Assembly (NCBI GenBank): GCA_024400295.1
Contig: JAKSNA010000001.1
Span: 62,001-126,000, forward strand
DNA: 64,000 nucleotides
Source: Bacteroidales bacterium
GTDB taxonomy: Bacteria > Bacteroidota > Bacteroidia > Bacteroidales > F082
Reading direction: 5' to 3'
How positions within the stretch are numbered: position 1 is the first letter of the stretch; each line of letters starts with the position of its first letter. A program made the position numbers and the translations under genes. Positions 1 to 64,000 of the stretch are shown piece by piece. The notes beneath the pieces are model-generated. The model did no database searches, was not told where the DNA came from, and was given only the letters and a program-made list of their open reading frames with translations.

Positions 1-393
1 ATCAAGACCGCCGAGTTGAACACAAGCGGCGAGATTCGGGTGCATGTTGAAAACCATTGCAAAGGCGATATTCTTGACCGCAGTGTAGTGGTTTTCAACA
101 TGTTGAAAATGAAAGAGACAGCAGCCCGCAACGGCGTGCTGATATATCTCGCTGTTGCTGACAGGAAATTCGCGATCATCGGCGACGAAGGCATCAACAG
201 ACTTGTTGAACATGACTTTTGGAACGACGTGAAAGACGAGATGGCAAGATGTTTCCGCGAAGGTGACTTCACCGGCGGCGTGGTCAACGGTGTCATGCGT
301 GTCGGCGAGAAATTGAAAGCATTCTTCCCGTACCAAAGCGACGACGTGAACGAGCTGCCCGACGACATCTCGTTCGGAAAGGAGGAAGCATGA
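1..393 (+). CDS. TPM-domain protein, 5' end outside the window
   Basis: The open frame runs from base 1, so the true start lies upstream; 130 codons are visible before the TGA at 391-393. The visible part has the TPM-domain features: a GEIRVHVE strand near the beginning, a DRKFAIIGDEGIN core, and a helical end with GGVVNGVMRVGEKL. TPM domains occur in bacterial envelope and stress proteins and in a plant thylakoid phosphatase; the biochemical role of the bacterial members is poorly defined. No signal peptide or membrane segment is visible, so this copy is probably cytosolic. A second TPM gene follows directly. In Bacteroidetes this pair usually follows a LemA gene, which would lie just before the window. 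Confidence 0.8.
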   Translation: MKTAELNTSGEIRVHVENHCKGDILDRSVVVFNMLKMKETAARNGVLIYLAVADRKFAIIGDEGINRLVEHDFWNDVKDEMARCFREGDFTGGVVNGVMRVGEKLKAFFPYQSDDVNELPDDISFGKEEA

Positions 394-395
394 AT

Positions 396-438
396 GAGTT
401 AAAAGTTAAAAGTAGAAAGTTAAAAGGGCGCGAAGCGA
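396..438 (+). repeat. 43-bp dispersed repeat, copy 1 (intergenic)
   Basis: This 43-bp segment is identical to 4821-4863. Its first part is a degenerate heptamer array with unit AGTTAAA (AGTTAAA, AGTTAAA, AGTAGAA, AGTTAAA), and it ends in GGGCGCGAAGCGA. It fills almost the whole gap between the two TPM genes when the second is started at 441. The frame is open through the repeat, so a longer ORF starting at 390 also exists. Confidence 0.85.
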
Positions 439-440
439 CG

Positions 441-1241
441 ATGGCATTTCTTCGTAGGTTTGCCGCCGCAATATTTTTTGTCATCTCATTTTCCGTTTCA
501 GCGCAGGATATTCCGGCGAGGCCTGTGCCGCCGAGATTAGTCAACGACTTCGCCGATGTGTTGAGTGCCAAACAGGAGCTGCTTCTTGAAAACAAGCTCG
601 TGCGTTTCAACGACACCACTTCAACGCAGATTTGCGTCGTCACCGTCGATGACTTGGGCGGCACAACTGTTGCCGACTTCGCATATCAGATCGGCGAGAA
701 ATGGGGTGTCGGGCATAAAGAGAACAACGGAGCCGTCATCCTCATCAAGCCGAAAAAGGGCAACGAGCAGGGCGACGTCACCATTCAGACCGGCTACGGA
801 CTTGAGCCTTTCGTGACCGATGCCGTTTCAAAACGCATCATCGAGCAGGTGATGATACCATCGTTCAAGGGAAACGACTATTACACGGCCATCGACAAGG
901 CCACATCGATAATAATGGGTTTGGTGTCGGGTCAGTTCAAGGCGGAAGACCTCGAAGACGGCGACGACGTTGAAGGCATTGTGGTTCTTCTGTTCTCGAT
1001 TTTCTTCATCGTCCTGCTCATAAGCATCTTGGGCAGAGGCAACAATGGAGGGACGATGTCGGGCAAAGGCGACGACCACAACATCTGGAGAACGCTGTTC
1101 TGGCTTAGTATTTTGAACAACGGCAGTCGCAGCAGCGGATGGGGCGGCTTCAGCGGTGGTTCCGGCGGTTATGGCGGCGGAGGCTTCGGAGGGTTCGGCG
1201 GAGGTCACTTCGGCGGAGGCGGCGCAAGCGGCAGCTGGTAA
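441..1241 (+). CDS. Exported TPM-domain protein with glycine-rich tail (YgcG-like)
   Basis: This 266-aa protein begins with a signal peptide (MAFLRRFAAAIFFV, cleavage near SAQ). It continues with a TPM domain of about 140 residues (PPRLVNDFADVLS, TSTQICVVTVDDL, NNGAVILIKP, YGLEPFVTDA), a hydrophobic segment (VVLLFSIFFIVLLIS), and a Gly/Ser-rich C-terminus ending FGGGGASGSW. That architecture is typical of YgcG-like envelope proteins, which would be anchored with the TPM domain outside the cytoplasm. I chose ATG 441 because it starts the signal peptide directly; the ATG at 390 would add 17 residues encoded by the 43-bp repeat. It is probably cotranscribed with the TPM gene before it. The function is unknown beyond the family. 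Confidence 0.82.
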   Translation: MAFLRRFAAAIFFVISFSVSAQDIPARPVPPRLVNDFADVLSAKQELLLENKLVRFNDTTSTQICVVTVDDLGGTTVADFAYQIGEKWGVGHKENNGAVILIKPKKGNEQGDVTIQTGYGLEPFVTDAVSKRIIEQVMIPSFKGNDYYTAIDKATSIIMGLVSGQFKAEDLEDGDDVEGIVVLLFSIFFIVLLISILGRGNNGGTMSGKGDDHNIWRTLFWLSILNNGSRSSGWGGFSGGSGGYGGGGFGGFGGGHFGGGGASGSW

Positions 1242-1243
1242 TA

Positions 1244-1300
1244 ATGTGATGGCCTTACGGCTGCCAACACATTTTTCACATTGACCGCAGGCCATCACAT
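1244..1300 (+). terminator. Inverted repeat after the TPM operon (possible terminator)
   Basis: Arms of 11 bp (ATGTGATGGCC at 1244-1254 and GGCCATCACAT at 1290-1300) enclose a 35-base loop, followed by eight A and then TT. It sits between the TPM operon and the ftsE promoter. It lacks a clean T-run on +, so it may be a repeat element rather than a strict intrinsic terminator. Bases 1275-1293 resemble 11357-11375. Confidence 0.5.
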
Positions 1301-1310
1301 AAAAAAAATT

Positions 1311-1318
1311 TATCTTTG
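1311..1318 (+). promoter_or_regulatory. Promoter -7 element for ftsE
   Basis: TATCTTTG fits the Bacteroidetes -7 consensus TAnnTTTG and lies 14 bases before the ftsE ATG. No clear -33 TTG is seen at the usual spacing. Confidence 0.55.
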
Positions 1319-1332
1319 CAAAAATTTTTATT

Positions 1333-2001
1333 ATGGGAAACGTCATCTCAATAAAAAACGGCTCGGTCTTTCAACACGAGAACCTGATTCTCAAAGACAT
1401 AAACCTTGAAGTCGGTCGGGGCGAGTTCGTGTATCTCATCGGGAAAAGCGGCTCGGGCAAATCAACGTTCCTCAAGACCCTGTACGCCGAGCTGCCCGCG
1501 AAAGACGGCAACTTCAACATCGCCGGCTTCAACCTGAATGAAATAAAACGGAAAGACATACCATTCCTCAGAAGAAAGATAGGCATCGTGTTTCAGGATT
1601 TCCAACTTCTTTATGACAGGAATGTCGAGCAGAACTTGTCGTTTGTCCTGAAAGCCACCGGCTGGGATGACGAGCAATCCATCGCAAGACGCATCGATGA
1701 CGTTCTGCAACTCGTTGGTTTACAAGACAAATTGAAATCAATGCCACACCAGCTGTCGGGCGGCGAGCAACAAGGTATCGCAATCGCGAGAGCATTGCTA
1801 AACAACCCTGATGTCATTTTGGCAGACGAGCCGACCGGCAACCTCGACCCTGACACGACAAACGACATCATGAGACTCTTCTTGAAAATACGCAACCAAG
1901 ACACGACAATCCTGATGGCGACTCACAACTACAACCTCATTCTGAAATATCCTTCGCGAGTACTCAACTGCATCAACGGCACGGTGGAGTCATCCAAGTA
2001 A
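1333..2001 (+). CDS. ftsE: Cell-division ABC ATPase FtsE
   Basis: This 222-aa stand-alone ABC ATPase has the length and order of FtsE: Walker A GKSGSGKST near residue 38, Q-loop FQDF, signature LSGGEQQ, Walker B VILADEP and a switch His in ATHNYN. FtsE pairs with the membrane protein FtsX to control peptidoglycan hydrolases at the division site. No ftsX is adjacent, which is common in Bacteroidetes, where the two genes are often apart. The signature reads LSGGEQQGIAIARAL, with Gly where Arg is usual. LolD-type ATPases look similar, but the short length and the LKTLYAELP region favour FtsE. The 3' end overlaps the convergent glycosyltransferase by 12 bases. Confidence 0.85.
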   Translation: MGNVISIKNGSVFQHENLILKDINLEVGRGEFVYLIGKSGSGKSTFLKTLYAELPAKDGNFNIAGFNLNEIKRKDIPFLRRKIGIVFQDFQLLYDRNVEQNLSFVLKATGWDDEQSIARRIDDVLQLVGLQDKLKSMPHQLSGGEQQGIAIARALLNNPDVILADEPTGNLDPDTTNDIMRLFLKIRNQDTTILMATHNYNLILKYPSRVLNCINGTVESSK

Positions 2002-3111
2002 CACCGACAGCAGCTTATCGGTGGCACGCGACGCATCATAAAAATAGCCCATCCTGCTCTTTCTGGTAGAGACCTGCTCTTCGGAAAACGGCTTGTCCAT
2101 CAAAGTTAAAATGGCAGTCTTCATCTCGTCAGCGGAATCAGCAACTACACACAAGTCATTGACATTCAAGCCATCAACCATCTTTGAATTAACCACGCAG
2201 TAGCGTCCGTTGAACAATGCGTTCAGAAGCTTGAGCTTGAGACCGGTAGCCTGTGCAGTGACAAGAATGTTGATATGCGCGTTACGGATCAGATTCTGCA
2301 TCAGATTATCGTCAGGATTCGGAATAAGCTCAACATTCTGATTTCCAGCGGCCAGAGCGACAAGATGCTCCGGCGGATTCATGCCCGCAATCTTCAAGTT
2401 GACATCAATGTCATTGAATACCTTTTTAACAAGAAACTCTGCGGCATTATAGTTCTCAGCAACATCAAGTTTCCCGTGATAAAGCACGTAATCACCCTGA
2501 CCATCAATGACATTCACCTCATCAAAACCATTATATGCCGGTATAAGACTGACATTTTTATAACGATGACTGAAATATTCGAAATCATTATTTGAGATTG
2601 CCAAAATGCCGGTCGCCCTGTTCAGAATCGGCTCAAACCTCCGCAGTCTCGCGGATTCTGCCACAAAAAACACTCTCTTGTACAGGTTCTTCTCGCTTTT
2701 CGCAAGCAGTCTGTAATAATCATGTTCCACATTGTGAGTCCTGACAAAAACCTTCCTTCCGGTCATCGACTTGTCTAACAACACGCCGCAGCAATGCAGT
2801 CCTTCAAGCAGAACCGGATAATCGTCTTTTTTCAGATTTTCAATCAATTCATCTGATAATCTTGTTGTTACGATATATGGCAGGCGTTGCAGTGACTTCT
2901 TGAACGAAGTATCACGTTTGTAATAATTCACCGAAAAGCACAGTTTTTCCAGAGCGGAAGAATGCTCGCGGCCATATTCAAATGTGTGCAGATGAATCTT
3001 CACCCCGCGTTCAGCCAATGACTTCAGTTTGAAAAAGACATCGATGACACCGCCGTAATTTGCAGGGTACGGCACATCAAAACTGACGATATGTATATGA
3101 TTATCAGACAT
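1990..3111 (-). CDS. GT4-like glycosyltransferase
   Basis: This roughly 373-aa protein has the two-domain GT-B layout. The N-terminal half begins IHIVSFDVPYPANYGGVIDV, a GT4-type opening with a GG loop. The C-terminal half contains VLYHGKLDVAENYNAAEFL and ATGLKLKLLNALFNGRYCVV, which correspond to the nucleotide-sugar binding region of retaining glycosyltransferases. The acceptor and donor are unknown; cell-surface polysaccharide or lipid glycosylation is likely. I start it at ATG 3111, overlapping the TGA of the upstream glycosyltransferase (3104-3106); a longer frame to 3165 would lie inside that gene. The two genes are therefore translationally coupled. Confidence 0.75.
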   Translation of the reverse strand: MSDNHIHIVSFDVPYPANYGGVIDVFFKLKSLAERGVKIHLHTFEYGREHSSALEKLCFSVNYYKRDTSFKKSLQRLPYIVTTRLSDELIENLKKDDYPVLLEGLHCCGVLLDKSMTGRKVFVRTHNVEHDYYRLLAKSEKNLYKRVFFVAESARLRRFEPILNRATGILAISNNDFEYFSHRYKNVSLIPAYNGFDEVNVIDGQGDYVLYHGKLDVAENYNAAEFLVKKVFNDIDVNLKIAGMNPPEHLVALAAGNQNVELIPNPDDNLMQNLIRNAHINILVTAQATGLKLKLLNALFNGRYCVVNSKMVDGLNVNDLCVVADSADEMKTAILTLMDKPFSEEQVSTRKSRMGYFYDASRATDKLLSVLLG

Positions 3112-4219
3112 ATTTCTCATAAATATCAAGCAACACCTTCTCTTCGTTTTCCCAGCACAGCTCACGGGCCGCGATGGTAAGATTATGTTTCCACAACGCC
3201 AACGAATCCCTATCGTTCAAAGCATTTTTTATTGTTTCAGCGATTGACTGCGGGTCATGGTTTTCAACAAACGTTCCGATATTGTAATTTCTCACAATAC
3301 GTTCTATTTCAACGAGATGCGATGCCACGACAGGCACGCCGGCCTGGATGTAATCAAAAAGTTTGTTCGGCAAACTGAAACGGTAATTCAGGTTTGTATC
3401 CTTGTCAAGAGTGAATCCGAGTTCGGCAAGCTGCGTTATCGCCATCATCTTCTGGTAAGGCATACGAGGGAAGAACTTCACTTTTTCATCCCAATGATTC
3501 TTTGCGACCTTCTCTTTCAGAATCGGAAGCACGTCTCCCCCACCGATTATAACAAGCTGACAGTCATCAAGATAACGCATCGCTTCAACAAGTTCCTCCG
3601 AGCCGCGATGGATATTTATCCCAGAACCTTGAAGCAAGAGAATGTGTTTTTCCGGGTCGAGGCCGACTTCCTCACGCGTCGCCGGCGACGGCAGCATCTT
3701 CCTCATCGGGATATTTCTAATCACATGGACATCAATGCCATACTTTTCATGGAACATGTCAGCGATTGATTTACAGACTGTTATCATTTCAGGAAGTTTA
3801 GGAACAACATACTCTTCAATGCCGCGCCACACATTCTGGACTTTCGGGCGGTTTACCAGTTCCGGCACTTCGGTGAAATATTCATGACTGTCGTATATCA
3901 GTTTTATCCTTTTAAGCCTTGAAATCCAGAAATTCGGAAGCAATGTATCCAAATCATTGGAAAGCAAACAGTTAGCGCGATGAAACAGCAAAAACAGGAA
4001 AAGTCTTATGTTGTATTCAGCATAGAAAAACGGGCCTTTCTCAAAAATCAGTTTCATGCGGTGAGACTTGTACGGACGTTCGTCCATCGGCGGTGACTTG
4101 CGTTGGCGGCGACCGACCAAAAGCACGTCGAAGCCAGCCTTCTGCAACGTCAAGCACGACTTATTAACCCTCTGGTCTGTTACTAAGTCATTGATTACCG
4201 ATACTATAACACGTTTCAA
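3104..4219 (-). CDS. GT4-like glycosyltransferase
   Basis: This 371-aa GT-B fold protein has an N-terminal VIVSVINDLVTDQRVNK motif typical of one GT4 subgroup, an LIYDSHEYFTEVPEL segment, and a C-terminal half with ILLLQGSGINIHRGSEELVEA, LVIIGGGD and FSLPNKLFDYIQAGVPVV, where the EX7E-type region is expected. It should transfer a sugar to a lipid- or protein-linked acceptor on the cytoplasmic face. It is the first gene of a two-gene operon with the glycosyltransferase ending at 1990 and is divergent from murB across an 85-bp AT-rich gap. Confidence 0.78.
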   Translation of the reverse strand: MKRVIVSVINDLVTDQRVNKSCLTLQKAGFDVLLVGRRQRKSPPMDERPYKSHRMKLIFEKGPFFYAEYNIRLFLFLLFHRANCLLSNDLDTLLPNFWISRLKRIKLIYDSHEYFTEVPELVNRPKVQNVWRGIEEYVVPKLPEMITVCKSIADMFHEKYGIDVHVIRNIPMRKMLPSPATREEVGLDPEKHILLLQGSGINIHRGSEELVEAMRYLDDCQLVIIGGGDVLPILKEKVAKNHWDEKVKFFPRMPYQKMMAITQLAELGFTLDKDTNLNYRFSLPNKLFDYIQAGVPVVASHLVEIERIVRNYNIGTFVENHDPQSIAETIKNALNDRDSLALWKHNLTIAARELCWENEEKVLLDIYEKYV

Positions 4220-4259
4220 TACCCTAAAAATTTAAAGTGTTAAAATTAGAAATTTTATA

Positions 4260-4289
4260 TTGATGTTTGACAAATTTTATCTAATTTTG
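4260..4289 (+). promoter_or_regulatory. murB promoter (TTG-N19-TAATTTTG)
   Basis: TTG at 4260-4262 is followed after 19 bases by TAATTTTG at 4282-4289, a good match to the Bacteroidetes -33/-7 pair, with the murB ATG 15 bases after the -7 element. Confidence 0.65.
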
Positions 4290-4304
4290 AAAAATTTTTA
4301 ACAA

Positions 4305-5369
4305 ATGGAAAAAGACTTCTCTTTGCGGAAGCTTAACACATTCAGCTTCGATGTCAAGGCCAAGTATTTTCAGGAACTGAAAACGCCTGATGACGTGCGT
4401 TTATTGCTTGAAAACGACATTTTCAGGCAATGTTTTGATGAAGACCGAGTCCTGATTTTAAGCGGCGGAAGCAACGTTCTCTTCAGAAATGACTTTTACG
4501 ACGGTTTCGTCGTTTACCCCAACTTCAAAGGCGTTGAAACCATTGAAGACACTGGAAACCAAAAGATTATAAGATGTTTCAGCGGCGAGGTCTGGAAAGA
4601 CTTCGTTGACTTAACGGTCGCGGAAAAACTTTACGGTCTTGAGAACCTCTCCGACATCCCCGGAAAGGTCGGGGCTGCGCCGGTGCAAAACATCGGAGCA
4701 TACGGCGCAGAGGTCAAAGACGTTATCTATCAAGTACATACAGTTGATTTGGCATCGGGTGAGATTAGAGTTTTCACTAATGAAGAATGCAAATTTTCCT
4801 ACAGGAGCAGCGTCTTCAAGGAGTTAAAAGTTAAAAGTAGAAAGTTAAAAGGGCGCGAAGCGAACACAACTTTTTGTCCTTTAATTTTTGCCGTTGATTT
4901 TGTTTTGAAAAAGAAAGACGAGTTGAAATTAGATTACGGAAACATCCGTAACAATCTGATTTCCAAAAACATAACAAACCCAACGATTCAAGATATCGCA
5001 GATTCCGTCAAGGAGATAAGGAAAGAGAAGCTGCCGGAAGTCGGAGTTGTCGGGAGTGCGGGGAGTTTCTTCCAGAACGCCATTATAAGTATGGATAAGT
5101 ATTTGAAACTAAAGGCTTTATATCCAGAGATGCCATCGTATCCCGAAAAGGACAATATGGTAAAAGTTCCTACGGGCTGGCTCATCGACAAGGCAGGGTG
5201 GAAAGGTTACCGTGAGAACCATGTGGGTGTTTGGGACAAACAGGCACTTGTCCTGGTTCATTATGGTTCAGGGAAGCCGTTGGAAATCATAGAGTTGATG
5301 AAAAAAATCCAGCATTCTGTCAAGGAAAAGTTCGGCATTGAGATAAGCCCCGAAGTGAATATCATCTGA
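4305..5369 (+). CDS. murB: UDP-N-acetylenolpyruvoylglucosamine reductase, with in-frame repeat insertion
   Basis: MurB reduces UDP-GlcNAc-enolpyruvate to UDP-MurNAc with NADPH and FAD in the cytoplasm. The 354-aa product has the FAD-binding motifs LSGGSNVLF and LSDIPGKVGAAPVQNIGAYG, the YRSSVFK segment of type I MurB, the catalytic-serine region GSAGSFFQNA and a C-terminal EISPEV with the expected Glu. It is slightly long for the family. The extra residues are 173-186, encoded by a 43-bp copy of the repeat at 396-438, in frame and just after YRSSVFK. All catalytic motifs remain, and since murB is normally essential, the protein probably tolerates the insert in a surface loop. Confidence 0.92.
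   Translation: MEKDFSLRKLNTFSFDVKAKYFQELKTPDDVRLLLENDIFRQCFDEDRVLILSGGSNVLFRNDFYDGFVVYPNFKGVETIEDTGNQKIIRCFSGEVWKDFVDLTVAEKLYGLENLSDIPGKVGAAPVQNIGAYGAEVKDVIYQVHTVDLASGEIRVFTNEECKFSYRSSVFKELKVKSRKLKGREANTTFCPLIFAVDFVLKKKDELKLDYGNIRNNLISKNITNPTIQDIADSVKEIRKEKLPEVGVVGSAGSFFQNAIISMDKYLKLKALYPEMPSYPEKDNMVKVPTGWLIDKAGWKGYRENHVGVWDKQALVLVHYGSGKPLEIIELMKKIQHSVKEKFGIEISPEVNII
4821..4863 (+). repeat. 43-bp dispersed repeat, copy 2 (inside murB)
   Basis: Identical over 43 bp to 396-438 and in the same reading phase (GAG TTA AAA GTT). It codes for ELKVKSRKLKGREA within MurB. The AGTTAAA-type heptamers mean that a copy-number change would shift the murB frame. Confidence 0.88.
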
Positions 5370-6713
5370 TTATGAAGTGATTACGTTGTAATAACTCCAG
5401 AACATTATTGCGACGAGCAAAACGGCGAGATAGGCATTGAACCATTTCATGTCTTTTTCTTCAAAATGAGAAATCGAGTAAGCGGCCAAGAGCGTCAGGC
5501 AAGGCAAAGCCGGAAAATAAAAACGCTCAATTGAGAAGAAACGTATGCTTGCAACAATGGCGAGATACGTTATCGGGACAAGTGCCAACAGGCTCATCTC
5601 GCGAAGTTTCTTCTCACGGTAAGCAATTATGAATGAATACATTGCAAAGAATCCGATGACATTTTTCACAAACACCATTCCATTTATCAACTTAAGATTT
5701 TCATTTCCATCAACGGTCAACTTGGGTAACGGAAGCACGAAGGCACCTGGTAGATACTGGAAGTTATAGTCAACGTGTGCAATCGCATACAATATTGTAT
5801 TTTTTATTTCCCAACCAAAGCCACTAAAAACAAACAAAGCCAAAGACGCGACTGCCACAGACACGCCAATCACCCTTGCCTTTCTTGCTATATGTTGATT
5901 AACAAAGATATACACAAAAAACGAAACAAAAAGGCATAAGCCCGTAGTCACCCGATAGTAGAAAATCATCAATGAAGAAAAAAGTATGAGGGACACATTC
6001 CACAGTATGTTTTTCCGTTCGCGCATCACGAAATCGATTCTTTCAATGCAAAGGATCAGGAAAAAAGCGAAATCTATTTCTTTCAGATGGAGACCACAAT
6101 AATAGATGAAAAGCGGCATGAAAGCAGTCATCACAGCAGACACCCTTGCAGTACGGTTGTCGAACAGACGGTCGGCCAAACGATAAACCAAAACACAGAT
6201 ATATGCGCTTAACAATGAATGGAACAGGTGCGGTATCAATATGTTAGGACCAAAAAGCCCATAAATGCAGCCAAGTGTCACTACATATCCCAAATCTGAA
6301 AAAGCGATATGTTGTGCTAAAACAGCATTTATGAAATCACGCAGCTGTCCGTTTTCAATGATTTTACCAAGTTGCAATGCCTTATGATGATATCCTAAGC
6401 TGTCAGAAGCGCCGTATTCAAGCGGAAGCCCTGTCTTGAAAGTATAGTAATAGCACATCAGCCAGACATACAACACCCTGATAACCAATGCAAAAACAAA
6501 AACAAACAGCAAAAACCTCTTTGGGTTCATGTTTCCTGATCTTTCAATAAACTGCCATGATCCCAAGAAGAAAAACGCTGTCGCGCCGACACCCCAAAGC
6601 ACCCAGTGCCAACCTACGAAATGATTATGGAATACAACACCAACTAATATAAGAGTAATAAAATACAGAGCTAAACTCTTTATACTAAGCGATTTATATG
6701 ATGTATCTTTCAT
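5370..6713 (-). CDS. Polytopic membrane protein, GT-C glycosyltransferase-like
   Basis: This roughly 447-aa protein has ten or so hydrophobic segments and an early periplasmic-type loop containing YGASDSLGYHHKA. A loop aspartate of this kind is typical of GT-C fold sugar transferases (PMT/GT39-like), which use polyprenyl-phosphate sugars. No soluble domain is present. I start it at ATG 6713; a TTG at 6719 would overlap the pyrD stop. It follows pyrD by two bases and is probably cotranscribed with pyrK-pyrD, though there is no clear functional link. The substrate is unknown; a polymerase or flippase of similar topology cannot be excluded. Confidence 0.6.
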   Translation of the reverse strand: MKDTSYKSLSIKSLALYFITLILVGVVFHNHFVGWHWVLWGVGATAFFFLGSWQFIERSGNMNPKRFLLFVFVFALVIRVLYVWLMCYYYTFKTGLPLEYGASDSLGYHHKALQLGKIIENGQLRDFINAVLAQHIAFSDLGYVVTLGCIYGLFGPNILIPHLFHSLLSAYICVLVYRLADRLFDNRTARVSAVMTAFMPLFIYYCGLHLKEIDFAFFLILCIERIDFVMRERKNILWNVSLILFSSLMIFYYRVTTGLCLFVSFFVYIFVNQHIARKARVIGVSVAVASLALFVFSGFGWEIKNTILYAIAHVDYNFQYLPGAFVLPLPKLTVDGNENLKLINGMVFVKNVIGFFAMYSFIIAYREKKLREMSLLALVPITYLAIVASIRFFSIERFYFPALPCLTLLAAYSISHFEEKDMKWFNAYLAVLLVAIMFWSYYNVITS

Positions 6714-6715
6714 CT

Positions 6716-7627
6716 TCAAACAATCAATCCGCCTATCAGCTCATTGACATCATTCACTTGATGACGTTCGCAATATTCGACAATGCCTTTTGCGATTTTT
6801 GCTGATATTGCGGGATCGATGAAGTTTGCCGTTCCTATCTCTATCGCCGAGGCGCCTGCAAGCAGGAACTCTATCGCATCGGTAGCTGAAGAAATTCCTC
6901 CGAGTCCGATAACAGGAATCTTGACAGCCTTTGCGACCTGCCACACCATTCTCAACGCGACAGGTTTCACGCAAGCCCCTGACAATCCGCCTGTTACCAT
7001 AGAGAGAACAGGTCTGCGGGTCTCCGCGTCGATGGCCATTCCGAGAATGGTATTTATCAACGACACCGAGTCGGCACCGGCGGCTTCAGCGGCTTTTGCA
7101 ATCTCGGCGATGTTTGTCACATTAGGCGACAGCTTGACAATCAAGTGTTTATGATATGCATCACGGACTGCTTTGACAACTTGTTCTATTCCCGAGCACG
7201 TCACGCCGAACGCCATGCCGCCCTGTTTCACGTTGGGGCATGAGACGTTGAGTTCGATGGCAGGGATTTTCTCCAGAGCGTCGATTTTCGCGGCGGCGAC
7301 GACGTAATCGTCAATATTTGAACCACTTACGTTCACTATGACGTTAGTGTCGAAGTCTTTGATACGCGGATAAATCGTCTCGATGAAATAATCCACGCCC
7401 TTGTTCTGAAGTCCGACGCAGTTAAGCATCCCCTTCGGTGTCTCCGCCATTCTCGGGTACGGGTTGCCTTCGCGATGATTCAGCGTCGTGCCTTTCACCA
7501 CGATGCCGCCGAGATCCGCAAGATCCACAAAATCAGTGTATTCCTCACCATAACCGAATGTCCCCGATGCTGTCATGACCGGGTTTTTGAGTGTGAGACC
7601 TTTGAGCTTTATTTCTGTATTCACCAT
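6716..7627 (-). CDS. pyrD: Dihydroorotate dehydrogenase B, catalytic subunit
   Basis: This 303-aa class 1B dihydroorotate dehydrogenase oxidises dihydroorotate to orotate on FMN and passes electrons through PyrK to NAD+. Visible motifs are [10 protein letters not shown] at the N-terminus, the catalytic-cysteine segment [12 protein letters not shown]-phosphate loops [10 protein letters not shown] and [11 protein letters not shown], and IEIGTANF. Its start overlaps the end of pyrK by 7 bases, the usual coupled arrangement of the heterotetrameric enzyme. Confidence 0.95.
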
Positions 7628-8385
7628 AGCAAACGATTTATGTTAAAGACGGGGCCTTCCTTGCAGACACAGACGTTGCCTTCCGTGGTGTTCTCGACAC
7701 AGCACAGACAGGCACCGATGCCACACGCCATCTGATTCTCGAGCGACACCTCGCACCAGATGTCTTTTTCCCGTGCGACTTTCGCCACAGCTTTCATCAT
7801 CGGCATCGGGCCACAAGCATATATCTTATTGATTTTCTTCATATTCCAAAGAGAATGTTGCGTCACAAAGCCACATTCGCCAAGGCTTCCGTCGTTTGTC
7901 GTGATGAGCACCTCCCCCACTTCGCGAAAGCGTTCAAGGAGAATCAGGTCGTCTGACGAGCGGCCTCCGAGCAGGAACGAGACTTTCTTATTGCGGTTTT
8001 CCTTTATTGTCTTTGCGAAATAAAGCAGCGGTGCGATGCCGATGCCGCCGCCGACAAGCAGTATCTCGTCATCATTTTCAGGCATCGTGAAGCCATTACC
8101 CAAAGGATAAACGAGATTCACTTTTGAACCGACGGGCAACCCGCACAGAATCTTTGTGCCTTCATGTTTCTCCTGAATGAGTAAGTCGATGGTATTATTT
8201 TGATAATCAACATCATGGATAGAGATAGGGCGACGAAGATACGTTTGCTGTCCGCCATCGACGCGCACATGGACAAACTGTCCGCCACGTATCTCCGGCA
8301 GTTTGTCATCACATTTGAGACGAAGACACGCGGCACGCCGCCATGACTGTTTCCCGACAACTGTAAAGTCTGAAATCTTTTTCAT
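7621..8385 (-). CDS. pyrK: Dihydroorotate dehydrogenase B, electron-transfer subunit
   Basis: PyrK carries FAD and a 2Fe-2S cluster and connects PyrD to NAD+. The 254-aa product has the flavin-binding [11 protein letters not shown] motif, a nucleotide-binding [15 protein letters not shown] motif, and a C-terminal cluster-binding region with cysteines in [10 protein letters not shown] and [10 protein letters not shown]. The start is set at ATG 8385 (MKKISDF); the frame is open to 8445, but that stretch contains an intrinsic terminator hairpin and does not look like protein. pyrD follows with overlap. Confidence 0.93.
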
Positions 8386-8416
8386 TCTAACAATATTTCT
8401 CAAAGACCATTTATCA

Positions 8417-8451
8417 CAAAAAAGTCCAGTGAAAACAACTTCCACCGGACT
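8417..8451 (-). terminator. Intrinsic terminator between the DUF5606 gene and pyrK
   Basis: On the minus strand a hairpin with arms AGTCCGGTG and CACTGGACT is followed by six T. It ends the DUF5606 transcript. Its position 32 bases before the pyrK ATG, with no TAnnTTTG promoter between, leaves open that it also limits read-through into pyrKD. Confidence 0.8.
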
Positions 8452-8473
8452 ATAGCATTTATAAATCAGGCGG

Positions 8474-9091
8474 TTACACTTTCTTCAGACCTTTGACAGT
8501 CTTTGCTGTGCCAGCGCTTGTAGTATTCTTCGCCGTTTCTTTGACAGCGGCTTTCTTTGTTGTAGTCTTCTTTGCTGTCTCTTTCTTCGCTGTCTCTTTC
8601 TTTGCAGTTTCTTTCTTAGCTGCAGTCTTTTTCGCTGGCTTTTTCTCGGCTTTTTCCTCTGCTACCGGCTCTTCCGCCACAGCCTCTTTTTTCTCTTCCT
8701 CAACGGTGAAATCAAGCAGACCCTTGTCATTCAGAAGCTGATACCATTGGAAGACTTTCTTCATATCTGACTGATACACTGCATCTTCATCATAATTCGG
8801 CAGAACAAGCATGAATTTCTCCTTCAGTTCGACCGGTGACAATTTCTTCACGTCGAAATCAAGTTTATCGCCAATTTTATCATGGATGCTCATGAAGACG
8901 TTCTTCAACGGAGTGTCTTCATCGGTTGTGAAAATGCTGATTTCCTCGAGAGAGCTAATCTTATCATTAGCGAAAGCAGGAAAATGCTTGCCATCAACTA
9001 TTGACTCGACGATGAGCTTACCTGCGCCCTGTGACTTGATCAGGAACAAACCTGGTTTTCCTGAAATTGCAAGAATCTTACTTAAATCCAT
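8474..9091 (-). CDS. DUF5606 protein with lysine/alanine-rich tail
   Basis: This 205-aa protein begins MDLSKILAISGKPGLF, the hallmark of the Bacteroidetes DUF5606 family, whose N-terminal ~135 residues look like a small folded domain. From about residue 140 the sequence is charged and low in complexity, ending in repeated KKETA units (at least three in tandem) and KKAAVKETAKN. Such lysine-rich tails resemble histone-H1-like or ribosome-associated extensions and may bind nucleic acid, but no function is established. ATG 9091 was chosen because it begins the conserved block and follows a TATTTTTG element; the frame is open to 9115. Confidence 0.75.
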   Translation of the reverse strand: MDLSKILAISGKPGLFLIKSQGAGKLIVESIVDGKHFPAFANDKISSLEEISIFTTDEDTPLKNVFMSIHDKIGDKLDFDVKKLSPVELKEKFMLVLPNYDEDAVYQSDMKKVFQWYQLLNDKGLLDFTVEEEKKEAVAEEPVAEEKAEKKPAKKTAAKKETAKKETAKKETAKKTTTKKAAVKETAKNTTSAGTAKTVKGLKKV

Positions 9092-9112
9092 ATTTCCTTT
9101 TAAAATTTTGCG

Positions 9113-9120
9113 CAAAAATA
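9113..9120 (-). promoter_or_regulatory. Promoter -7 element for the DUF5606 gene
   Basis: On the minus strand TATTTTTG (9120 to 9113) fits TAnnTTTG and lies 21 bases before the chosen ATG at 9091. Confidence 0.55.
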
Positions 9121-9142
9121 ATGCTTTTTTCTTTTTGTTCCA

Positions 9143-10018
9143 TTATTTTTTTTGAGTTTTCTCAATTATTGCGTTTGTTTCGTCCCACAGCCAATCCATC
9201 AGTTTGTGATCATGAAATCTTTGCGGGAGTTTTTTGCATTTACCTTTCCGGAAAAACATCCCGTTCTCTTTGGAAATCAGAGCGTTACATGCAGGTATTG
9301 CGCCTTGTTCCGGCGTCGAGCAGAAGAACGGCCTGAACAAGACATCAGCAAGTGGGTCGAACCAACGGTGCATAGTAATCATGTTGCTGTTGACAACGCC
9401 GGGGTCTGTCATATTGACATGACAGCCTTCCGGAACCATCTGTGATAGCTTAAGCGAGTACAGCATAAGCGCGTATTTTGAAATGCCATACGTTCTTAAC
9501 TGCCTGAATTTCTTCTTATTAACATCAAAAACATCATGATTGACATCAGAGATGTAACGTGTCAGCGAGACAGTGTTCACGACATGGAAACCGTCACCCA
9601 TTATCGGCATGAGGAGTTTGGTCAGATACACCGTACCTATGTAATTAGTACCGAATGTCATTTCAAAACCATCTTCCGTCGTACAGAAATTACGGCAGAG
9701 GATGCCGGCGTTGTTGTGCAGATATTTCGGCTTAACCTCAAGATTTTCAATCTCTTTGGCAAAATTCGCAATTGATTTGAACGACGCGAGGTCAAGTTGA
9801 AGAAGCTGTACATCGGCATCAGGGCGTTCCTTCATTATTTTTTCACGGACTTCCGCGCCTTTCACGAGATTACGGCAAGCCATGATGACGCTGAAACCTC
9901 TGTCAATCAGCATCTTAGTAGCAGCACTTCCGATGCTTCCCGATGCGCCGGTGACTATCACCGTGGTGTCACAGTTCTGTTGAAAATTCAAATCATCTAT
10001 ATTCTTTCCGCATTCCAT
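9143..10018 (-). CDS. Short-chain dehydrogenase/reductase
   Basis: This 291-aa classical SDR-like oxidoreductase has the cofactor motif TGASGSIGSAA near residue 23, the NNAG motif (LHNNAGILCR), and an active-site YGISK (YxxxK) with an upstream serine in NTVSLTRY. It resembles the retinol dehydrogenase/WWOX-like subgroup in length and in the MACRNLVKG segment, where the Arg suggests NADPH preference. The substrate cannot be told from sequence. The next gene on the same strand is an old-yellow-enzyme homologue starting at 11302; the 45-bp gap between the two genes is a purine-rich repeat. Confidence 0.85.
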   Translation of the reverse strand: MECGKNIDDLNFQQNCDTTVIVTGASGSIGSAATKMLIDRGFSVIMACRNLVKGAEVREKIMKERPDADVQLLQLDLASFKSIANFAKEIENLEVKPKYLHNNAGILCRNFCTTEDGFEMTFGTNYIGTVYLTKLLMPIMGDGFHVVNTVSLTRYISDVNHDVFDVNKKKFRQLRTYGISKYALMLYSLKLSQMVPEGCHVNMTDPGVVNSNMITMHRWFDPLADVLFRPFFCSTPEQGAIPACNALISKENGMFFRKGKCKKLPQRFHDHKLMDWLWDETNAIIEKTQKK

Positions 10019-10020
10019 CT

Positions 10021-10072
10021 TTTATCTCTCATCTTTAATCTTTAATCTCTCATCTTTAATCTCTCATCTATT
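10021..10072 (-). repeat. Purine-rich tandem repeat
   Basis: On the minus strand the segment is made of GATGAGAGATTAAA-like units repeated about three times with shorter GATTAAA copies. It occupies the gap between the oxidoreductase genes and touches the last codons of the gene ending at 10064. A similar tract lies at 13316-13348. Confidence 0.65.
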
Positions 10073-11302
10073 ACCCTTCGCCTCCAGCCTCTCCACTTCT
10101 CTCTCAATTTTCTCCGGCAACTTCTCTTTCACGCAGTGATGGCATACCATCGGTTCCGAGTACATCCTGCCGATGCAGTAGTTCGAGTGTCCACACGGAC
10201 TCTTTGTCAGCTCGCCGGAATGCAGTTTATTCACGAAATCGGTGTCGTTGACGAGTGCGCGTGCCATCTGGAAGGCGACGAAACCGCTGTCAACGACTTT
10301 CTCCATGTCGTTGATGTCAACCATTCCGCCGACGTAGATCAGCGGCATTGCGAGTTCCTTACGGAAACGCATGGCGCTTTCATAGAAATACGCGTCTTTG
10401 TAAGGCACTTCCTTAATCATCATGCTGCCGCCGAGCCATATCATCGCCTTGAGCCACCACATCGTCTTCCATGGCATGTAATGTATCAGTGTCTTCATCG
10501 GCATTGCGCCTGCCATCACCTCCATCGGGGCGCAGCTCACGAAGCCTGCCGTCAGCACGAGTGCGTGGACGCCAAGGTCTTGCAGTTCTTTCGCCACTTT
10601 CATGCAATCCTCTTCACCAAGTCCGCGGCGCATCCCGTCGAACATGTTTGTCTTGACGATGACGGCGATGTCATCACCGGCAGCCTCAAGGCATTTCTTC
10701 ACTACTTCCCGCATGAAACGCATCCTGTTTTCGAGGTTCCCGCCCCATTTGTCATGACGGCGGTTGGTGTATGGCGACAGGAACTGACTGATGAGATAGC
10801 CGTGTCCGGCGTGAATCTCCACGCAGTCGAAGCCGGCTTTCTTGGCGAGACGGACAGCCGCCCCGAAGTCTTCTATCAGTCCAAGTATTTCTTTTTCATT
10901 GAGTTTGGCATGAAATGTCGGCGAATACATATTGAACCCGCGTGATGCTCCCAACGGCATGCAGCCGCATGTGCGGCGATGTGTCATGTTGCCGCAATGT
11001 CCGAGTTGTATCGAAGCCTTCGCGCCTTCAGCATGGATTGCATCAGTGAGCCGCTTAAGCTCAGGCACGACTTCCTCGCACATCAGCAGCTGCCCGTCAA
11101 ACGACAGTCCGCTGCGGTTGACCGACGCGTAAGCCACCGTTGTCATGCCGATGCCGCCGCGGGCCACCGCCGTGTGGTAGTCGAACAACAGCTCCGACGG
11201 TTTGTTGCCGGCAGCCATATTCTCAAATGCCGCCGAACGTATCGTCCTGTTTCTCAACTCCACAGGACCAATCTTGCAAGGCGTGAAAATCACAGACTCC
11301 AT
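10064..11302 (-). CDS. NADH:flavin oxidoreductase, old yellow enzyme family
   Basis: This 412-aa TIM-barrel flavoprotein has the family landmarks in order: PVELRNRTIRSAAFE near the start, QLGHCGN (flavin/ligand region), EIHAGHGYLISQFLSP with NRRHDKWGG, and a phosphate-binding IYVGGM loop. A C-terminal cysteine cluster (CGHSNYCIGRM and VCHHCVKEK) suggests an iron-sulfur or metal site similar to the 2,4-dienoyl-CoA reductase-type branch, but the large C-terminal NAD domain of those enzymes is absent. It probably reduces an activated alkene or acts on an unsaturated lipid or xenobiotic; the substrate is unknown. Confidence 0.85.
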   Translation of the reverse strand: MESVIFTPCKIGPVELRNRTIRSAAFENMAAGNKPSELLFDYHTAVARGGIGMTTVAYASVNRSGLSFDGQLLMCEEVVPELKRLTDAIHAEGAKASIQLGHCGNMTHRRTCGCMPLGASRGFNMYSPTFHAKLNEKEILGLIEDFGAAVRLAKKAGFDCVEIHAGHGYLISQFLSPYTNRRHDKWGGNLENRMRFMREVVKKCLEAAGDDIAVIVKTNMFDGMRRGLGEEDCMKVAKELQDLGVHALVLTAGFVSCAPMEVMAGAMPMKTLIHYMPWKTMWWLKAMIWLGGSMMIKEVPYKDAYFYESAMRFRKELAMPLIYVGGMVDINDMEKVVDSGFVAFQMARALVNDTDFVNKLHSGELTKSPCGHSNYCIGRMYSEPMVCHHCVKEKLPEKIEREVERLEAKGNR

Positions 11303-11308
11303 GTCAGT

Positions 11309-11375
11309 TTATAAAGTTTGAAAGTTAAAAAGTTATAAAGTTTTTAAAGTACCACGTTCACATTGGCCGAAGGCC
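11309..11375. repeat. Purine/T-rich repeat plus TTCACATTGGCCGAAGGCC element
   Basis: Bases 11309-11350 are AAGTT/AAAGTTAAAA-type low-complexity sequence. They are followed at 11357-11375 by a 19-mer matching 1275-1293 at 17 of 19 positions. The element fills the gap between the OYE gene and the ABC transporter gene. Confidence 0.5.
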
Positions 11376-11407
11376 ACAACATTCATTACATTGCTAAGCA
11401 CCAAATT

Positions 11408-13237
11408 CTAATTGAATGACTGCAAGTCAGTAAGGCGTTTATATACACCGCCTTTGGCGATGAGTTCGTCGTGTCTTCCGCGTTCCACGATCTGGCCTTT
11501 GACAAGCACGATGATCTCGTCGGCGTTTTGTATCGTTGACAGACGGTGTGCGATGACGATAGATGTTCTGTTCGACATGACTTTTGCAAGTGCTTCCTGC
11601 ACAAGGCGTTCCGATTCCGTATCGAGGGCTGATGTCGCTTCGTCGAGGATGAGAATCGGGGGGTTTTTGAGGACGGCGCGTGCTATGCTGAGTCGCTGTC
11701 GTTGTCCGCCGGAGAGGTTCATGCCGCGGTCACCGATGACGGTGTCGTATCCGTTTTCGAGATGCATGATGAAGTCATGGGCGTTGGCGACCTTCGCCGC
11801 CTCGATGACAGCCTCACGTGTCGCGTTTTCCATCCCGAACGCTATGTTGTTGAACACCGTGTCGTTGAACAGTATGCTTTCCTGTGTCACGATACCCATC
11901 AGACCGCGGACATCGCTGATTTTCAAGTCGCGTATGTCGGTGCCGTCAATCTTTATCGAGCCTTGGCAGACATCATAGAAACGCGGCAGGAGGTCAACCA
12001 TAGTGGATTTCCCGCCGCCGCTCTCGCCCACGAGCGCGACCATCTTGCCTTTCGGGATTGACAGGTTGATGTTTTTCAAGACGTCGTTTTCGCCATAGCG
12101 GAAGCTGATGTTGTCATAAACGACCTCATCGTCGAACTTCTTGATGGTGAGAGCATCTTCTTTTTCGACAATAACCTCTTCTGCGTCAAGGACTTCAAAG
12201 ATCCTGTCGGCGGACGCCATGCCTTTCTGAAGGCAATAGAAACCCTGGGAGAACGATTTGGCGGGAGAAATTATCTGTGAGAATATCACGATGTATGCGA
12301 TGAAATTAGCCGCCGTTATCGTCGAATTTCCGTCAAGGATAAGCGTCGAGCCGAACCAAAGCACGATGGCAATGACGATAGACGACATGAACTCGCTCAT
12401 CGGAGAACTCAGGTCTCTCTTGCGGTTCACGTGTCTGACGACTCTTGAATATTCCTCATTCTGCTCGTTGAATTTCCTTCCGGAATAATCTATCGCATTG
12501 AATGCCTTTATGATACGAAGCCCGCCGATAGTCTCTTCTATCGTAGCAATCATGCCGGCGAAACGACTCTGCCCTTCGACGGAGTCTTTCTTCAGCGACT
12601 TGCCTATCTTCCCGATGATGATTCCGGCAATCGGAAGGAGTACGAGCACAAACACCGTGAGCCGCCAGCTGATTCCAAGCATGAAAAGGAAATAGGCGAT
12701 TATCGTGACAGGGTCTTTGATAAAGACATCGAGGTAACTTACTATCGACACTTCGACTTCCTGCACGTCGGTCGTGATGCGTGCAATGATGTCGCCCTTT
12801 TTGTTCCTGCTGTAGAACGAAAGCGGAAGAATCATTATCTTTTTGTAAAGGTCGTTGCGGATGTCCTTCAGAGTACCGGCTCTGGCGCCGACCATGAAAT
12901 AAAGCGCGAGGTACGTGTTCAGGTTGCGAAGCATGAACGCTGTGACAAGCATGATGCAGATCCCTATCAACGCGGTGGATTGACCGTAATGGATAATCAT
13001 GTAACTCACACAGTAATTGAGCATGTCAAGCAACGTGTCGGAATTGAGTGAGAACTCCGGCCTCACCGTGACTAAATTATCGGGGTTGAACAGGATATTC
13101 AGGAACGGGACAATCATTGAAAATGAGAACAGCGAGAATACTATTCCCAAAATGTTGAATAAGACATTCAACGCCACGCTGCCGGAATATGGCTTTACAT
13201 AATGCAGGATCCTGCGGAAATTCTTGTTATTTTTCAT
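11408..13237 (-). CDS. ABC exporter, MsbA-like fused permease/ATPase
   Basis: This 609-aa half-transporter has an N-terminal six-helix ABC type-1 membrane domain (about 1-330) and a C-terminal ATPase: Walker A GESGGGKST, Q-loop TQESI, signature LSGGQRQR, Walker B ILILDEATSALD and H-loop IAHRLST. It should act as a homodimer in the inner membrane. MsbA-like transporters of this layout flip lipid A or other lipids, or export drugs; the sequence alone does not decide. The coupling motif YSRNKKGDIIARITTDV is normal. The gene stands alone between repeat-rich gaps. Confidence 0.85.
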   Translation of the reverse strand: MKNNKNFRRILHYVKPYSGSVALNVLFNILGIVFSLFSFSMIVPFLNILFNPDNLVTVRPEFSLNSDTLLDMLNYCVSYMIIHYGQSTALIGICIMLVTAFMLRNLNTYLALYFMVGARAGTLKDIRNDLYKKIMILPLSFYSRNKKGDIIARITTDVQEVEVSIVSYLDVFIKDPVTIIAYFLFMLGISWRLTVFVLVLLPIAGIIIGKIGKSLKKDSVEGQSRFAGMIATIEETIGGLRIIKAFNAIDYSGRKFNEQNEEYSRVVRHVNRKRDLSSPMSEFMSSIVIAIVLWFGSTLILDGNSTITAANFIAYIVIFSQIISPAKSFSQGFYCLQKGMASADRIFEVLDAEEVIVEKEDALTIKKFDDEVVYDNISFRYGENDVLKNINLSIPKGKMVALVGESGGGKSTMVDLLPRFYDVCQGSIKIDGTDIRDLKISDVRGLMGIVTQESILFNDTVFNNIAFGMENATREAVIEAAKVANAHDFIMHLENGYDTVIGDRGMNLSGGQRQRLSIARAVLKNPPILILDEATSALDTESERLVQEALAKVMSNRTSIVIAHRLSTIQNADEIIVLVKGQIVERGRHDELIAKGGVYKRLTDLQSFN

Positions 13238-13348
13238 TTACGGACATATAACCGCCATGCGGTTCCTTATAACGTTTTACATTTTTATTTTCTCTGACAT
13301 TAAACCACTACGGTTCTTTTATCTTTTGTCTCTTATCTCTCGTCTAAT

Positions 13349-14695
13349 CTAAAACCCGTATCCGGTGTAGTTTTCCGGTGTTATGGCGTGCATCTCGGCC
13401 TTGACGGTTTCACTGACAGGAAGCTGGTCGATGAATGCGTCGATCGACTCGCGTGTGACCTTTTCGTTGGTGCGTGTGAGGCCTTTGAGCAGTTCGTAAG
13501 CGCCTTCCACCTGTTCGCGTCGCAGAATCGTCTGTATCGCCTCGGCGACGACGGCGTAGTTGTTCTGCAAGTCGGCGCGGAGTTTCGTCTCGTTGAGGAT
13601 GAGTTTGTCAAGACCTTTCGACAATGAGCTTATCGCGATGAGCGTATGTGCGAGCGGCACGCCGATGTTGCGTGTCACCGTCGAGTCGGTGAGGTCACGC
13701 TGCATCCTCGAAATCGGGAGTTTGCGGCTGAGGTGCTCGAAGATGGCGTTGGCCATTCCGAGGTTACCCTCTGCATTCTCAAAATCAATAGGATTCACCT
13801 TGTGAGGCATCGCCGACGAGCCGACTTCGCCAGCCTTGATCTTCTGCTTGAAATAATCCATCGAGATGTAGAGCCAGATGTCGCGCGACAGGTCGATCAA
13901 TATTGTGTTGATGCGTTTCACGGCGTCGAAATATTCGGCCATCACGTCGTAATGCTCAATCTGTGTCGTCGTGGTCTGACGTTGCAGCCCGAGGCGTGCG
14001 ATGAAAGCGTTGGCGAACTCCTTCCATTCTATCTGCGGATAAGCCACCTTATGTGCGTTCATGTTGCCCGTCGCGCCGCCGAATTTCGCCGTAAACGGAA
14101 TGGAAGCGAGAGTATCGAGTTGGTTTTCAAGGCGTTCGACGAAGACGTAGATTTCTTTTCCAAGATGTGTCGGGCTTGCCGGCTGTCCGTGAGTGTGTGC
14201 GAGCATCGGGATGTCGCGCCACTGCTCCGCCATCGCGTTGAGTTTTTCGACAAGCTGTTCGAGTTCCGGAAGAAGCAATTTGTTGTTGGCCTGCATCATG
14301 GTGTAAGGCACCGCGCTGTTGTTGATGTCCTGTGAGGTCAGGCCGAAATGGATAAACTCCTTGAAACGTTCAAGTCCCATCGTGTCGAAACGTTTCTTGA
14401 GGAAATACTCAACGGCTTTCACATCGTGGTTTGTGGTCTTCTCAATGTCTTTAATCTCTTGAGCGTCAGCGACTTGAAAATCCTTGACGATATTCCTTAA
14501 AGCTTCAAAATCTGAATGGTCGAAGTCTTTGAGCTGAGGCAGCGGCAGTTCGCAGAGTGCGATGAAATACTCCACTTCCACCATGACGCGTGCGCGGATG
14601 AGACCGAATTCCGAAAAATATTCGTCGAGTTTCTCGACTTTCTTGCGGTAGCGTCCGTCAATGGGCGAGATCGCGGTAAGTTCTGTTATAGTCAT
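13349..14695 (-). CDS. purB: Adenylosuccinate lyase
   Basis: PurB cleaves SAICAR and adenylosuccinate with release of fumarate, serving two steps of purine synthesis. The 448-aa product has LTAISPIDGRY at the start, the HFGLTSQDINNSA segment, the catalytic His region AHTHGQPASPT and the fumarase/lyase signature GSSAMPHKVNPIDFENAEGN with the mobile-loop serine. Length and motifs fit the E. coli-like PurB branch. A TATTTTTG element lies 26 bases upstream. Confidence 0.96.
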   Translation of the reverse strand: MTITELTAISPIDGRYRKKVEKLDEYFSEFGLIRARVMVEVEYFIALCELPLPQLKDFDHSDFEALRNIVKDFQVADAQEIKDIEKTTNHDVKAVEYFLKKRFDTMGLERFKEFIHFGLTSQDINNSAVPYTMMQANNKLLLPELEQLVEKLNAMAEQWRDIPMLAHTHGQPASPTHLGKEIYVFVERLENQLDTLASIPFTAKFGGATGNMNAHKVAYPQIEWKEFANAFIARLGLQRQTTTTQIEHYDVMAEYFDAVKRINTILIDLSRDIWLYISMDYFKQKIKAGEVGSSAMPHKVNPIDFENAEGNLGMANAIFEHLSRKLPISRMQRDLTDSTVTRNIGVPLAHTLIAISSLSKGLDKLILNETKLRADLQNNYAVVAEAIQTILRREQVEGAYELLKGLTRTNEKVTRESIDAFIDQLPVSETVKAEMHAITPENYTGYGF

Positions 14696-14721
14696 ACTTT
14701 TCTATTTGCTAAAACAATCTG

Positions 14722-14729
14722 CAAAAATA
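14722..14729 (-). promoter_or_regulatory. Promoter -7 element for purB
   Basis: On the minus strand TATTTTTG (14729 to 14722) matches TAnnTTTG, 26 bases before the purB ATG. No clear -33 element is seen. Confidence 0.55.
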
Positions 14730-14733
14730 GTAA

Positions 14734-14765
14734 AAAGTTTATTAAGTTAGAAAGTTTATTAAGTT
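14734..14765. repeat. Tandem 15-bp direct repeat
   Basis: AAAGTTTATTAAGTT occurs at 14734-14748 and again at 14751-14765, separated by AG. It belongs to the same low-complexity class as the other AAGTT-rich tracts at gene junctions. Confidence 0.7.
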
Positions 14766-14824
14766 TTTGTGCTGCCGGACACACTGAGGCGGAGCCGAGA
14801 TATGCCCGTCGTCAGCCGACCATG

Positions 14825-15545
14825 TCAATTCTGGGGCCGGCAGACTGGCCGGACCGAATGCCCATAGTAGCGGCGGTAATAGTTGTAGATGCCCACGTTG
14901 CCGGAATTGAAGTAAAAGTTGAACGCGTTGTTCGGGTTGTCGGTGCTGAGCGAACTTGACCAGTAGTAGCCGAAGGAACCCGCAGGATTGAGGTTGCCAA
15001 CGTAGTAGTAGCCGGGGCAGGAAGACACTGTTGCCGTTGCGACCTGTGACGCGGTAGTCGTCCTTTCCGCCCTGCGTCGTCCATGTCCAAGTGCAGGTGT
15101 TCTTCAGTCCCTGAACTTCTTCACATGTTGGCATGCACCAACCTTCGCCCCAGTTCACGTAAGCAGCGTCGTCCTCAATGTCGAGAACAGTCTTGTTGTC
15201 AACCGTGCCGTAACTTGAACTTATGCAGTATTTAGTGAGAATGTCCCAATCTCCGTTGTACCACTTGTAGGTATTCCTGTTGTACGCACTCTTGACCTCC
15301 GTCTCGCCCCAGGCGAAGTAGTCGCCATAGTCCTCGGGTTTGTCAGCTCCGACGTTATATGTGGCCCACAGAAGCCCACTCGGGAGGCCGAGGTCAACGT
15401 ATTCATGGATGCCTATGCCGTAACCACCTGTACCTCCGCCTGTGTTACCGCCGCTCGGCTCAGCACTGTCCTTCTTGCACGACACGCACAGCGCCATCGC
15501 CATGCACACCATCAATGTCGTAAATAATCTGATACTTTTTTTCAT
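14825..15545 (-). pseudogene. FISUMP-domain lipoprotein, frameshifted
   Basis: The gene starts with a lipoprotein signal (lipobox LCVSC, Cys23), then a Gly/Ser linker and a FISUMP domain with EYVDLGLPSGLLWATYNVG, YGDYFAWGE and WGEGWCMPTCEE. After RNGNSVFLP the frame breaks near 15011-15020. The expected continuation (GYYYVGNLNPAGSFGYYWSSS, ending YYGHSVRPVCRP) is read in another frame down to 14825. The first frame continues with an unrelated Leu/Gln-rich tail to 14742. A 1-base gain or a 2- or 5-base loss explains it. FISUMP proteins are surface lipoproteins of unknown role found in multiple copies. The product is a true pseudogene or a length variant. Confidence 0.8.
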
Positions 15546-15581
15546 CTTTTGTTTGATTCTGAATTTTTAAATGGGCTTCTG

Positions 15582-15635
15582 TTTTCTCTCTTTCCACGCC
15601 GCCCTCCCGGATTTCGCGAAGTCCGTTGAACAAAA
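15582..15635 (-). promoter_or_regulatory. Shared leader element, copy A (upstream of the FISUMP gene)
   Basis: Read on the minus strand, the segment contains ACGGACTTCGCGAAAT followed by an AGGGCGGCGTGGAAA-type block, aligning over about 50 bases with 42977-43031. It ends 36 bases before the FISUMP ATG; the other copy ends 34 bases before the LRR-protein ATG, in the same orientation relative to the gene. It may be a shared 5' leader or a repeat element. Confidence 0.5.
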
Positions 15636-15755
15636 CCAAAAATCTTTTAACTTTACTCTTTAATCTTTTATTTGGCGACGATGTCGCATCTATCATATTT
15701 TTATGTATTTTTGCCCGTTGAGTTATTAACCCTAGAAATCACAAATTCACAAAAT

Positions 15756-16247
15756 ATGGAAATAAATTTCAAAACAATCATCACGTTTCTTGTGATATTC
15801 GCCGTCTGCGGGTTCTGGATGACAAAATGCACATACGGCGGCATTGAGAACGCCGGCAAGCCCGACAAAGAAGAAGTGAAAAGCCTATACAAGAGCTATT
15901 CATTCAAGGCGGTAAAAAACTCATGGATGAGCATCGGCGACGTTGCCGAGAAGCTGCGCATCGAGGCCATACAGGAAGCCAACAAAGCCGCAAAAGACAA
16001 TAAATCAAACGATTCCAAAAAGGAAGAACCGGAAGTGAAGAGTTTGTTTTACTACAAAGTCATGGCCGTCATCGGCAACCACGACCACATGCCGTTGGCC
16101 GACCGCGAGACCATCCTCATTTCGTTCATATCCGGACTGTTCGTCATCATATTTCTGATAACGTCAGGGATTTTCCTGAAGGTGCATTCTGTGAAAGACA
16201 TCTCTTTCGACAATTTCGGGTTCAACTTTAAAAATAAGGAGGAATAG
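15756..16247 (+). CDS. Two-helix membrane protein of unknown function
   Basis: This 163-aa protein has one hydrophobic segment near the N-terminus (TIITFLVIFAVCGFWM) and another near the C-terminus (ILISFISGLFVIIFLITSG). Between them lies a charged soluble loop of about 100 residues (KEEVKSLYKSYSF, EANKAAKDNKSNDSKKEE). I recognise no domain. ATG 15756 starts the first membrane segment; an upstream in-frame ATG at 15672 would add an unlikely sequence. The downstream gene starts 2 bases after its stop, so the two are cotranscribed and probably act together at the membrane. Confidence 0.65.
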   Translation: MEINFKTIITFLVIFAVCGFWMTKCTYGGIENAGKPDKEEVKSLYKSYSFKAVKNSWMSIGDVAEKLRIEAIQEANKAAKDNKSNDSKKEEPEVKSLFYYKVMAVIGNHDHMPLADRETILISFISGLFVIIFLITSGIFLKVHSVKDISFDNFGFNFKNKEE

Positions 16248-16249
16248 CC

Positions 16250-17917
16250 ATGACGACATACAGGAGAGAGACGGCAAAGACCTTTACTAAAGAAGAAGAA
16301 CACCGCTTCCGCGAGTTGATGAACACCATGGCCAAAAGCGTTAAGGGTTACACCAACAGAAAGATTGGCGATGCGCTGAAGATTGTAAGTGTTTATGACA
16401 CACCGTTTTACAAATTGGTTCTCAAGACGCAGAACGACACGCGCACGATACGCTCAGGCCATGAACGCTATAACGGCCAGATGATTCCGCAGCGCACCGT
16501 CTTCAGCGAAAGCGATTTCAACAAATGGGACATTTGCGAAGCCCCGAAGCCATACCGCAACGCGAGCATGTCTTTTTATGTGAGCGGCTCGAAACATATA
16601 GAGAAATGCCCGACATGCAACGCAACTGGTGTCGTGGCGTGCGGCAACTGCGGAGGAAAAGGCTCCGTAAGATGCAGCAAATGCGGCGGAAGCGGCACTG
16701 AGCATCATGAAGAACTCGTAAGGGAAATATGTCCGTCATGCCACGGCACCGGCGGCACCAAGACAGTGGAGCAAGGCACCGGCCGCGAGTTGAGCAGAAA
16801 CTGCTGTTACCGTTGCGGCGGCAACGGATATATCAACGTGAAACAGCAGATTCCAAGCACCTGCTCATCGTGCGGCGGCAGCGGACGGAAGACCTGCGGC
16901 ACATGCAACGGAAGCGGCAGACTCACCTGCTCGACGTGCGGCGGCAACGGCAAGGTGGTCTATTACTTGGCCGTTGACCAGAATGCATCTGTCAAACACG
17001 ACACCAAATTCATCATGACCGGCGACCTGCCTTCGGATGAGAAAGTGAAATATGTGGAGTCGTTCGACAGAACCGATGGCACGCTGATTTTCCAGCACGG
17101 CAATGACGGCATTTCATTCGACCGCAAACTCATCGGCAGCCAGGACTTCATGACCGGCACTCTGCAAAAAATGGCAGAAGACCTCGCCAACACAGCAAGC
17201 AACAAAATCATTTACAACGAGTTCCAGATTTATGAATATTCCGCCTTGACGGTCACATATCGCGTTGACAGCAAAGACTACACGTGCATACTGCAAGGTG
17301 ACTCGTGGGATGTCTTTACCGTGACCTCGCCGATCTCCGACTTCATGGACGACCTGAAGAGCAAGGTGATAAGTCTCACCAAGATGCGGCGTTACGGCAG
17401 CGCATGGACGGTGATGAAACGTATTCTCAACTTCCCGCAAGCGGGCGACAATGAGCGGAAAGTGAAGGAAGACCTTGAAGATGCCATGAAGCGATCCACA
17501 AAACTCGGCGTCAGATTCGCATTTCTCGCCTTCGTGCTCGCAATGCTCCCGTTGCTGGCGCATTATTTCAAAAACTACGAATTGCTGTCGCCTTGGGCAC
17601 ATTGGATCGTTGACAAGCTGAGTGTCAGAACCGGTTTGGGAATCATCTTCTATCTCATATTCAACGCGATATGCCTGTCGCAAATCGAGTTGCCGAAATT
17701 CACATATCTGCGTGAAAAGATGCCGGTGAGGTTCCTGCTCGGGTTCTGCCACGGCATTGTGTGCCAGGCATTTATCGTTCTCGGCTTCATTTTCCTCGAC
17801 TGGATCGGTGTCATCCCGATTTTAGACCTGATGCTGTTCGTTGCCATATACGCCATTATACTCTTGATAATCATGCTGGTTCATGTTTGCAAATGGCTTA
17901 TCGGATTGATATTTTAG
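16250..17917 (+). CDS. Membrane protein with DnaJ-type CxxCxGxG zinc-finger array
   Basis: This 555-aa protein has an uncharacterised N-terminal region of about 115 residues. Then come eight CxxCxGxG motifs (first CPTCNATG, last CSTCGGNG, about residues 119-238), a soluble domain of about 150 residues, and four or so hydrophobic segments from about residue 420 to the end. In DnaJ four such motifs bind two zinc ions and help hold unfolded substrates; here the number is doubled and there is no J domain (no HPD motif). A membrane-tethered zinc chaperone or redox protein is possible, but the role is unknown. It forms an operon with the small membrane protein before it. Confidence 0.75.
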   Translation: MTTYRRETAKTFTKEEEHRFRELMNTMAKSVKGYTNRKIGDALKIVSVYDTPFYKLVLKTQNDTRTIRSGHERYNGQMIPQRTVFSESDFNKWDICEAPKPYRNASMSFYVSGSKHIEKCPTCNATGVVACGNCGGKGSVRCSKCGGSGTEHHEELVREICPSCHGTGGTKTVEQGTGRELSRNCCYRCGGNGYINVKQQIPSTCSSCGGSGRKTCGTCNGSGRLTCSTCGGNGKVVYYLAVDQNASVKHDTKFIMTGDLPSDEKVKYVESFDRTDGTLIFQHGNDGISFDRKLIGSQDFMTGTLQKMAEDLANTASNKIIYNEFQIYEYSALTVTYRVDSKDYTCILQGDSWDVFTVTSPISDFMDDLKSKVISLTKMRRYGSAWTVMKRILNFPQAGDNERKVKEDLEDAMKRSTKLGVRFAFLAFVLAMLPLLAHYFKNYELLSPWAHWIVDKLSVRTGLGIIFYLIFNAICLSQIELPKFTYLREKMPVRFLLGFCHGIVCQAFIVLGFIFLDWIGVIPILDLMLFVAIYAIILLIIMLVHVCKWLIGLIF

Positions 17918-17979
17918 CTTGCTGAATCAAAAAGACAATGAAGTTTTAAAGTTAGGCGGACAGCAATAATTTTTTTCAC

Positions 17980-17987
17980 TATTTTTG
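17980..17987 (+). promoter_or_regulatory. Promoter -7 element for the PNGase F-like gene
   Basis: TATTTTTG matches TAnnTTTG and lies 24 bases before the ATG at 18012. Confidence 0.55.
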
Positions 17988-18011
17988 CCACGAATTTCAT
18001 AACTGAATATC

Positions 18012-20624
18012 ATGAAAAAACTTTTACTGACCATTTTATTAGCGACTTCGGCTTTGTTGGCTTCTGCCCAGACCGTTGTCGAAATCGACTTCAACAATTT
18101 CAATGACAATGCTGCCTTAAACGGACAACACGGCTGGACAGCCCGTCCGCACAGTGCTGGCAACGGCGGCAACCCGATTTACAGCGGTTACATCGGTCCG
18201 CGCGGCATGATGACCCCCGACGAGACCATCGGCGTGTTCTCTGTCTGCTCCGGCACGAGCTTCGGTGACATCGCGACGCACAGCCTCAGTGAATACGGCT
18301 TCGACTTCTCGACTGGCGGAGTCATTGAGATTGAATGTGACATGTGGCGCGAATGGTGGGGCGACCTCTTCGGCATCGGCTACGACGGCAACGGCGACGG
18401 CGTAGTGCTGCCTCCCATCCAGGGCAACTACGAACCTGTCAAGCCTAACGCCAACAGCACCAGCCCTGACGGTGGCATCTACATGCTGACAACGGGCATC
18501 AACGAAGAGAATCCCGCGGCTTTCATGAACGGCATCGTGCTGCCTGACAACACCATGCCCGCCGATTTCGACTTTGAGCCGCACCAGCAATGGTACCGAT
18601 GGAAGGTCTCCATCGACTTAGACGCCAACGGCGGCGCAGGTGCAGTCACATTATATATGATGCGTGATGTCCCGAACGGCGAGTTCGAGCCGGTACCTGA
18701 ATGCCAAGGCATTCCTGCGGGACTGACGCCAGGCTCAGGCGACAAGTTCGACCCGGCCATGTGGAACGGCATCTTCATGCTTAACAGCGGCTACGGCGGC
18801 TTCGACAACTTCACCGTACGTCACATCCCTGGCGGACTGGCATCGCAGTTCATCGACTTTGAGAATATCACAGACAAGCTCGTCAGCAATGCGCCAATCA
18901 CCCTGAACGCCACGGCAAGCTCAGGCCTCCCTGTCACCTTTGAACTGACACAAGGTCCGGCGACGCTCAACGGCAACATCCTCACTCTGACAGGCGAAGA
19001 AGGATTAGTCAAGGTGAAAGCCATCCAGGAAGGCGACGGCACCCAATGGCAGCCGGCACCGTCAGTCACACGCTCGTTCTATGTCGTTGACCCACAGAAT
19101 TACACGCCTGAGATCACGATACGCCGTCCTTACGAAGGCACGATGGTATATTTGCCGAACTTCGACAAACCTGTGTTGGTAGTATTAAGTGCCTATATCG
19201 AACACGGTGACGCCATCAAGTTCGAGGAGGTGAAATGCACCATCAACGGCGAAGATGTCATCTTGAAGACTGACTACCCCGACAATCCGGCAAACGGTTA
19301 TTGGTACACCTCATGGCAGCCGACAGCTGAAGGCACTTACAACATGACTGCGAGCATCACGCAATCTGGAGGCAAAGTCACTACGAAATCAAACACTTTT
19401 GAAGTTACCACAAATTATGATAACATCAACGTCACCGCTTTTGACGGCGACCTTATCGTGACACCTCAGACCGAGAGTGTGTTTGGCGACTACCCATTCC
19501 CGACACACGTCAACGCATTCAAAACCATCAACATGCACTACGACCACAACTGTGTCGGCACTTGCGACCCATACGACCGCGTCGGCTACTGCCGCGTCAA
19601 GAACTATCGCGGAGAATGGGTCGAGCTGTTCCGTTACATCACGCCATTCGGCGTGGAATGCTCTGATGATCAGGATGTGACTGATTTCACGACAGTACTG
19701 CAAGGCCTCGTTGAGTTTGAGCTTTATTTCCAGACATGGACAAACGACGGCTACAACCCGACAGCCATTTTTGAATACACAAAAGGAACTCCTGATTACG
19801 CCTACGTCAGCATGACCGAACTCTGGAACGGCAACTATGCCTTCGGCGATTACGAGAACAGATGCCCTGTGCCGGCACGCAATGTCAATCTGGATTTCGG
19901 CGTCGAGAAAGCCAATCTGCGGCTTGTCACGACAGGTCACAAATGGAGCAGCGGAACCAACGGCAACTACAACACGGGCAACGCCGCCGAGTTCTACGAG
20001 GCGACACATAACATCAAAATCAACGGTGCCACCAAATACACACAGCATCTGTGGAGGACCTGCAACCCCAACCCGGCCGGCTGCCAGCCGCAGAACGGCA
20101 CATGGACATACAACCGCAGCGGATGGTGTCCGGGCAGCTTAGCCATGGTCTGGAACTTCAGCCTCGATGAATACATCTCGACAGGAACGACACAGATAGT
20201 TTATGAGTTCGACCCTGATTACGTGGATGAATGCCATCCGAACTATCCCGACTGTGTGAATGGACAGAACAACTGCCCGAACTGTCAAGACTCTGACAAT
20301 CCGTTACTTAGAGTTTCCGGAAAGCTCGTAACATTCAGCAACGACATGGGACTTTTGTTAAGCACGCCGGAACATCACGATGCTTACGAAGATCCTTTCA
20401 ATGTGAACATCACTCCAAATCCGGCAAGGAACACGATGACAATCTCGACCGACTATGAACTCGGCCGCATATCAGTGCATATCCTTAACGCACAAGGTGT
20501 TGAAGTCAAAGGTTTTAACCTTGAAGGCTCCAAGACCATCAATGTCAGCGACCTGCCTGCGGGAATGTATTTTGTCAACCTCATCGGCGGCAAAGTCGTG
20601 ACAAGAAAAGTTGTGATAGAATAA
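18012..20624 (+). CDS. Secreted PNGase F-like amidase with type IX sorting domain
   Basis: This 870-aa exported protein has a signal peptide (1-19, ending ASA). Residues 20-275 resemble a lectin/jelly-roll module and 276-465 hold Ig-like modules. Residues about 470-775 align by eye with Elizabethkingia PNGase F: TCDPYDRV against TCDEWDRY, RYITPFG, QDVTDFTTVLQG, KGTPDYAY and NRSGWCPGSLAM. Asp522 corresponds to catalytic Asp60 and Glu660 to Glu206, while Gln574 replaces Glu118. The end (800-870, TPNPARN to TRKVVIE) is a type A T9SS sorting domain. It should remove N-glycans from host or plant glycoproteins at the cell surface. The Gln substitution may weaken or change activity. Confidence 0.8.
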   Translation: MKKLLLTILLATSALLASAQTVVEIDFNNFNDNAALNGQHGWTARPHSAGNGGNPIYSGYIGPRGMMTPDETIGVFSVCSGTSFGDIATHSLSEYGFDFSTGGVIEIECDMWREWWGDLFGIGYDGNGDGVVLPPIQGNYEPVKPNANSTSPDGGIYMLTTGINEENPAAFMNGIVLPDNTMPADFDFEPHQQWYRWKVSIDLDANGGAGAVTLYMMRDVPNGEFEPVPECQGIPAGLTPGSGDKFDPAMWNGIFMLNSGYGGFDNFTVRHIPGGLASQFIDFENITDKLVSNAPITLNATASSGLPVTFELTQGPATLNGNILTLTGEEGLVKVKAIQEGDGTQWQPAPSVTRSFYVVDPQNYTPEITIRRPYEGTMVYLPNFDKPVLVVLSAYIEHGDAIKFEEVKCTINGEDVILKTDYPDNPANGYWYTSWQPTAEGTYNMTASITQSGGKVTTKSNTFEVTTNYDNINVTAFDGDLIVTPQTESVFGDYPFPTHVNAFKTINMHYDHNCVGTCDPYDRVGYCRVKNYRGEWVELFRYITPFGVECSDDQDVTDFTTVLQGLVEFELYFQTWTNDGYNPTAIFEYTKGTPDYAYVSMTELWNGNYAFGDYENRCPVPARNVNLDFGVEKANLRLVTTGHKWSSGTNGNYNTGNAAEFYEATHNIKINGATKYTQHLWRTCNPNPAGCQPQNGTWTYNRSGWCPGSLAMVWNFSLDEYISTGTTQIVYEFDPDYVDECHPNYPDCVNGQNNCPNCQDSDNPLLRVSGKLVTFSNDMGLLLSTPEHHDAYEDPFNVNITPNPARNTMTISTDYELGRISVHILNAQGVEVKGFNLEGSKTINVSDLPAGMYFVNLIGGKVVTRKVVIE

Positions 20625-20638
20625 ACAGTCTGAATATT

Positions 20639-22294
20639 TTAAAACTGCAAAATAACCTCCGCGGCCTTCAGTGCTTCGGGGGTTATTTTGTCGTTGCTCA
20701 ACATCTTGGCGATCTCTGCAACGCGTTCATCATGAGTGAGTTGTCTGATGTTGGAATGAGTCTTTTCGCCGCTGTTGTCTTTGAAAACGAAGAAATGCTG
20801 TCTCGCCTTGGAAGCGATTTGCGGCAGATGAGTTATTGATACGAGTTGCAGCCTCTCCCCCATCTTTTGCATGATGTCGCCGAGTTTCGACGCCACCTCG
20901 CCGGAGACACCAGTGTCAATCTCATCGAAAATGAGCGTGGGGATATAGTTCTTTCCTGCTGCCACCGCCTTGATTGCCAGCATCAGACGAGAGAGTTCGC
21001 CGCCCGACGCAACACGCGACATATCGTCCGGAACTATGCCTTTGTTTGCTGAAAACAAGAAACGCACCTTGTCGAGACCCGTGTTTGAGAAATCATTGAG
21101 CTTTGAACACTCAATCTCAAAGACGCCGTGCGGCATGGCAAGTTGCCGTATGATGTCAACCACAGCTTTCTCGAACGACTTCTTCGCATTCAAACGTCTG
21201 TCGGACAACAGCTTAGCGAGTTTCAACAATTCGTCTCTGGTCTTTTTCAGTTCAATTTCCTTTGCGGAAATCTGTCCGTCGATATTTGAAAAGGCATCAA
21301 CTTTCTCAGAAAGCTCAGTCCTGACTTTCAGCAGTGCGGCGTAATCAGAGATATGATGTTTCATCATAAGACGTTGGATCAGGTCGAAGCGTTCTTGCAG
21401 AGTCTCGAGCGAATCTTGGTCAAACTGCGTGCTATCCTGCATTGAATCAATGTCATGTGCGATATCTTTGAGTTCAATTCTCGCTGACTCGATGCGTTCG
21501 GCATACGACTCCGCCTGCGGCATGAATTTCTTCAGATGCTCGACATTTGACTTCAACTCATTAAGTTGTTCGAGTATGGATATTTCAGATTCCTGAAGCA
21601 GGTTTGCTGACTGAGCCAGCAGTGTCTTCACTTCCTCTGCATTTTCGAGAAGTTCAAGACGTTGTGCAACATCTTCATATTCATCATCTTGAAGGTTCGC
21701 TTTCAGCAGTTCGTCAAGTTGAAACGACATGAAATCGTTTTCGGCAAGATTCTTCCGTGACATCTCGCGAAGACGGTCAAGCTCGTTCAAACATGATGAA
21801 TATGAATGGTAAACTTTCTGATATTCAGCGAGCAACGACAAGTTATCGGCGGCATCATCGAGCATGTTCAGTTGGAAACTCACATTTGTCAGAAGCAGCG
21901 AGTCATGTTGTGAATGAATATCAACGAGTTGATTTCCAAGTTCTTTGATTTGCTGCAACGACACCGGCGTATCGTTGATAAAGGCGCGAGATTTCTTTGA
22001 GGTTGAGAGTTCCCTTCTCAGCACGCATTCGTTTTCAAAATCGAGGTCATTCTCATCGAAAAAAGGTTTAAGCCGCTCATCACCAAGCAGAAACGTTGCT
22101 TCGACCACACATTTTTTCGTTTCATCAAGCATCACATTAGAATCGGCACGATCGCCGAGAACGAAGCCTAATGCGCCGAGGAGAATCGACTTGCCGGCAC
22201 CGGTCTCACCGGTTATGGCACTGAAGCCGTTGTCAAAATCGATTGACAGCGAATCAATCAGAGCGTAGTTTGAGACAGTCAGATGTCTGAGCAT
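20639..22294 (-). CDS. recN: DNA repair protein RecN
   Basis: RecN is an SMC-like ATPase acting in double-strand-break repair. The 551-aa product has Walker A GETGAGKS near residue 30, long coiled-coil arms (about 150-370), an ABC signature in SGGELSRLMLAIK and Walker B LIFDEIDTGVSGEV. It converges on the PNGase F-like gene with a 14-bp gap and no terminator between. Upstream on the same strand is the DUF4835 gene, a usual Bacteroidales neighbour. Confidence 0.95.
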   Translation of the reverse strand: MLRHLTVSNYALIDSLSIDFDNGFSAITGETGAGKSILLGALGFVLGDRADSNVMLDETKKCVVEATFLLGDERLKPFFDENDLDFENECVLRRELSTSKKSRAFINDTPVSLQQIKELGNQLVDIHSQHDSLLLTNVSFQLNMLDDAADNLSLLAEYQKVYHSYSSCLNELDRLREMSRKNLAENDFMSFQLDELLKANLQDDEYEDVAQRLELLENAEEVKTLLAQSANLLQESEISILEQLNELKSNVEHLKKFMPQAESYAERIESARIELKDIAHDIDSMQDSTQFDQDSLETLQERFDLIQRLMMKHHISDYAALLKVRTELSEKVDAFSNIDGQISAKEIELKKTRDELLKLAKLLSDRRLNAKKSFEKAVVDIIRQLAMPHGVFEIECSKLNDFSNTGLDKVRFLFSANKGIVPDDMSRVASGGELSRLMLAIKAVAAGKNYIPTLIFDEIDTGVSGEVASKLGDIMQKMGERLQLVSITHLPQIASKARQHFFVFKDNSGEKTHSNIRQLTHDERVAEIAKMLSNDKITPEALKAAEVILQF

Positions 22295-22357
22295 AGCAGG
22301 TGTTTTAGGTGTTCAGTGTGTGTTTGCACTTTGAAAATAATTGCGTGCGTCAGCTCC

Positions 22358-22386
22358 TTTCAGCTTTCAACTTTTAACTTTTTACT
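22358..22386 (-). repeat. Heptamer-type repeat at the end of the DUF4835 gene
   Basis: On the minus strand GAAAGTAAAAAGTTAAAAG is followed by TTGAAAGCTGAAAG. This is the same AGTTAAA/AGTTGAA heptamer class as 396-438 and 4821-4863, and it begins at the last codons of the gene. Confidence 0.6.
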
Positions 22387-23290
22387 TTCTTGCGTTCAGC
22401 AGTTGCTCGTATTCCTCAGCGTGAGACGCATCAATATCACGGAAGATGTTCACAGCCTTAGTCTTTTCCTGCTGCGGTCCTTCAGAATAGATGCTTTTCC
22501 ACTCGCCGCGCTTTGTGTCGCAGAGTATTGTCAGATAATAAAGATTCGGCTTGCTTGAATAAACCTGTTTGACGCATTCGAGTGATTTTGTTATCGCGTT
22601 ACGGCCTTCATCAATTTTCCCATTGCCCATGACATCAAGTCCAAGTCTGTGATATTCATAGACATATTGGCGTAATGGTTTGAAAGTCTCATTGGTCATG
22701 TTTTCCAGAAGCCAGTAGCGGTTCCTGTTACTGTCGAATGCTTTCCAGCCCGGTTCGGTTGCGCTCTGGGCGGCATCCACCACTTTCTCGGCAGCCTCGA
22801 AGAAATTCTCACCGCCGTACAGTCCGAATGAATCGAAATAAATGCCCATCGAATAGTAGGCATAGAACGCCAGCAACGACGTGAGATTTGACATGAACAT
22901 ATTTTCATTGAAGTCAAGTTGCTGGCCTTCAATGTATTCAAACGAAAAATCGTTATCAACGTAATTAAACAGCGGGGTTGTGATTGAAGCGTTGAAGACC
23001 GGACGTCTCACCGCGATATTAAGTTGTCCGGAGATATTATTTCCGTCTCTGTTCGACACCGTGATTGCGATAGCGCCTTCGATGCGTTCATTTTCCTCAA
23101 GTTTGATATTGGTCCAGACCCTGTTATTCAAGAAAGTGATGATACTTTCCTGCAAAGACTCGAATACACGCTGATCTGTTCCGGAGACCTGTTTGGAATT
23201 CACTGTCACGTCAAAGTTAAGTTCCTGTGCGCTTAGGCTGTTGGCAATCAGGCATACCAGCAGGAGCAATGGCAGAAATAATCTCTTCAT
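22382..23290 (-). CDS. DUF4835 protein (PorD-like)
   Basis: This 302-aa protein has a signal peptide (cleavage near LSAQ) and the DUF4835 layout: ELNFDVTVNSKQV, FESLQESIITFLNNRVWT, GQLNIAVRRPVF and TTPLFNYVDNDFSFEY. A Porphyromonas gingivalis member, PorD, has been linked to type IX secretion, and the three T9SS-sorted proteins in this window show that the organism has that system. The exact role is unknown. It lies between the rpoZ-like gene and recN; in many Bacteroidales coaBC sits just before it, and here it does not. Confidence 0.82.
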   Translation of the reverse strand: MKRLFLPLLLLVCLIANSLSAQELNFDVTVNSKQVSGTDQRVFESLQESIITFLNNRVWTNIKLEENERIEGAIAITVSNRDGNNISGQLNIAVRRPVFNASITTPLFNYVDNDFSFEYIEGQQLDFNENMFMSNLTSLLAFYAYYSMGIYFDSFGLYGGENFFEAAEKVVDAAQSATEPGWKAFDSNRNRYWLLENMTNETFKPLRQYVYEYHRLGLDVMGNGKIDEGRNAITKSLECVKQVYSSKPNLYYLTILCDTKRGEWKSIYSEGPQQEKTKAVNIFRDIDASHAEEYEQLLNARK

Positions 23291-23318
23291 ATTCGTTGAT
23301 TAAATGTTTCAAGTCAAA

Positions 23319-23352
23319 TCACACCACCCGACATTTCAATCGGATGGTGTGA
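23319..23352 (-). terminator. Hairpin between the rpoZ-like and DUF4835 genes
   Basis: Arms TCACACCATCC and GGGTGGTGTGA (minus strand) form an almost perfect 11-bp stem with a 12-base loop, followed by TTTGACTT. It lies just before the DUF4835 gene, where coaBC is often found. It could end the bamD-rpoZ transcript, though the T-run is weak. Confidence 0.5.
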
Positions 23353-23379
23353 CAACAATCTGATTATAAATGACTTTTA

Positions 23380-23718
23380 TTAAAAGTCACCTTCTTTCTC
23401 CTTGTTCGGGTTACGATAGTAGAGTTCATCGTTCAGGAACTCTTCGATTGCGATAAGAGTCGGCTTTGGCAGTTTCTCATAGAATTTTGCCACTTCGATC
23501 TGTTCTTTGTTTTCGAAGACTTCTTCGAGGGTGTCGTTGCTTGAGGCGAACTCCTCGATTTTCTTGTTGAGTTCCTGTTTCATCTCTGTAGAGATCTGGT
23601 CGGCTCTTTTTGACAGGAGCGCTACGGTCTCATAAATGTTACCTGTACCAACATAGAACTGGTCTTTCTGACGGGTTATAGCGGTTGTCTCCGCCTTTAC
23701 TTTTCTAAAATCCAACAT
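23380..23718 (-). CDS. RNA polymerase omega-like (Rpb6 family) protein
   Basis: This 112-aa protein matches the Bacteroidetes form of omega/Rpb6. The N-terminal part has TGNIYETVALLSKRADQIS, equivalent to the RPB6 N-x-Y-E and R-A-x-Q-I pattern that binds the beta-prime subunit. The C-terminal half is an extension specific to this phylum. It would help assemble RNA polymerase. It lies 6 bases after bamD, a conserved Bacteroidales arrangement. A small palindrome (GACTTTTATTAAAAGTC) overlaps its stop codon. Confidence 0.78.
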   Translation of the reverse strand: MLDFRKVKAETTAITRQKDQFYVGTGNIYETVALLSKRADQISTEMKQELNKKIEEFASSNDTLEEVFENKEQIEVAKFYEKLPKPTLIAIEEFLNDELYYRNPNKEKEGDF

Positions 23719-23724
23719 TTTACT

Positions 23725-24525
23725 TTAATTATATTTACTTAATTTTTCTCTGATTTCATTTACGATAGGCTCAATATCAGGTATGAAGCTGCTTTCCGGA
23801 AAGATATACGACAGTGTATTGAACTTTTCGACAGCCAGCTCATAGCGTTCACGTTTTTTGGCATCAACGCTTTTTTCGGCGTAACGGTAGTAATTCACAA
23901 CCATATAGGCGAGGATTTCCTCACGGTGTGCGGTGCCGGGATAGTCTTTCATGAAAGTCTCGAAAGATGTCGTCGCCGCCTGATATTCCTCCATTTTGTA
24001 ATAAAGCATGCAATTCCTGTAGTCTTTCTCCTCAAGTTTCATTCTGAGCGTGTCAATCTTACCGTTGGCGACATCTACGAGTTCGCTTTTCGGGAAAAGA
24101 TCTATAAAGTTCTGAAACTCAGTGATTGCGGTTTTTGTATCCGTCTGGTCCAAGCTCGCGCCAGGGGAGATATTGTAGTAGCACATCGCGCTGTTGAAGA
24201 TCGCATTCTCTGTCCTGAACGCATACGGATAATTCGCCGCATAACGTTTATAATACTGACTTGCAATCTCGTAATCGGCTTTCTTGTAATAACACTCCGC
24301 GGTCAGGAAAGCGATGTTCTCGCCTTCGGCTTTCCCGCGATACGCCGACTGCAACACGTCAAACAGCTGAAGCGCACGGTCATAGTTTTTCTTATCGTAG
24401 TACCTCAAAGCCTCAGCGTACTTGGCTTCGTTGTCCGTGCTTTTCAGTAATTTCGTATATTTGCTGCATGACGTGAGCATCACGAAACTCAACATTATCA
24501 GTATTATAAACCTACTTTTTTGCAT
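23725..24525 (-). CDS. bamD: Outer-membrane assembly lipoprotein BamD
   Basis: This 266-aa lipoprotein (lipobox MLTSC, Cys20) is composed of TPR helices, as in BamD: RALQLFDVLQSAYRGKAEGENIAFLTAECYYK is split over two repeats, then FIDLFPKSELVD and FMKDYPGTAHREEILAYM. It works with BamA in the outer membrane to insert beta-barrel proteins. A TAATTTTG element lies only 4 bases before the ATG on the coding strand, so the message has a very short leader or starts slightly downstream. The rpoZ-like gene follows in the same operon. Confidence 0.88.
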   Translation of the reverse strand: MQKSRFIILIMLSFVMLTSCSKYTKLLKSTDNEAKYAEALRYYDKKNYDRALQLFDVLQSAYRGKAEGENIAFLTAECYYKKADYEIASQYYKRYAANYPYAFRTENAIFNSAMCYYNISPGASLDQTDTKTAITEFQNFIDLFPKSELVDVANGKIDTLRMKLEEKDYRNCMLYYKMEEYQAATTSFETFMKDYPGTAHREEILAYMVVNYYRYAEKSVDAKKRERYELAVEKFNTLSYIFPESSFIPDIEPIVNEIREKLSKYN

Positions 24526-24529
24526 GGCG

Positions 24530-24537
24530 CAAAATTA
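24530..24537 (-). promoter_or_regulatory. Promoter -7 element for bamD
   Basis: On the minus strand TAATTTTG (24537 to 24530) matches TAnnTTTG. It is so close to the ATG at 24525 that a near-leaderless message would result. Confidence 0.45.
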
Positions 24538-24589
24538 CATTTTTTTTAGTTTGGTAACAACGTCTTTTTTCAGAAAAAATTGCATCGGA

Positions 24590-27118
24590 TTATTCAACGA
24601 CAACTTTTCTGACAACGCACATGTCATCACACTTCACGTTCAAGAAATAAACTCCCGAACAGACATCTTCAACATTGATTTCCAACGTATTAGCCTTCTT
24701 AACAATTTGTCCTTGAAGGTTATACAGTGTCACAACGACATTATCTTTTTCATTCAAACCATTGACATGAATGACTGATTTTGCGGGATTCGGGCAGATT
24801 TCGATGTCGTTTTCTGACATTTCGGTCACGCCGAGGCACTCATCGACATAGAAAACGACCGCCGCCGTCTCGGAATTTTCGCCATCGTCCACCACGACGG
24901 TGTATTTGAACTCACCAGCTGTCGTTGATGTGAACAAAGGAGAATCCGATGTTGGGTCGTCGAGGTTCTCGGCAGGTGACCATTGGTAAGTATAATTCCC
25001 GCTTCCGCCAATGGCCGACACATGCAGGCTCATTGACTCACCGACACACAAAGTGTCATTGTCGGCGTAAGCCTCCACAACCAACGGTTCAACTACGCCT
25101 TCGCAACTCACGTACGCAACCCAGCCGGCTTTGTTCTGACTGTAATCAGAAGTGAACTTGAAAGTCAGTGCGCCGGCATCATTCGTCGCGACAAATGAAT
25201 TTGCGATTGAAGAACCACTGAAAGTACCCATTGATGCTGATGATGCCGAAGTTCCGTCATAGACATACAATTTGTCGTAACCCGATTCGGTATTGAACAT
25301 CGAGAATTCGACTTTCACCTTGGCGCCTTCGACTTCAGGGTAAATCGTCATCGTTATATTCTCATCATCAGAATAGTTCCCGTTTGCGCCGCCAGTGTCA
25401 TAAAACATTGAACCACAAGTCGTTTCGCTTCCGCTGTGCATATTGAATGAGGGGACGACATTGATGTAATGCGGGATGTATTTTGTATCGGTGTCACCTT
25501 CAGCGTTGCTTACTGTGAGACGGACTCCGAAGCTGCCAGTTTCATTGTATTTGATATTTGTCGGGTTCTGAACCGTTGATGTTGAAGGAGTTGCGCCTTC
25601 AAACTCCCAGCTCCAGCTGTTGATTCCCGCGCCCCATGACTCATCGGTGAAATTCACCGTTCCACCGAGTGCGACACCTGTCGAGCTTGCGCCGAAACCA
25701 GCGATGATTCCTTCGCCGGCAACGAGCTGAACATTGAGGTTTGTCGTCTGGCCGTCAACCGCCGTAACAGTGTATTCCTTTGGATAATAACCGTTTGCGG
25801 TAAACCTGACAGTATATGTGCCGCCTTTTATCGGGCGGTGATAATCACCTGCCGGAAGATGGCTCTCAACAACCGAATAATCCTGGTCATGACCGACGAT
25901 TGTTACAGTAGCTTCAATCGGCTGTCCTGATATTGAATCAGTTACGACACCATGAATACCTTTCAGGCATTGATTCATGTATGCGAAAATCGAATTATGG
26001 TTGTAATTCCAGAATGATGGCATCTGGCTTCCTGACGGGCATTTTGTATTTGAGCATTCGATACAGACCTCACGGCACTGATGATAATAGTTCATGAAAT
26101 CCTGACGGCCACCGCCGATCTGATACCACTGCGAGCCGTTGGTTATGCCATTATTCAAATATGTCATATAATCTGGATTAACCTGATGGGTAAGGTCAGC
26201 GTATTCATGGCAGACGTACTGCCACCATGCGTCGTCGGCATGAAGCGATGTCTCGTTATCCCAAGGATAGTTCATGACTTCAGAGCCGCCGTGATAGTTG
26301 GCCGCCATTGTAAACTGATAGTCGTCAGCGAGTTGCATGAACCATTCTGTTTCAGGAGCATACGGTTCACCGTCAGGATGCGGGCCATCGTTGAAGTCAG
26401 GATAGTTGCGGTTGAGGTCGATACCGCTCGCGTTGTAGCGAACGCTGCCGTTCACCGTGTTGTTTCCGCCGTGATATGTTCCGTCAGGATTTGCGTCAGG
26501 GCAGATGAACAGGTCGAGATTGTCCATCACGTTCTGAACCTCCGCAACTGTCGGATTTTCAAGCAGATAGTCGATAAGACGAAGCATCAAGATATAGCCC
26601 GTCGTCTCATCGCCGTGCATTGTCGAAGAGTATAAGAATTTCGGCTTACCTTCAGTCACACCGTTATTGAGACGTGCGACAAGAATCTTACGGCCGCTGT
26701 TCAGAGTGCCGAGGGTCAGGATTTGGCATTTGTCAGGATGGTCGGTGGCGAACTCATACATCATCGCTTCGTAAGCCTCGTACGTCGGGTAAGAATCCCA
26801 GTCGTAAGTGGCGCGTGTGCGGCCGTCATACATTTTATGATTTTCGAGCATTGAAGGCGGAGTCTGAAGTGTCACTTCATATCCAAGTTTCTGAAATTCA
26901 GCAAATTGCCTGTTATTTGCGTAAGCCGTGACGACGTTGCCGTCAACTTTGTCAACCGAGACGGCGTGAGCGATAGCTTTCAAATCATCATTTCCATTCA
27001 GGTTGAATGTGAAATAATATTCGCCGCGCTGTTGCATCAAAGCGTTAAGATCTGTTTCTTGTGCAGACACTCCCAAAGAAACGAGCAAGAAAAGGACAAG
27101 TAAAAAACGTGTTTTCAT
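24590..27118 (-). CDS. Secreted M14 zinc carboxypeptidase with type IX sorting domain
   Basis: This 842-aa protein has a signal peptide (1-19) and a propeptide-like region to about 110. The M14 domain spans about 110-375, with zinc ligands His168 and Glu171 (STMHGDET), Arg237 in DLNRNYP, His276 (ANYHGGSE) and catalytic Glu354 (VCIECS). A carboxypeptidase-type regulatory Ig domain (GVVTDSISGQPIEATVTI), a PKD domain (VNFTDESWG), a CUB-like domain (MHSGSETTCGSMFYDTGG) and a second Ig-like module follow. The end (CPNPAKSVIHV to VVRKVVVE) is a T9SS sorting domain. It should trim C-terminal residues from peptides outside the cell. All catalytic residues are present. Confidence 0.9.
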   Translation of the reverse strand: MKTRFLLVLFLLVSLGVSAQETDLNALMQQRGEYYFTFNLNGNDDLKAIAHAVSVDKVDGNVVTAYANNRQFAEFQKLGYEVTLQTPPSMLENHKMYDGRTRATYDWDSYPTYEAYEAMMYEFATDHPDKCQILTLGTLNSGRKILVARLNNGVTEGKPKFLYSSTMHGDETTGYILMLRLIDYLLENPTVAEVQNVMDNLDLFICPDANPDGTYHGGNNTVNGSVRYNASGIDLNRNYPDFNDGPHPDGEPYAPETEWFMQLADDYQFTMAANYHGGSEVMNYPWDNETSLHADDAWWQYVCHEYADLTHQVNPDYMTYLNNGITNGSQWYQIGGGRQDFMNYYHQCREVCIECSNTKCPSGSQMPSFWNYNHNSIFAYMNQCLKGIHGVVTDSISGQPIEATVTIVGHDQDYSVVESHLPAGDYHRPIKGGTYTVRFTANGYYPKEYTVTAVDGQTTNLNVQLVAGEGIIAGFGASSTGVALGGTVNFTDESWGAGINSWSWEFEGATPSTSTVQNPTNIKYNETGSFGVRLTVSNAEGDTDTKYIPHYINVVPSFNMHSGSETTCGSMFYDTGGANGNYSDDENITMTIYPEVEGAKVKVEFSMFNTESGYDKLYVYDGTSASSASMGTFSGSSIANSFVATNDAGALTFKFTSDYSQNKAGWVAYVSCEGVVEPLVVEAYADNDTLCVGESMSLHVSAIGGSGNYTYQWSPAENLDDPTSDSPLFTSTTAGEFKYTVVVDDGENSETAAVVFYVDECLGVTEMSENDIEICPNPAKSVIHVNGLNEKDNVVVTLYNLQGQIVKKANTLEINVEDVCSGVYFLNVKCDDMCVVRKVVVE

Positions 27119-27123
27119 ATTTT

Positions 27124-28014
27124 TTATTTTAATAGATTATCGCATTCATTTTCAATATCAAGACGCACTTTTTCAGAAGTCGTGACCAACGGCAGACGGA
27201 GTACGTTTTTGCACAGTCCACGGTGTGCCATGAGCGCCTTTATTCCGGCTGGATTGCCGTCGGCGAATATCAGGCCGTTCATTTTCAACACTTTATAATG
27301 CAGTTTCAGTGCTTCTTTTTCTTCACCTTCAAGCATCAGGTTCACCATTTTGCAGAACGGTTCAGGGTAGCCGTTGGCGGCCACGGAGATTACGCCTTTA
27401 GCGCCGAGTGCCATCATCGGTTGCGTTATGCCGTCATCGCCGGAGAGAACGGTGAAGTCAGCGGGTTTGTCGCACAGTATCTCCATGATTTGCTGTAAGT
27501 TACCCGATGCTTCCTTAACCGCGATGATGTTCGGATGTTTGGCGAGCTCCACCGTCGTTGCGGCTTGGAGGTTCACCCCCACCCTGCCCGGGACGTTATA
27601 TAAAACAACCGGCACCGGAGAGGCGTCGGCGACAGCCTTGAAATGAGCCGCCATTCCGCGCTGGTTCGGCTTATTATAATAAGGTACTACGCTCAAGATT
27701 CCGTCAATACCCTTAAAACATTGATTCTTAATATTTTCAACCAACGCCGCAGTATTGTTCCCGCCCATTCCGAGAAGGATCGGGCAACGACCGGCAGCGG
27801 TTTCAACGACAGTCTTCACGACATTCACCTTCTCCTCAGCATTCAGCGTCGGGGCTTCCGATGTCGTTCCGAGAGCGACAAGAAAATCCGCGCCGTTTTG
27901 CAAAGTAAAGTCAACAATATTTCTTAATGACTCATAATCAACACTATAATCGTCATTAAACGGAGTTATCAGCGCGACTCCTGTGCCAACAAACGGATTA
28001 TTTTTCATCATCAT
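27124..28014 (-). CDS. dapA: 4-hydroxy-tetrahydrodipicolinate synthase
   Basis: DapA condenses pyruvate with aspartate semialdehyde in lysine and diaminopimelate synthesis. The TIM-barrel product of about 296 aa has GTGVALITPF, the TTSEAPTL loop, the catalytic Tyr in VVLYNVPGR and the Schiff-base Lys in IAVKEASGN. The start is one of three consecutive ATGs (28014, 28011, 28008). The first overlaps the TGA of the upstream gene as ATGA, indicating coupled translation. Confidence 0.95.
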   Translation of the reverse strand: MMMKNNPFVGTGVALITPFNDDYSVDYESLRNIVDFTLQNGADFLVALGTTSEAPTLNAEEKVNVVKTVVETAAGRCPILLGMGGNNTAALVENIKNQCFKGIDGILSVVPYYNKPNQRGMAAHFKAVADASPVPVVLYNVPGRVGVNLQAATTVELAKHPNIIAVKEASGNLQQIMEILCDKPADFTVLSGDDGITQPMMALGAKGVISVAANGYPEPFCKMVNLMLEGEEKEALKLHYKVLKMNGLIFADGNPAGIKALMAHRGLCKNVLRLPLVTTSEKVRLDIENECDNLLK

Positions 28015-28538
28015 TTTCCTGTTAACATCCTCAAATACTTGCACAGCACCTCTATTTTGCCTGCAATGTCTTCTCTTTTAGTATCTAACACCAAGTCATA
28101 AAGCATTCCGAATGATTTGCCGAACGACACTCTGAATGACGCATCAAAGACCGTCATCACATAGTCGTCAGCGAGAATGCTTTCCTCTTCTGTGGTGAGA
28201 TTCAGCAGCATATCGTAATGCACTGACGAAATCGACGCGATGTCAGAATCTTTCAGCAATCCGAAAAAGCCGAAACTCTTTTTTGTGATGAAATGAATAT
28301 TGTCAATGTTTTTCTTGTTTTCCATCAATGTGTTAACAATAAAAACGGCGCAACTTTTCGTGGCGAAGCAGCGGTTTATCGTATCAATCAGTCTTATGCT
28401 ATACGGCAGTTGGTCGTCATTAACCAAGAGTGCGACCGACGGACATCCTGTGACATCCGGCAACACGCACGCTTTTTTCTTCTTCACGAAAGCCTTTATC
28501 GCTCTGTTTCTGAAAAATCTGACAACTTTTTTCATCAT
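28011..28538 (-). CDS. Small Bacteroidales protein paired with dapA (DUF6913-like)
   Basis: This 175-aa protein has a basic N-terminal helix (MKKVVRFFRNRAIKAFVKKKK) and then alternating hydrophobic strands (SVALLVNDDQLPYSIRLI, AVFIVNTLME, HYDMLLNLT, DYVMTVFDASFRVSF). No catalytic motif is evident. Proteins like this sit before dapA in many Bacteroidetes; I believe the family is DUF6913, but I cannot check. The start is ATG 28538 (or 28535); a TTG lies at 28544. A TATCTTTG element is 15 bases upstream. Confidence 0.6.
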   Translation of the reverse strand: MMKKVVRFFRNRAIKAFVKKKKACVLPDVTGCPSVALLVNDDQLPYSIRLIDTINRCFATKSCAVFIVNTLMENKKNIDNIHFITKKSFGFFGLLKDSDIASISSVHYDMLLNLTTEEESILADDYVMTVFDASFRVSFGKSFGMLYDLVLDTKREDIAGKIEVLCKYLRMLTGK

Positions 28539-28552
28539 AATCAAAAAACTTG

Positions 28553-28560
28553 CAAAGATA
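28553..28560 (-). promoter_or_regulatory. Promoter -7 element for the dapA operon
   Basis: TATCTTTG on the minus strand (28560 to 28553) matches TAnnTTTG and lies 15 bases before the first ATG of the operon. Confidence 0.55.
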
Positions 28561-28692
28561 CTGTTTTTTCGCCGATCGTGTGAATATTTTTTTTGAAAAA
28601 ATGACTATTTATTTAGACACAGGGGGATGAATATTTTTACGGGGACCGGAAAAAATTTTTTCAAAGGCATTCCAATCATTAAAAAAGTTTTG

Positions 28693-28700
28693 TATTTTTG
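28693..28700 (+). promoter_or_regulatory. Promoter -7 element before the structured RNA and island operon
   Basis: TATTTTTG at 28693-28700 matches TAnnTTTG on +. It would start a transcript near 28705 that covers the predicted RNA at 28801-28947 and, with read-through, the island operon beginning at 29024. Confidence 0.45.
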
Positions 28701-28800
28701 CCGACTTGAAAATTAAAATGTAGTAAAAACGAAAGGAACAGTAAGAAACAGAAATAAAGTGTAATAGACATATTTAGAAAAAGTAGCATTCGCTATTTAC

Positions 28801-28947
28801 GGGTGTTTTCAAAAATCGCCAATTTCAGAACTCTCCCATGTAAATAATACGAAAGCTCACCGGTTCTGGTGTGGGCTTCCCTATTTGGAGAGTTAGGTGT
28901 TTGGCGATACCTTGAAAGCAAAGTAAGGAAGAGCCGCACCTTTTTTT
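28801..28947 (+). ncRNA. Predicted rod-shaped structured RNA with terminal T-run
   Basis: The gap 28539-29023 has no gene, but this part folds by eye into a long rod. The pairings are GGTG 28802-28805 with CACC 28937-28940; GTTTTCAA 28805-28812 with TTGAAAGC 28912-28919 (one base shared with the first helix); ATCGCCAA 28815-28822 with TTGGCGAT 28901-28908; AACTCTCC 28829-28836 with GGAGAGTT 28887-28894; and an apical stem of CACC 28858-28861 with GGTG 28868-28871 and AAGC with GCTT. Seven T follow at 28941-28947. The rod with internal bubbles recalls 6S RNA or a regulatory leader. I do not recognise a family. Confidence 0.5.
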
Positions 28948-29023
28948 ATTAATGTTGTCCAAGCACAAACAACGAGGGAATGATAAGAGACAAAATAATT
29001 TTTAAACAAACAAAATAATAAAT

Positions 29024-30391
29024 ATGACAAGGAAAATTTGTTATCTGATGATGGTGGCGATAATTATTTGCCATGGATGTTCTGGTCAAAATGAAGGACG
29101 AGATGCACGCAGTGGCGCAAAGAAACATACAAACACCGTAAATGAAACTGAAAAAGTGATTGAAATTGAAAATCAGTCCACAGCCAATTTCACCAAAGTA
29201 AATGAAGCCAATACAACAACTCCAACAGTAAATGTATATGTGGAAAATTCAGGGAGTATGTATGGATATGTTAAAGGTGTCACTGATTTTGAGGCTATGG
29301 TTTATGATTATTTGCTAAACATCAAATTGTCTAAAATCATCGACAGTTTAAACCTATATTACATTAATAGTGTAATGATTTCAAGAGGTACTGTGACGAA
29401 GGAGGACAATGCCATTTTGGATGATTTCATCAGGAGACTTGAACCAGATTCATTTAAAGCTGCTGGCGGTAATATGGCTTCTTCTGACATCGCAGAAATT
29501 TTCAAGAACATCATCGACAAAACTGATGATAATACCATATCAATTTTGGTCACAGACGGAATATTTTCACCTGGCACAGCTCAAAATGCGGATGATTATT
29601 TGAATAATCAACAAATCGGCATAAAACATTCAGTATCCAATTTAATTGAAAATGTGGGTAATGCTGCTGCAATAATGTATCAATCAATTTCGCATTTTGA
29701 CGGTGACTACTACTATTACAACAAATTGCAACATCGAGAAGTCGGCATACATTACAACGGCAACAGACCTTATTACATTTGGTTGTTTGGCAGTGCAGAT
29801 AATCTAACAAAACTCAGGAAGGCAATACCTGAAAACAAATTCAATGGTCAAGGCATCAAAAACACATTTTTAATATGTGAAGGCAGCAGAGCGGTCAATT
29901 ATGCAATTGATGCAGCAACTGGTAATTTTGACAAGCACAAACTTGCTGACGACAAACACAGTATTCATAGATTGTCCAGAGACAATAGTGGCAAAATTAA
30001 ATTTGCAGTTAAGGTTGATTTTTCAGAGCTTCTATTATCTGATGAATATTTGCTTGATACACAGAACTACATTATCAACAATGACTACTATGAAATGGCT
30101 GTTAAGAAAATAGAGACAGAGGGTTCAAGCTTTACGCACAAATTGACGTTCACATCCAAGGATGGAAGACCTCACACAAGCGAAAGTAATGTGGAGAATT
30201 TTTCAGTTAAATTGAAAATGAGTACACCGTCTTGGGTTGGTGAAATACATGACACAGATGGTTCTATTCCCGATAGAGGGAAAACATACGGCATAAAATA
30301 CCAGATAGATGGTTGCTATGGCGCATTTACAAGGTCGTTTGAACTTAACAATGAATATTATACTGAAATCAAAATAAACATCATCAAATAA
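29024..30391 (+). CDS. VWA-like lipoprotein, first gene of the motor/cytoskeleton island
   Basis: This 455-aa protein has a lipoprotein signal (lipobox ICHGC, Cys19), a linker to about residue 65, and a von Willebrand A-like domain. Strand VNVYVENSGSMYGY carries ENSGS (74-78) at the place of the MIDAS DxSxS, so the first Asp is replaced by Glu or Asn. GGNMASSDI (148-156) fits the MIDAS Thr/Ser position, and ILVTDGIF (174-181) supplies the conserved Asp. The C-terminal third has beta-rich segments (SFTHKLTFTSKDGR). It is probably attached to a membrane on the periplasmic side and binds a partner of the machine. It begins an operon of closely spaced, AT-rich genes. Confidence 0.72.
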   Translation: MTRKICYLMMVAIIICHGCSGQNEGRDARSGAKKHTNTVNETEKVIEIENQSTANFTKVNEANTTTPTVNVYVENSGSMYGYVKGVTDFEAMVYDYLLNIKLSKIIDSLNLYYINSVMISRGTVTKEDNAILDDFIRRLEPDSFKAAGGNMASSDIAEIFKNIIDKTDDNTISILVTDGIFSPGTAQNADDYLNNQQIGIKHSVSNLIENVGNAAAIMYQSISHFDGDYYYYNKLQHREVGIHYNGNRPYYIWLFGSADNLTKLRKAIPENKFNGQGIKNTFLICEGSRAVNYAIDAATGNFDKHKLADDKHSIHRLSRDNSGKIKFAVKVDFSELLLSDEYLLDTQNYIINNDYYEMAVKKIETEGSSFTHKLTFTSKDGRPHTSESNVENFSVKLKMSTPSWVGEIHDTDGSIPDRGKTYGIKYQIDGCYGAFTRSFELNNEYYTEIKINIIK

Positions 30392-30402
30392 AATCAACTA
30401 TT

Positions 30403-30846
30403 ATGTTTAGTAGAATGTATCTATGGTTCTCCAATATGTTTGGAGTGGATCTCGACAGCCATTTTGCTGGTCTTGATTGTGACGGGAACTTCGTCGGTCC
30501 TGATTGTTACATCAAATTTGGATTTATTGCGTTAGGTATTTCACTATTTATGGTAGTGCTATATTACTACGTAATCAACAGTACCAAATTTAATAAATGG
30601 TGGTCTTGGCTGATTATGTTGTTAATATCAGGTTTCGCCAATTTTTTCATTGGAGCCAGAATTGCGTTAAGAGACTATTACACGATTATACCTGATTGCT
30701 GGATAAATGGAGAAATGGGCGGTATCACCGAAACCAATTGTTGGATGTTTGGTTTGGCAAATTTTTTCATATCAATAATTTTTTTTATAGTTCTTTCATT
30801 CATGTTAAAATGGTGGAGTATTAATTGCAAAAGATCACCATTTTGA
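30403..30846 (+). CDS. Three-helix membrane protein of the island
   Basis: This 147-aa protein has hydrophobic segments at about residues 38-57, 66-86 and 114-135, with a Cys- and Asp-containing N-terminal stretch (LDCDGNFVGPDC) and a loop with two further Cys. It is 11 bases from the VWA-like gene and 23 from the tubulin-like gene. I recognise no family. Its place suggests a membrane anchor or channel part of the same machine. Confidence 0.65.
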   Translation: MFSRMYLWFSNMFGVDLDSHFAGLDCDGNFVGPDCYIKFGFIALGISLFMVVLYYYVINSTKFNKWWSWLIMLLISGFANFFIGARIALRDYYTIIPDCWINGEMGGITETNCWMFGLANFFISIIFFIVLSFMLKWWSINCKRSPF

Positions 30847-30869
30847 TTTTAACAATAAAATAAACAACT

Positions 30870-32327
30870 ATGGCTAAATTATATATTTTTGGAATTGGTG
30901 GAACCGGTTCAAGAGTGCTCAGGTCACTCACAATGCTGATGGCAACCGGTGTGAAAGTTGAAGACAATACCGGAAAACCATACGATATTGTTCCTATTAT
31001 CATTGATCCAGATCATGCTGCCGCTGATTTAACTCGTACTGTCAAATCGATGCAAGATTATGTGAAAATTTATAATGCAATCAATCACAATAATTGCAAC
31101 AAGAATAATTTCTTCAGTACAAAAATAAATATGGATATTATTCAATCTGTTTGTTTGCCTTTGGAAAACACACTTGATATTGATTTCAAGGAGTATATCG
31201 GGCTTCAAGACATGAAAGATTTCAATAATAAACCAAATGCGAATTACGCATTGGCATCTATATTATTCTCCGAGAAAAACCTTGATGCAAAAATGGATGT
31301 TGGATTTAAAGGGAATCCAAACATCGGTACCGTAGTATTGAATCAATTTACAAGAACTGTTGAATGGGATAATTTCATCGCATCATTCGCGCAAGATGAT
31401 AAAATTTTTATCATATCGTCAATATTTGGCGGAACTGGTGCAAGCGGATTTCCCCTGCTGCTAAAAAATATCCGTGCGGTTGATGAGAATAAATCCGGAT
31501 GCGCCAATGTAAAAAATTCTATCATTGGTGCAATCACCGTTATGCCATACTTCGATGTCAAGCCAAATGAGAACAGCGAAATTGATTCATCAACATTTAT
31601 TTCAAAGACAAAAGCGGCCTTGAGTTATTACGAAAGAAATATTAATGAAGTCAATGCCTTGTATTATATTGGTGATAGAATTTCAAAACAATATGAAAAT
31701 TCAGAAGGCGGTTCCACGCAGCGAAACGCCGCACACTTCATTGAACTGGCAGCCGCATTAGCGATTGTTGATTTCGCATCGCAGGGGGACCTCTCAACGT
31801 CTAATGGCGTTCCTTCCAGAACAATTTATAAAGAATACGGAATAAGAAACGAATCGGCTGAATTGATATTTAGCGACCTTGACGGTGGCACGAATGATAC
31901 AATTAAAAAACCGTTAATTGAATTTACATTATTCTGCAAATACATGAACGAACAACTCAAAGATTCTCTCGACCAACCATGGGCAAAAGATTTAAGATAT
32001 GATAGGAATTTCATCAGAAGTTCGTTCTACAACACATATTTATTTGATTTTAAAAATGCCTATATGGAGTGGCTTGAAGAAATGAATAATAACACCAGAG
32101 CATTTGCTCCTTTTAATCTTATTGAAAACAAAAATGATTTGTTCTCTTTCGTTAAAGGCGAAAAACCCGCTCCAGTATTCTGCATAGATTCGAATTACGC
32201 ATTGTTTGACCGATACCTTAATAAAAAGTCGGGTAAAGTAAGTCGAGACTCAGCAAAAGAAAACATTTTTATGGAATTGTTTTATATGGCAATAGACGAA
32301 TTAGTACATGATAAATATAGATTATAA
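30870..32327 (+). CDS. FtsZ/tubulin-like GTPase-type protein
   Basis: This 485-aa protein starts with a Rossmann-type strand and loop, YIFGIGGTGSRV (5-16), then IIIDPDH (43-49), as tubulin-superfamily proteins do with their T1 and T2 loops. IISSIFGGTGASGFP (181-195) resembles the tubulin G-box (GGGTGSG/GGGTGTG) that binds nucleotide phosphates. Later segments (AITVMPYFDV 221-230, NALYYIGD 262-269 and the helix NAAHFIELAAALAIVDF 286-302) fit the order seen in the Tubulin_2-type FtsZ-like family. It may polymerise with GTP near the membrane. A plain Rossmann NAD protein is the alternative, but the second glycine loop argues against it. It is translationally close (2 bases) to the actin-like gene. 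Confidence 0.7.
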   Translation: MAKLYIFGIGGTGSRVLRSLTMLMATGVKVEDNTGKPYDIVPIIIDPDHAAADLTRTVKSMQDYVKIYNAINHNNCNKNNFFSTKINMDIIQSVCLPLENTLDIDFKEYIGLQDMKDFNNKPNANYALASILFSEKNLDAKMDVGFKGNPNIGTVVLNQFTRTVEWDNFIASFAQDDKIFIISSIFGGTGASGFPLLLKNIRAVDENKSGCANVKNSIIGAITVMPYFDVKPNENSEIDSSTFISKTKAALSYYERNINEVNALYYIGDRISKQYENSEGGSTQRNAAHFIELAAALAIVDFASQGDLSTSNGVPSRTIYKEYGIRNESAELIFSDLDGGTNDTIKKPLIEFTLFCKYMNEQLKDSLDQPWAKDLRYDRNFIRSSFYNTYLFDFKNAYMEWLEEMNNNTRAFAPFNLIENKNDLFSFVKGEKPAPVFCIDSNYALFDRYLNKKSGKVSRDSAKENIFMELFYMAIDELVHDKYRL

Positions 32328-32329
32328 TT

Positions 32330-35300
32330 ATGAGTTACATATTCAGATTACACAAAGAAGGAAATAACACAATCAATGGCTGGGAGAATTCCGGCAAATA
32401 CGGAACTTCAATAATTGACCAGATACAAGATCCAAATGGCGATTCTGCGAAACGAGAAATAACGTCAATACCTTCACCTTTTGCAAGAATTGACCTTGTC
32501 AAGACAGCATTTAAAAAAGTCGCAGATGGCGATGTTGATGGTAATGATATTCATCACAAAATGGTTTCTGACGCATTAGATGTCGCACAGATTTTTTTTG
32601 AGTATGAGAAATTCAAGGATAAAGTTGAAATCATCACATGGGACAAAGATGATTGTATAAAAAAGTTGATTCAATCTACACACGAATCACACCGGCAGTT
32701 CGGCGAAGTACTACGTACATACAACGAGCAAGATGGTCGTGTGTATAATTTTGACAAGATGGACAGGATGTTTTTGTTGAATTACATTGATGGGCCCAAT
32801 AAGATTAACATCATTGGAGCAACATCACCATCAACATTGTTCTTCACTCCTGCAAATGATTTGTCGTATGTCAAATTAGGGGCTGGTCAAGATGTTTTCT
32901 TTGATGACGGATTGATGCCTCTTTATAGACGTGATATTGAATTTCAAATATATATATATTCTCTAAGTAATTCGATCAAAAATTTCGCAAGTATATTTAA
33001 AGATGTTGACAAATATTTACAAAAATGTTTGGCAAAATTGGATGATGATAAAAGGAGAATCATAAAACAAATAACGCCAAACGACTATGAGACTAATTAT
33101 AGTTGCATAGCAATTGATAATAACGCAGGTAACACCGTGTCCATATTGAAAAATAACGAATTGAATATTGACATAGAATTACGATGCAGAAAACAGAGTC
33201 TGAATTCAATTGCTGATACAAGTGGGTTTGTTATCGACTCTGAATACAGGATAAATGGAGTTCGTCCTCTTGTGCTTCCTGTTGAACCATATTCTCATAA
33301 GACCACGTACACTCAAGATATATGGAATAAAAACACCAAAGTCCCATATTTTGATTCACTGCCAGAAAGTGAAAGAACATTGCCAGATGATGGAGCAAAA
33401 TATCCATATCTCACAATTGGAGATTTTTTAACAGATTCAATTGTGAGGATGCCATACGAAATTGACAACCTAAGATATTTTGATGGGAATAGTAAAAAAT
33501 CCGATGAGAACAGTTACCTTCTTCCACTTACGGACAAGTTCTTCAATTTTTTCACCGTAGATGATTTGCTAACCAAATCTGTTGAAGGCAAAAAAATGTT
33601 TGAGTTTGAAAACAACGCGACAGGTGTCACTGCTATTCTAAGAATTCCAATTAGAAGTGGTCTTATTGAATATCGCAGAATATATTTTGAATCAGTTAAT
33701 AATACTGACGAAGCAAGAACAACAAATGGTGGTGCCATGTTCGACAACAAAATTGGTCTTGGAATTATGCCATTTGTAAAATTCCCCGAGGATGTTGACA
33801 AGCATTATCGTATAGCCATGTATGATAAATGCCGAAGCGGCAATGCATCATTAGTGTTTATGGATAAAAATTCGATATTAGACTCCAGAAATGTAATATG
33901 CAGCGAAAAAGACACGACATTAAATGTCTGCGGTCATGAATCTTATATTGTTGAAAATAATTTTGACCGTATAAAAGTTAACATTGGTGGCGTAACAGGT
34001 GGATACATCATTCCGAAATTCAAAAATGCCGGTGGAGGAACACAGTTTACATTTGCAGTTGACTATGGTACTACAAATACACATATTGAATATTGCACCG
34101 ACACCAATAGGAATCCGTTGTCATTTGTGATAGAAGAAAACGAATGTCAACTGAGGAAAATGCACACAAAATATACCGACCCTGATATTCGTATGGGCTT
34201 CATTCAAGATTTCATTCCAGACACCATTGGCAACAATGAGTACACATTTCCGATAAGAACTGTTTACGCCAAAATCAAGAATATCAATTTTAACAAAAAC
34301 CCAATGGCATTTGCGGAAGGCCATATTCCGTTCCTATACGAAAAGGACTTCATTCCCAAATGGAACGACATAAATACTGAAATGAAGTGGGGTGGAGTTG
34401 ATGACAAACTTCTCGAAATGCACATCGAGACCATATTTATGATGTTAAGAAACAAGGTGGTTCTCAACGAAGGAAGTCTCAGCAATACAAAAATTGCATG
34501 GTTCTTCCCCGCCAGCATGACTGAAGACAAGGTGATTAGATTTAGACGTTTTTGGAATTCAGCATACAAAAAATATTTTGGCGCCAATGCGGACGAAAAT
34601 ATAAAATCCATATCAGAATCTATTGCACCATATTTCCATTTTATTTGCGATCAAGGTGCAGCAGAAGAAATTGTAACAATAGATATTGGTGGCGGCACGA
34701 CAGATGTCCTCGTAGTACAAGAATCAAAGCCAACAATGCTGATGTCATTCAGATATGCATCAAATGCCATTTTCGGTGACAGTTACAACAGTAATCCGAC
34801 AAAGAATGGCTTCGTGTCAACATATCTTAAAACATTTGAAGACATATTAAAAGACAATGGTTTACAGGAACTTTCTCAAGCATTAATACAAATAAAAGGC
34901 CAAAACAAATCGTCTGATATTATTGCGTTCTTGTTTTCTTTGCAAGGTGAAAAAGTCAAGAACAACCCCGAACTGAATTTCCTGACAAAACTTGAGAAAA
35001 ACGACAAACTCCAGTATGTATTCATTGTATTTTACAGTTCGATATTCTATTTCATTGCAAAATCAATGAAAGCGAAGGGGTTGATGAAGCCAAAAACAAT
35101 TGCATTCAGTGGCAACGGTTCAAACACACTACATATTTTGTCAACAGAGAATGACATGATTTCACGTTTTGTCAAGCTAATTTTTGACAAAGTGTATGGC
35201 GACAATAAAGGGGCTATCGAAGTCATGATGGAGAGTAATCCAAAGATTGCAACTTGTAAAGGTGGTATTCGTTATCTCAATGGCGATGTGAATTTGAAGT

Positions 35301-35740
35301 TTGACGATGAAAGCAGCGAAACATCATCACTTACCGAATATGAAAAAATGGACAAAATCAGAACCGTTATTGTCGGTAATAATTTTGACACAGATGAAAT
35401 TAACAAATACATCAAGTACGAAGATGTGCCTGGCCAATTGAGCAAAGACATTATTGTATCGGTAGAAGATTTCTTTAAATTCTTGTTTGATTTACACCAG
35501 GATAATAAAGAATTTCTAACCAAAAAACTTGGTGCAAATAATTCACTTTACAACACCGTGAAGGAATTCTGCTTAGGAGAAGAAGGCAGGCAAATTTTGG
35601 AAGTTTCCTTGTCAAAGGGTTACAAAAAGAAACTTGAAGAAGTAAACGGAGATAAAGAGAAACAACTTGAAGACACGCTTTTCTTCTATCCATTGGTGGG
35701 ATTGCTACATGATCTTGCTTGGAAAATTAGTAATATGTAA
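32330..35740 (+). CDS. Large protein with actin/Hsp70-type ATPase domain (SrfB-like?)
   Basis: The 1136-aa product has an N-terminal half (1-560) without recognised motifs and a C-terminal ASKHA ATPase core. Phosphate-1 is FAVDYGTTNTHIEY (575-588), phosphate-2 is IVTIDIGGGTTDVLVV (781-796), and the adenosine motif is TIAFSGNGSNTL (923-934). The region after 985 is charged and ends in a helix. Actin, MreB, FtsA and Hsp70 share this core. The large size and fused N-terminal region recall the SrfB family, which should be tested by profile search. No signal peptide is present, so it should be cytoplasmic, beside the tubulin-like protein. Confidence 0.75.
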   Translation: MSYIFRLHKEGNNTINGWENSGKYGTSIIDQIQDPNGDSAKREITSIPSPFARIDLVKTAFKKVADGDVDGNDIHHKMVSDALDVAQIFFEYEKFKDKVEIITWDKDDCIKKLIQSTHESHRQFGEVLRTYNEQDGRVYNFDKMDRMFLLNYIDGPNKINIIGATSPSTLFFTPANDLSYVKLGAGQDVFFDDGLMPLYRRDIEFQIYIYSLSNSIKNFASIFKDVDKYLQKCLAKLDDDKRRIIKQITPNDYETNYSCIAIDNNAGNTVSILKNNELNIDIELRCRKQSLNSIADTSGFVIDSEYRINGVRPLVLPVEPYSHKTTYTQDIWNKNTKVPYFDSLPESERTLPDDGAKYPYLTIGDFLTDSIVRMPYEIDNLRYFDGNSKKSDENSYLLPLTDKFFNFFTVDDLLTKSVEGKKMFEFENNATGVTAILRIPIRSGLIEYRRIYFESVNNTDEARTTNGGAMFDNKIGLGIMPFVKFPEDVDKHYRIAMYDKCRSGNASLVFMDKNSILDSRNVICSEKDTTLNVCGHESYIVENNFDRIKVNIGGVTGGYIIPKFKNAGGGTQFTFAVDYGTTNTHIEYCTDTNRNPLSFVIEENECQLRKMHTKYTDPDIRMGFIQDFIPDTIGNNEYTFPIRTVYAKIKNINFNKNPMAFAEGHIPFLYEKDFIPKWNDINTEMKWGGVDDKLLEMHIETIFMMLRNKVVLNEGSLSNTKIAWFFPASMTEDKVIRFRRFWNSAYKKYFGANADENIKSISESIAPYFHFICDQGAAEEIVTIDIGGGTTDVLVVQESKPTMLMSFRYASNAIFGDSYNSNPTKNGFVSTYLKTFEDILKDNGLQELSQALIQIKGQNKSSDIIAFLFSLQGEKVKNNPELNFLTKLEKNDKLQYVFIVFYSSIFYFIAKSMKAKGLMKPKTIAFSGNGSNTLHILSTENDMISRFVKLIFDKVYGDNKGAIEVMMESNPKIATCKGGIRYLNGDVNLKFDDESSETSSLTEYEKMDKIRTVIVGNNFDTDEINKYIKYEDVPGQLSKDIIVSVEDFFKFLFDLHQDNKEFLTKKLGANNSLYNTVKEFCLGEEGRQILEVSLSKGYKKKLEEVNGDKEKQLEDTLFFYPLVGLLHDLAWKISNM

Positions 35741-35751
35741 TTAGTTAGGTT

Positions 35752-36909
35752 ATGAAAAGAATTGCAGCTATTATTAATGCTATCATGACGGCTCTTGCTT
35801 TTGGCTTTCTGCTGAAAGCAGAGCCTTCTTTTGCAGCGAACAACGAAGAGCAGACCGAATACAAATTGTCAAGATCCGAAATAACTTTGGAATTAGGCGG
35901 TACTGGTTATGATATTAAAATCACCCCCAAATCCACTACTCAACCAAAGTATGATTATTCAAATTCAAAGGAATACCTTAGTATTGATTCAGTAGGACAC
36001 ATAACTGCTATCGGACAAACTAATGAGCGTCAAGAAATCAAAGTTGTTATTGGAAGTGACACACTGACTTTTTTTGTAAATAAAATCAATGATAATGCCC
36101 GAATTAGTAAAATTATTAGTATTATAAAGCAAGATTTTAGATCACAAATTAATGAATTCAATAAAGAAATTGAAAATCTTCGCAGCCAAATAACTGATTT
36201 AACAAAAAAGGAATCTCACGATAACGAAGGGGAAACTCACGACAAAAATACAACTTTATTTATAACCATTATTGCTTCTCTTGGTGTACTTTTGGTAATA
36301 TCCATCATTGTACTGATTTGTCTTTACAGTAATAATAAAGAGAAAGATTTACGAATCCACAACTTGAATGATACAATCCACCGAAGTAAAAAAGATGATG
36401 ATCTTAATGGTAAAAATCTCAGAATTAATAATCTTGAAAGAGAAAATCAAAAATTAAGAAATAGAGTCAGTGATTTGGAGGATTTGTGCTATATAATGCA
36501 GCAAAACGTTAAGGAGATCCACGAAAACGCAGAGATAAAAGCAGAACCTGCCACTGACAGAGCAAGTAGTAATATTAAGGATGATGAAAACGCACCGAAA
36601 CAGAAACAAACAACAAGACTGTATTCAGATGCGATAATTAATGATATTCTTAATAAGGTTAATGAAAGGCCAAACGATGACACAATATTTGAGTTAATAC
36701 TGAACGGACAAGATTCAACCTCGGCAAAAGTTACAATATATTCTGGAGCAAAGAGAAGAATTATTGCAAATGCATCATTCTTGGAAGGATGCGAAAAACA
36801 AATTATCGGGAATAATGATGTTGTCGTAGAACGAGAAGGAACTGCTGAAAAAAATTCAACCACCGGCGTGTGGAATCTCATCAAGTGTCCCAAAGTTGTA
36901 ATAAAATAA
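35752..36909 (+). CDS. Single-pass membrane protein: BIG2-like domain, coiled coil, shared C-terminal domain
   Basis: The 385-aa product has a signal sequence (1-28, SFA|A) and a BIG2-like Ig domain at about 38-110 (LSRSEITLELGGTGYDI, YLSIDSVGHITAIG). A coiled coil (115-155), a transmembrane helix (167-192) and a second coiled coil (195-252) follow. The C-terminal domain (about 287-385) is clearly homologous to the end of the next gene (NDDTIFEL, RRIIAN.SFL.GC.KQIIGN). The Ig domain would be periplasmic and the C-terminal domain cytoplasmic. It could link the outside parts to the cytoplasmic NTPases. No family name is offered for the shared domain. Confidence 0.68.
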   Translation: MKRIAAIINAIMTALAFGFLLKAEPSFAANNEEQTEYKLSRSEITLELGGTGYDIKITPKSTTQPKYDYSNSKEYLSIDSVGHITAIGQTNERQEIKVVIGSDTLTFFVNKINDNARISKIISIIKQDFRSQINEFNKEIENLRSQITDLTKKESHDNEGETHDKNTTLFITIIASLGVLLVISIIVLICLYSNNKEKDLRIHNLNDTIHRSKKDDDLNGKNLRINNLERENQKLRNRVSDLEDLCYIMQQNVKEIHENAEIKAEPATDRASSNIKDDENAPKQKQTTRLYSDAIINDILNKVNERPNDDTIFELILNGQDSTSAKVTIYSGAKRRIIANASFLEGCEKQIIGNNDVVVEREGTAEKNSTTGVWNLIKCPKVVIK

Positions 36910-36913
36910 GACT

Positions 36914-38230
36914 ATGAAGAAAATATTGATTACTATTATGATTTTGTGCGGAGTAATATGCTCCGCACAAAATATCAATAGAGAAGATCATGAAAAATTA
37001 TCCCGATACGTTGTCGGCTATTATGTAAAAGGATATGTTGAGAAAAAAACTGATTCAGAATGGCGCAACAAACAAGGTGAACAGTTCAAAAAGGCATGGA
37101 AGGAATTCGAAGGCAATTCTATTTCCAAACCAATTGATACATGCTATTACAGCAATTTGTGGGCTTGTCTAAAAGATAAAAATCTCAACGGGGAGGATAT
37201 TTGTGAAAAAACAAGATCATTTTATGATAATATAAAGAATAAATTTGAAATCACAGATTGTGACATTGAAGAACTGATTAGTCTTCCAAATAAATACTAT
37301 GATAGTTGGAAAAACAGCAATGGGATTCCAAGATTCAAAGAACAACACGATTCTCTAAAAAAAGAATTAGAAACATTTTATGAAGAAAAGAAAAATCAAC
37401 GGAGTGAATATTCAGAAGGTCCAACAGGTTCAGATATAAAGGGGAATAGTTATGATAACCAGTATTCTCATAAAGAGGGAACGCAAGAACATCTTCAAAC
37501 TGACAATTCAAGGGAGGAACGAAAAAGGGGCAGTAAAAGTATAACGAACAAAGGGGAGAAACAGACGAAAACCGACGCAAAAGAGGCAACACCAAAGATT
37601 AGAATTGCAGGATGGATTTTTGTGGTAATATTTGCTATTGCAATCAGTTTCATTACATTTCTTTGGTGTCGTTCGAGAAAAAATCAACATCACGCCAATG
37701 TTCACAATTCCACAAATATGGATACAAAACAATCTAATATCAAATTAGAACGCAGAGTGTCTGAACTGGAACAAATGGTGACAGAATTAAGCCAAGACAT
37801 CAGATTGTTAAGGGAAGACTTTAATCGCTTTTTACAAAAGCAACCAGAATCAAACACTTTCAAAAAAACAACCACAAAAAGTACAGATACAGTACCGGCA
37901 AACACCGAAGATGTGACTCACAGTTATTCTCATGTAGATGCATATAAGACTTTATATGCTGATTCGATAATTGATGAATATTTCAACAAAGTAACAGAGA
38001 AGGCAAATGATGATACAATATTTGAATTGCATGTTACAAAAAATGGAGCAAACATTTCGGTATATCCAGATGCTATAAGGAGAATTATTGCAAATCCATC
38101 ATTTTTGGATGGATGCGACAAACAAATAATTGGCAATAGGATTGTGGAAATAAAAGAACAAGGATTTGCTCAAATACAAATGGATGGTAAATGGAAGGTA
38201 AACAAAAAATTAAATGTTTTAATTAAATAA
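36914..38230 (+). CDS. Single-pass membrane protein sharing the C-terminal domain of its neighbour
   Basis: The 438-aa product has a signal peptide (1-18, ICSAQ), a mostly helical, charged outer region (20-225, with several Cys and low-complexity Lys/Glu/Ser), a transmembrane helix (about 229-252), a coiled coil (275-310) and a C-terminal domain (343-438) similar to that of the gene before it. The outer region differs from the BIG2-like domain of its neighbour, so the two are paralogues with exchanged outer parts. The genes are 4 bases apart. They may form a heteromer in the inner membrane. Confidence 0.66.
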   Translation: MKKILITIMILCGVICSAQNINREDHEKLSRYVVGYYVKGYVEKKTDSEWRNKQGEQFKKAWKEFEGNSISKPIDTCYYSNLWACLKDKNLNGEDICEKTRSFYDNIKNKFEITDCDIEELISLPNKYYDSWKNSNGIPRFKEQHDSLKKELETFYEEKKNQRSEYSEGPTGSDIKGNSYDNQYSHKEGTQEHLQTDNSREERKRGSKSITNKGEKQTKTDAKEATPKIRIAGWIFVVIFAIAISFITFLWCRSRKNQHHANVHNSTNMDTKQSNIKLERRVSELEQMVTELSQDIRLLREDFNRFLQKQPESNTFKKTTTKSTDTVPANTEDVTHSYSHVDAYKTLYADSIIDEYFNKVTEKANDDTIFELHVTKNGANISVYPDAIRRIIANPSFLDGCDKQIIGNRIVEIKEQGFAQIQMDGKWKVNKKLNVLIK

Positions 38231-38238
38231 ATTTTGTC

Positions 38239-39882
38239 ATGTTTGGTATTTTACACTATGTAATTATTGGCGTTATTATCGCTGTTATTGTTCTCATACA
38301 GTTTATTTGTTATGAGAATACAAGTAAGAAAATCAAAAAATTTAGTTCTATATTCCCAAGAGCACAAAAATATGCTTTAAAAAAAGACAACCTGATTGAA
38401 CTTATAAAAAAAGCAGATGAGAAAGAATTGGTCAAAATGCTTAAATCTGGTGGATTTGACATTGAGAAATATCAAGATTTCCCCTCATATTCAAGTGAAA
38501 CAGGAGTTAAATCATTCAACAGGTCAAGGGCTGTTGATGATTTGGTTGCTGGTATTACAAAAGAAGTTGAAGGCATTACCACCAAACATGATAATCAAAC
38601 ATTTATTTCAATTGTTAATTCTATCAATGAATATCTTGACTGCAATAAATCCGTCAATGACTTTCATCTCATGAAAGACATTGTTGACCGAAATTGCGAT
38701 TCAAAAGAAGAAGAAATTGGCACACAAATTCCGATTCCGTTATATTTGGGATTAGTTGGTACGATGTCTGGGATTCTTGTCGGCGTCGCATTCCTATGGT
38801 TCACTGGCGGATTGTCTGATTTGTTAAGTACAGGTGGTACTGGTTCTGGTGCAGAAGGCATAGAGGCGTTACTTGGCGGGGTGGCCCTTGCTATGTTTTC
38901 AAGTATCTGCGGAATAGTGCTTACCACTATAGCATCAAATAAATTCAAACGAGCAAAAACCAATTTTGAAGATAACAAAAATTTATTTCTAAGTTGGATA
39001 CAGGCAAAACTTCTTCCTAAACTATCTGACAACATTGTCGGTGCATTAAGGGAAATGACTGTCAATTTGTCCGACTTCAATGAAAAATTTGAGGTAAATA
39101 TCGGCGGACTGGATGACGCATTAAGCAAAGTTAACGATTCTTACAAACAGCAAACAGAGTTAATGAATGCTGTCCAAAAACTTGCAGACAAAGACTTGTC
39201 GATGAAAAATCTTCAACTTTTTACTGCTCTGACAAATAGCACAAAACAAATTGAGATTCTCAATGAATATTTGAATAGAAGTAACATATATCTGGAAAAC
39301 GTCAAGGCATTAAATGCCAATCTTGCTGAGCAAGAAAAGAGAACACAAATGATGGAAAACATCGGCGAATTCATTAAAACAGAACTTGAACAAATTGAAG
39401 CGAGAAAGGGATTGATAAGCAAATCCGTTGGTACAGTTGACGACTATTTGAGGCAGGCCCTTGACAATTTAAAAGAAAGTTCTCAATCACAGTTAGAAGA
39501 ATTAAAGAAAGAGGTCGGAAAGCAAGACGATGTTCTCAACAAAAAATCGGAAGAAATCACGAAAATTGTTGATGAGTTACATCAATTGACAGATGTCAAA
39601 CAAAGTATTTCTGAATTTGCGAAAGAAATGAAGACACAGAATCAAAAACTTGATAATTTGTCAAACTCAATAAGGGCTTTAGCATCCGCAAAAGAAAGCG
39701 GGAATATTGTCAAAGAAAAAGAATATGTATCAAAGGTTAAAAAAGAGGAAGATAGCGGACCGTTATGGCTTAAAATATTAATTCCAACATCATCAATAAT
39801 TGGAAGTGTAATCGTTCTGTCAATTATTATTGCAAATTGGGATTCAATATTGAGATTTTTGCAATCTGTATTTAAATTCTAA
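38239..39882 (+). CDS. MotA/ExbB-type motor channel with long tail (ZorA-like)
   Basis: The 547-aa product has a first membrane helix at 5-24, then a helical cytoplasmic region. The MotA/TolQ/ExbB core follows: helix IPIPLYLGLVGTMSGILVGV (164-183) and helix GIEALLGGVALAMFSSICGIVLTTIAS (207-233). A cytoplasmic tail of about 270 residues, predicted as coiled coil (LNANLAEQEKRTQMM, KKEVGKQDDVLNKKSEE), ends in another membrane helix (511-533). Members of this superfamily form pentameric stators around two MotB/ExbD-type helices and use ion flow to do work. The long tail recalls ZorA of the Zorya anti-phage system, but a second membrane helix at the tail end is not usual there. Its partner is the gene at 40080. 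Confidence 0.78.
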   Translation: MFGILHYVIIGVIIAVIVLIQFICYENTSKKIKKFSSIFPRAQKYALKKDNLIELIKKADEKELVKMLKSGGFDIEKYQDFPSYSSETGVKSFNRSRAVDDLVAGITKEVEGITTKHDNQTFISIVNSINEYLDCNKSVNDFHLMKDIVDRNCDSKEEEIGTQIPIPLYLGLVGTMSGILVGVAFLWFTGGLSDLLSTGGTGSGAEGIEALLGGVALAMFSSICGIVLTTIASNKFKRAKTNFEDNKNLFLSWIQAKLLPKLSDNIVGALREMTVNLSDFNEKFEVNIGGLDDALSKVNDSYKQQTELMNAVQKLADKDLSMKNLQLFTALTNSTKQIEILNEYLNRSNIYLENVKALNANLAEQEKRTQMMENIGEFIKTELEQIEARKGLISKSVGTVDDYLRQALDNLKESSQSQLEELKKEVGKQDDVLNKKSEEITKIVDELHQLTDVKQSISEFAKEMKTQNQKLDNLSNSIRALASAKESGNIVKEKEYVSKVKKEEDSGPLWLKILIPTSSIIGSVIVLSIIIANWDSILRFLQSVFKF

Positions 39883-39905
39883 ATCGAAAATAATACTGCG
39901 TAATC

Positions 39906-40045
39906 ATGTCAAAAACATGTATAAATCCATCTTGTGGCAAAGAGTTGCCAAATATCGCTTTTGTGGAACACAGCAAGTTGAGATACATGAATTATCCGAA
40001 TTAGAATCATTGCATATTGAGGCAACTGAATTACATAATGGCTGA
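39906..40045 (+). pseudogene. Frameshifted double zinc-ribbon remnant
   Basis: An ATG at 39906 begins MSKTCINPSCGKELPNIA, a half zinc ribbon (CxxxxC), and this frame stops at 40002. In the next frame the same region reads KYRFCGTQQVEIHELSELE and stops at 40043. Joined, they resemble the usual double zinc-ribbon form CxNPxCGKELPxxAKYCRFCG. A small deletion near 39950 that removed a few bases, possibly together with the first Cys of the second pair, would explain it. It lies in the 197-bp gap between the two motor genes. Confidence 0.6.
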
Positions 40046-40079
40046 TATAATATATTTTGTTAGCAAATAATACTGTGAT

Positions 40080-40730
40080 ATGAGAAACAGAAAAGAATCT
40101 TTTTTTTGGACAAGTTACTCCGACTTGATGACAAGTTTGTTTTTCATCATGTTAGTCCTTTTTATTTTGGTCATTGTGCTGCTGCATAATAAAATAGATG
40201 ATATTGAGAAACAAAAAAATGCAACCGAACAACAATTAAGGAAAATCACAGAGTTAAACGAGTCGATTGAACAAATTAATGAGGATTATTTTGAGTATAA
40301 TGACAAGTTCAAACGTCATACACTTAAAAATATTTCTGTAAGATTCAATATTTACAGCAGTAATATAAATGACATTGATGACAATGATAAAAAAAGATTG
40401 ATTGAAGCCGGACGTGCGATACAAAAATTCATGAGAGATGCTCAAAAAAAGTTACCCGAAGCCGAATATCTTTTAATAATTGAAGGACAAAGTTCAAAGG
40501 ATAATTATCAATATAACTATGAACTCAGTTATAAACGCGCACTGGCACTTGTGAAATACTGGTCAGAAAACCAAATATACTTTGATGATTTGCCATGTGA
40601 AGTTATCATATCTGGTTCCGGTCAATCCAGCAAATTCCGTATAAGTCCGGAAACAATTGACGGAGTTGCAAACCCTGCGAACCAGAGGTTTGTCATACAT
40701 ATTATTCCCAAACCTGGTATAATTGAATAA
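40080..40730 (+). CDS. MotB/OmpA-type motor partner (ZorB-like)
   Basis: The 216-aa product begins FFWTSYSDLMTSLFFIMLVL, the MotB/ZorB signature in which Asp15 in the single membrane helix (about 9-36) is the ion-binding residue. A short coiled coil (40-75) leads to an OmpA-like peptidoglycan-binding domain (about 85-213) with LLIIEGQSS, LSYKRALALVKYW, EVIISGSGQSS and ANQRFVIHI. OmpA-like domains hold the cell wall and so anchor a stator. With the MotA/ExbB-type protein before it, this forms a 5:2-type rotary motor unit. The protease gene follows after 2 bases. Confidence 0.8.
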   Translation: MRNRKESFFWTSYSDLMTSLFFIMLVLFILVIVLLHNKIDDIEKQKNATEQQLRKITELNESIEQINEDYFEYNDKFKRHTLKNISVRFNIYSSNINDIDDNDKKRLIEAGRAIQKFMRDAQKKLPEAEYLLIIEGQSSKDNYQYNYELSYKRALALVKYWSENQIYFDDLPCEVIISGSGQSSKFRISPETIDGVANPANQRFVIHIIPKPGIIE

Positions 40731-40732
40731 CC

Positions 40733-41482
40733 ATGAAAAATCTTTTCTTCATATTATGTCTTTTGTTAATAAGCACTTCTTGTGTTAGAAGAGGTGGAAG
40801 TTATTCAAGTTCAAATGTCCGTGATAACAGACGCCACCAAACATCAACCAGAAGGGAAGCACACAACAGACCTTCAAAAAAGACATCGAACAACACAAGA
40901 CTTCAAACAAATAATAACGGGAAGAAATATTCAAGTTCTGAAATATTTGAAATGTACAACACTGCTGTCTTCATGATCTTCACATCTGACGGATGGAATG
41001 ATTACCAAGGTTCAGGATTTTTTGCATCATCAAATGGAATTGGGATCAGCAATTATCATGTTTTCCAAGGAACTACTATAGGTTATGAACAAATCAAACT
41101 ATCAAATGGCAACACATACAAAATCAAGAATGTAATAGCCAAAAGCGAAGACGATGATTACATTGTCTTCCAAGTAGATGCTATGGGCGGAAATTTCAAT
41201 TTCATACCTGTCAGCAATAGAATGCCAAAAGTTGGCGAACAAATATTTACAATTGGCAGCCCATACGGTTTGGAGAATACATTTTCTTCTGGTGAAATAT
41301 CCCAGTTCAGAGGAGACAATCTGATTCAAATAAACGCACCTATTGACCATGGGAGCAGCGGTGGTGCATTGATAAATGAGTATGGTGAAGTAATCGGAAT
41401 TACTACAGCTGGTCTTGACAAATCTGGTGCCAACTTGAATTTTGCGGTTGATATAAATGTCGTGAAACCATATTTGAAATAA
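40733..41482 (+). CDS. Trypsin-like serine protease lipoprotein
   Basis: The 249-aa lipoprotein (lipobox ISTSC, Cys17) has a Ser/Arg/Asn-rich linker to about residue 65 and a trypsin-fold domain. The triad is His109 (GISNYHVF), Asp142 (DDDYIVFQV) and Ser209 (HGSSGGAL). The oxyanion-hole glycine and the IGSPYGLENTFSSGEIS segment are as in Deg/HtrA-type proteases, but there is no PDZ domain. It should sit in the periplasm on a lipid anchor. As the last gene of the operon, it may process or check the periplasmic parts. The island ends just after this gene. Confidence 0.82.
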   Translation: MKNLFFILCLLLISTSCVRRGGSYSSSNVRDNRRHQTSTRREAHNRPSKKTSNNTRLQTNNNGKKYSSSEIFEMYNTAVFMIFTSDGWNDYQGSGFFASSNGIGISNYHVFQGTTIGYEQIKLSNGNTYKIKNVIAKSEDDDYIVFQVDAMGGNFNFIPVSNRMPKVGEQIFTIGSPYGLENTFSSGEISQFRGDNLIQINAPIDHGSSGGALINEYGEVIGITTAGLDKSGANLNFAVDINVVKPYLK

Positions 41483-41517
41483 CACCACATACGTTACAAC
41501 GAGAATCATGAAATGGA

Positions 41518-42103
41518 ATGCAGGGCAAAACGCTCAAACAACAAAAACTCGACCTCACGATGGACATATATCTGCCGCAACATTGAAATGATTGATTCGA
41601 AGAAGATTCCAGTCGCGGCATTCCATGGCGACCTCGATGAGATGGTGCCATACGGCTACGACTATCCTTTCACGATGATTGGCCCAGGATGTAAGTTGTT
41701 GTTTAACAAGATGTACGGTTCGTCAACAATCGTCGAGCGGCTACTTCAAAACGGCATCGACAAATCGAAAATGTACACTTTGTACAATATGCATCATTCT
41801 CCTCACGTTGATGAAGGCAGAGAATTAAATGAGATATTTTATTACATTCAAGATTGCATGGATCCGTTTTTCAAAGACATCACGGCAAATCCCGAAACAA
41901 CCACCGATGGTAACAGTTTCTTTATCAATGACATAAACGCCACAGATATAACATGGCAAGTTGATGGCGGAATCATACTGAAATCTTCAGGAAACGGAAT
42001 AAATGTCGCTTGGTTCGGTAATGCCCCGGAACATAAAGTTTATGCTTCAGGTTTGATGAGAGGAACGGGGTTTTTGAGTGAATTTAATGTTAATAAAAAA
42101 TGA
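41518..42103 (+). pseudogene. Esterase/lipase (alpha/beta hydrolase) remnant at the island edge
   Basis: At 41518-41582 one frame reads MQGKTLKQQKLDLTMDIYLPQ, the usual beginning of a Bacteroidetes secreted esterase domain. It then stops, and from about 41583 another frame continues with EMIDSKKIPVAAFHGDLDEMVPYGY and ends at 42101 with a beta-rich tail. The central part with the nucleophile serine is gone, while the acid (GDLDEMVP) and His (MHHSPHVDEG) remain. The 5' part before GKTLK is also missing, exactly where the AT-rich island ends. The gene was therefore cut by the island and later lost its centre. Its last bases overlap the nuclease ATG. Confidence 0.72.
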
Positions 42104-42912
42104 GTAAAAAAAGTAAAAGAAGTAATGGCAGCAAATTGATTCTGTTATGTTTAGCAATTATCATTGCCATTGTATTTATTTACTTTAAAAATACAGAACA
42201 GACCACATACGACCTGTGCGGGGTTGAAATTCCGGCGGCACTCACTGACCGAACTGAGCGTGTCATAACTCACAAAGGTTACACCGTTTCGTATAACTGC
42301 GACTGGAAGATTCCGAACTGGGTGGCATACGAACTTACTGACATTGAAGTCGAAGGTGAAGAGCCCCGTTCAAACAAGTTTGTGCCCGACCCGATGGTGC
42401 CTGAATATGAAACGGCATATACCGAAGACTATAAACATTCAGGTTATGACCGCGGACACATGGCTCCTGCCGCCGACATGAAATGGCATCCGCAGGCGAT
42501 GAATGAGTCATTTTATCTTTCAAATATCTGTCCACAAAACCATAATCTGAACGCCGGAGTGTGGAAAAGTCTCGAAGAACAGGTTCGTGACCTCGCATCG
42601 CAGAAAGGCAGCATCTATGTGGTGTGTGGTCCGATAGTTCCAGCTGATTACCAAACGATTGGTGAAAATAGAGTCGCCGTTCCGAGTGCTTTTTTCAAGG
42701 TCCTTTTACAGGAAGAAAACGGCGGAATTCACACAATCGGTTTCGTTTACGAAAACAAGAGTGGCAAACGCCCGATGTCAACATACGCGCGAACTGTGGA
42801 TGAAATAGAAGAGATAACTGGCATCGACTTCTTTCCTGTACTACCTGACGATATCGAGGAAAAGGTGGAATCGGAAGTTGATTTTTCGAAGTGGGTAGTG
42901 AAAGGTCAATAA
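42100..42912 (+). CDS. Membrane-anchored DNA/RNA non-specific endonuclease (NUC/EndoG family)
   Basis: The 270-aa product has a lysine-rich start and one membrane helix (about 12-29). A beta-beta-alpha-metal nuclease domain follows with the motif YDRGHMAPAAD (116-126; catalytic His120) and the metal/active-site Asn region SNICPQNHNLNAGVWKSLE (141-159). The domain would face the periplasm and degrade DNA or RNA taken up or released there. The ATG overlaps the esterase remnant by 4 bases. Its base use is like the host chromosome rather than the island, so it is probably a resident gene. Confidence 0.85.
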   Translation: MSKKSKRSNGSKLILLCLAIIIAIVFIYFKNTEQTTYDLCGVEIPAALTDRTERVITHKGYTVSYNCDWKIPNWVAYELTDIEVEGEEPRSNKFVPDPMVPEYETAYTEDYKHSGYDRGHMAPAADMKWHPQAMNESFYLSNICPQNHNLNAGVWKSLEEQVRDLASQKGSIYVVCGPIVPADYQTIGENRVAVPSAFFKVLLQEENGGIHTIGFVYENKSGKRPMSTYARTVDEIEEITGIDFFPVLPDDIEEKVESEVDFSKWVVKGQ

Positions 42913-42926
42913 TTCTCGCGAGACAG

Positions 42927-42956
42927 TTGCAAATAAAAGAATAATCTGTAACTTTG
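42927..42956 (+). promoter_or_regulatory. Promoter (TTG-N19-TAACTTTG) for the LRR gene
   Basis: TTG at 42927-42929 and TAACTTTG at 42949-42956 are separated by 19 bases, the best -33/-7 match in the window. Transcription would start near 42963, just before the shared leader element. Confidence 0.7.
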
Positions 42957-42976
42957 CAGCGTCGTTCCACCCTGAA

Positions 42977-43031
42977 TTTTCGCTTGACGGACTTCGCGAA
43001 ATTCAGAAGGGCAGCGTAGAATAAGAAAAAA
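42977..43031 (+). promoter_or_regulatory. Shared leader element, copy B (upstream of the LRR gene)
   Basis: Contains ACGGACTTCGCGAAAT and then AGGGCAGCGTAGAA, matching the minus-strand element at 15582-15635. In this copy the CTGAATTT/AAATTCAG arms (42972-43004) can form a hairpin in the 5' leader. It ends 34 bases before the ATG. Confidence 0.5.
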
Positions 43032-43065
43032 TAAAAAGTTATACAAACATCAATAAAAAACGGGG

Positions 43066-44427
43066 ATGAAGGAGTCTTTACTTAACAAAGTAACTTTGCT
43101 GTCAACCTTAATTGTTCTGCTTGCTTTGACAGGAAGAGCACAAACCACCTTTACAGCAGGCAACCTGAATTATCAGGTCAACGACGATGGCGTTTCCGTC
43201 ACTGTCACGGGCCATGTTAACGGTTACGATGCTGCTGGAGAATTGAATATTCCAGAATCGGTGAGTCACGGAGGAAACGATTATACCGTGACGGCCATTG
43301 GATCCTGCGCCTTCTTGTATTGCTTTTATCTGACGGATCTGACGATTCCAAATACAGTGACTACCATCGGGGATGGTGCTTTTTCCTATTGCCAAGGTTT
43401 TACTGGCGATTTGGTGATCCCCAACTCTGTCACCACCATTGAGTATGGCGCATTTCAGTATTGCTTCGGCCTTACTGGATTGGCATTAAGTAATTCCGTT
43501 GAAACCATTGGGGATTATGCCTTTAATTCCTGCGACAATCTGACGGGCACATTGTACATCCCAAGTAACGTGACATCGCTTGGAGGGAACTCTTTCGGCT
43601 ATTGCGCATTAGACAGCATTGTCGTTGACCCGGCCAACATCTTCTATGATTCCCGGAACGACTGTAACGCCATCATCGAAACGAGTACAAACGAACTGAT
43701 TACGGGCTGCAAAAACTCCTTCATACCCAACACGGTCGCTTCAATCGGCTATTGCGCATTCAGAGGCATCGACGGATTGGAATCTGTCGTTTTTCCGGAA
43801 TCGCTGGTTTCCATTGGAGAGAATGCCTTCGCTTTCTGCTACGACCTGAAAGGAGACCTTACCATTCCCAATTCAGTGACAACCATCGGCCCCAGTGCGT
43901 TTTTTGATTGCCAAGGCCTTGACGGGACATTGACAATAGGTGTGTCGGTCACTTTCATCGGCGACTGGGCATTCAGAAATTGCTGGGCCATCACATCGGC
44001 TGTCTCCTTGGCTCCGACACCTCCAGCGCTTGACGACGAACTGGGAGGTTTGGTATTCGACAATTTTGGCACTTCCACACTTACCGTCCCATGTGAATGT
44101 TCTTCTGATTATCAAAATTCAAATTGGCATGACCCTTACGCAATGAATGGGTTCGCAACATTTATTGAAGATTGCAGCGCGGTTGCGGAAGCCGGTACTG
44201 ATGCCATGACGGTCTATCCTAATCCGACGAAGGGTGCCTTCCATATCGGCGGCATCGCTGATGGCGGACTGCTGACCGTGAGCGACATGAGCGGACGGAC
44301 TATAGCTTACAAGGATATAGTTAATCCGAACAATATGGTGTCCCTGTCGCTTTCGCCAGGGCTTTACCTGATGACGCTGACCACCCGCGACGGCATACGT
44401 CACCATACACAACTCATTGTAAAGTAA
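43066..44427 (+). CDS. Surface leucine-rich-repeat protein (BspA type) with T9SS sorting domain
   Basis: The 453-aa product has a signal peptide (about 1-25, GRAQ) and a short beta domain (TFTAGNLNYQV). LRR_5/BspA-like repeats of about 23 residues (TIPNSVTTIG.AF..C..L) follow from about 60 to 330. The C-terminal sorting domain (380-453) has VYPNPTKGAFHIGG, SPGLYLMTLTT and a final LIVK. BspA-like proteins mediate adhesion to host proteins or other bacteria. Here the T9SS would export and anchor it. The start follows a good promoter and the shared leader element. Confidence 0.85.
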   Translation: MKESLLNKVTLLSTLIVLLALTGRAQTTFTAGNLNYQVNDDGVSVTVTGHVNGYDAAGELNIPESVSHGGNDYTVTAIGSCAFLYCFYLTDLTIPNTVTTIGDGAFSYCQGFTGDLVIPNSVTTIEYGAFQYCFGLTGLALSNSVETIGDYAFNSCDNLTGTLYIPSNVTSLGGNSFGYCALDSIVVDPANIFYDSRNDCNAIIETSTNELITGCKNSFIPNTVASIGYCAFRGIDGLESVVFPESLVSIGENAFAFCYDLKGDLTIPNSVTTIGPSAFFDCQGLDGTLTIGVSVTFIGDWAFRNCWAITSAVSLAPTPPALDDELGGLVFDNFGTSTLTVPCECSSDYQNSNWHDPYAMNGFATFIEDCSAVAEAGTDAMTVYPNPTKGAFHIGGIADGGLLTVSDMSGRTIAYKDIVNPNNMVSLSLSPGLYLMTLTTRDGIRHHTQLIVK

Positions 44428-44554
44428 GTGATGCTCTCGCGACCTATAATGCCACCAAAAACATTTCTTTTCATTAAAATCTGGGAATATACAAATTTTA
44501 AATTTTATTTTGCAATGTAACACCAGCGAGGATTTATCACCTTGATTTGACAAC

Positions 44555-44603
44555 AAAATGGTCTGAAGAAATGGTAGCATTTTAGTTTTTACAAGACCAT
44601 TTT
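44555..44603. repeat. 10-bp inverted repeat after the LRR gene
   Basis: AAAATGGTCT (44555-44564) and AGACCATTTT (44594-44603) are perfect inverted arms around a 29-base loop. The gap 44428-44672 otherwise shows no gene. It may end transcription from the LRR gene, though the T-run is short. Confidence 0.5.
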
Positions 44604-44643
44604 CACTTCCGAAACTTGAATCATTTCCAAAGACAAAAAGCAC

Positions 44644-44651
44644 TATCTTTG
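44644..44651 (+). promoter_or_regulatory. Promoter -7 element for the metallo-hydrolase gene
   Basis: TATCTTTG matches TAnnTTTG and lies 21 bases before ATG 44673. It rules out the upstream ATG at 44616, which would lie before the start of transcription. Confidence 0.55.
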
Positions 44652-44672
44652 CAGCACAAATCTTTCATTGCA

Positions 44673-45443
44673 ATGACGATAACAATTTTAGGTTCAGGCA
44701 CATCGCAAGGCATTCCTGTAATAGGTTGTGAATGTGACGTTTGCAAATCTTCGGACAGTCGTGACAAACGTCTGCGCACATCCATTCTGATTGAAAGCGG
44801 AGACACCACAATCTGCGTCGATGCCGGCCCCGACTTCCGGCAGCAGATGCTCCGCGAGAACGTGAAGCACCTCGACGCCATACTCATCACGCATCATCAC
44901 AAAGACCACATCGGCGGACTCGACGACGTCAGGTCATTCAATTTCCTCCAGCATTTCTCGATGCCAGTTTACGCATCGCCCGATTCACAGGAGGAGATAA
45001 GGCGGGAGTTCTCGTATGCTTTTGCCGAAAAAGACAAACTCTACCCCGGAGCGCCGACATTCAACCTAATTGACATCATCGACGGCAAATCAATAGTAAT
45101 CAACAACCTAACCATTGAACCGATACCACTCAGACATCTTGAGATGCTATGCTATGGTTTCCGCATTGGTAACTTTGCATACATCACCGATTTCAGCTAT
45201 ATTTCGGATGACAGTCTCAACAAGCTCAAAGGCGTTGATTATCTTATAATTGAAGCACTTCGCAAGGAGAAGCACTATTCGCATATATGTCTTTCCGAAG
45301 CCATTGACATCGCTCAGCGTCTCGGCGTGAAGAAGGCATGGTTCACTCACATCGGCCATCAAATGGGTCTAACCGAGGAAACAAACAAGACTCTTCCAGC
45401 GAATATGATGCTGGCATACGACGGATTAAAGATTGAGGTTTAA
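44673..45443 (+). CDS. MBL-fold metallo-hydrolase (PhnP/lipoate-hydrolase-like)
   Basis: The 256-aa product begins MTITILGSGTSQGIPVIGCECDVC, the typical opening of the PhnP-like branch, with a CxC-type Cys cluster. The metal-binding motif is THHHKDHIGG and further ligands are in YITDFSYIS and WFTHIGHQMG. Such enzymes hydrolyse cyclic phosphodiesters or related esters; the substrate here is unknown. It is convergent with the zinc-finger gene, whose 3' end overlaps it by about 100 bases. Confidence 0.83.
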   Translation: MTITILGSGTSQGIPVIGCECDVCKSSDSRDKRLRTSILIESGDTTICVDAGPDFRQQMLRENVKHLDAILITHHHKDHIGGLDDVRSFNFLQHFSMPVYASPDSQEEIRREFSYAFAEKDKLYPGAPTFNLIDIIDGKSIVINNLTIEPIPLRHLEMLCYGFRIGNFAYITDFSYISDDSLNKLKGVDYLIIEALRKEKHYSHICLSEAIDIAQRLGVKKAWFTHIGHQMGLTEETNKTLPANMMLAYDGLKIEV

Positions 45444-45810
45444 ACGCCACCACATCCACGTTGTTGTCATCAGCCAAAGCATACGATTGGTCGTAAACTA
45501 TATAGTATGTCCTGCCTTTCTTTGTCTTTCTGATTCCGGTAAAATAGTTGAAGTCGAAATCCCGATCAACGAGACATTGTTTCGTGACCGTTTTCTTGCC
45601 GAACGGATTCAATGTCCTGAGTATCATTCTGTTTCGCATCAGCACTGCATTGACATTCCTGACAAGCAGAAGTTGTTCGTTATAGATATGGTAATAATAG
45701 TTATTACGGCAGTTGTCATCACAATATCTTTTGTTGGCGCGACCTGTGATAGTTCTGCCACAAGCCGGGCATATCCTCTCATTTAAAGACGATTCTTTGC
45801 GTTCATCCAT
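45343..45810 (-). CDS. Small zinc-finger protein of Bacteroidales
   Basis: The 155-aa product has an N-terminal zinc finger (CPACGRTITGRANKRYCDDNCRNNYY) with four Cys in CxxC-x15-CxxxC spacing and aromatic residues behind it. A helix (QLLLVRNVNAVLMRNRMILRTL) and a strand-rich part (YFTGIRKTKKGRTYYIVYDQ) follow. The last 30 or so residues, after VDVVAFKP, lie inside the opposite metallo-hydrolase gene and do not look conserved; the ancestral stop may have been lost. The function is unknown. The finger suggests nucleic-acid or ribosome binding. Confidence 0.65.
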   Translation of the reverse strand: MDERKESSLNERICPACGRTITGRANKRYCDDNCRNNYYYHIYNEQLLLVRNVNAVLMRNRMILRTLNPFGKKTVTKQCLVDRDFDFNYFTGIRKTKKGRTYYIVYDQSYALADDNNVDVVAFKPQSLIRRMPASYSLEESCLFPRLDPFDGRCE

Positions 45811-45888
45811 AGCAATCCTCTTTGATGAATAAAAGCACCAATATATTTGTCAAATATCGAATAAAAAGGTTAGGGCGTCAGTTTGTTC

Positions 45889-46542
45889 TCATTTCGAGAA
45901 GACGTACTGAATGATATTTGCGCCCATTTTAAGAGCTTGCAGTCGTATCTCCTCAGAGTCCTTGTGAACGCGCTGGTCTTCCCAGCCGTCACCGAGGTCG
46001 CATTCGTATGTGAAGAGGCTGACGAGCCGTCCCTCATAGATCATCCCGAACGCTTGAGGTGTCTTCATATCATGTTCATGGATTTTCGGCAATCCGTTAG
46101 GGAAAGCATAGGGGCTTTGGAAAAGCGGGTGTGAATATGGCAGTTCGACCCATTCGAGTTCCGGCAGTACCTTTTGCATCTGTGCCATCACGAAATCCTT
46201 AAGTCCATAGTTATCATCAATATGAAGGAAGCCTCCACCGAGGAGATAAGCTCTAAGGTTATCAGCTTCAGCTTTGTCAAAGCTGACATTCCCGTGTCCT
46301 GTCATGTGGACGAGAGGATAATTGAAAATGTCAGGGCTTCCGACTTCAACTGTAGCGATGTCACAATTCAAGTCCGTGTTAAGTTCTTGATTGCAGAATT
46401 TGACAAGATTTGGCAGAGATGTCGGATTGGAATACCAGTCGCCGCCGCCGCGGTATTTAAGCAAGGCAATCTGCGTCTGCTGGGCGGACAGTCCGAAAGT
46501 CAATGACAGTAATATGGTCAGCAGCAGATTCCTCATAATCAT
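45889..46542 (-). CDS. DUF4159 secreted protein
   Basis: The 217-aa product has a signal peptide (1-21, LSAQ) and the DUF4159 form: IALLKYRGGGDWYSNPTSL, YPLVHMTGHGNVSF, LLGGGFLHIDDNYG, and a C-terminal ECDLGDGWEDQRVH with conserved acidic and Trp residues. The fold resembles glutamine-amidotransferase-like proteins without the nucleophile. The role is unknown. The first ATG overlaps the rsmE stop as ATGA, so the genes are coupled. Confidence 0.82.
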   Translation of the reverse strand: MIMRNLLLTILLSLTFGLSAQQTQIALLKYRGGGDWYSNPTSLPNLVKFCNQELNTDLNCDIATVEVGSPDIFNYPLVHMTGHGNVSFDKAEADNLRAYLLGGGFLHIDDNYGLKDFVMAQMQKVLPELEWVELPYSHPLFQSPYAFPNGLPKIHEHDMKTPQAFGMIYEGRLVSLFTYECDLGDGWEDQRVHKDSEEIRLQALKMGANIIQYVFSK

Positions 46543-47252
46543 TTCACGCTCATCTGGTTAATAAGCTGTACTGTATGGCAAGCCACCAGTGCAGCGGTCT
46601 CCGTTCTGAGACGCGCATCGCCAAGGCTCACCGGCACGAAGCCGTTATCCATCGCGAGTTGAGCCTCTTCCCTGCTGAAATCGCCTTCTGGTCCGATGAG
46701 GACTATGGCGTTGTTGCCTTTAACATATTTGTCACACAACTGGTCTTTGACATCATCATCGATCCACGCGATGAATTTCTGTCCGTCAAACGGTTGTCTC
46801 ACCAATTTGTCAAATTCGATAACATCCTCTATGTCAGGAAGTTGTGATTTTATTGACTGTTTTACAGCGGCAATCATCACTTTCCTGAACCGGTCAACGT
46901 TTGCGACACGTCGTTCCGAGTGGCATGAGGTAAATAGCTGGACTTTGTCTATACCAATTTCTGTAGCTTTTTCGAGGAACCACTCCGTTCTCTCGTTGAG
47001 TTTTGTCGGAGCGATTGCTATTTCGAGCATGAACGGTCTATTGTCGTACCCTTGGCGTTGGTTCGTCAGGCAAGCCACCGCCCTCTTCGGGTGATTTTCA
47101 ACGAGTTCACCATCAAAGAGCGAGCCTTTGCCATTTGTGACGCAGAAACGGTCTCCGACTTGCATACGGAGCACTTTGACACAATGTTTAGACTCCTCCT
47201 CAGAGAAGGAGACCATTCCCAATACTGCGTCAGGCAAATAGAAAACGTTCAT
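46539..47252 (-). CDS. rsmE: 16S rRNA m3U1498 methyltransferase
   Basis: RsmE methylates U1498 of 16S rRNA at N3 using SAM. The 237-aa SPOUT-fold product has a PUA-like N-terminal part (EESKHCVKVLRMQVGDRF) and the knot region with KLNERTEWFLEKATEIGID, CHSERRV, IVLIGPEGDFSREE and VSLGDARLRTETAAL. These are the standard motifs, and the length is normal. It lies 11 bases after argS on the same strand and before DUF4159. Confidence 0.94.
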   Translation of the reverse strand: MNVFYLPDAVLGMVSFSEEESKHCVKVLRMQVGDRFCVTNGKGSLFDGELVENHPKRAVACLTNQRQGYDNRPFMLEIAIAPTKLNERTEWFLEKATEIGIDKVQLFTSCHSERRVANVDRFRKVMIAAVKQSIKSQLPDIEDVIEFDKLVRQPFDGQKFIAWIDDDVKDQLCDKYVKGNNAIVLIGPEGDFSREEAQLAMDNGFVPVSLGDARLRTETAALVACHTVQLINQMSVK

Positions 47253-47263
47253 ACTTACTATTT

Positions 47264-49075
47264 TTACATTCTTTCTGGCATCTGCATACCGAGCAGGCTG
47301 CTTGCGTTACGCAGCAGGCGTGCCGTCATTCCGGCCAATTGCAGGCGGAACTCCCTGCGTCTTTCATCTTCCTCTCTCAAGATACTGCATTCCTGATAGA
47401 ATTGGTTGAAGTCTTTGCAGAGTTCGTAGATGTAATTGGCGATCATTGCCGGGCTTCTGTTAATTGCCGCTTGTTCAAGCACCGACGGCCATGTGTGCAT
47501 ATTTGTAAGAAGCTGTTTTTCGCCAGGCATAATGTTGTCAACCATCACTTTGTCTCCAACAGTTATTCCCGTCTCGGCGGCCTTACGCAGCACAGAGCAG
47601 ATACGGGCGTGAGTATATTGGATAAACGAGCCCGTATTACCATTAAAGTCTATTGATTCCTTAGGGTCAAAGAGCATAGTCTTCTTCGGATCCACCTTGA
47701 GTATGAAATACTTAAGAGCTCCAAGTCCGATTGTGTGATAAAGTCTGTCAGCTTCATCCTCAGACAGGTCCTTAGCTTTCCCGAGTTCTTCCGACACCTT
47801 CCTCGCGGTCTCGACCATTTCATCCATAAGGTCATCAGCGTCAACCACCGTACCTTCGCGCGACTTCATCTTTCCGCTTGGCAGCTCAACCATACCGTAT
47901 GAAAGATGCTCAATATCGTTACCCCATGCGAAGCCGAGTCTCACAAGGACTCGCTTGAGCACGTCGAAATGATAATTCTGTTCATTACCAACGACATAAA
48001 CAAGTTTCTTCGGATGGAACTCGTCATAACGCAATTGAGCAGTTCCAAGGTCTTGAGTCATGTAAACGGACGTGCCGTCACGACGCAGGAGCAGTTTCTC
48101 GTCGAGTCCCTCATCTCTGAGGTCGCACCACACCGAGTTATCATCTCTTTGATACAGAACGCCGTTCTTCAAGCCTTCCATCACGGTACTCTTGCCCAAG
48201 AGATAGGTTTGAGACTCATAATAGACTTTGTCGAACGAAACGCCGAGGCGTTTGTACGTGACATCAAATCCCTGATAGACCCAGTTGTTCATCATCTCCC
48301 AAAGTTTACGCACCTCAGGATCACCAGCCTCCCATTGGCGAAGCATCTCGCGTGTCTCTTGCATCAACGGTGACATGTTTTCAGCTTCAGCCTTAGCTTT
48401 TTCTTTGGCATCATCGTCAAGTTCATCGTAATTCGCAGGCAACAGCGATTTGACCTCTTCCTTGAAATGTTTGTCAAACATCACATAGAAGTCGCCAATA
48501 AGATGGTCACCCTTCTTCCCTGTTGACTCCGGCGTGCAACTGTCGCCCCATTTTTTCCACGCGATCATGCTCTTACAGATGTGTATTCCTCTGTCATTCA
48601 CGAGGTTGACACGCACCACATTTTCGCCATTGGCCTTGAGGATTTCAGAAACACTCCATCCCAACAGGTTATTACGGATGTGTCCAAGATGCAACGGTTT
48701 GTTGGTATTCGGTGAAGAATACTCCACTACGACGGGGCTTCCCGAAACCTCTTTTCTCCCGAAAAATTCGTCTCCATGGTTTTTCTCCATGAATGAGATC
48801 CAATAGTTGTCTGAAATGAGCAGATTCAAGAATCCCTTCACCACATTATACTTCGCGATGAATTCACTTCCCTTTGTCATTTCTGTTCCGAGTTCGTCAG
48901 CCAAAGCCTCGGGCGCCTTGCCCGCGAGCTTAGTGAACGGGAACACCACTATTGTCACATCACCTTCAAATTCAGGACGTGTCTTCTGGAAATTGACCAA
49001 ATTGGCAGGAGCTTCCTTACCATATAGTTTCCTGAAGGCATCACTAAAAAGCTGTTTCAAAAATACTTCCAACAT
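47264..49075 (-). CDS. argS: Arginyl-tRNA synthetase
   Basis: ArgRS charges tRNA-Arg. The 603-aa class I enzyme has the N-terminal Add1 domain, the HIGH-type motif NKPLHLGHIRNNLLG near residue 125, the YVVGNEQNYHF and KMKSREGTVVDADDL (KMSK-equivalent) segments, and a C-terminal anticodon-binding domain with YTHARICSVLRKA. All motifs are complete. A TATTTTTG promoter element lies upstream at 49104-49111. Confidence 0.96.
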   Translation of the reverse strand: MLEVFLKQLFSDAFRKLYGKEAPANLVNFQKTRPEFEGDVTIVVFPFTKLAGKAPEALADELGTEMTKGSEFIAKYNVVKGFLNLLISDNYWISFMEKNHGDEFFGRKEVSGSPVVVEYSSPNTNKPLHLGHIRNNLLGWSVSEILKANGENVVRVNLVNDRGIHICKSMIAWKKWGDSCTPESTGKKGDHLIGDFYVMFDKHFKEEVKSLLPANYDELDDDAKEKAKAEAENMSPLMQETREMLRQWEAGDPEVRKLWEMMNNWVYQGFDVTYKRLGVSFDKVYYESQTYLLGKSTVMEGLKNGVLYQRDDNSVWCDLRDEGLDEKLLLRRDGTSVYMTQDLGTAQLRYDEFHPKKLVYVVGNEQNYHFDVLKRVLVRLGFAWGNDIEHLSYGMVELPSGKMKSREGTVVDADDLMDEMVETARKVSEELGKAKDLSEDEADRLYHTIGLGALKYFILKVDPKKTMLFDPKESIDFNGNTGSFIQYTHARICSVLRKAAETGITVGDKVMVDNIMPGEKQLLTNMHTWPSVLEQAAINRSPAMIANYIYELCKDFNQFYQECSILREEDERRREFRLQLAGMTARLLRNASSLLGMQMPERM

Positions 49076-49103
49076 AGTTCAAATCGTTATTTTATTTGGG
49101 GTG

Positions 49104-49111
49104 CAAAAATA
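49104..49111 (-). promoter_or_regulatory. Promoter -7 element for argS
   Basis: On the minus strand TATTTTTG (49111 to 49104) matches TAnnTTTG and lies 28 bases before the argS ATG. Confidence 0.55.
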
Positions 49112-49214
49112 GTAAAAAACGCGTTATATTTCATCAATATATCGACAATAATTTTATGGTATTTTAAGTATCTTCATTTTCATTTTTCAAATTTTTAAAA
49201 CTACATGGATTTCG

Positions 49215-49466
49215 TCAAAACAGCGACATTATTGTGTTAAACACATAGCCCGACAATGTCTCAGCACTTTCAACCACAGTGTCTTCACTTTGTAAAACAG
49301 CAGATTGTTCGGCATTTTCGTATGTTGTCTGTATTTCAACTTTGTATCCTGCAATTATACATATCACTATGAACAATATCACCATGACACTTCCGTGACG
49401 AATTAAAAACGAAGGAGTTCTGTCGACGACAACATCAGCATACGGGTTTTGATTTTTTTCTTTCAT
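49215..49466 (-). CDS. Short membrane protein resembling an HlyD-adaptor N-terminus
   Basis: The 83-aa product has a cytoplasmic N-terminal part (VVVDRTPSFLIRHG), one membrane helix (VMVILFIVICIIAGYKV) and about 35 residues beyond it. The PSFLIRHG plus helix layout is that of HlyD-type adaptor proteins, which normally follow C39-peptidase ABC exporters, but those are about 400 aa with long periplasmic hairpins. Here the frame stops, and the 139 bases up to argS show no continuation. It is either an eroded adaptor or a small accessory protein. It starts one base after the exporter gene. Confidence 0.55.
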   Translation of the reverse strand: MKEKNQNPYADVVVDRTPSFLIRHGSVMVILFIVICIIAGYKVEIQTTYENAEQSAVLQSEDTVVESAETLSGYVFNTIMSLF

Positions 49467-49467
49467 A

Positions 49468-51684
49468 TCACATTCCGAGTTCCAATTGGTTTTTCACAAG
49501 ATTAAAATAATTTCCTTTCAGACGCACAAGCTCATCATGAGTGCCCTGCTCCACGATTTTACCTTTGTCGAGGACGATAATATTATCGGCGTTTTTCACA
49601 GTACTCAGTCGATGTGCGACAACTATTACAGTTTTCTCTTTGAACAAGTTGTCGAGATTTTTCATGATTACCTGTTCGTTATTGGCATCAAGAGCATTAG
49701 TCGCCTCGTCGAAGAAAATGTATTTCGTATTTTTGTACACGGCACGTGCGATGAGGACGCGCTGTTTTTGCCCCGAGCTCAAGCCCTTTCCTTCCAATCC
49801 GATGAAAGTGTTCAGCCCGTTGGGTTGCGACTTGATATAGTCATTGAGATTTGCTATATGCACGGCCTCATCAACACATCGCATATCAGGCTTTGCATCG
49901 CTGACACCTATGTTATTTGCGATGGTGTCGGAGAAAATGAAGCCGTCCTGCATCACGACACCGCAGGCCCGGCGCCATTCCTTCACGTTAAACTCGCTGA
50001 GCGGCCTGTCATCAAGGAACACGCCGCCCTCCACAGGCTCGTAGAAACCGAGGATCAACTTCAGCATTGTTGTTTTCCCGCTGCCGCTCATGCCGACAAT
50101 GGCTGTAGTCTTGTTCGCAGGTATGGTCAGGCTGATGTCGTCAAGAACCTTTCTCGAATGCGGTCCGTCATATTGAAACGAAACGTTTTTCAACACAATG
50201 TTGGCATCTTGTGGTATCTCAGTCTCCTTGCCGACATTCTTAGTGTCTTCATCTTCAATCTGTTGCACTTCATTAAGACGTTCCAGACTGATTTTGGTAT
50301 CTTGATAAGAGCGGATAAAAGACACAAGGTCGGCGATAGGCGCGTTCAATTCGCCTATGATGTACTGTATCGACATCATCATGCCAATTGTCATATCCCC
50401 GTTTATAACAAGCATCGCTGACATGAAAGAGATCACCATATTCTTCAGTTGGTCAATCAACGTGCCGCCGATGTTTTGAGCCTGCGAGAGTGAAAGTCCC
50501 TTAATACTGACGTCATACAGTCGGTTTTGGGTTTTCTCCCACTCCCACAGCTTCTGCCGTTCGCAGTTGTTCAGTTTGATCTCCTGCATTGATGTTATCA
50601 TCTGAACGACATTACTTTCATTACGCGCCGACTCCTGGAACCGCATGTAGTCAAGCTTGCGCCGACGTTTCATGAAAATCAGGATCCAACCGACATACAG
50701 CGCACTGCCGACGGCAAAGACACCAAGAATGCTGAAATTATATCCGGCCATCATCACAGAATACACGATCAGACCTATGACACCCATGGAGATGCCAATC
50801 AGTTCACCTGTAAGGAAATTCTGTATCCTGTCGAAATCACGGATTCGCTGCAACGTGTCGCCCATTCTTCTTGAATCATAAAACGAGATCGGCAACCGCA
50901 TGAGTTTACCAAGGAAATTGGACACAAGCGAGATGTTCACATTGATCGTGACATGCAACATCAGCCAATTTTTTATTATATGGTTGAGCGACTGTCCCAC
51001 GACAAGTGCGAACTGCGCCACGAGGACTATCATGACGAACCTGCTGTCGCCATTTCCGATGCCGATATCGACGATAGACTGTGTCAGCAACGGGAACAGC
51101 ATGCTGATGAAGCTGCCCAGAGCCATTCCCAACATAATCTTGAGAATCGACTTCTTGTGCGGCTTCAAAAACCTGACCAGATACCTGAATCCAAGTTCTT
51201 CTTTTGACACATATCCGCTGTCATCATTGCAATTCTCGAACTCCACCGTCGGTTCAAGCAGCAACGCCATTCCCATGTTGCCTTTTATCGGATCAATCAC
51301 CGAATACCAGCTTTTCAAGAACGCTTCGACATTGTATCTCAACACGTTGCCAACAGCCGGATCGCCGATAATCACTTTCTTCCGTGTTATCTTATACACA
51401 ACCACAAAATGGTTTTGGTTCCAGCTGACCACACACGGGCACGGGATAGAGCAAAGCTGCTCGAAAGTTATCTTCACGCCTATTGTCTTGAAGCCGATAC
51501 TTTCCGCCGCATCGCTGATACCAAGCAACGACGTACCCGTCTTCCTCTGCACGCTGCGGTTTTTCAGGAATTCCATTGAATACGACTTCCCGTAGTATTT
51601 TGCGATCATCCGAAGACAAGCCGGGCCGCAGTCGCGTGAATCGTACTGCCGATAAACCGGGTATTTTCTTTTCACCTCCATCAC
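49468..51684 (-). CDS. C39-peptidase-containing ABC exporter (peptide maturation/export)
   Basis: The 738-aa product has an N-terminal C39 peptidase with the catalytic Cys in YDSRDCGPACLRM (about residue 19), His in WNQNHFVVVY and Asp in IGDPAVG. A six-helix membrane domain (about 170-460) and an ATPase with Walker A GMSGSGKTT, signature LSSGQKQR, Walker B IFFDEATNALD and VAHRLST follow. Such transporters cut leader peptides after GG/GA-type sites and export the core. The likely substrate is the CXXX peptide at 54150-54353, whose leader ends in ENGA. The ATG overlaps the end of the acetyltransferase gene (ATGA). Confidence 0.92.
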   Translation of the reverse strand: MMEVKRKYPVYRQYDSRDCGPACLRMIAKYYGKSYSMEFLKNRSVQRKTGTSLLGISDAAESIGFKTIGVKITFEQLCSIPCPCVVSWNQNHFVVVYKITRKKVIIGDPAVGNVLRYNVEAFLKSWYSVIDPIKGNMGMALLLEPTVEFENCNDDSGYVSKEELGFRYLVRFLKPHKKSILKIMLGMALGSFISMLFPLLTQSIVDIGIGNGDSRFVMIVLVAQFALVVGQSLNHIIKNWLMLHVTINVNISLVSNFLGKLMRLPISFYDSRRMGDTLQRIRDFDRIQNFLTGELIGISMGVIGLIVYSVMMAGYNFSILGVFAVGSALYVGWILIFMKRRRKLDYMRFQESARNESNVVQMITSMQEIKLNNCERQKLWEWEKTQNRLYDVSIKGLSLSQAQNIGGTLIDQLKNMVISFMSAMLVINGDMTIGMMMSIQYIIGELNAPIADLVSFIRSYQDTKISLERLNEVQQIEDEDTKNVGKETEIPQDANIVLKNVSFQYDGPHSRKVLDDISLTIPANKTTAIVGMSGSGKTTMLKLILGFYEPVEGGVFLDDRPLSEFNVKEWRRACGVVMQDGFIFSDTIANNIGVSDAKPDMRCVDEAVHIANLNDYIKSQPNGLNTFIGLEGKGLSSGQKQRVLIARAVYKNTKYIFFDEATNALDANNEQVIMKNLDNLFKEKTVIVVAHRLSTVKNADNIIVLDKGKIVEQGTHDELVRLKGNYFNLVKNQLELGM

Positions 51685-52601
51685 TTGATAGTTTTTATTG
51701 ACACAAATGTTTTGTAATCACCCACGATGCAGCCCTCAAATATTCTTCGGTAAAAACGCGCCAGTTTCACATCAGTCTCATCAAATCCGACATGCACCCG
51801 TCTCACACAAGGGCATTCAGCGACCGAATGATTCATCATCCTGTACAAGATCAGATAAGCAAGATTGTTTTCACGATATTCTTCTTTCACATAAATACAT
51901 TCAGCATATATCTCGGTCTCCGACAATCTCAGCATTGACGCCCATGCCACAACCATATCGTCATCAAACACGAAGCACGACAACTTCGGAATGAGGGTCT
52001 TCTTGTTTTTGGCGGGTTGCAGAAAATGAGGAGCGATGGAATCCGCCTGATGCAGGGCCTCGTCAATTTCATCATCACTCATATCGCTCATGAAGCGGAA
52101 TTTGAGACTCCCCAGTTGTGCCACCTCATCAATCAGACCCATTTTATAGAACCTGCATTCAGGAACCTTCTTCATGTCCATGACAAGCGTTGATGAGTCA
52201 TATTTCAATGTCGGCCAACAGCCACGGACAAGAAAACGGTTGAATCTGTCAATGTCGGTATTCAAAGAGTCGCATTTCAACACGACACGGAATTCACCAT
52301 CAAACGACGAAGGCACCCTATCCCGGCACAATTGCGCGATTGCATTCAGCAGTTTCGATCCGATGCGGAGGCCCCGCAGCACCGGCACGACATAGATAAC
52401 AAGTATGTTAGCCGTGCCGGTCTGTTCGTTCACAATTGCCGAGGCCATTCCAATTATCTCACCCTGCAACTGCGCCGAGCAATGTACCGCCGTCCTGCAA
52501 AGGCGCAACGAATGCTCACATGCGAATTTCACCAGAGCCTCGTCAACGTCAGCCTCAGCGTATATCGTCGCTTCATCAACATCAATCATAACACACATCA
52601 T
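51681..52601 (-). CDS. Tandem GNAT-type acetyltransferase of the RiPP cluster
   Basis: The roughly 306-aa product appears to have two GNAT-like halves. The first has VIYVVPVLRGLRIGSKLLNA, in which RGLRIG takes the place of the acetyl-CoA loop Q/RxxGxG/A. The second has ECIYVKEEYRENNLAYLIL and a weaker loop. It could acetylate the peptide, a precursor amino acid or give self-protection. The start is uncertain: ATGs at 52601, 52598 and 52589 all overlap the end of the radical SAM gene, showing coupling. Confidence 0.65.
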   Translation of the reverse strand: MMCVMIDVDEATIYAEADVDEALVKFACEHSLRLCRTAVHCSAQLQGEIIGMASAIVNEQTGTANILVIYVVPVLRGLRIGSKLLNAIAQLCRDRVPSSFDGEFRVVLKCDSLNTDIDRFNRFLVRGCWPTLKYDSSTLVMDMKKVPECRFYKMGLIDEVAQLGSLKFRFMSDMSDDEIDEALHQADSIAPHFLQPAKNKKTLIPKLSCFVFDDDMVVAWASMLRLSETEIYAECIYVKEEYRENNLAYLILYRMMNHSVAECPCVRRVHVGFDETDVKLARFYRRIFEGCIVGDYKTFVSIKTIK

Positions 52602-54045
52602 TGATTGGTTTCGGGGCCTTCGGGCAGCGCGGGTCAGGATACAGCCAATTCTCGCGTCCATAAGCGCCTATGACATATTTCCAGCAGGCACCGGCACCGC
52701 GACGACAACGGGCGAAGTCCTGACATGTCGAACACGCACTTTCCTGCGGGAAAACGGACTGCCTGATATTCCACAACGACAGAGCCTTTTCGGAATTCCA
52801 CACTTCCAACAGTCCGTTCTTCATGAGGTCTCCGATGATAAAGTCCGGATTCCAATATAGCTCCTCACAGATGGTGACCTTGCCGTCAGGCAGGATAGTG
52901 AGTCCCAGCACATTACCAGAACACAACGTTCTCTCATTGAACTTCTTGATGTTGCACAGCTCCTCACGCTTTATCGTCTGATCATCGTTCTGGATATAGA
53001 AGCCGCAATCCAGTCCGTCAAGATAATCGTACACCTCCCTCACCTGCGCCAGAGTCGGTTTCAGTTCCTGAAAACTTTCATTTGACTTATACATGCTCGC
53101 GCCGATGGTCGAAACGGTATATTTCTTGAGATGTTTGAGTTTGGAGATGAAATCGATGACTTCCTTGACATTCTCCTTGTTGAAAGTGTGCCTTGTATGT
53201 GTCCCCTTGACGATGATTTCGATTCCTTTTGTGTCAAGATACAAGAGACTTTCCTTCATTTTCTGGCAATACTCTTCGCCGACGTTCAGATTGCACGCAA
53301 GTGTCTTGGGATTAAGCGAATCGAGCGAAATCTGCAATGTCTTGAGACCTGTGCCCGCCACCTCGTCAATCTGCTGTCTTGACAATGGGATTTTTGTGGA
53401 AATGAAATCGCAATATCCGTAATCAAGGAGTTTATTCACGATTTTCCTCCAATCCTTATGCAGGAAAACCTCCCCACCCGACAGCTCGAACGTACGCACG
53501 CCAATGTCGTAGGCTTCTTCTATGATTTTCAAAATACGATCCGTAGGCATCGCCTGATACTGTGTTTTCTTATCCGCGTAGCAATAGACGCAGTCGGTGA
53601 CGCATTTTGTATTTATCACAAACAAGACATCTGTGGGAAATGACAGCCTCAGTGTTTCAAAGTCGTACGGCGGCTGAAGAAGAAAATCCTTTGTTTTGAG
53701 ATCGCGACGTATTATTCCACACTTATTCTCGACAAGCATGTCTGCCGGAAAGCTGAATATCGTCCCATCAAACTTCACTTTGACATTTGCCTTGTTGTGT
53801 ATAAAACCATTCACAAGACTTTCGACTTTATCCTTTGGCATATCGAAAAAGGCACTAATCTCATCACACACCGAGCCAAGGCACTTATCTCCTTTGAAAA
53901 ACGAGAACATGGCCGCCAGCATCGGATGTGTAATCCTTGGGGTCTCAGACTGTTCATTCACATTGACTATCAAAGCCCTCCTACCATCTATTCTGATTTT
54001 GTAATCAAAATTAAGAACTATATTTTTCTCACAATTTGCATTCAT
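52582..54045 (-). CDS. Radical SAM/SPASM peptide maturase
   Basis: The 487-aa product has an N-terminal region of about 100 residues that could be a PqqD-like peptide-binding (RRE) domain. The radical SAM motif is CVTDCVYCY (Cys148, 152, 155), with GGE in LSGGEVFLHKDW. A SPASM domain near the C-terminus has Cys in LCSGN, VTICEEL, CSTCQDFARC, GACWK and RCPKAP, binding auxiliary 4Fe-4S clusters. Such enzymes make thioether or carbon-carbon links in ribosomal peptides. The Cys-rich peptide upstream is its likely substrate. The gene follows the precursor after a strongly structured gap of 104 bases. Confidence 0.88.
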   Translation of the reverse strand: MNANCEKNIVLNFDYKIRIDGRRALIVNVNEQSETPRITHPMLAAMFSFFKGDKCLGSVCDEISAFFDMPKDKVESLVNGFIHNKANVKVKFDGTIFSFPADMLVENKCGIIRRDLKTKDFLLQPPYDFETLRLSFPTDVLFVINTKCVTDCVYCYADKKTQYQAMPTDRILKIIEEAYDIGVRTFELSGGEVFLHKDWRKIVNKLLDYGYCDFISTKIPLSRQQIDEVAGTGLKTLQISLDSLNPKTLACNLNVGEEYCQKMKESLLYLDTKGIEIIVKGTHTRHTFNKENVKEVIDFISKLKHLKKYTVSTIGASMYKSNESFQELKPTLAQVREVYDYLDGLDCGFYIQNDDQTIKREELCNIKKFNERTLCSGNVLGLTILPDGKVTICEELYWNPDFIIGDLMKNGLLEVWNSEKALSLWNIRQSVFPQESACSTCQDFARCRRGAGACWKYVIGAYGRENWLYPDPRCPKAPKPINDVCYD

Positions 54046-54080
54046 AATAATTTTGGTTTAGAAATGTAAGCATTTAAAAG

Positions 54081-54140
54081 CCCCCGGCCAACGGCTCCAC
54101 AAGGTCACCAAAGACCACATGGCCTTCCGATGGCCAGGGG
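54081..54140 (-). terminator. Structured gap between peptide gene and maturase (partial terminator)
   Basis: On the minus strand CCCCTGGCCA (54140-54131) pairs with TGGCCGGGG (54089-54081), with smaller hairpins inside (GGTC/GACC at 54102-54115), followed by CTTTTAAATG. In RiPP operons such elements let the precursor message be more abundant than the enzyme message. Confidence 0.6.
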
Positions 54141-54149
54141 TGGTTCATG

Positions 54150-54353
54150 TTACTTCAACGCTTTGCTGAGGTTCACATCCACTGATGAAGTGTTGTCTCC
54201 TCGGCTGCTATTCTGGCAACTCTTCAGGCATGCCTGCTGGCATCCCTTTGAGCACTGCACATCGCTTGCACCATTTTCAATCTGTTCCATCATTTCGTCG
54301 GAGAGGAACTCTGCCGAAGCCAATACTGGCATTTTTTTCAATTCGTCCTTCAT
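54150..54353 (-). CDS. CXXX-repeat RiPP precursor peptide
   Basis: The 67-aa peptide has a charged helical leader (MKDELKKMPVLASAEFLSDE) ending MMEQIENGA, a double-glycine-type C39 site with cut expected after Ala29. The core of about 38 residues carries four Cys at 34, 38, 42 and 46, exactly every fourth residue (CSKGCQQACLKSC), followed by a Ser/Asn/Asp tail. Regular CXXX spacing is the mark of precursors modified by radical SAM enzymes of the CXXX-repeat type known in Bacteroidetes; thioether bridging is likely. The maturase, an acetyltransferase and the exporter follow. Confidence 0.8.
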   Translation of the reverse strand: MKDELKKMPVLASAEFLSDEMMEQIENGASDVQCSKGCQQACLKSCQNSSRGDNTSSVDVNLSKALK

Positions 54354-54472
54354 GACTTTAAAAAATTTTGATTAAAAAAACACACTGCAACACTTATCCC
54401 TGCAGTCTGGGATATTACAATTATGACCAAGAAATTTAAAAAACTATCAGTGTAATCCTGAGTATCAATAGA

Positions 54473-56863
54473 TTATCTAAATCTACCAATATCATTTTTA
54501 GACTCATTGACACCTTTGTCGTCAACCTTACCGCCGCCCTTGAATTTCACGGCAAAAGTAAGTTTCAGCACCCTGTTGGCATAGTCTGCGGTATTGTCGA
54601 TGACATTGCCATACAGGTGTTCACACGAACTGATCTTTAATGAGGAGAATATATCTTGCGCATCGAACACGAGAGAGAACATTCCGTCCTTGCCCCAGCA
54701 ATATGAGACCCCGGCATCCATGGTCCAGTATGAGGAAATCTCCTTTTCCGGCATCTTTGTGCGTGGCCAGTACTTCGCCCACAAATACACGTCCAATCCG
54801 TCTAAAATGTTATAGTTCATACTGCCGGACAATGTCGTCTGCCAATACGACGACTTCCGTCCCGCATCAAGATGATAGCCGTTTTTAAAGTTCACCTCGT
54901 CATTATACGATGCACTCACCTCCACACGACCCGTTATGGCCTCTCCAAACATCCTGTACAGCGATGTCAGCGACATGACACAACTTCTCGTGTCATATAC
55001 ATTCTTATACCTGTACACCCGAAGGTCAGCCGATGACTCTTCATCAAGCAAATAAGCAGCGATGTCGTATTTATAAACGTATCTGACACTGATGAGACAT
55101 GCATTGAAAAACGATTGATTAATAAGGAAACCGTATGTTCTTGACGGATTCACATCAGGGTTACCTATCTTTACAGTGTATTCATCAACCTGTCTATTTC
55201 CAGGCAACATTGCGCTGTAATCAGGATTGGACAACTGTGACGACATCCCAAGGCCCAACGAGTAAATTTTGCTTCTGTAATAGAAGGCCGCAAACGGGAG
55301 CAGGTAATTATAATCCTTCTGCAATGTTTTGCCGTCTGACACAAAATCGAAATCACGGTTGATATGGACAAAGCGAGAGGAGATGTCCATCGAGAAGAAC
55401 CTGCCGAAATCAAAATTGTAGTTGACATATCCTTCAAAGTTCCGTTCCACTCCATGCATATTGCTTGACTGATGCCAAGGCTGTAGTACCGGTTCATCAT
55501 ATTTGACATCATCGTCAAGTATGCCGACGTGCAGCAAGACACCTGCGAGCAATTTAGAGGAATTACGGAACAAATGGGCGTAATCGAACTTCAGATCATG
55601 TTGCCACCCTGTCATGCGCGGATATGTGTACAGGCTCCATTGCTCAGGACCATCTGGATGGAGAAAGTTATAACGATTCGACTTTGTGCGCAGGCCGCCG
55701 TAGAGTATTCCGTATGAGGCCTTAAAACTGTTCGGAAGAGTGTCGGGCGTGGAATATTCAATATTGCCGGTCCACAGGTCGTCGTTGCCCTCATTATACG
55801 ACCGTTGTCCGTAATCGCGGATGCCTGTTGTGTCATTCGCATGTAACATCGTCAAGTCAGTATTTTTAGAGAAGTCATCATAAAACCAGAAGTTGAAGTT
55901 AAGAGTATGTTTGTTCTTAAGTCTCCACTCCAGATTGGCGAGTCCTGTCAGCACGTTGACACGTCCGTCTCCGATACTGTTTGCCTTCATTGTTGAGCCG
56001 TCGGCGAAGTGCGAGTCATCAATGCTGCGGTACCATGTCGGGCGGTTGTCGTAAGACAGGAGGGCGTTGAACACCACGTTGCCTTTTTTCATGATCACAG
56101 AGCCGTTGGCGCCGCCGCCGAAGTCATTGTCAGGATATTCGGCGAGAGAGCCGTGGCCTGCCACTCTTGCGAAATAACCGTCGTAATACATTTCCTTCAT
56201 TTTAATGTTAATGACGACTCCGTTTGAGAGCGCCGACCTTGTGCCATCGTTGGCCAGCACCAGCTCCACCGTCTCGATCATCGAAGCCGGCAACGCCTCC
56301 AAGAGGTCCAGCGCCATTGTGCCGCCGGCACTCTGTTCGCGACCGTCTATATAAAGTGTGGCGCCTTGTCCATTGAGCGTCAGCCCTTCCCGTTCATTGG
56401 CCGTAACACCCGGAAGCCTGTCAAGCATCCTCGTCGTACTCATGGAATTTACATTTGCCATCTGGCTGACATTCACGACAGTGGTGCCACCACGCTGTTC
56501 TATCAGCGGCTTCTTCGCCACGACATCCACGCCTTCTATCATATACAACGCCATGTGCATGTATATCTCCATGACCGTGTCGGTGGCAGCCAACGGGATG
56601 ACCTGTCTTTCATACGACAGATGCGTCACTTCGAGCAGGTATTTCAAGTCATTTTCCATTGTCACCCCAAACGAGAAACCGCCGTCAGCCCCTGTACTCT
56701 GCGAGGCGACCTGTACAGAATCAGAGGTGATAACGCGCACTTCTGCCGAAGGAAGCCCTTCGAGAAAATCATCGTAAACTGTTCCAGACACCTTGGTCTG
56801 CTGTCCGTGTAACAACATGGAAACCGATGTCAACACAAACAATGTCAATAATTTCTTCATCAT
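54473..56863 (-). CDS. Outer-membrane beta-barrel protein, TonB-receptor type
   Basis: The roughly 796-aa product has a signal peptide (MMKKLLTLFVLTSVSM to LHGQ), a carboxypeptidase-regulatory-like Ig domain (KVSGTVYDDFLEGLPSAEVRV), and a plug with VVAKKPLIEQRGGTTVVNVSQ, LPGVTANEREGLTLNGQGATLYIDG and VELVLANDGTRSA. A barrel of the OMP_b-brl_3 type makes up the rest. The start is ATG 56863 or 56860; the frame continues upstream without protein character. It lies before the precursor gene on the same strand and could move the peptide, its inducer or another ligand across the outer membrane. No clear TonB box is visible. Confidence 0.82.
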   Translation of the reverse strand: MMKKLLTLFVLTSVSMLLHGQQTKVSGTVYDDFLEGLPSAEVRVITSDSVQVASQSTGADGGFSFGVTMENDLKYLLEVTHLSYERQVIPLAATDTVMEIYMHMALYMIEGVDVVAKKPLIEQRGGTTVVNVSQMANVNSMSTTRMLDRLPGVTANEREGLTLNGQGATLYIDGREQSAGGTMALDLLEALPASMIETVELVLANDGTRSALSNGVVINIKMKEMYYDGYFARVAGHGSLAEYPDNDFGGGANGSVIMKKGNVVFNALLSYDNRPTWYRSIDDSHFADGSTMKANSIGDGRVNVLTGLANLEWRLKNKHTLNFNFWFYDDFSKNTDLTMLHANDTTGIRDYGQRSYNEGNDDLWTGNIEYSTPDTLPNSFKASYGILYGGLRTKSNRYNFLHPDGPEQWSLYTYPRMTGWQHDLKFDYAHLFRNSSKLLAGVLLHVGILDDDVKYDEPVLQPWHQSSNMHGVERNFEGYVNYNFDFGRFFSMDISSRFVHINRDFDFVSDGKTLQKDYNYLLPFAAFYYRSKIYSLGLGMSSQLSNPDYSAMLPGNRQVDEYTVKIGNPDVNPSRTYGFLINQSFFNACLISVRYVYKYDIAAYLLDEESSADLRVYRYKNVYDTRSCVMSLTSLYRMFGEAITGRVEVSASYNDEVNFKNGYHLDAGRKSSYWQTTLSGSMNYNILDGLDVYLWAKYWPRTKMPEKEISSYWTMDAGVSYCWGKDGMFSLVFDAQDIFSSLKISSCEHLYGNVIDNTADYANRVLKLTFAVKFKGGGKVDDKGVNESKNDIGRFR

Positions 56864-57158
56864 ATACTTTTTATTTAGTGGTTTAACCTTAAAATTCAAG
56901 GAAATTCCGTGCCTGTCTTTTGCAAAGCTTCCTCAGTTTTCCTTTTAACTTTTTCTTTTGCTTTCACGATGCAAAAATACATCACGAATCCGCGTTTGTC
57001 AAGAACTTTTTTCTTTAATTTTATTTACAATTCATTGATACTCCGTGCATTATGTAAATTTTTATTTACATTACACCTATTTAATATAGTGGTTTGTGAT
57101 TGCAACGCCATTCTCTCCATTTTTTTAATATTTTTTCATTGCAAATCAAAAAATGTTG
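56864..57158. other. Divergent control region between the barrel gene and pyrBI
   Basis: No gene is seen here. On the minus strand TATTTTTG (56979 to 56972) with TTG 20 bases before it (57002-57000) makes a promoter for the barrel gene, giving a leader of about 100 bases. The rest is AT-rich and leads into the pyrBI promoter on +. Confidence 0.5.
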
Positions 57159-57166
57159 TATTTTTG
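57139..57166 (+). promoter_or_regulatory. pyrBI promoter (TTG-N17-TATTTTTG)
   Basis: TTG at 57139-57141 and TATTTTTG at 57159-57166 form a Bacteroidetes-type promoter. Transcription would start near 57172, well before the attenuator. Confidence 0.65.
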
Positions 57167-57173
57167 CAGCTTG

Positions 57174-57332
57174 ATGATTGAGCAAAGAATCTTATCGAAG
57201 ATGCCTCATAATGATGGTGGAAAAAGAAGTTTTTCTTTGACGGATGTCATATTTATTTTGCAGACGGTCTTTTTTAAGCCGTCATTTTTTTTGTCAAAAA
57301 TCGAATCAAATATAGTAACAATAAAAAAATAA
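57174..57332 (+). CDS. Candidate pyrBI leader peptide (pyrL-like)
   Basis: An open frame of 52 codons starts at ATG 57174, or 43 codons from ATG 57201. It passes through the U-rich stretch TTTTTCTTTG (57230-57239), then the whole terminator (57263-57292), and stops at 57330-57332, six bases before the pyrB ATG. The peptide is rich in Phe, Lys and Ser (VFFKPSFFLSK). In E. coli the 44-residue PyrL works in this way: when UTP is low, RNA polymerase pauses, the ribosome follows closely and prevents the terminator. This is inferred from the arrangement only. ATG 57201 is the more likely start because it leaves room for a leader. Confidence 0.6.
   Translation: MIEQRILSKMPHNDGGKRSFSLTDVIFILQTVFFKPSFFLSKIESNIVTIKK
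57263..57292 (+). terminator. Attenuator hairpin before pyrB
   Basis: GACGG (57263-57267) pairs with CCGTC (57279-57283), followed by A and eight T (57285-57292). A second GACGG at 57239-57243 could pair with the same CCGTC as a competing form. Confidence 0.72.
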
Positions 57333-57338
57333 CCAACA

Positions 57339-58259
57339 ATGTCTATCTCTTTAAAAAACCGTAGTCTCATTTCGATCAACGACTACACTCCGGAAGAAAT
57401 CTGCCACATTCTTGACATTGCGGAAGACTTTGAGAGACAACGTCTTCAGAATTTGTTGAACGGCCGCGTCATTGCATCATTGTTTTTTGAGCCTTCAACG
57501 AGAACCAGATTAAGTTTTGAGACCGCAATCCAACTTCTCGGTGGCAATGTCATCGGATTCAGCAGCACGGCAGGTACGAGCGTCCAGAAAGGCGAATCGT
57601 TGAGAGACACCATCACGATGGTGGCCAGCTATGCAGACCTTATCGTTATGCGCAACCCGATTGATGGTTCAGCACGTTTCGCATCTGAAGTGTCCAAAGT
57701 GCCGATTATCAATGCAGGTGACGGCTCGAACCAGCACCCGACACAATGTCTGCTTGACCTGTATTCAATCCGCAAGACACAAGGCACTCTTGAGAATCTT
57801 GAAATAACAATGGTAGGCGACCTCAAATACGGCCGCACGGTACACAGCCTTGTTCAGGCGATGTGCCATTTCAACGCAAAATTCAATTTTGTGTCTCCTA
57901 ACGAACTCAAGATGCCGGCAACTGTAATCCAATACATCAAAGATGCCGGTCTTGAATATCACGAATACACTGACTTGGAAGAGGTTATACCTCATTCGGA
58001 CATCATTTACATGACCCGCGTACAGCGCGAGCGTTTCCCAGACCCGATGGAATACGAGAAAGTCAAAAACGCATACATTCTGCGCAATTACATGCTTGAA
58101 CCGGCGAAGGAGAACTGCCGCGTTTTGCATCCGCTACCACGTGTCAATGAAATAAACGAAGACGTTGACCAGAACCCGAAGGCCTATTATTTCCAACAGG
58201 CTCAAAACGGGCTTTATGTACGTGAAGCATTAATCGCTGCAATCTTAGGATTAAAATAA
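57339..58259 (+). CDS. pyrB: Aspartate carbamoyltransferase, catalytic chain
   Basis: PyrB joins carbamoyl phosphate and aspartate in pyrimidine synthesis. The 306-aa product has the carbamoyl-phosphate loop FEPSTRTRLSFE (about residue 51), HPTQ (GDGSNQHPTQCLLD), the aspartate-domain MTRVQRERFPDP and HPLPRVNEI. The regulatory chain gene follows 19 bases later, so the enzyme is the class B type with catalytic and regulatory subunits as in E. coli. A leader peptide and attenuator precede it. Confidence 0.97.
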   Translation: MSISLKNRSLISINDYTPEEICHILDIAEDFERQRLQNLLNGRVIASLFFEPSTRTRLSFETAIQLLGGNVIGFSSTAGTSVQKGESLRDTITMVASYADLIVMRNPIDGSARFASEVSKVPIINAGDGSNQHPTQCLLDLYSIRKTQGTLENLEITMVGDLKYGRTVHSLVQAMCHFNAKFNFVSPNELKMPATVIQYIKDAGLEYHEYTDLEEVIPHSDIIYMTRVQRERFPDPMEYEKVKNAYILRNYMLEPAKENCRVLHPLPRVNEINEDVDQNPKAYYFQQAQNGLYVREALIAAILGLK

Positions 58260-58278
58260 TCTCAAAACATCTGAAATC

Positions 58279-58743
58279 ATGGAAAAAAGAAAAGAACTTA
58301 TAGTTTCAGCCATCGAAAACGGCACTGTCATTGACCACATTCCTGCCAGCAAGGTGTTCGATGTCATCAGAATATTAGGACTTGAAAAATGCAACTGCCC
58401 TGTATATTTCGGGACCAACCTCGAAAGCAAGAAATACGGCACCAAAGGCATCATAAAAATAACCAACAAATTCTTCAAATCGGAGGAAATCAACAAGATA
58501 GCTCTTGTCGCGCCAACAGCAACTCTTATTGAAATCAAAGATTTTGAGGTCATAAACAAACATGCCGTTCAGATTCCAGAACGCATTGAAGGCATTGTGA
58601 AGTGCTTCAACCCGAAATGCGTGACGAACGCTGAAAGGGTCATGACTAAATTCACCGTGAAGAAGAACGAGTTCGGGAAAATCCAACTCAGATGCCATTA
58701 CTGCGAGAAATTCACGACAGAAGAGAATATGGAATTTCTGTAG
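58279..58743 (+). CDS. pyrI: Aspartate carbamoyltransferase, regulatory chain
   Basis: PyrI binds ATP, CTP or UTP and controls PyrB. The 154-aa product has the nucleotide domain with ENGTVIDHIPASKVFDVI and LGLEKC, and the zinc domain with four Cys in CFNPKC and CHYCEKF that contacts the catalytic chain. Normal length. It ends the pyrBI operon before a strong terminator. Confidence 0.96.
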   Translation: MEKRKELIVSAIENGTVIDHIPASKVFDVIRILGLEKCNCPVYFGTNLESKKYGTKGIIKITNKFFKSEEINKIALVAPTATLIEIKDFEVINKHAVQIPERIEGIVKCFNPKCVTNAERVMTKFTVKKNEFGKIQLRCHYCEKFTTEENMEFL

Positions 58744-58770
58744 GATTCCGCGATATACAGTAACATTTAA

Positions 58771-58806
58771 AAGACCGGATTAACAATTTAACCCGGTCTT
58801 TTATTA
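58771..58806. terminator. Terminator between pyrI and DUF3467 (likely bidirectional)
   Basis: AAGACCGG (58771-58778) and CCGGTCTT (58793-58800) form a perfect 8-bp stem with T-rich sequence after it on + (TTATTA) and TTAAATG on the minus strand. Confidence 0.78.
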
Positions 58807-58844
58807 TTCCAACATCTTAATAGACATTGCTTTAAACAGCCGCA

Positions 58845-59156
58845 CTATGCTTCGCCAGCTGTTCCACTCCCCATTGCAAACGGAGCAATTGTGTCATTTA
58901 CATCTTTAATCGGTCCGAAATTCTGTTCATATTTCTTCAGATTGTCAGCGAGAGCTTTAAAGAGACGTTTTGCGTTTTGAGGTGTCATTATCACTCTTGA
59001 ACGGACTTTCGCCTTTTGCATTGCCGGAACAATTTGAGCGAAATCAACCACAAACTCTGTGGGTGAATGGCTGATGATTGCGAGATTCGAATAAACGCCA
59101 TCGGCAACCGTTTCCGGAAGGTCGATATTTAATTGATTTTTCTTGTTGTTTTCCAT
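58845..59156 (-). CDS. DUF3467 protein
   Basis: The 103-aa product has the DUF3467 core: ADGVYSNLAIISHSPTEFVVDFAQIVP, AKVRSRVIMTPQNAKRLFKALADNL and YEQNFGPI. It is a small cytosolic protein commonly found after rpoC in Bacteroidetes, with unknown function. ATG 59156 is chosen because the longer frame to 59252 reads through the rpoC terminator. Confidence 0.85.
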   Translation of the reverse strand: MENNKKNQLNIDLPETVADGVYSNLAIISHSPTEFVVDFAQIVPAMQKAKVRSRVIMTPQNAKRLFKALADNLKKYEQNFGPIKDVNDTIAPFAMGSGTAGEA

Positions 59157-59205
59157 TTTTACGTCTTTAAAATTTCGGCAAAGATATACATTTTTTTGAT
59201 ACAAG

Positions 59206-59235
59206 AAAAGGTTGGCTAAAAATAACCAACCTTTT
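59206..59235 (-). terminator. Terminator after rpoC
   Basis: AAAAGGTTGG (59206-59215) and CCAACCTTTT (59226-59235) form a perfect 10-bp stem with its own T end, 25 bases after the rpoC stop. Confidence 0.75.
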
Positions 59236-59260
59236 CTACCATTCGGTATCAACTAAATAA

Positions 59261-62200
59261 TTAAGCCTCTACCAATTCGCTATTTGTAATTTGTTCAAAA
59301 TCTTCCTTTGAGCCGACGATAATGTCATTGTAATCTGCGAGACCTGTTCCGGCAGGGATCTTATGTCCGACGATGACATTTTCCTTCATACCTTCAAGGT
59401 AATCTGTCTTGGCAGAGATCGCGGCCTGGGTAAGGACCTTCGTTGTTTCCTGGAATGATGCCGCTGAGATGAAACTTTCTGTCTGCAATGCAGCTCTTGT
59501 GATACCCTGAAGCACCTGATGCGCCGTTGCTGGTTCAGCATCACGGCATTCAGCGAGCTTCAAATCCTTACGTTTCAGCTGTGAGTTTTCATCACGCAAC
59601 TTTCTTGCCGAGATAATCTGTCCGCTCATAAGTGTCTCAGAGTCACCAGGATTTGTAACGACAACCTTTCCGAAGATATCATCGTTGGTCTCCTGGAAGA
59701 GAATCTTATTAACGAGGTCACCTTGCAGGAATCTTGTATCACCCGGATCGTCGATTTCGACCTTACGCATCATCTGGCGCACGATGACCTCAAAGTGCTT
59801 GCCATTGATAGTAACACCTTGTGAACGATAGACTTCCTGAATGTTGTTCACGATAAACTCCTGAACAGCCATCGGGCCTTCGATTGCGAGGATGTTAGCC
59901 GGCGTGATGGCACCTTCTGACAGTGCCTGACCTGCCTTCACGTAATCGTTATCATCGGCAAGGATTTCCTTCGTTGTCGGGATGAGATATTTCTTCTGCT
60001 GACCTGTCTTTGAAGTGACGACCACGACTTTGTTGCCACGGACGAGTTTCTTCTCGAACGACACTGTACCGTCGATTTCAGAAACGATGGCAGGTTCAGA
60101 AGAGTTACGTGCCTCAAACAACTCTGTGACGCGTGGAAGACCACCGGTAATATCGCCGAGACCTCCTGTAGCACGCGGTTTCTTGGTGAGTGAGTCACCA
60201 GCCTTGATCTTATCACCATTCTCAACCATGACGTGCGCGCCGACCGGCAAGTCGTATGACTTGACGACCTCACCCTGCTCATCAATGATTGAAATCGACG
60301 GATGTTGTGAGAACTTACGACCCTCGATGATGACACGCTCACTGTAGCCTGTCTGCTCATCAGATTCATTACGGTAGGTGACACCCTCAACGATATTGTC
60401 GTAACGGACTTCACCATCGTACTCAGAGATAATCAATGAGTTATACTTATCCCATTCGCAGATGACATCGCCAGTCTTGACATCGGTGCCATTCTGCACG
60501 AACAACTTAGAGCCATAAGGCACGTTTTCCGTGACAAGAGCAACACCTGTGTTATGGTCGATAATCTTCATCTCAGCCGCACGGCTGACGACAATCTGAT
60601 ATTTGTTGTCATCCTTTTCATAATCAACGACACGGAGTTCGTCGATAACAAGTTTACCATCGTAATCGGCCTTGATGATTGAGTCGTCTGATGTGCTTGA
60701 CGCCGTACCACCTTGGTGGAATGTACGAAGTGTAAGCTGTGTACCAGGCTCACCGATTGACTGTGCCGCGATGACACCGACAGCCTCGCCGCGCTGCACC
60801 AATTTGCCTGATGCAAGGTTACGGCCGTAGCAGTTGGCGCAGACACCATGTCTCGACTCGCAAGTCAACACGGAACGGATTTCAATGGTCTTGTCTTTCA
60901 AAGGTGAGTCGCATATTCTCCTTGCGATGTCTTCAGTAATTTCATCACCGCCGTTGCAGAGCAGTTCGCCTGTCTGAGGATGGAAGATGTCGTGCAGAGC
61001 CACACGTCCGAGGATACGGTCATACAACGACTCGACGACTTCCTTACCTCTCTTGAGAGCACCGATTGACAGGCCTCTCAAAGTGCCGCAGTCTTTTTCA
61101 GTGATGATGACATCGTGTGCGACGTCAACAAGACGACGTGTGAGGTAACCAGCGTCAGCGGTCTTCAAAGCAGTATCAGCCAGACCCTTACGGGCACCGT
61201 GAGTTGAAATGAAGTACTCAAGCACCGACAGACCTTCCTTGAAGTTGGAAAGAATCGGGTTCTCGATGATCTCAGCGCCACCTGCCGCCGTTGACTTCTG
61301 CGGTTTCGCCATAAGACCTCTCATGCCGCAGAGCTGACGGATCTGTTCCTTTGAACCACGGGCACCGGAATCCAGCATCATATAGACAGGGTTGAATCCC
61401 TGGTCGTCCTGTGGCAACAGCTTCATAACCTCGTCGGTCAGCTTGGTGACGACGTGACCCCAAATATCGATGATCTTGTTGTAACGCTCGTTCTGGGTGA
61501 TGAAGCCCATGTTATATTCTTCACGGATGCCGTTGACCTCTTCGTTAGCCTGTCTGATGAGTTCCTCCTTGACGGAAGGAATCAAGACGTTGCCGAGGTT
61601 GAATGACAGACCGCCTTTGTAAGCCATGTAGTAACCCATGTTCTTGATGTCATCAAGGAACTTGGTTGTCGTGGCGGTGCCAAGGAGTTTCACCATGTCA
61701 CCGATGATGTCACGCAAGGCTTTCTTGTTCAGCAGTCGGTTGATGTAACCGAACTGGCGAGGGACGACCTGGTTGAACTTGACGCGTCCGACCGTTGTCT
61801 CGACCATTTCCTCAACGAGGCTGTTGTCTTCCTTACGCACCCACACCTTACAGTTGATGATGGCGTGCATATCGACCTTCTTCTCGTTGTAGGCGATGAT
61901 GACTTCCTCTGGTGAATAGAATTTCTTTCCTTCACCTTTGACGATATGGTCAGGAGTGCTCTTTCGTGGTTTGGTGATATAATAAAGACCCAGAACCATG
62001 TCTTGTGAAGGCACTGTGATAGGTGCTCCATTGGCAGGGTTAAGGATGTTATGTGATGCAAGCATCAGAATCTGTGCTTCAAGGACAGCGGCGTTGCCGA
62101 GCGGCAAATGCACAGCCATCTGGTCACCGTCGAAGTCAGCGTTGAAAGCCGTACATACGAGAGGGTGCAGACGGATTGCCTTACCTTCAACGAGTTTCGG

Positions 62201-63568
62201 CTGGAACGCCTGAATGCCGAGACGGTGTAGTGTTGGAGCACGGTTAAGCAGGATCGGGTGACCTTTAAGAATATTTTCGAGGATGTCCCAAACGACAGGG
62301 TCCTTACGGTCAACGATTTTCTTGGCTGACTTGACGGTCTTCACGATGCCGCGTTCAATCATCTTGCGGATGACGAATGGTTTGTAAAGTTCGGCAGCCA
62401 TGTCTTTCGGGAGGCCGCATTCGTTCATGTTCAGATCCGGACCGACGACGATAACGGAACGGCCAGAATAGTCAACACGTTTACCGAGGAGGTTCTGACG
62501 GAAACGTCCCTGTTTACCTTTCAAGCTGTCGCTCAATGACTTGAGCGGACGGTTTGAGTCGGTCTTCACAGCACTTGACTTGCGTGAGTTGTCGAGCAGA
62601 GAATCAACAGCTTCCTGAAGCATACGTTTCTCATTACGCATGATGACATCAGGGGCGTTGATTTCGATAAGACGTTTCAGACGGTTGTTTCTGATAATGA
62701 CACGACGGTAGAGGTCGTTCAGGTCTGACGTGGCGAAGCGTCCGCCATCGAGCGGGACCAGAGGTCTCAGCTCAGGTGGGATGACAGGTATGACTTTCAG
62801 TATCATCCATTCAGGACGGTTCTCGATATGTTTCTGTGCTTCACGGAAGGCCTCAAACACCTGAAGGCGTTTCAGGGCTTCAGCCTTACGCTGCTGTGAG
62901 CCGTCGTGACTTGCCTTGTCACGGAGCTCGTATGACTCCTTGTCAAGGTCAAGCTGTGTGAGCAAATCATAGATTGCCTCGGCACCCATCTTGGCCACGA
63001 ACTTATTAGGGTCATCGTCAGCAAGATGCTGGTTCTCAACAGGAAGGGAATTGAGGATATCAAGATACTCCTCTTCTGTGAGCAGGTCGAGTTTGGTTGC
63101 GCCATTTGCCGGTGCCTTTTCGGCATAGATGCCAGGATTCAACACGACATAGCGTTCGTAATAAATGATGCTGTCAAGTTTCTTGGTCTGAATGCCAAGC
63201 AGGGCACCTATCTTATTAGGAAGCGAGCGGAAATACCAGATGTGTGCCACCGGCACGACTAATTTGATATGGCCTGTGCGTTCGCGTCTGACTTTCTTTT
63301 CCGTGACTTCCACACCGCAACGGTCGCAAATGATGTTCTTGTAGCGGATGCGTTTGTATTTGCCGCAGTGGCATTCCCAGTCTTTTACAGGTCCAAAGAT
63401 TCTTTCGCAGAACAAGCCATCGCGTTCCGGCTTGTATGTGCGGTAGTTGATTGTCTCAGGTTTCAGCACCTCGCCGTATGAGCGGTCTAAGATTGACTGT
63501 GGAGATGCCAGACTGATGGTAATCTTCGAGAACTTGCTGTTCAATGTATTATTTTTACTTATAGCCAT
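59261..63568 (-). CDS. rpoC: RNA polymerase beta-prime subunit
   Basis: The 1435-aa product is full length for Bacteroidetes. It has the N-terminal zinc site (CHCGKYK and ICDRCGVE, about residues 66-85), the active-site magnesium motif NADFDGDQM near residue 475, the bridge-helix/trigger-loop region ([27 protein letters not shown]) and the second zinc site ([13 protein letters not shown]). It lies 5 bases after rpoB and before DUF3467, as expected. Confidence 0.98.
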
Positions 63569-63573
63569 AATTC

Positions 63574-64000
<427 letters not shown>

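What the first reader, a model, noticed from the sequence alone, without database searches (positions are those of the whole stretch)
29024..41482. AT-rich operon coding for a possible envelope machine with motor, tubulin-like and actin-like parts
Nine intact genes and one broken one, all on + with gaps of 2-23 bases (except around the broken gene), code for a VWA-like lipoprotein, a membrane protein, a tubulin-like protein, a 1136-aa ASKHA ATPase, two related single-pass proteins, a MotA/ExbB-type channel, a MotB/OmpA-type anchor and a trypsin-like lipoprotein. Base use differs from the host: the line at 33001-33060 has 16 G+C of 60, the line at 16801-16860 has 31 of 60. A prediction by Makarova and Koonin groups FtsZ-like, VWA and OmpA-type proteins into a membrane-remodelling system. 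This locus fits that idea but adds an actin-type ATPase, a rotary stator and a protease. I infer a device that uses ion flow at the cell wall to drive or sense cytoplasmic filaments, perhaps in defence, surface structure or membrane shaping.
Basis: partly seen in the sequence, partly recalled or inferred. Interest (0 to 1): 0.95.

Follow-up and report, generated by a model that had tools for sequence, protein, structure and literature searches.

The report
Envelope machine with tubulin, actin, motor
Scattered Bacteroidota bacteria carry a conserved run of genes for relatives of tubulin, actin and an ion-driven rotary motor, often followed by a protease, nuclease or other gene that differs between strains; the proteins likely build one envelope-spanning machine that would sense and answer damage or attack at the cell surface, but no function has been tested.

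The parts
28693..28700 (+). TAnnTTTG-like -7 promoter motif (weak; no -33 motif found at the set spacing; consensus recalled)
   Evidence: pattern search
28798..28929 (+). leader RNA element R1, long hairpin 95 nt before gene A
   Evidence: model and searches, covariation, no Rfam match
28930..28947 (+). terminator arm GCCGCACC followed by seven T (28941-28947), able to pair with the apical arm of R1
29024..30391 (+). A: vWA-like lipoprotein, MIDAS-like motif ENSGSM
   Evidence: alignment, model and fold matches, motif in 28 of 32 rows
30403..30846 (+). B: small membrane protein, three predicted TM segments; fused to A in L026
30870..32327 (+). C: tubulin/FtsZ-like protein with GGTG loops
32330..35740 (+). 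D: 1136-aa actin-like (ASKHA) ATPase; actin fold in about residues 571-1007, about 570-aa N-terminal region of untested fold
35752..36909 (+). E: signal peptide, ectodomain, one TM, cytoplasmic part with conserved C-terminal domain
36914..38230 (+). F: paralogue of E with the same C-terminal domain
38239..39882 (+). G: MotA/ExbB/ZorA-type channel subunit with long C-terminal coiled tail
39906..40045 (+). broken zinc-ribbon-like gene, halves in two frames
40080..40730 (+). H: MotB/ZorB-type subunit with channel Asp motif SYSDLMT and OmpA-like peptidoglycan-binding motif
40733..41482 (+). I: trypsin-like lipoprotein
   Evidence: Trypsin_2 6.7e-20
42100..42912 (+). DNA/RNA non-specific endonuclease with N-terminal TM; possible extra part or host neighbour
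   Evidence: PF01223 2.7e-59

Best explanation
The operon encodes a conserved set of envelope and cytoskeleton-like proteins (vWA-like lipoprotein, small membrane protein, tubulin-like and actin-like proteins, two single-pass proteins, a ZorA/ZorB-type stator pair and a trypsin-like lipoprotein) that likely form one envelope-surveillance machine, which would sense a breach of the cell wall and answer it with its predicted exported enzyme, most probably as defence against phages or other attackers. Shown by calls: gene order, families, the actin-fold model, the A-B fusion and the switching gene after H. Inferred steps: H would grip peptidoglycan and G would pass ions, as in ZorAB. A, tethered by B, and the ectodomains of E and F would sense the periplasm. 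A change there would pass through the coiled tail of G and the C-terminal domains of E/F to nucleotide-driven assembly of C and D under the membrane. That assembly would release or switch on the exported enzyme against incoming or damaged material, or kill the cell.
Against: No function test. Flanks: 129 proteins match 38 PADLOC families, 129 control proteins 42, so no defence-island signal. No match in 50,697 phage records and one record among 72,556 in the plasmid collection, a 1.77-Mb replicon. The leader RNA is shared mostly with genes whose products look exported. G+H missing in 6 of 25 loci, and 6 of 19 G+H loci have no recognised enzyme after H. DUF4357-like proteins show no evident export signal. 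Retropepsin labels are not clustered on the tree (257 of 500 shuffles as low), so gain, loss and transfer cannot be told apart.
Confidence: 0.4

Rival explanations
1. An envelope-remodelling or maintenance machine: the stator and the tubulin/actin pair would organise cell wall or outer membrane, and the lipoprotein protease would trim envelope proteins, with no role in defence.
For: All predicted locations are at the envelope. The leader RNA element is otherwise found mostly before genes whose products start with a hydrophobic signal-like stretch. Flanks lack a defence-gene excess. FtsZl1 operons were predicted to be membrane-remodelling systems.
Against: Patchy presence, two unlike copies in one genome, low G+C in the window, and a switching enzyme are unusual for maintenance. 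DO-GTPase/GAP1-type neighbours in L028.
Confidence: 0.33
2. Two modules that travel together: an A-D (plus E/F) device and a separate stator (G, H), not one machine.
For: 6 of 25 whole-core loci have A-D without recognised G+H, as does L104.
Against: Gaps of mostly a few bases and parallel divergence of G and H with A-D (r 0.90-0.98), though relatedness of the genomes was not removed from these correlations.
Confidence: 0.12
3. A weapon against neighbouring bacteria, or a secretion device: the machine would discharge the protease or nuclease outwards.
For: Trypsin-like, retropepsin-like and nuclease proteins carry lipoprotein or N-terminal TM signals; motor-driven secretion by SiiAB is known (named in a passage of PMC12204202).
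Against: No immunity gene, secretin or outer-membrane channel was recognised in the operon.
Confidence: 0.08

Closest known systems
DO-GTPase / GAP1-N2 tubulin-vWA conflict systems (Kaur et al. 2020, PMC7159879; passages and section 29 read)
   Same: Tubulin-like and vWA proteins near the membrane, variable partners; L028 holds relatives of C and D beside a DO-GTPase and a weak GAP1 match.
   Different: No DO-GTPase or GAP1 match among the ten operon-region proteins scanned; an actin-like 1136-aa D and a stator are present; the paper restricts its tubulin theme to firmicutes and actinobacteria.
Zorya (ZorAB; Mariano et al. 2025, PMC11890865; abstract, outline and passages read)
   Same: ZorB-type H with channel Asp and OmpA-like domain; G with long coiled tail.
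   Different: No ZorC, ZorD or ZorE match; tubulin-like, actin-like and vWA-like partners; enzyme after H is of other types.
FtsZl1 operons (Makarova and Koonin 2010, PMC2875224; parts 1-2 of 5 read)
   Same: Divergent tubulin-like protein with a vWA gene and, in some, an OmpA-type protein.
   Different: C is 485 aa; Tubulin_2 match is under the cut-off (25.6 of 27 bits); kinase and GTPase partners are absent from the scanned operon; actin-like ATPase and stator are added.
Motor-vWA force transducers (PMC12204202, passages read)
   Same: A 5:2-type motor gene beside vWA genes.
   Different: There the vWA protein is itself the TM-bound transducer or the motor's dimer; here H is the dimer-type subunit and A is a lipoprotein.

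Membership tests
Actin superfamily (ASKHA) | Phosphate 1, phosphate 2 and adenosine motifs | tested here: met
   Window D has DYGTTNT, DIGGGT and FSGNGS; of 35 D rows scanned by pattern some miss one motif
Actin superfamily (ASKHA) | Actin fold | tested here: met
Tubulin/FtsZ superfamily | Profile match and GGTG signature loop | tested here: met
   PF00091 in 13 of 15 and PF13809 in 11 of 15 members at E<=0.01; the window protein is under both curated cut-offs; G187-G190 and A191 invariant in 15 rows
Tubulin/FtsZ superfamily | GTP hydrolysis and filaments | not testable with these tools
   needs biochemistry
vWA domain | MIDAS DxSxS and vWA fold | tested here: inconclusive
Zorya | ZorA/ZorB stator pair | tested here: met
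   H: ZorB1 1.1e-15; G: ZorA1 7.3e-5, over the tail only; MotA_ExbB in 7 of 21 G relatives
Zorya | ZorC/ZorD or ZorE effectors | tested here: not met
   no such match among ten operon-region proteins
Zorya | Phage protection | not testable with these tools
   needs phage challenge
DO-GTPase / GAP1 systems | DO-GTPase and GAP1 | tested here: not met
   no Pfam match in ten operon-region proteins; found, GAP1 weakly, in the remote L028
FtsZl1 | Tubulin-like domain followed by coiled coil and helical C-terminal region | tested here: inconclusive
   C is 485 aa with Tubulin_2 below the cut-off; coiled coil not computed
SrfB (PF07520) | Family profile match | tested here: inconclusive
   2 of 11 D members, best E 0.011

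The most novel reading that the evidence does not exclude
A new class of envelope machine in which a tubulin homologue and an MreB-like actin homologue are worked together by a ZorAB-type ion-driven stator under a vWA/membrane sensor and discharge interchangeable enzymes: a cytoskeleton-powered, periplasm-facing immune device under an RNA attenuator.
Probability: 0.3. Interest if true: 0.93.

Novelty: new variant of a known kind. Interest (0 to 1): 0.8.

Why it matters
If the parts act together, this would be a bacterial device joining tubulin-like and actin-like NTPases to a rotary stator. None of the papers returned by my searches (open-licence library only, mostly seen as listings) describes it. 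It would tie Zorya-type motors to the predicted tubulin/vWA conflict systems and make both testable. It is not rare: a search with D gave 2399 proteins at E<=0.001 among 7991 scored. The leader RNA is a second lead: a strongly covarying attenuator-like element in Bacteroidales genomes with no Rfam match.

Tried and rejected
Defence-island test: gave no support. 129 flank proteins matched 38 PADLOC families and 129 control proteins 42 at E<=1e-10 (25 families shown each). I chose the 20 control places by hand in genomes that carry the system, and lengths differ (flanks mostly at most 600 aa, control at most 900 aa). The calls count families, not distinct proteins. The enzyme-slot genes except one DUF4357-like row were dropped from the flank set.

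Nuclease (PF01223) as a fixed part: kept only as possible. It is present in 13 of 15 genomes tested, one copy each; in 9 of 10 same-genus genomes with the core and 16 of 50 without (Fisher p 0.001); and within the fetched locus in 7 of those 9. But the window copy is 44.4% G+C, 75-79% identical to L019's copy and 41-47% to the operon-embedded ones, so it may be a host neighbour.

E/F ectodomain divergence: ectodomains match in 10 of 153 pairs, C-terminal parts in 43 of 153 (18 proteins). The family was collected by its C-terminal part, so this is biased and not used. One of its 25 rows (L042, a D protein) is probably false.

Bias of the core count: loci were found by C or D, so their presence is by construction; A, B, G and H were not used. 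Left out of the 25: L015 (99.99% identical to part of L016), L017, L018, L020, L034, L040, L041, L043, L054 (core cut by contig ends or incomplete), L026 (A-B fused), L027-L031, L044, L045, L053 (remote). L104 has A-D too but was found later. Of the 125-genome tallies I counted only long D rows; nearly all the rest are short matches in mostly 420-480-aa ORFs, FtsA-sized but not checked as FtsA.

G channel region: no stator hit over it in the PDB profile search; the only stator chain (8vvi_F, E 0.009) aligns mostly to the tail. SrfB: only weak.

Retropepsin label: the short slot proteins were recognised by similarity to L013:13242-13760 and to two TPR proteins with gag-asp_proteas matches; they were not scanned with Pfam themselves.

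rows L056 and L057 are void (alignment rows of the same name were read); counts use the other 32 rows.

Unused: one Foldseek job, two VIA jobs, one protein search, two paper searches. PMC2864571 passages list Bacteroidetes RNA motifs, some without an Rfam entry such as GUCCY-hairpin; identity of the leader with one of those is not excluded.

Full report
Observation. Nine intact ORFs and one broken one lie on the + strand at 29024-41482, almost touching. The broken one is a small zinc-ribbon-like gene whose halves are in different frames within 39906-40045. The block is 34.8% G+C against 46-47% on either side, and the stated base counts are correct.

One conserved unit. Gene C has a match in 15 of 100 related genomes, own included; 11 are strong (E at most 2.6e-47). 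A profile of D finds long relatives in 14 of 393 genomes of the order and 9 of 395 of the phylum, own included in both. I fetched these loci and mapped genes by profile. In 25 of 25 loci with the whole core on the contig, A, B, C and D keep one order and strand; L047 has an extra ORF called between B and C. G and H follow in 19 of 25; in the other six no G or H hit appeared even at E up to 1. Distances of A, B, C, D, G and H between 19-20 loci correlate at r 0.90-0.98; kinship of the genomes was not removed. In L026 a 514-aa lipoprotein with a MIDAS-like motif ends in three TM segments that match B, so A and B are fused there; this suggests that B holds A at the inner membrane.

The slot after H. 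It holds a trypsin-like lipoprotein (window, L035, L037), a retropepsin-like one (L013, L032, L042), a nuclease (L016) or a DUF4357-like protein (L019, L021, L022, L023, L024, L038): 13 of the 19 G+H loci. In the L021-L024 group a nuclease follows the DUF4357-like gene. L018 (trypsin) and L041 (retropepsin) agree but have cut cores. On the D tree, trypsin and retropepsin labels each need 5 changes, forced by starred branches; DUF4357 needs 1. This fits an exchangeable effector, though gain, loss and transfer are not told apart.

Kinship. L028 has relatives of C and D with weak B-like ORFs, then a BACON protein, a DO-GTPase and a protein with sub-threshold GAP1 matches; its candidate A was not recognised. 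L026 has the A-D core, then a ParA-like protein with a sub-threshold DO-GTPase1 match and a trypsin-like protein. Kaur et al. 2020 describe DO-GTPase/GAP1-N2 neighbourhoods with tubulin and vWA in firmicutes and actinobacteria. The window operon shows no DO-GTPase or GAP1 and no ZorC, ZorD or ZorE. I therefore file it as a new variant near both, not as a member.

Leader RNA. A 132-nt hairpin element at 28798-28929, 95 nt before gene A, was modelled from four sequences. It occurs in 46 of 149 genomes of the order. Among 30 sources searched it lies 40-399 nt before gene A in the window, L014, L016, L017, L023 and L024 (E up to 0.014), perhaps in L019 (E 0.19), and 1.8 kb upstream in L036. On 30 rows, 96.0% of cells pair and 34 of 38 pairs change on both sides; slid structures pair in 35-43% (the alignment was fitted to the structure). 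A T-run follows within 20 nt in 30 of 32 rows, and a same-strand ORF starts within 155 nt in 25 of 32. The arm before the T-run pairs with the apical arm better than swapped arms do: mean score 18.7 against 15.5, 0 of 1000 shuffles as high, 36 rows (arms picked by a simple rule). Rfam has no match at the element in the window or in 20 other sources. I read it as a transcription attenuator.

Mechanism and weighing. The anatomy points to a machine anchored to peptidoglycan, with sensors outside, a stator in the membrane and two cytoskeletal NTPases inside; each coupling is inferred. Defence is favoured by ZorAB likeness, conflict-system kin, patchiness and the switching slot. It is weakened by the flank control and by a leader shared mostly with genes for proteins that look exported. 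I put defence-type surveillance at 0.4 and remodelling at 0.33.

Noticed in passing
window 28798-28947; also L056-L083, L105-L109: A covarying leader RNA with an alternative terminator, in 46 of 149 Bacteroidales-order genomes searched and up to 18 copies in one, mostly before genes for exported-looking proteins, without an Rfam match.
   Followed up: yes
L108 (RNA at 2858-2985, - strand), L073, L069: The same leader stands before a long ORF with relatives in both L108 and L073, and before a methyltransferase-like gene in L069 (names from reading the sequence, no family search).
   Followed up: partly
window 42100-42912: A PF01223 nuclease gene, one copy in each of 13 genomes tested that have it, lies beside this locus in 7 of 9 same-genus genomes with both, on different sides in G000 and G052.
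   Followed up: partly
L028, L044: More remote tubulin-plus-D-like gene pairs occur with DO-GTPase/GAP1-type genes (L028) or a PP2C phosphatase (L044).
   Followed up: partly
L104 (NC_022111.1 616317-637733): Prevotella sp. oral taxon 299 str. F0039, a named strain with a complete record, carries A-D plus an E/F-type gene and a zinc-ribbon-like gene without recognised G or H.
   Followed up: partly
window 41513-42103: An ORF between operon and nuclease that reads like the C-terminal part of a larger hydrolase; no Pfam match.
   Followed up: no
L014 with L022 (G044); L033 with L036 (G251): Single genomes hold two unlike copies of the core that fall in different parts of the D tree.
   Followed up: no
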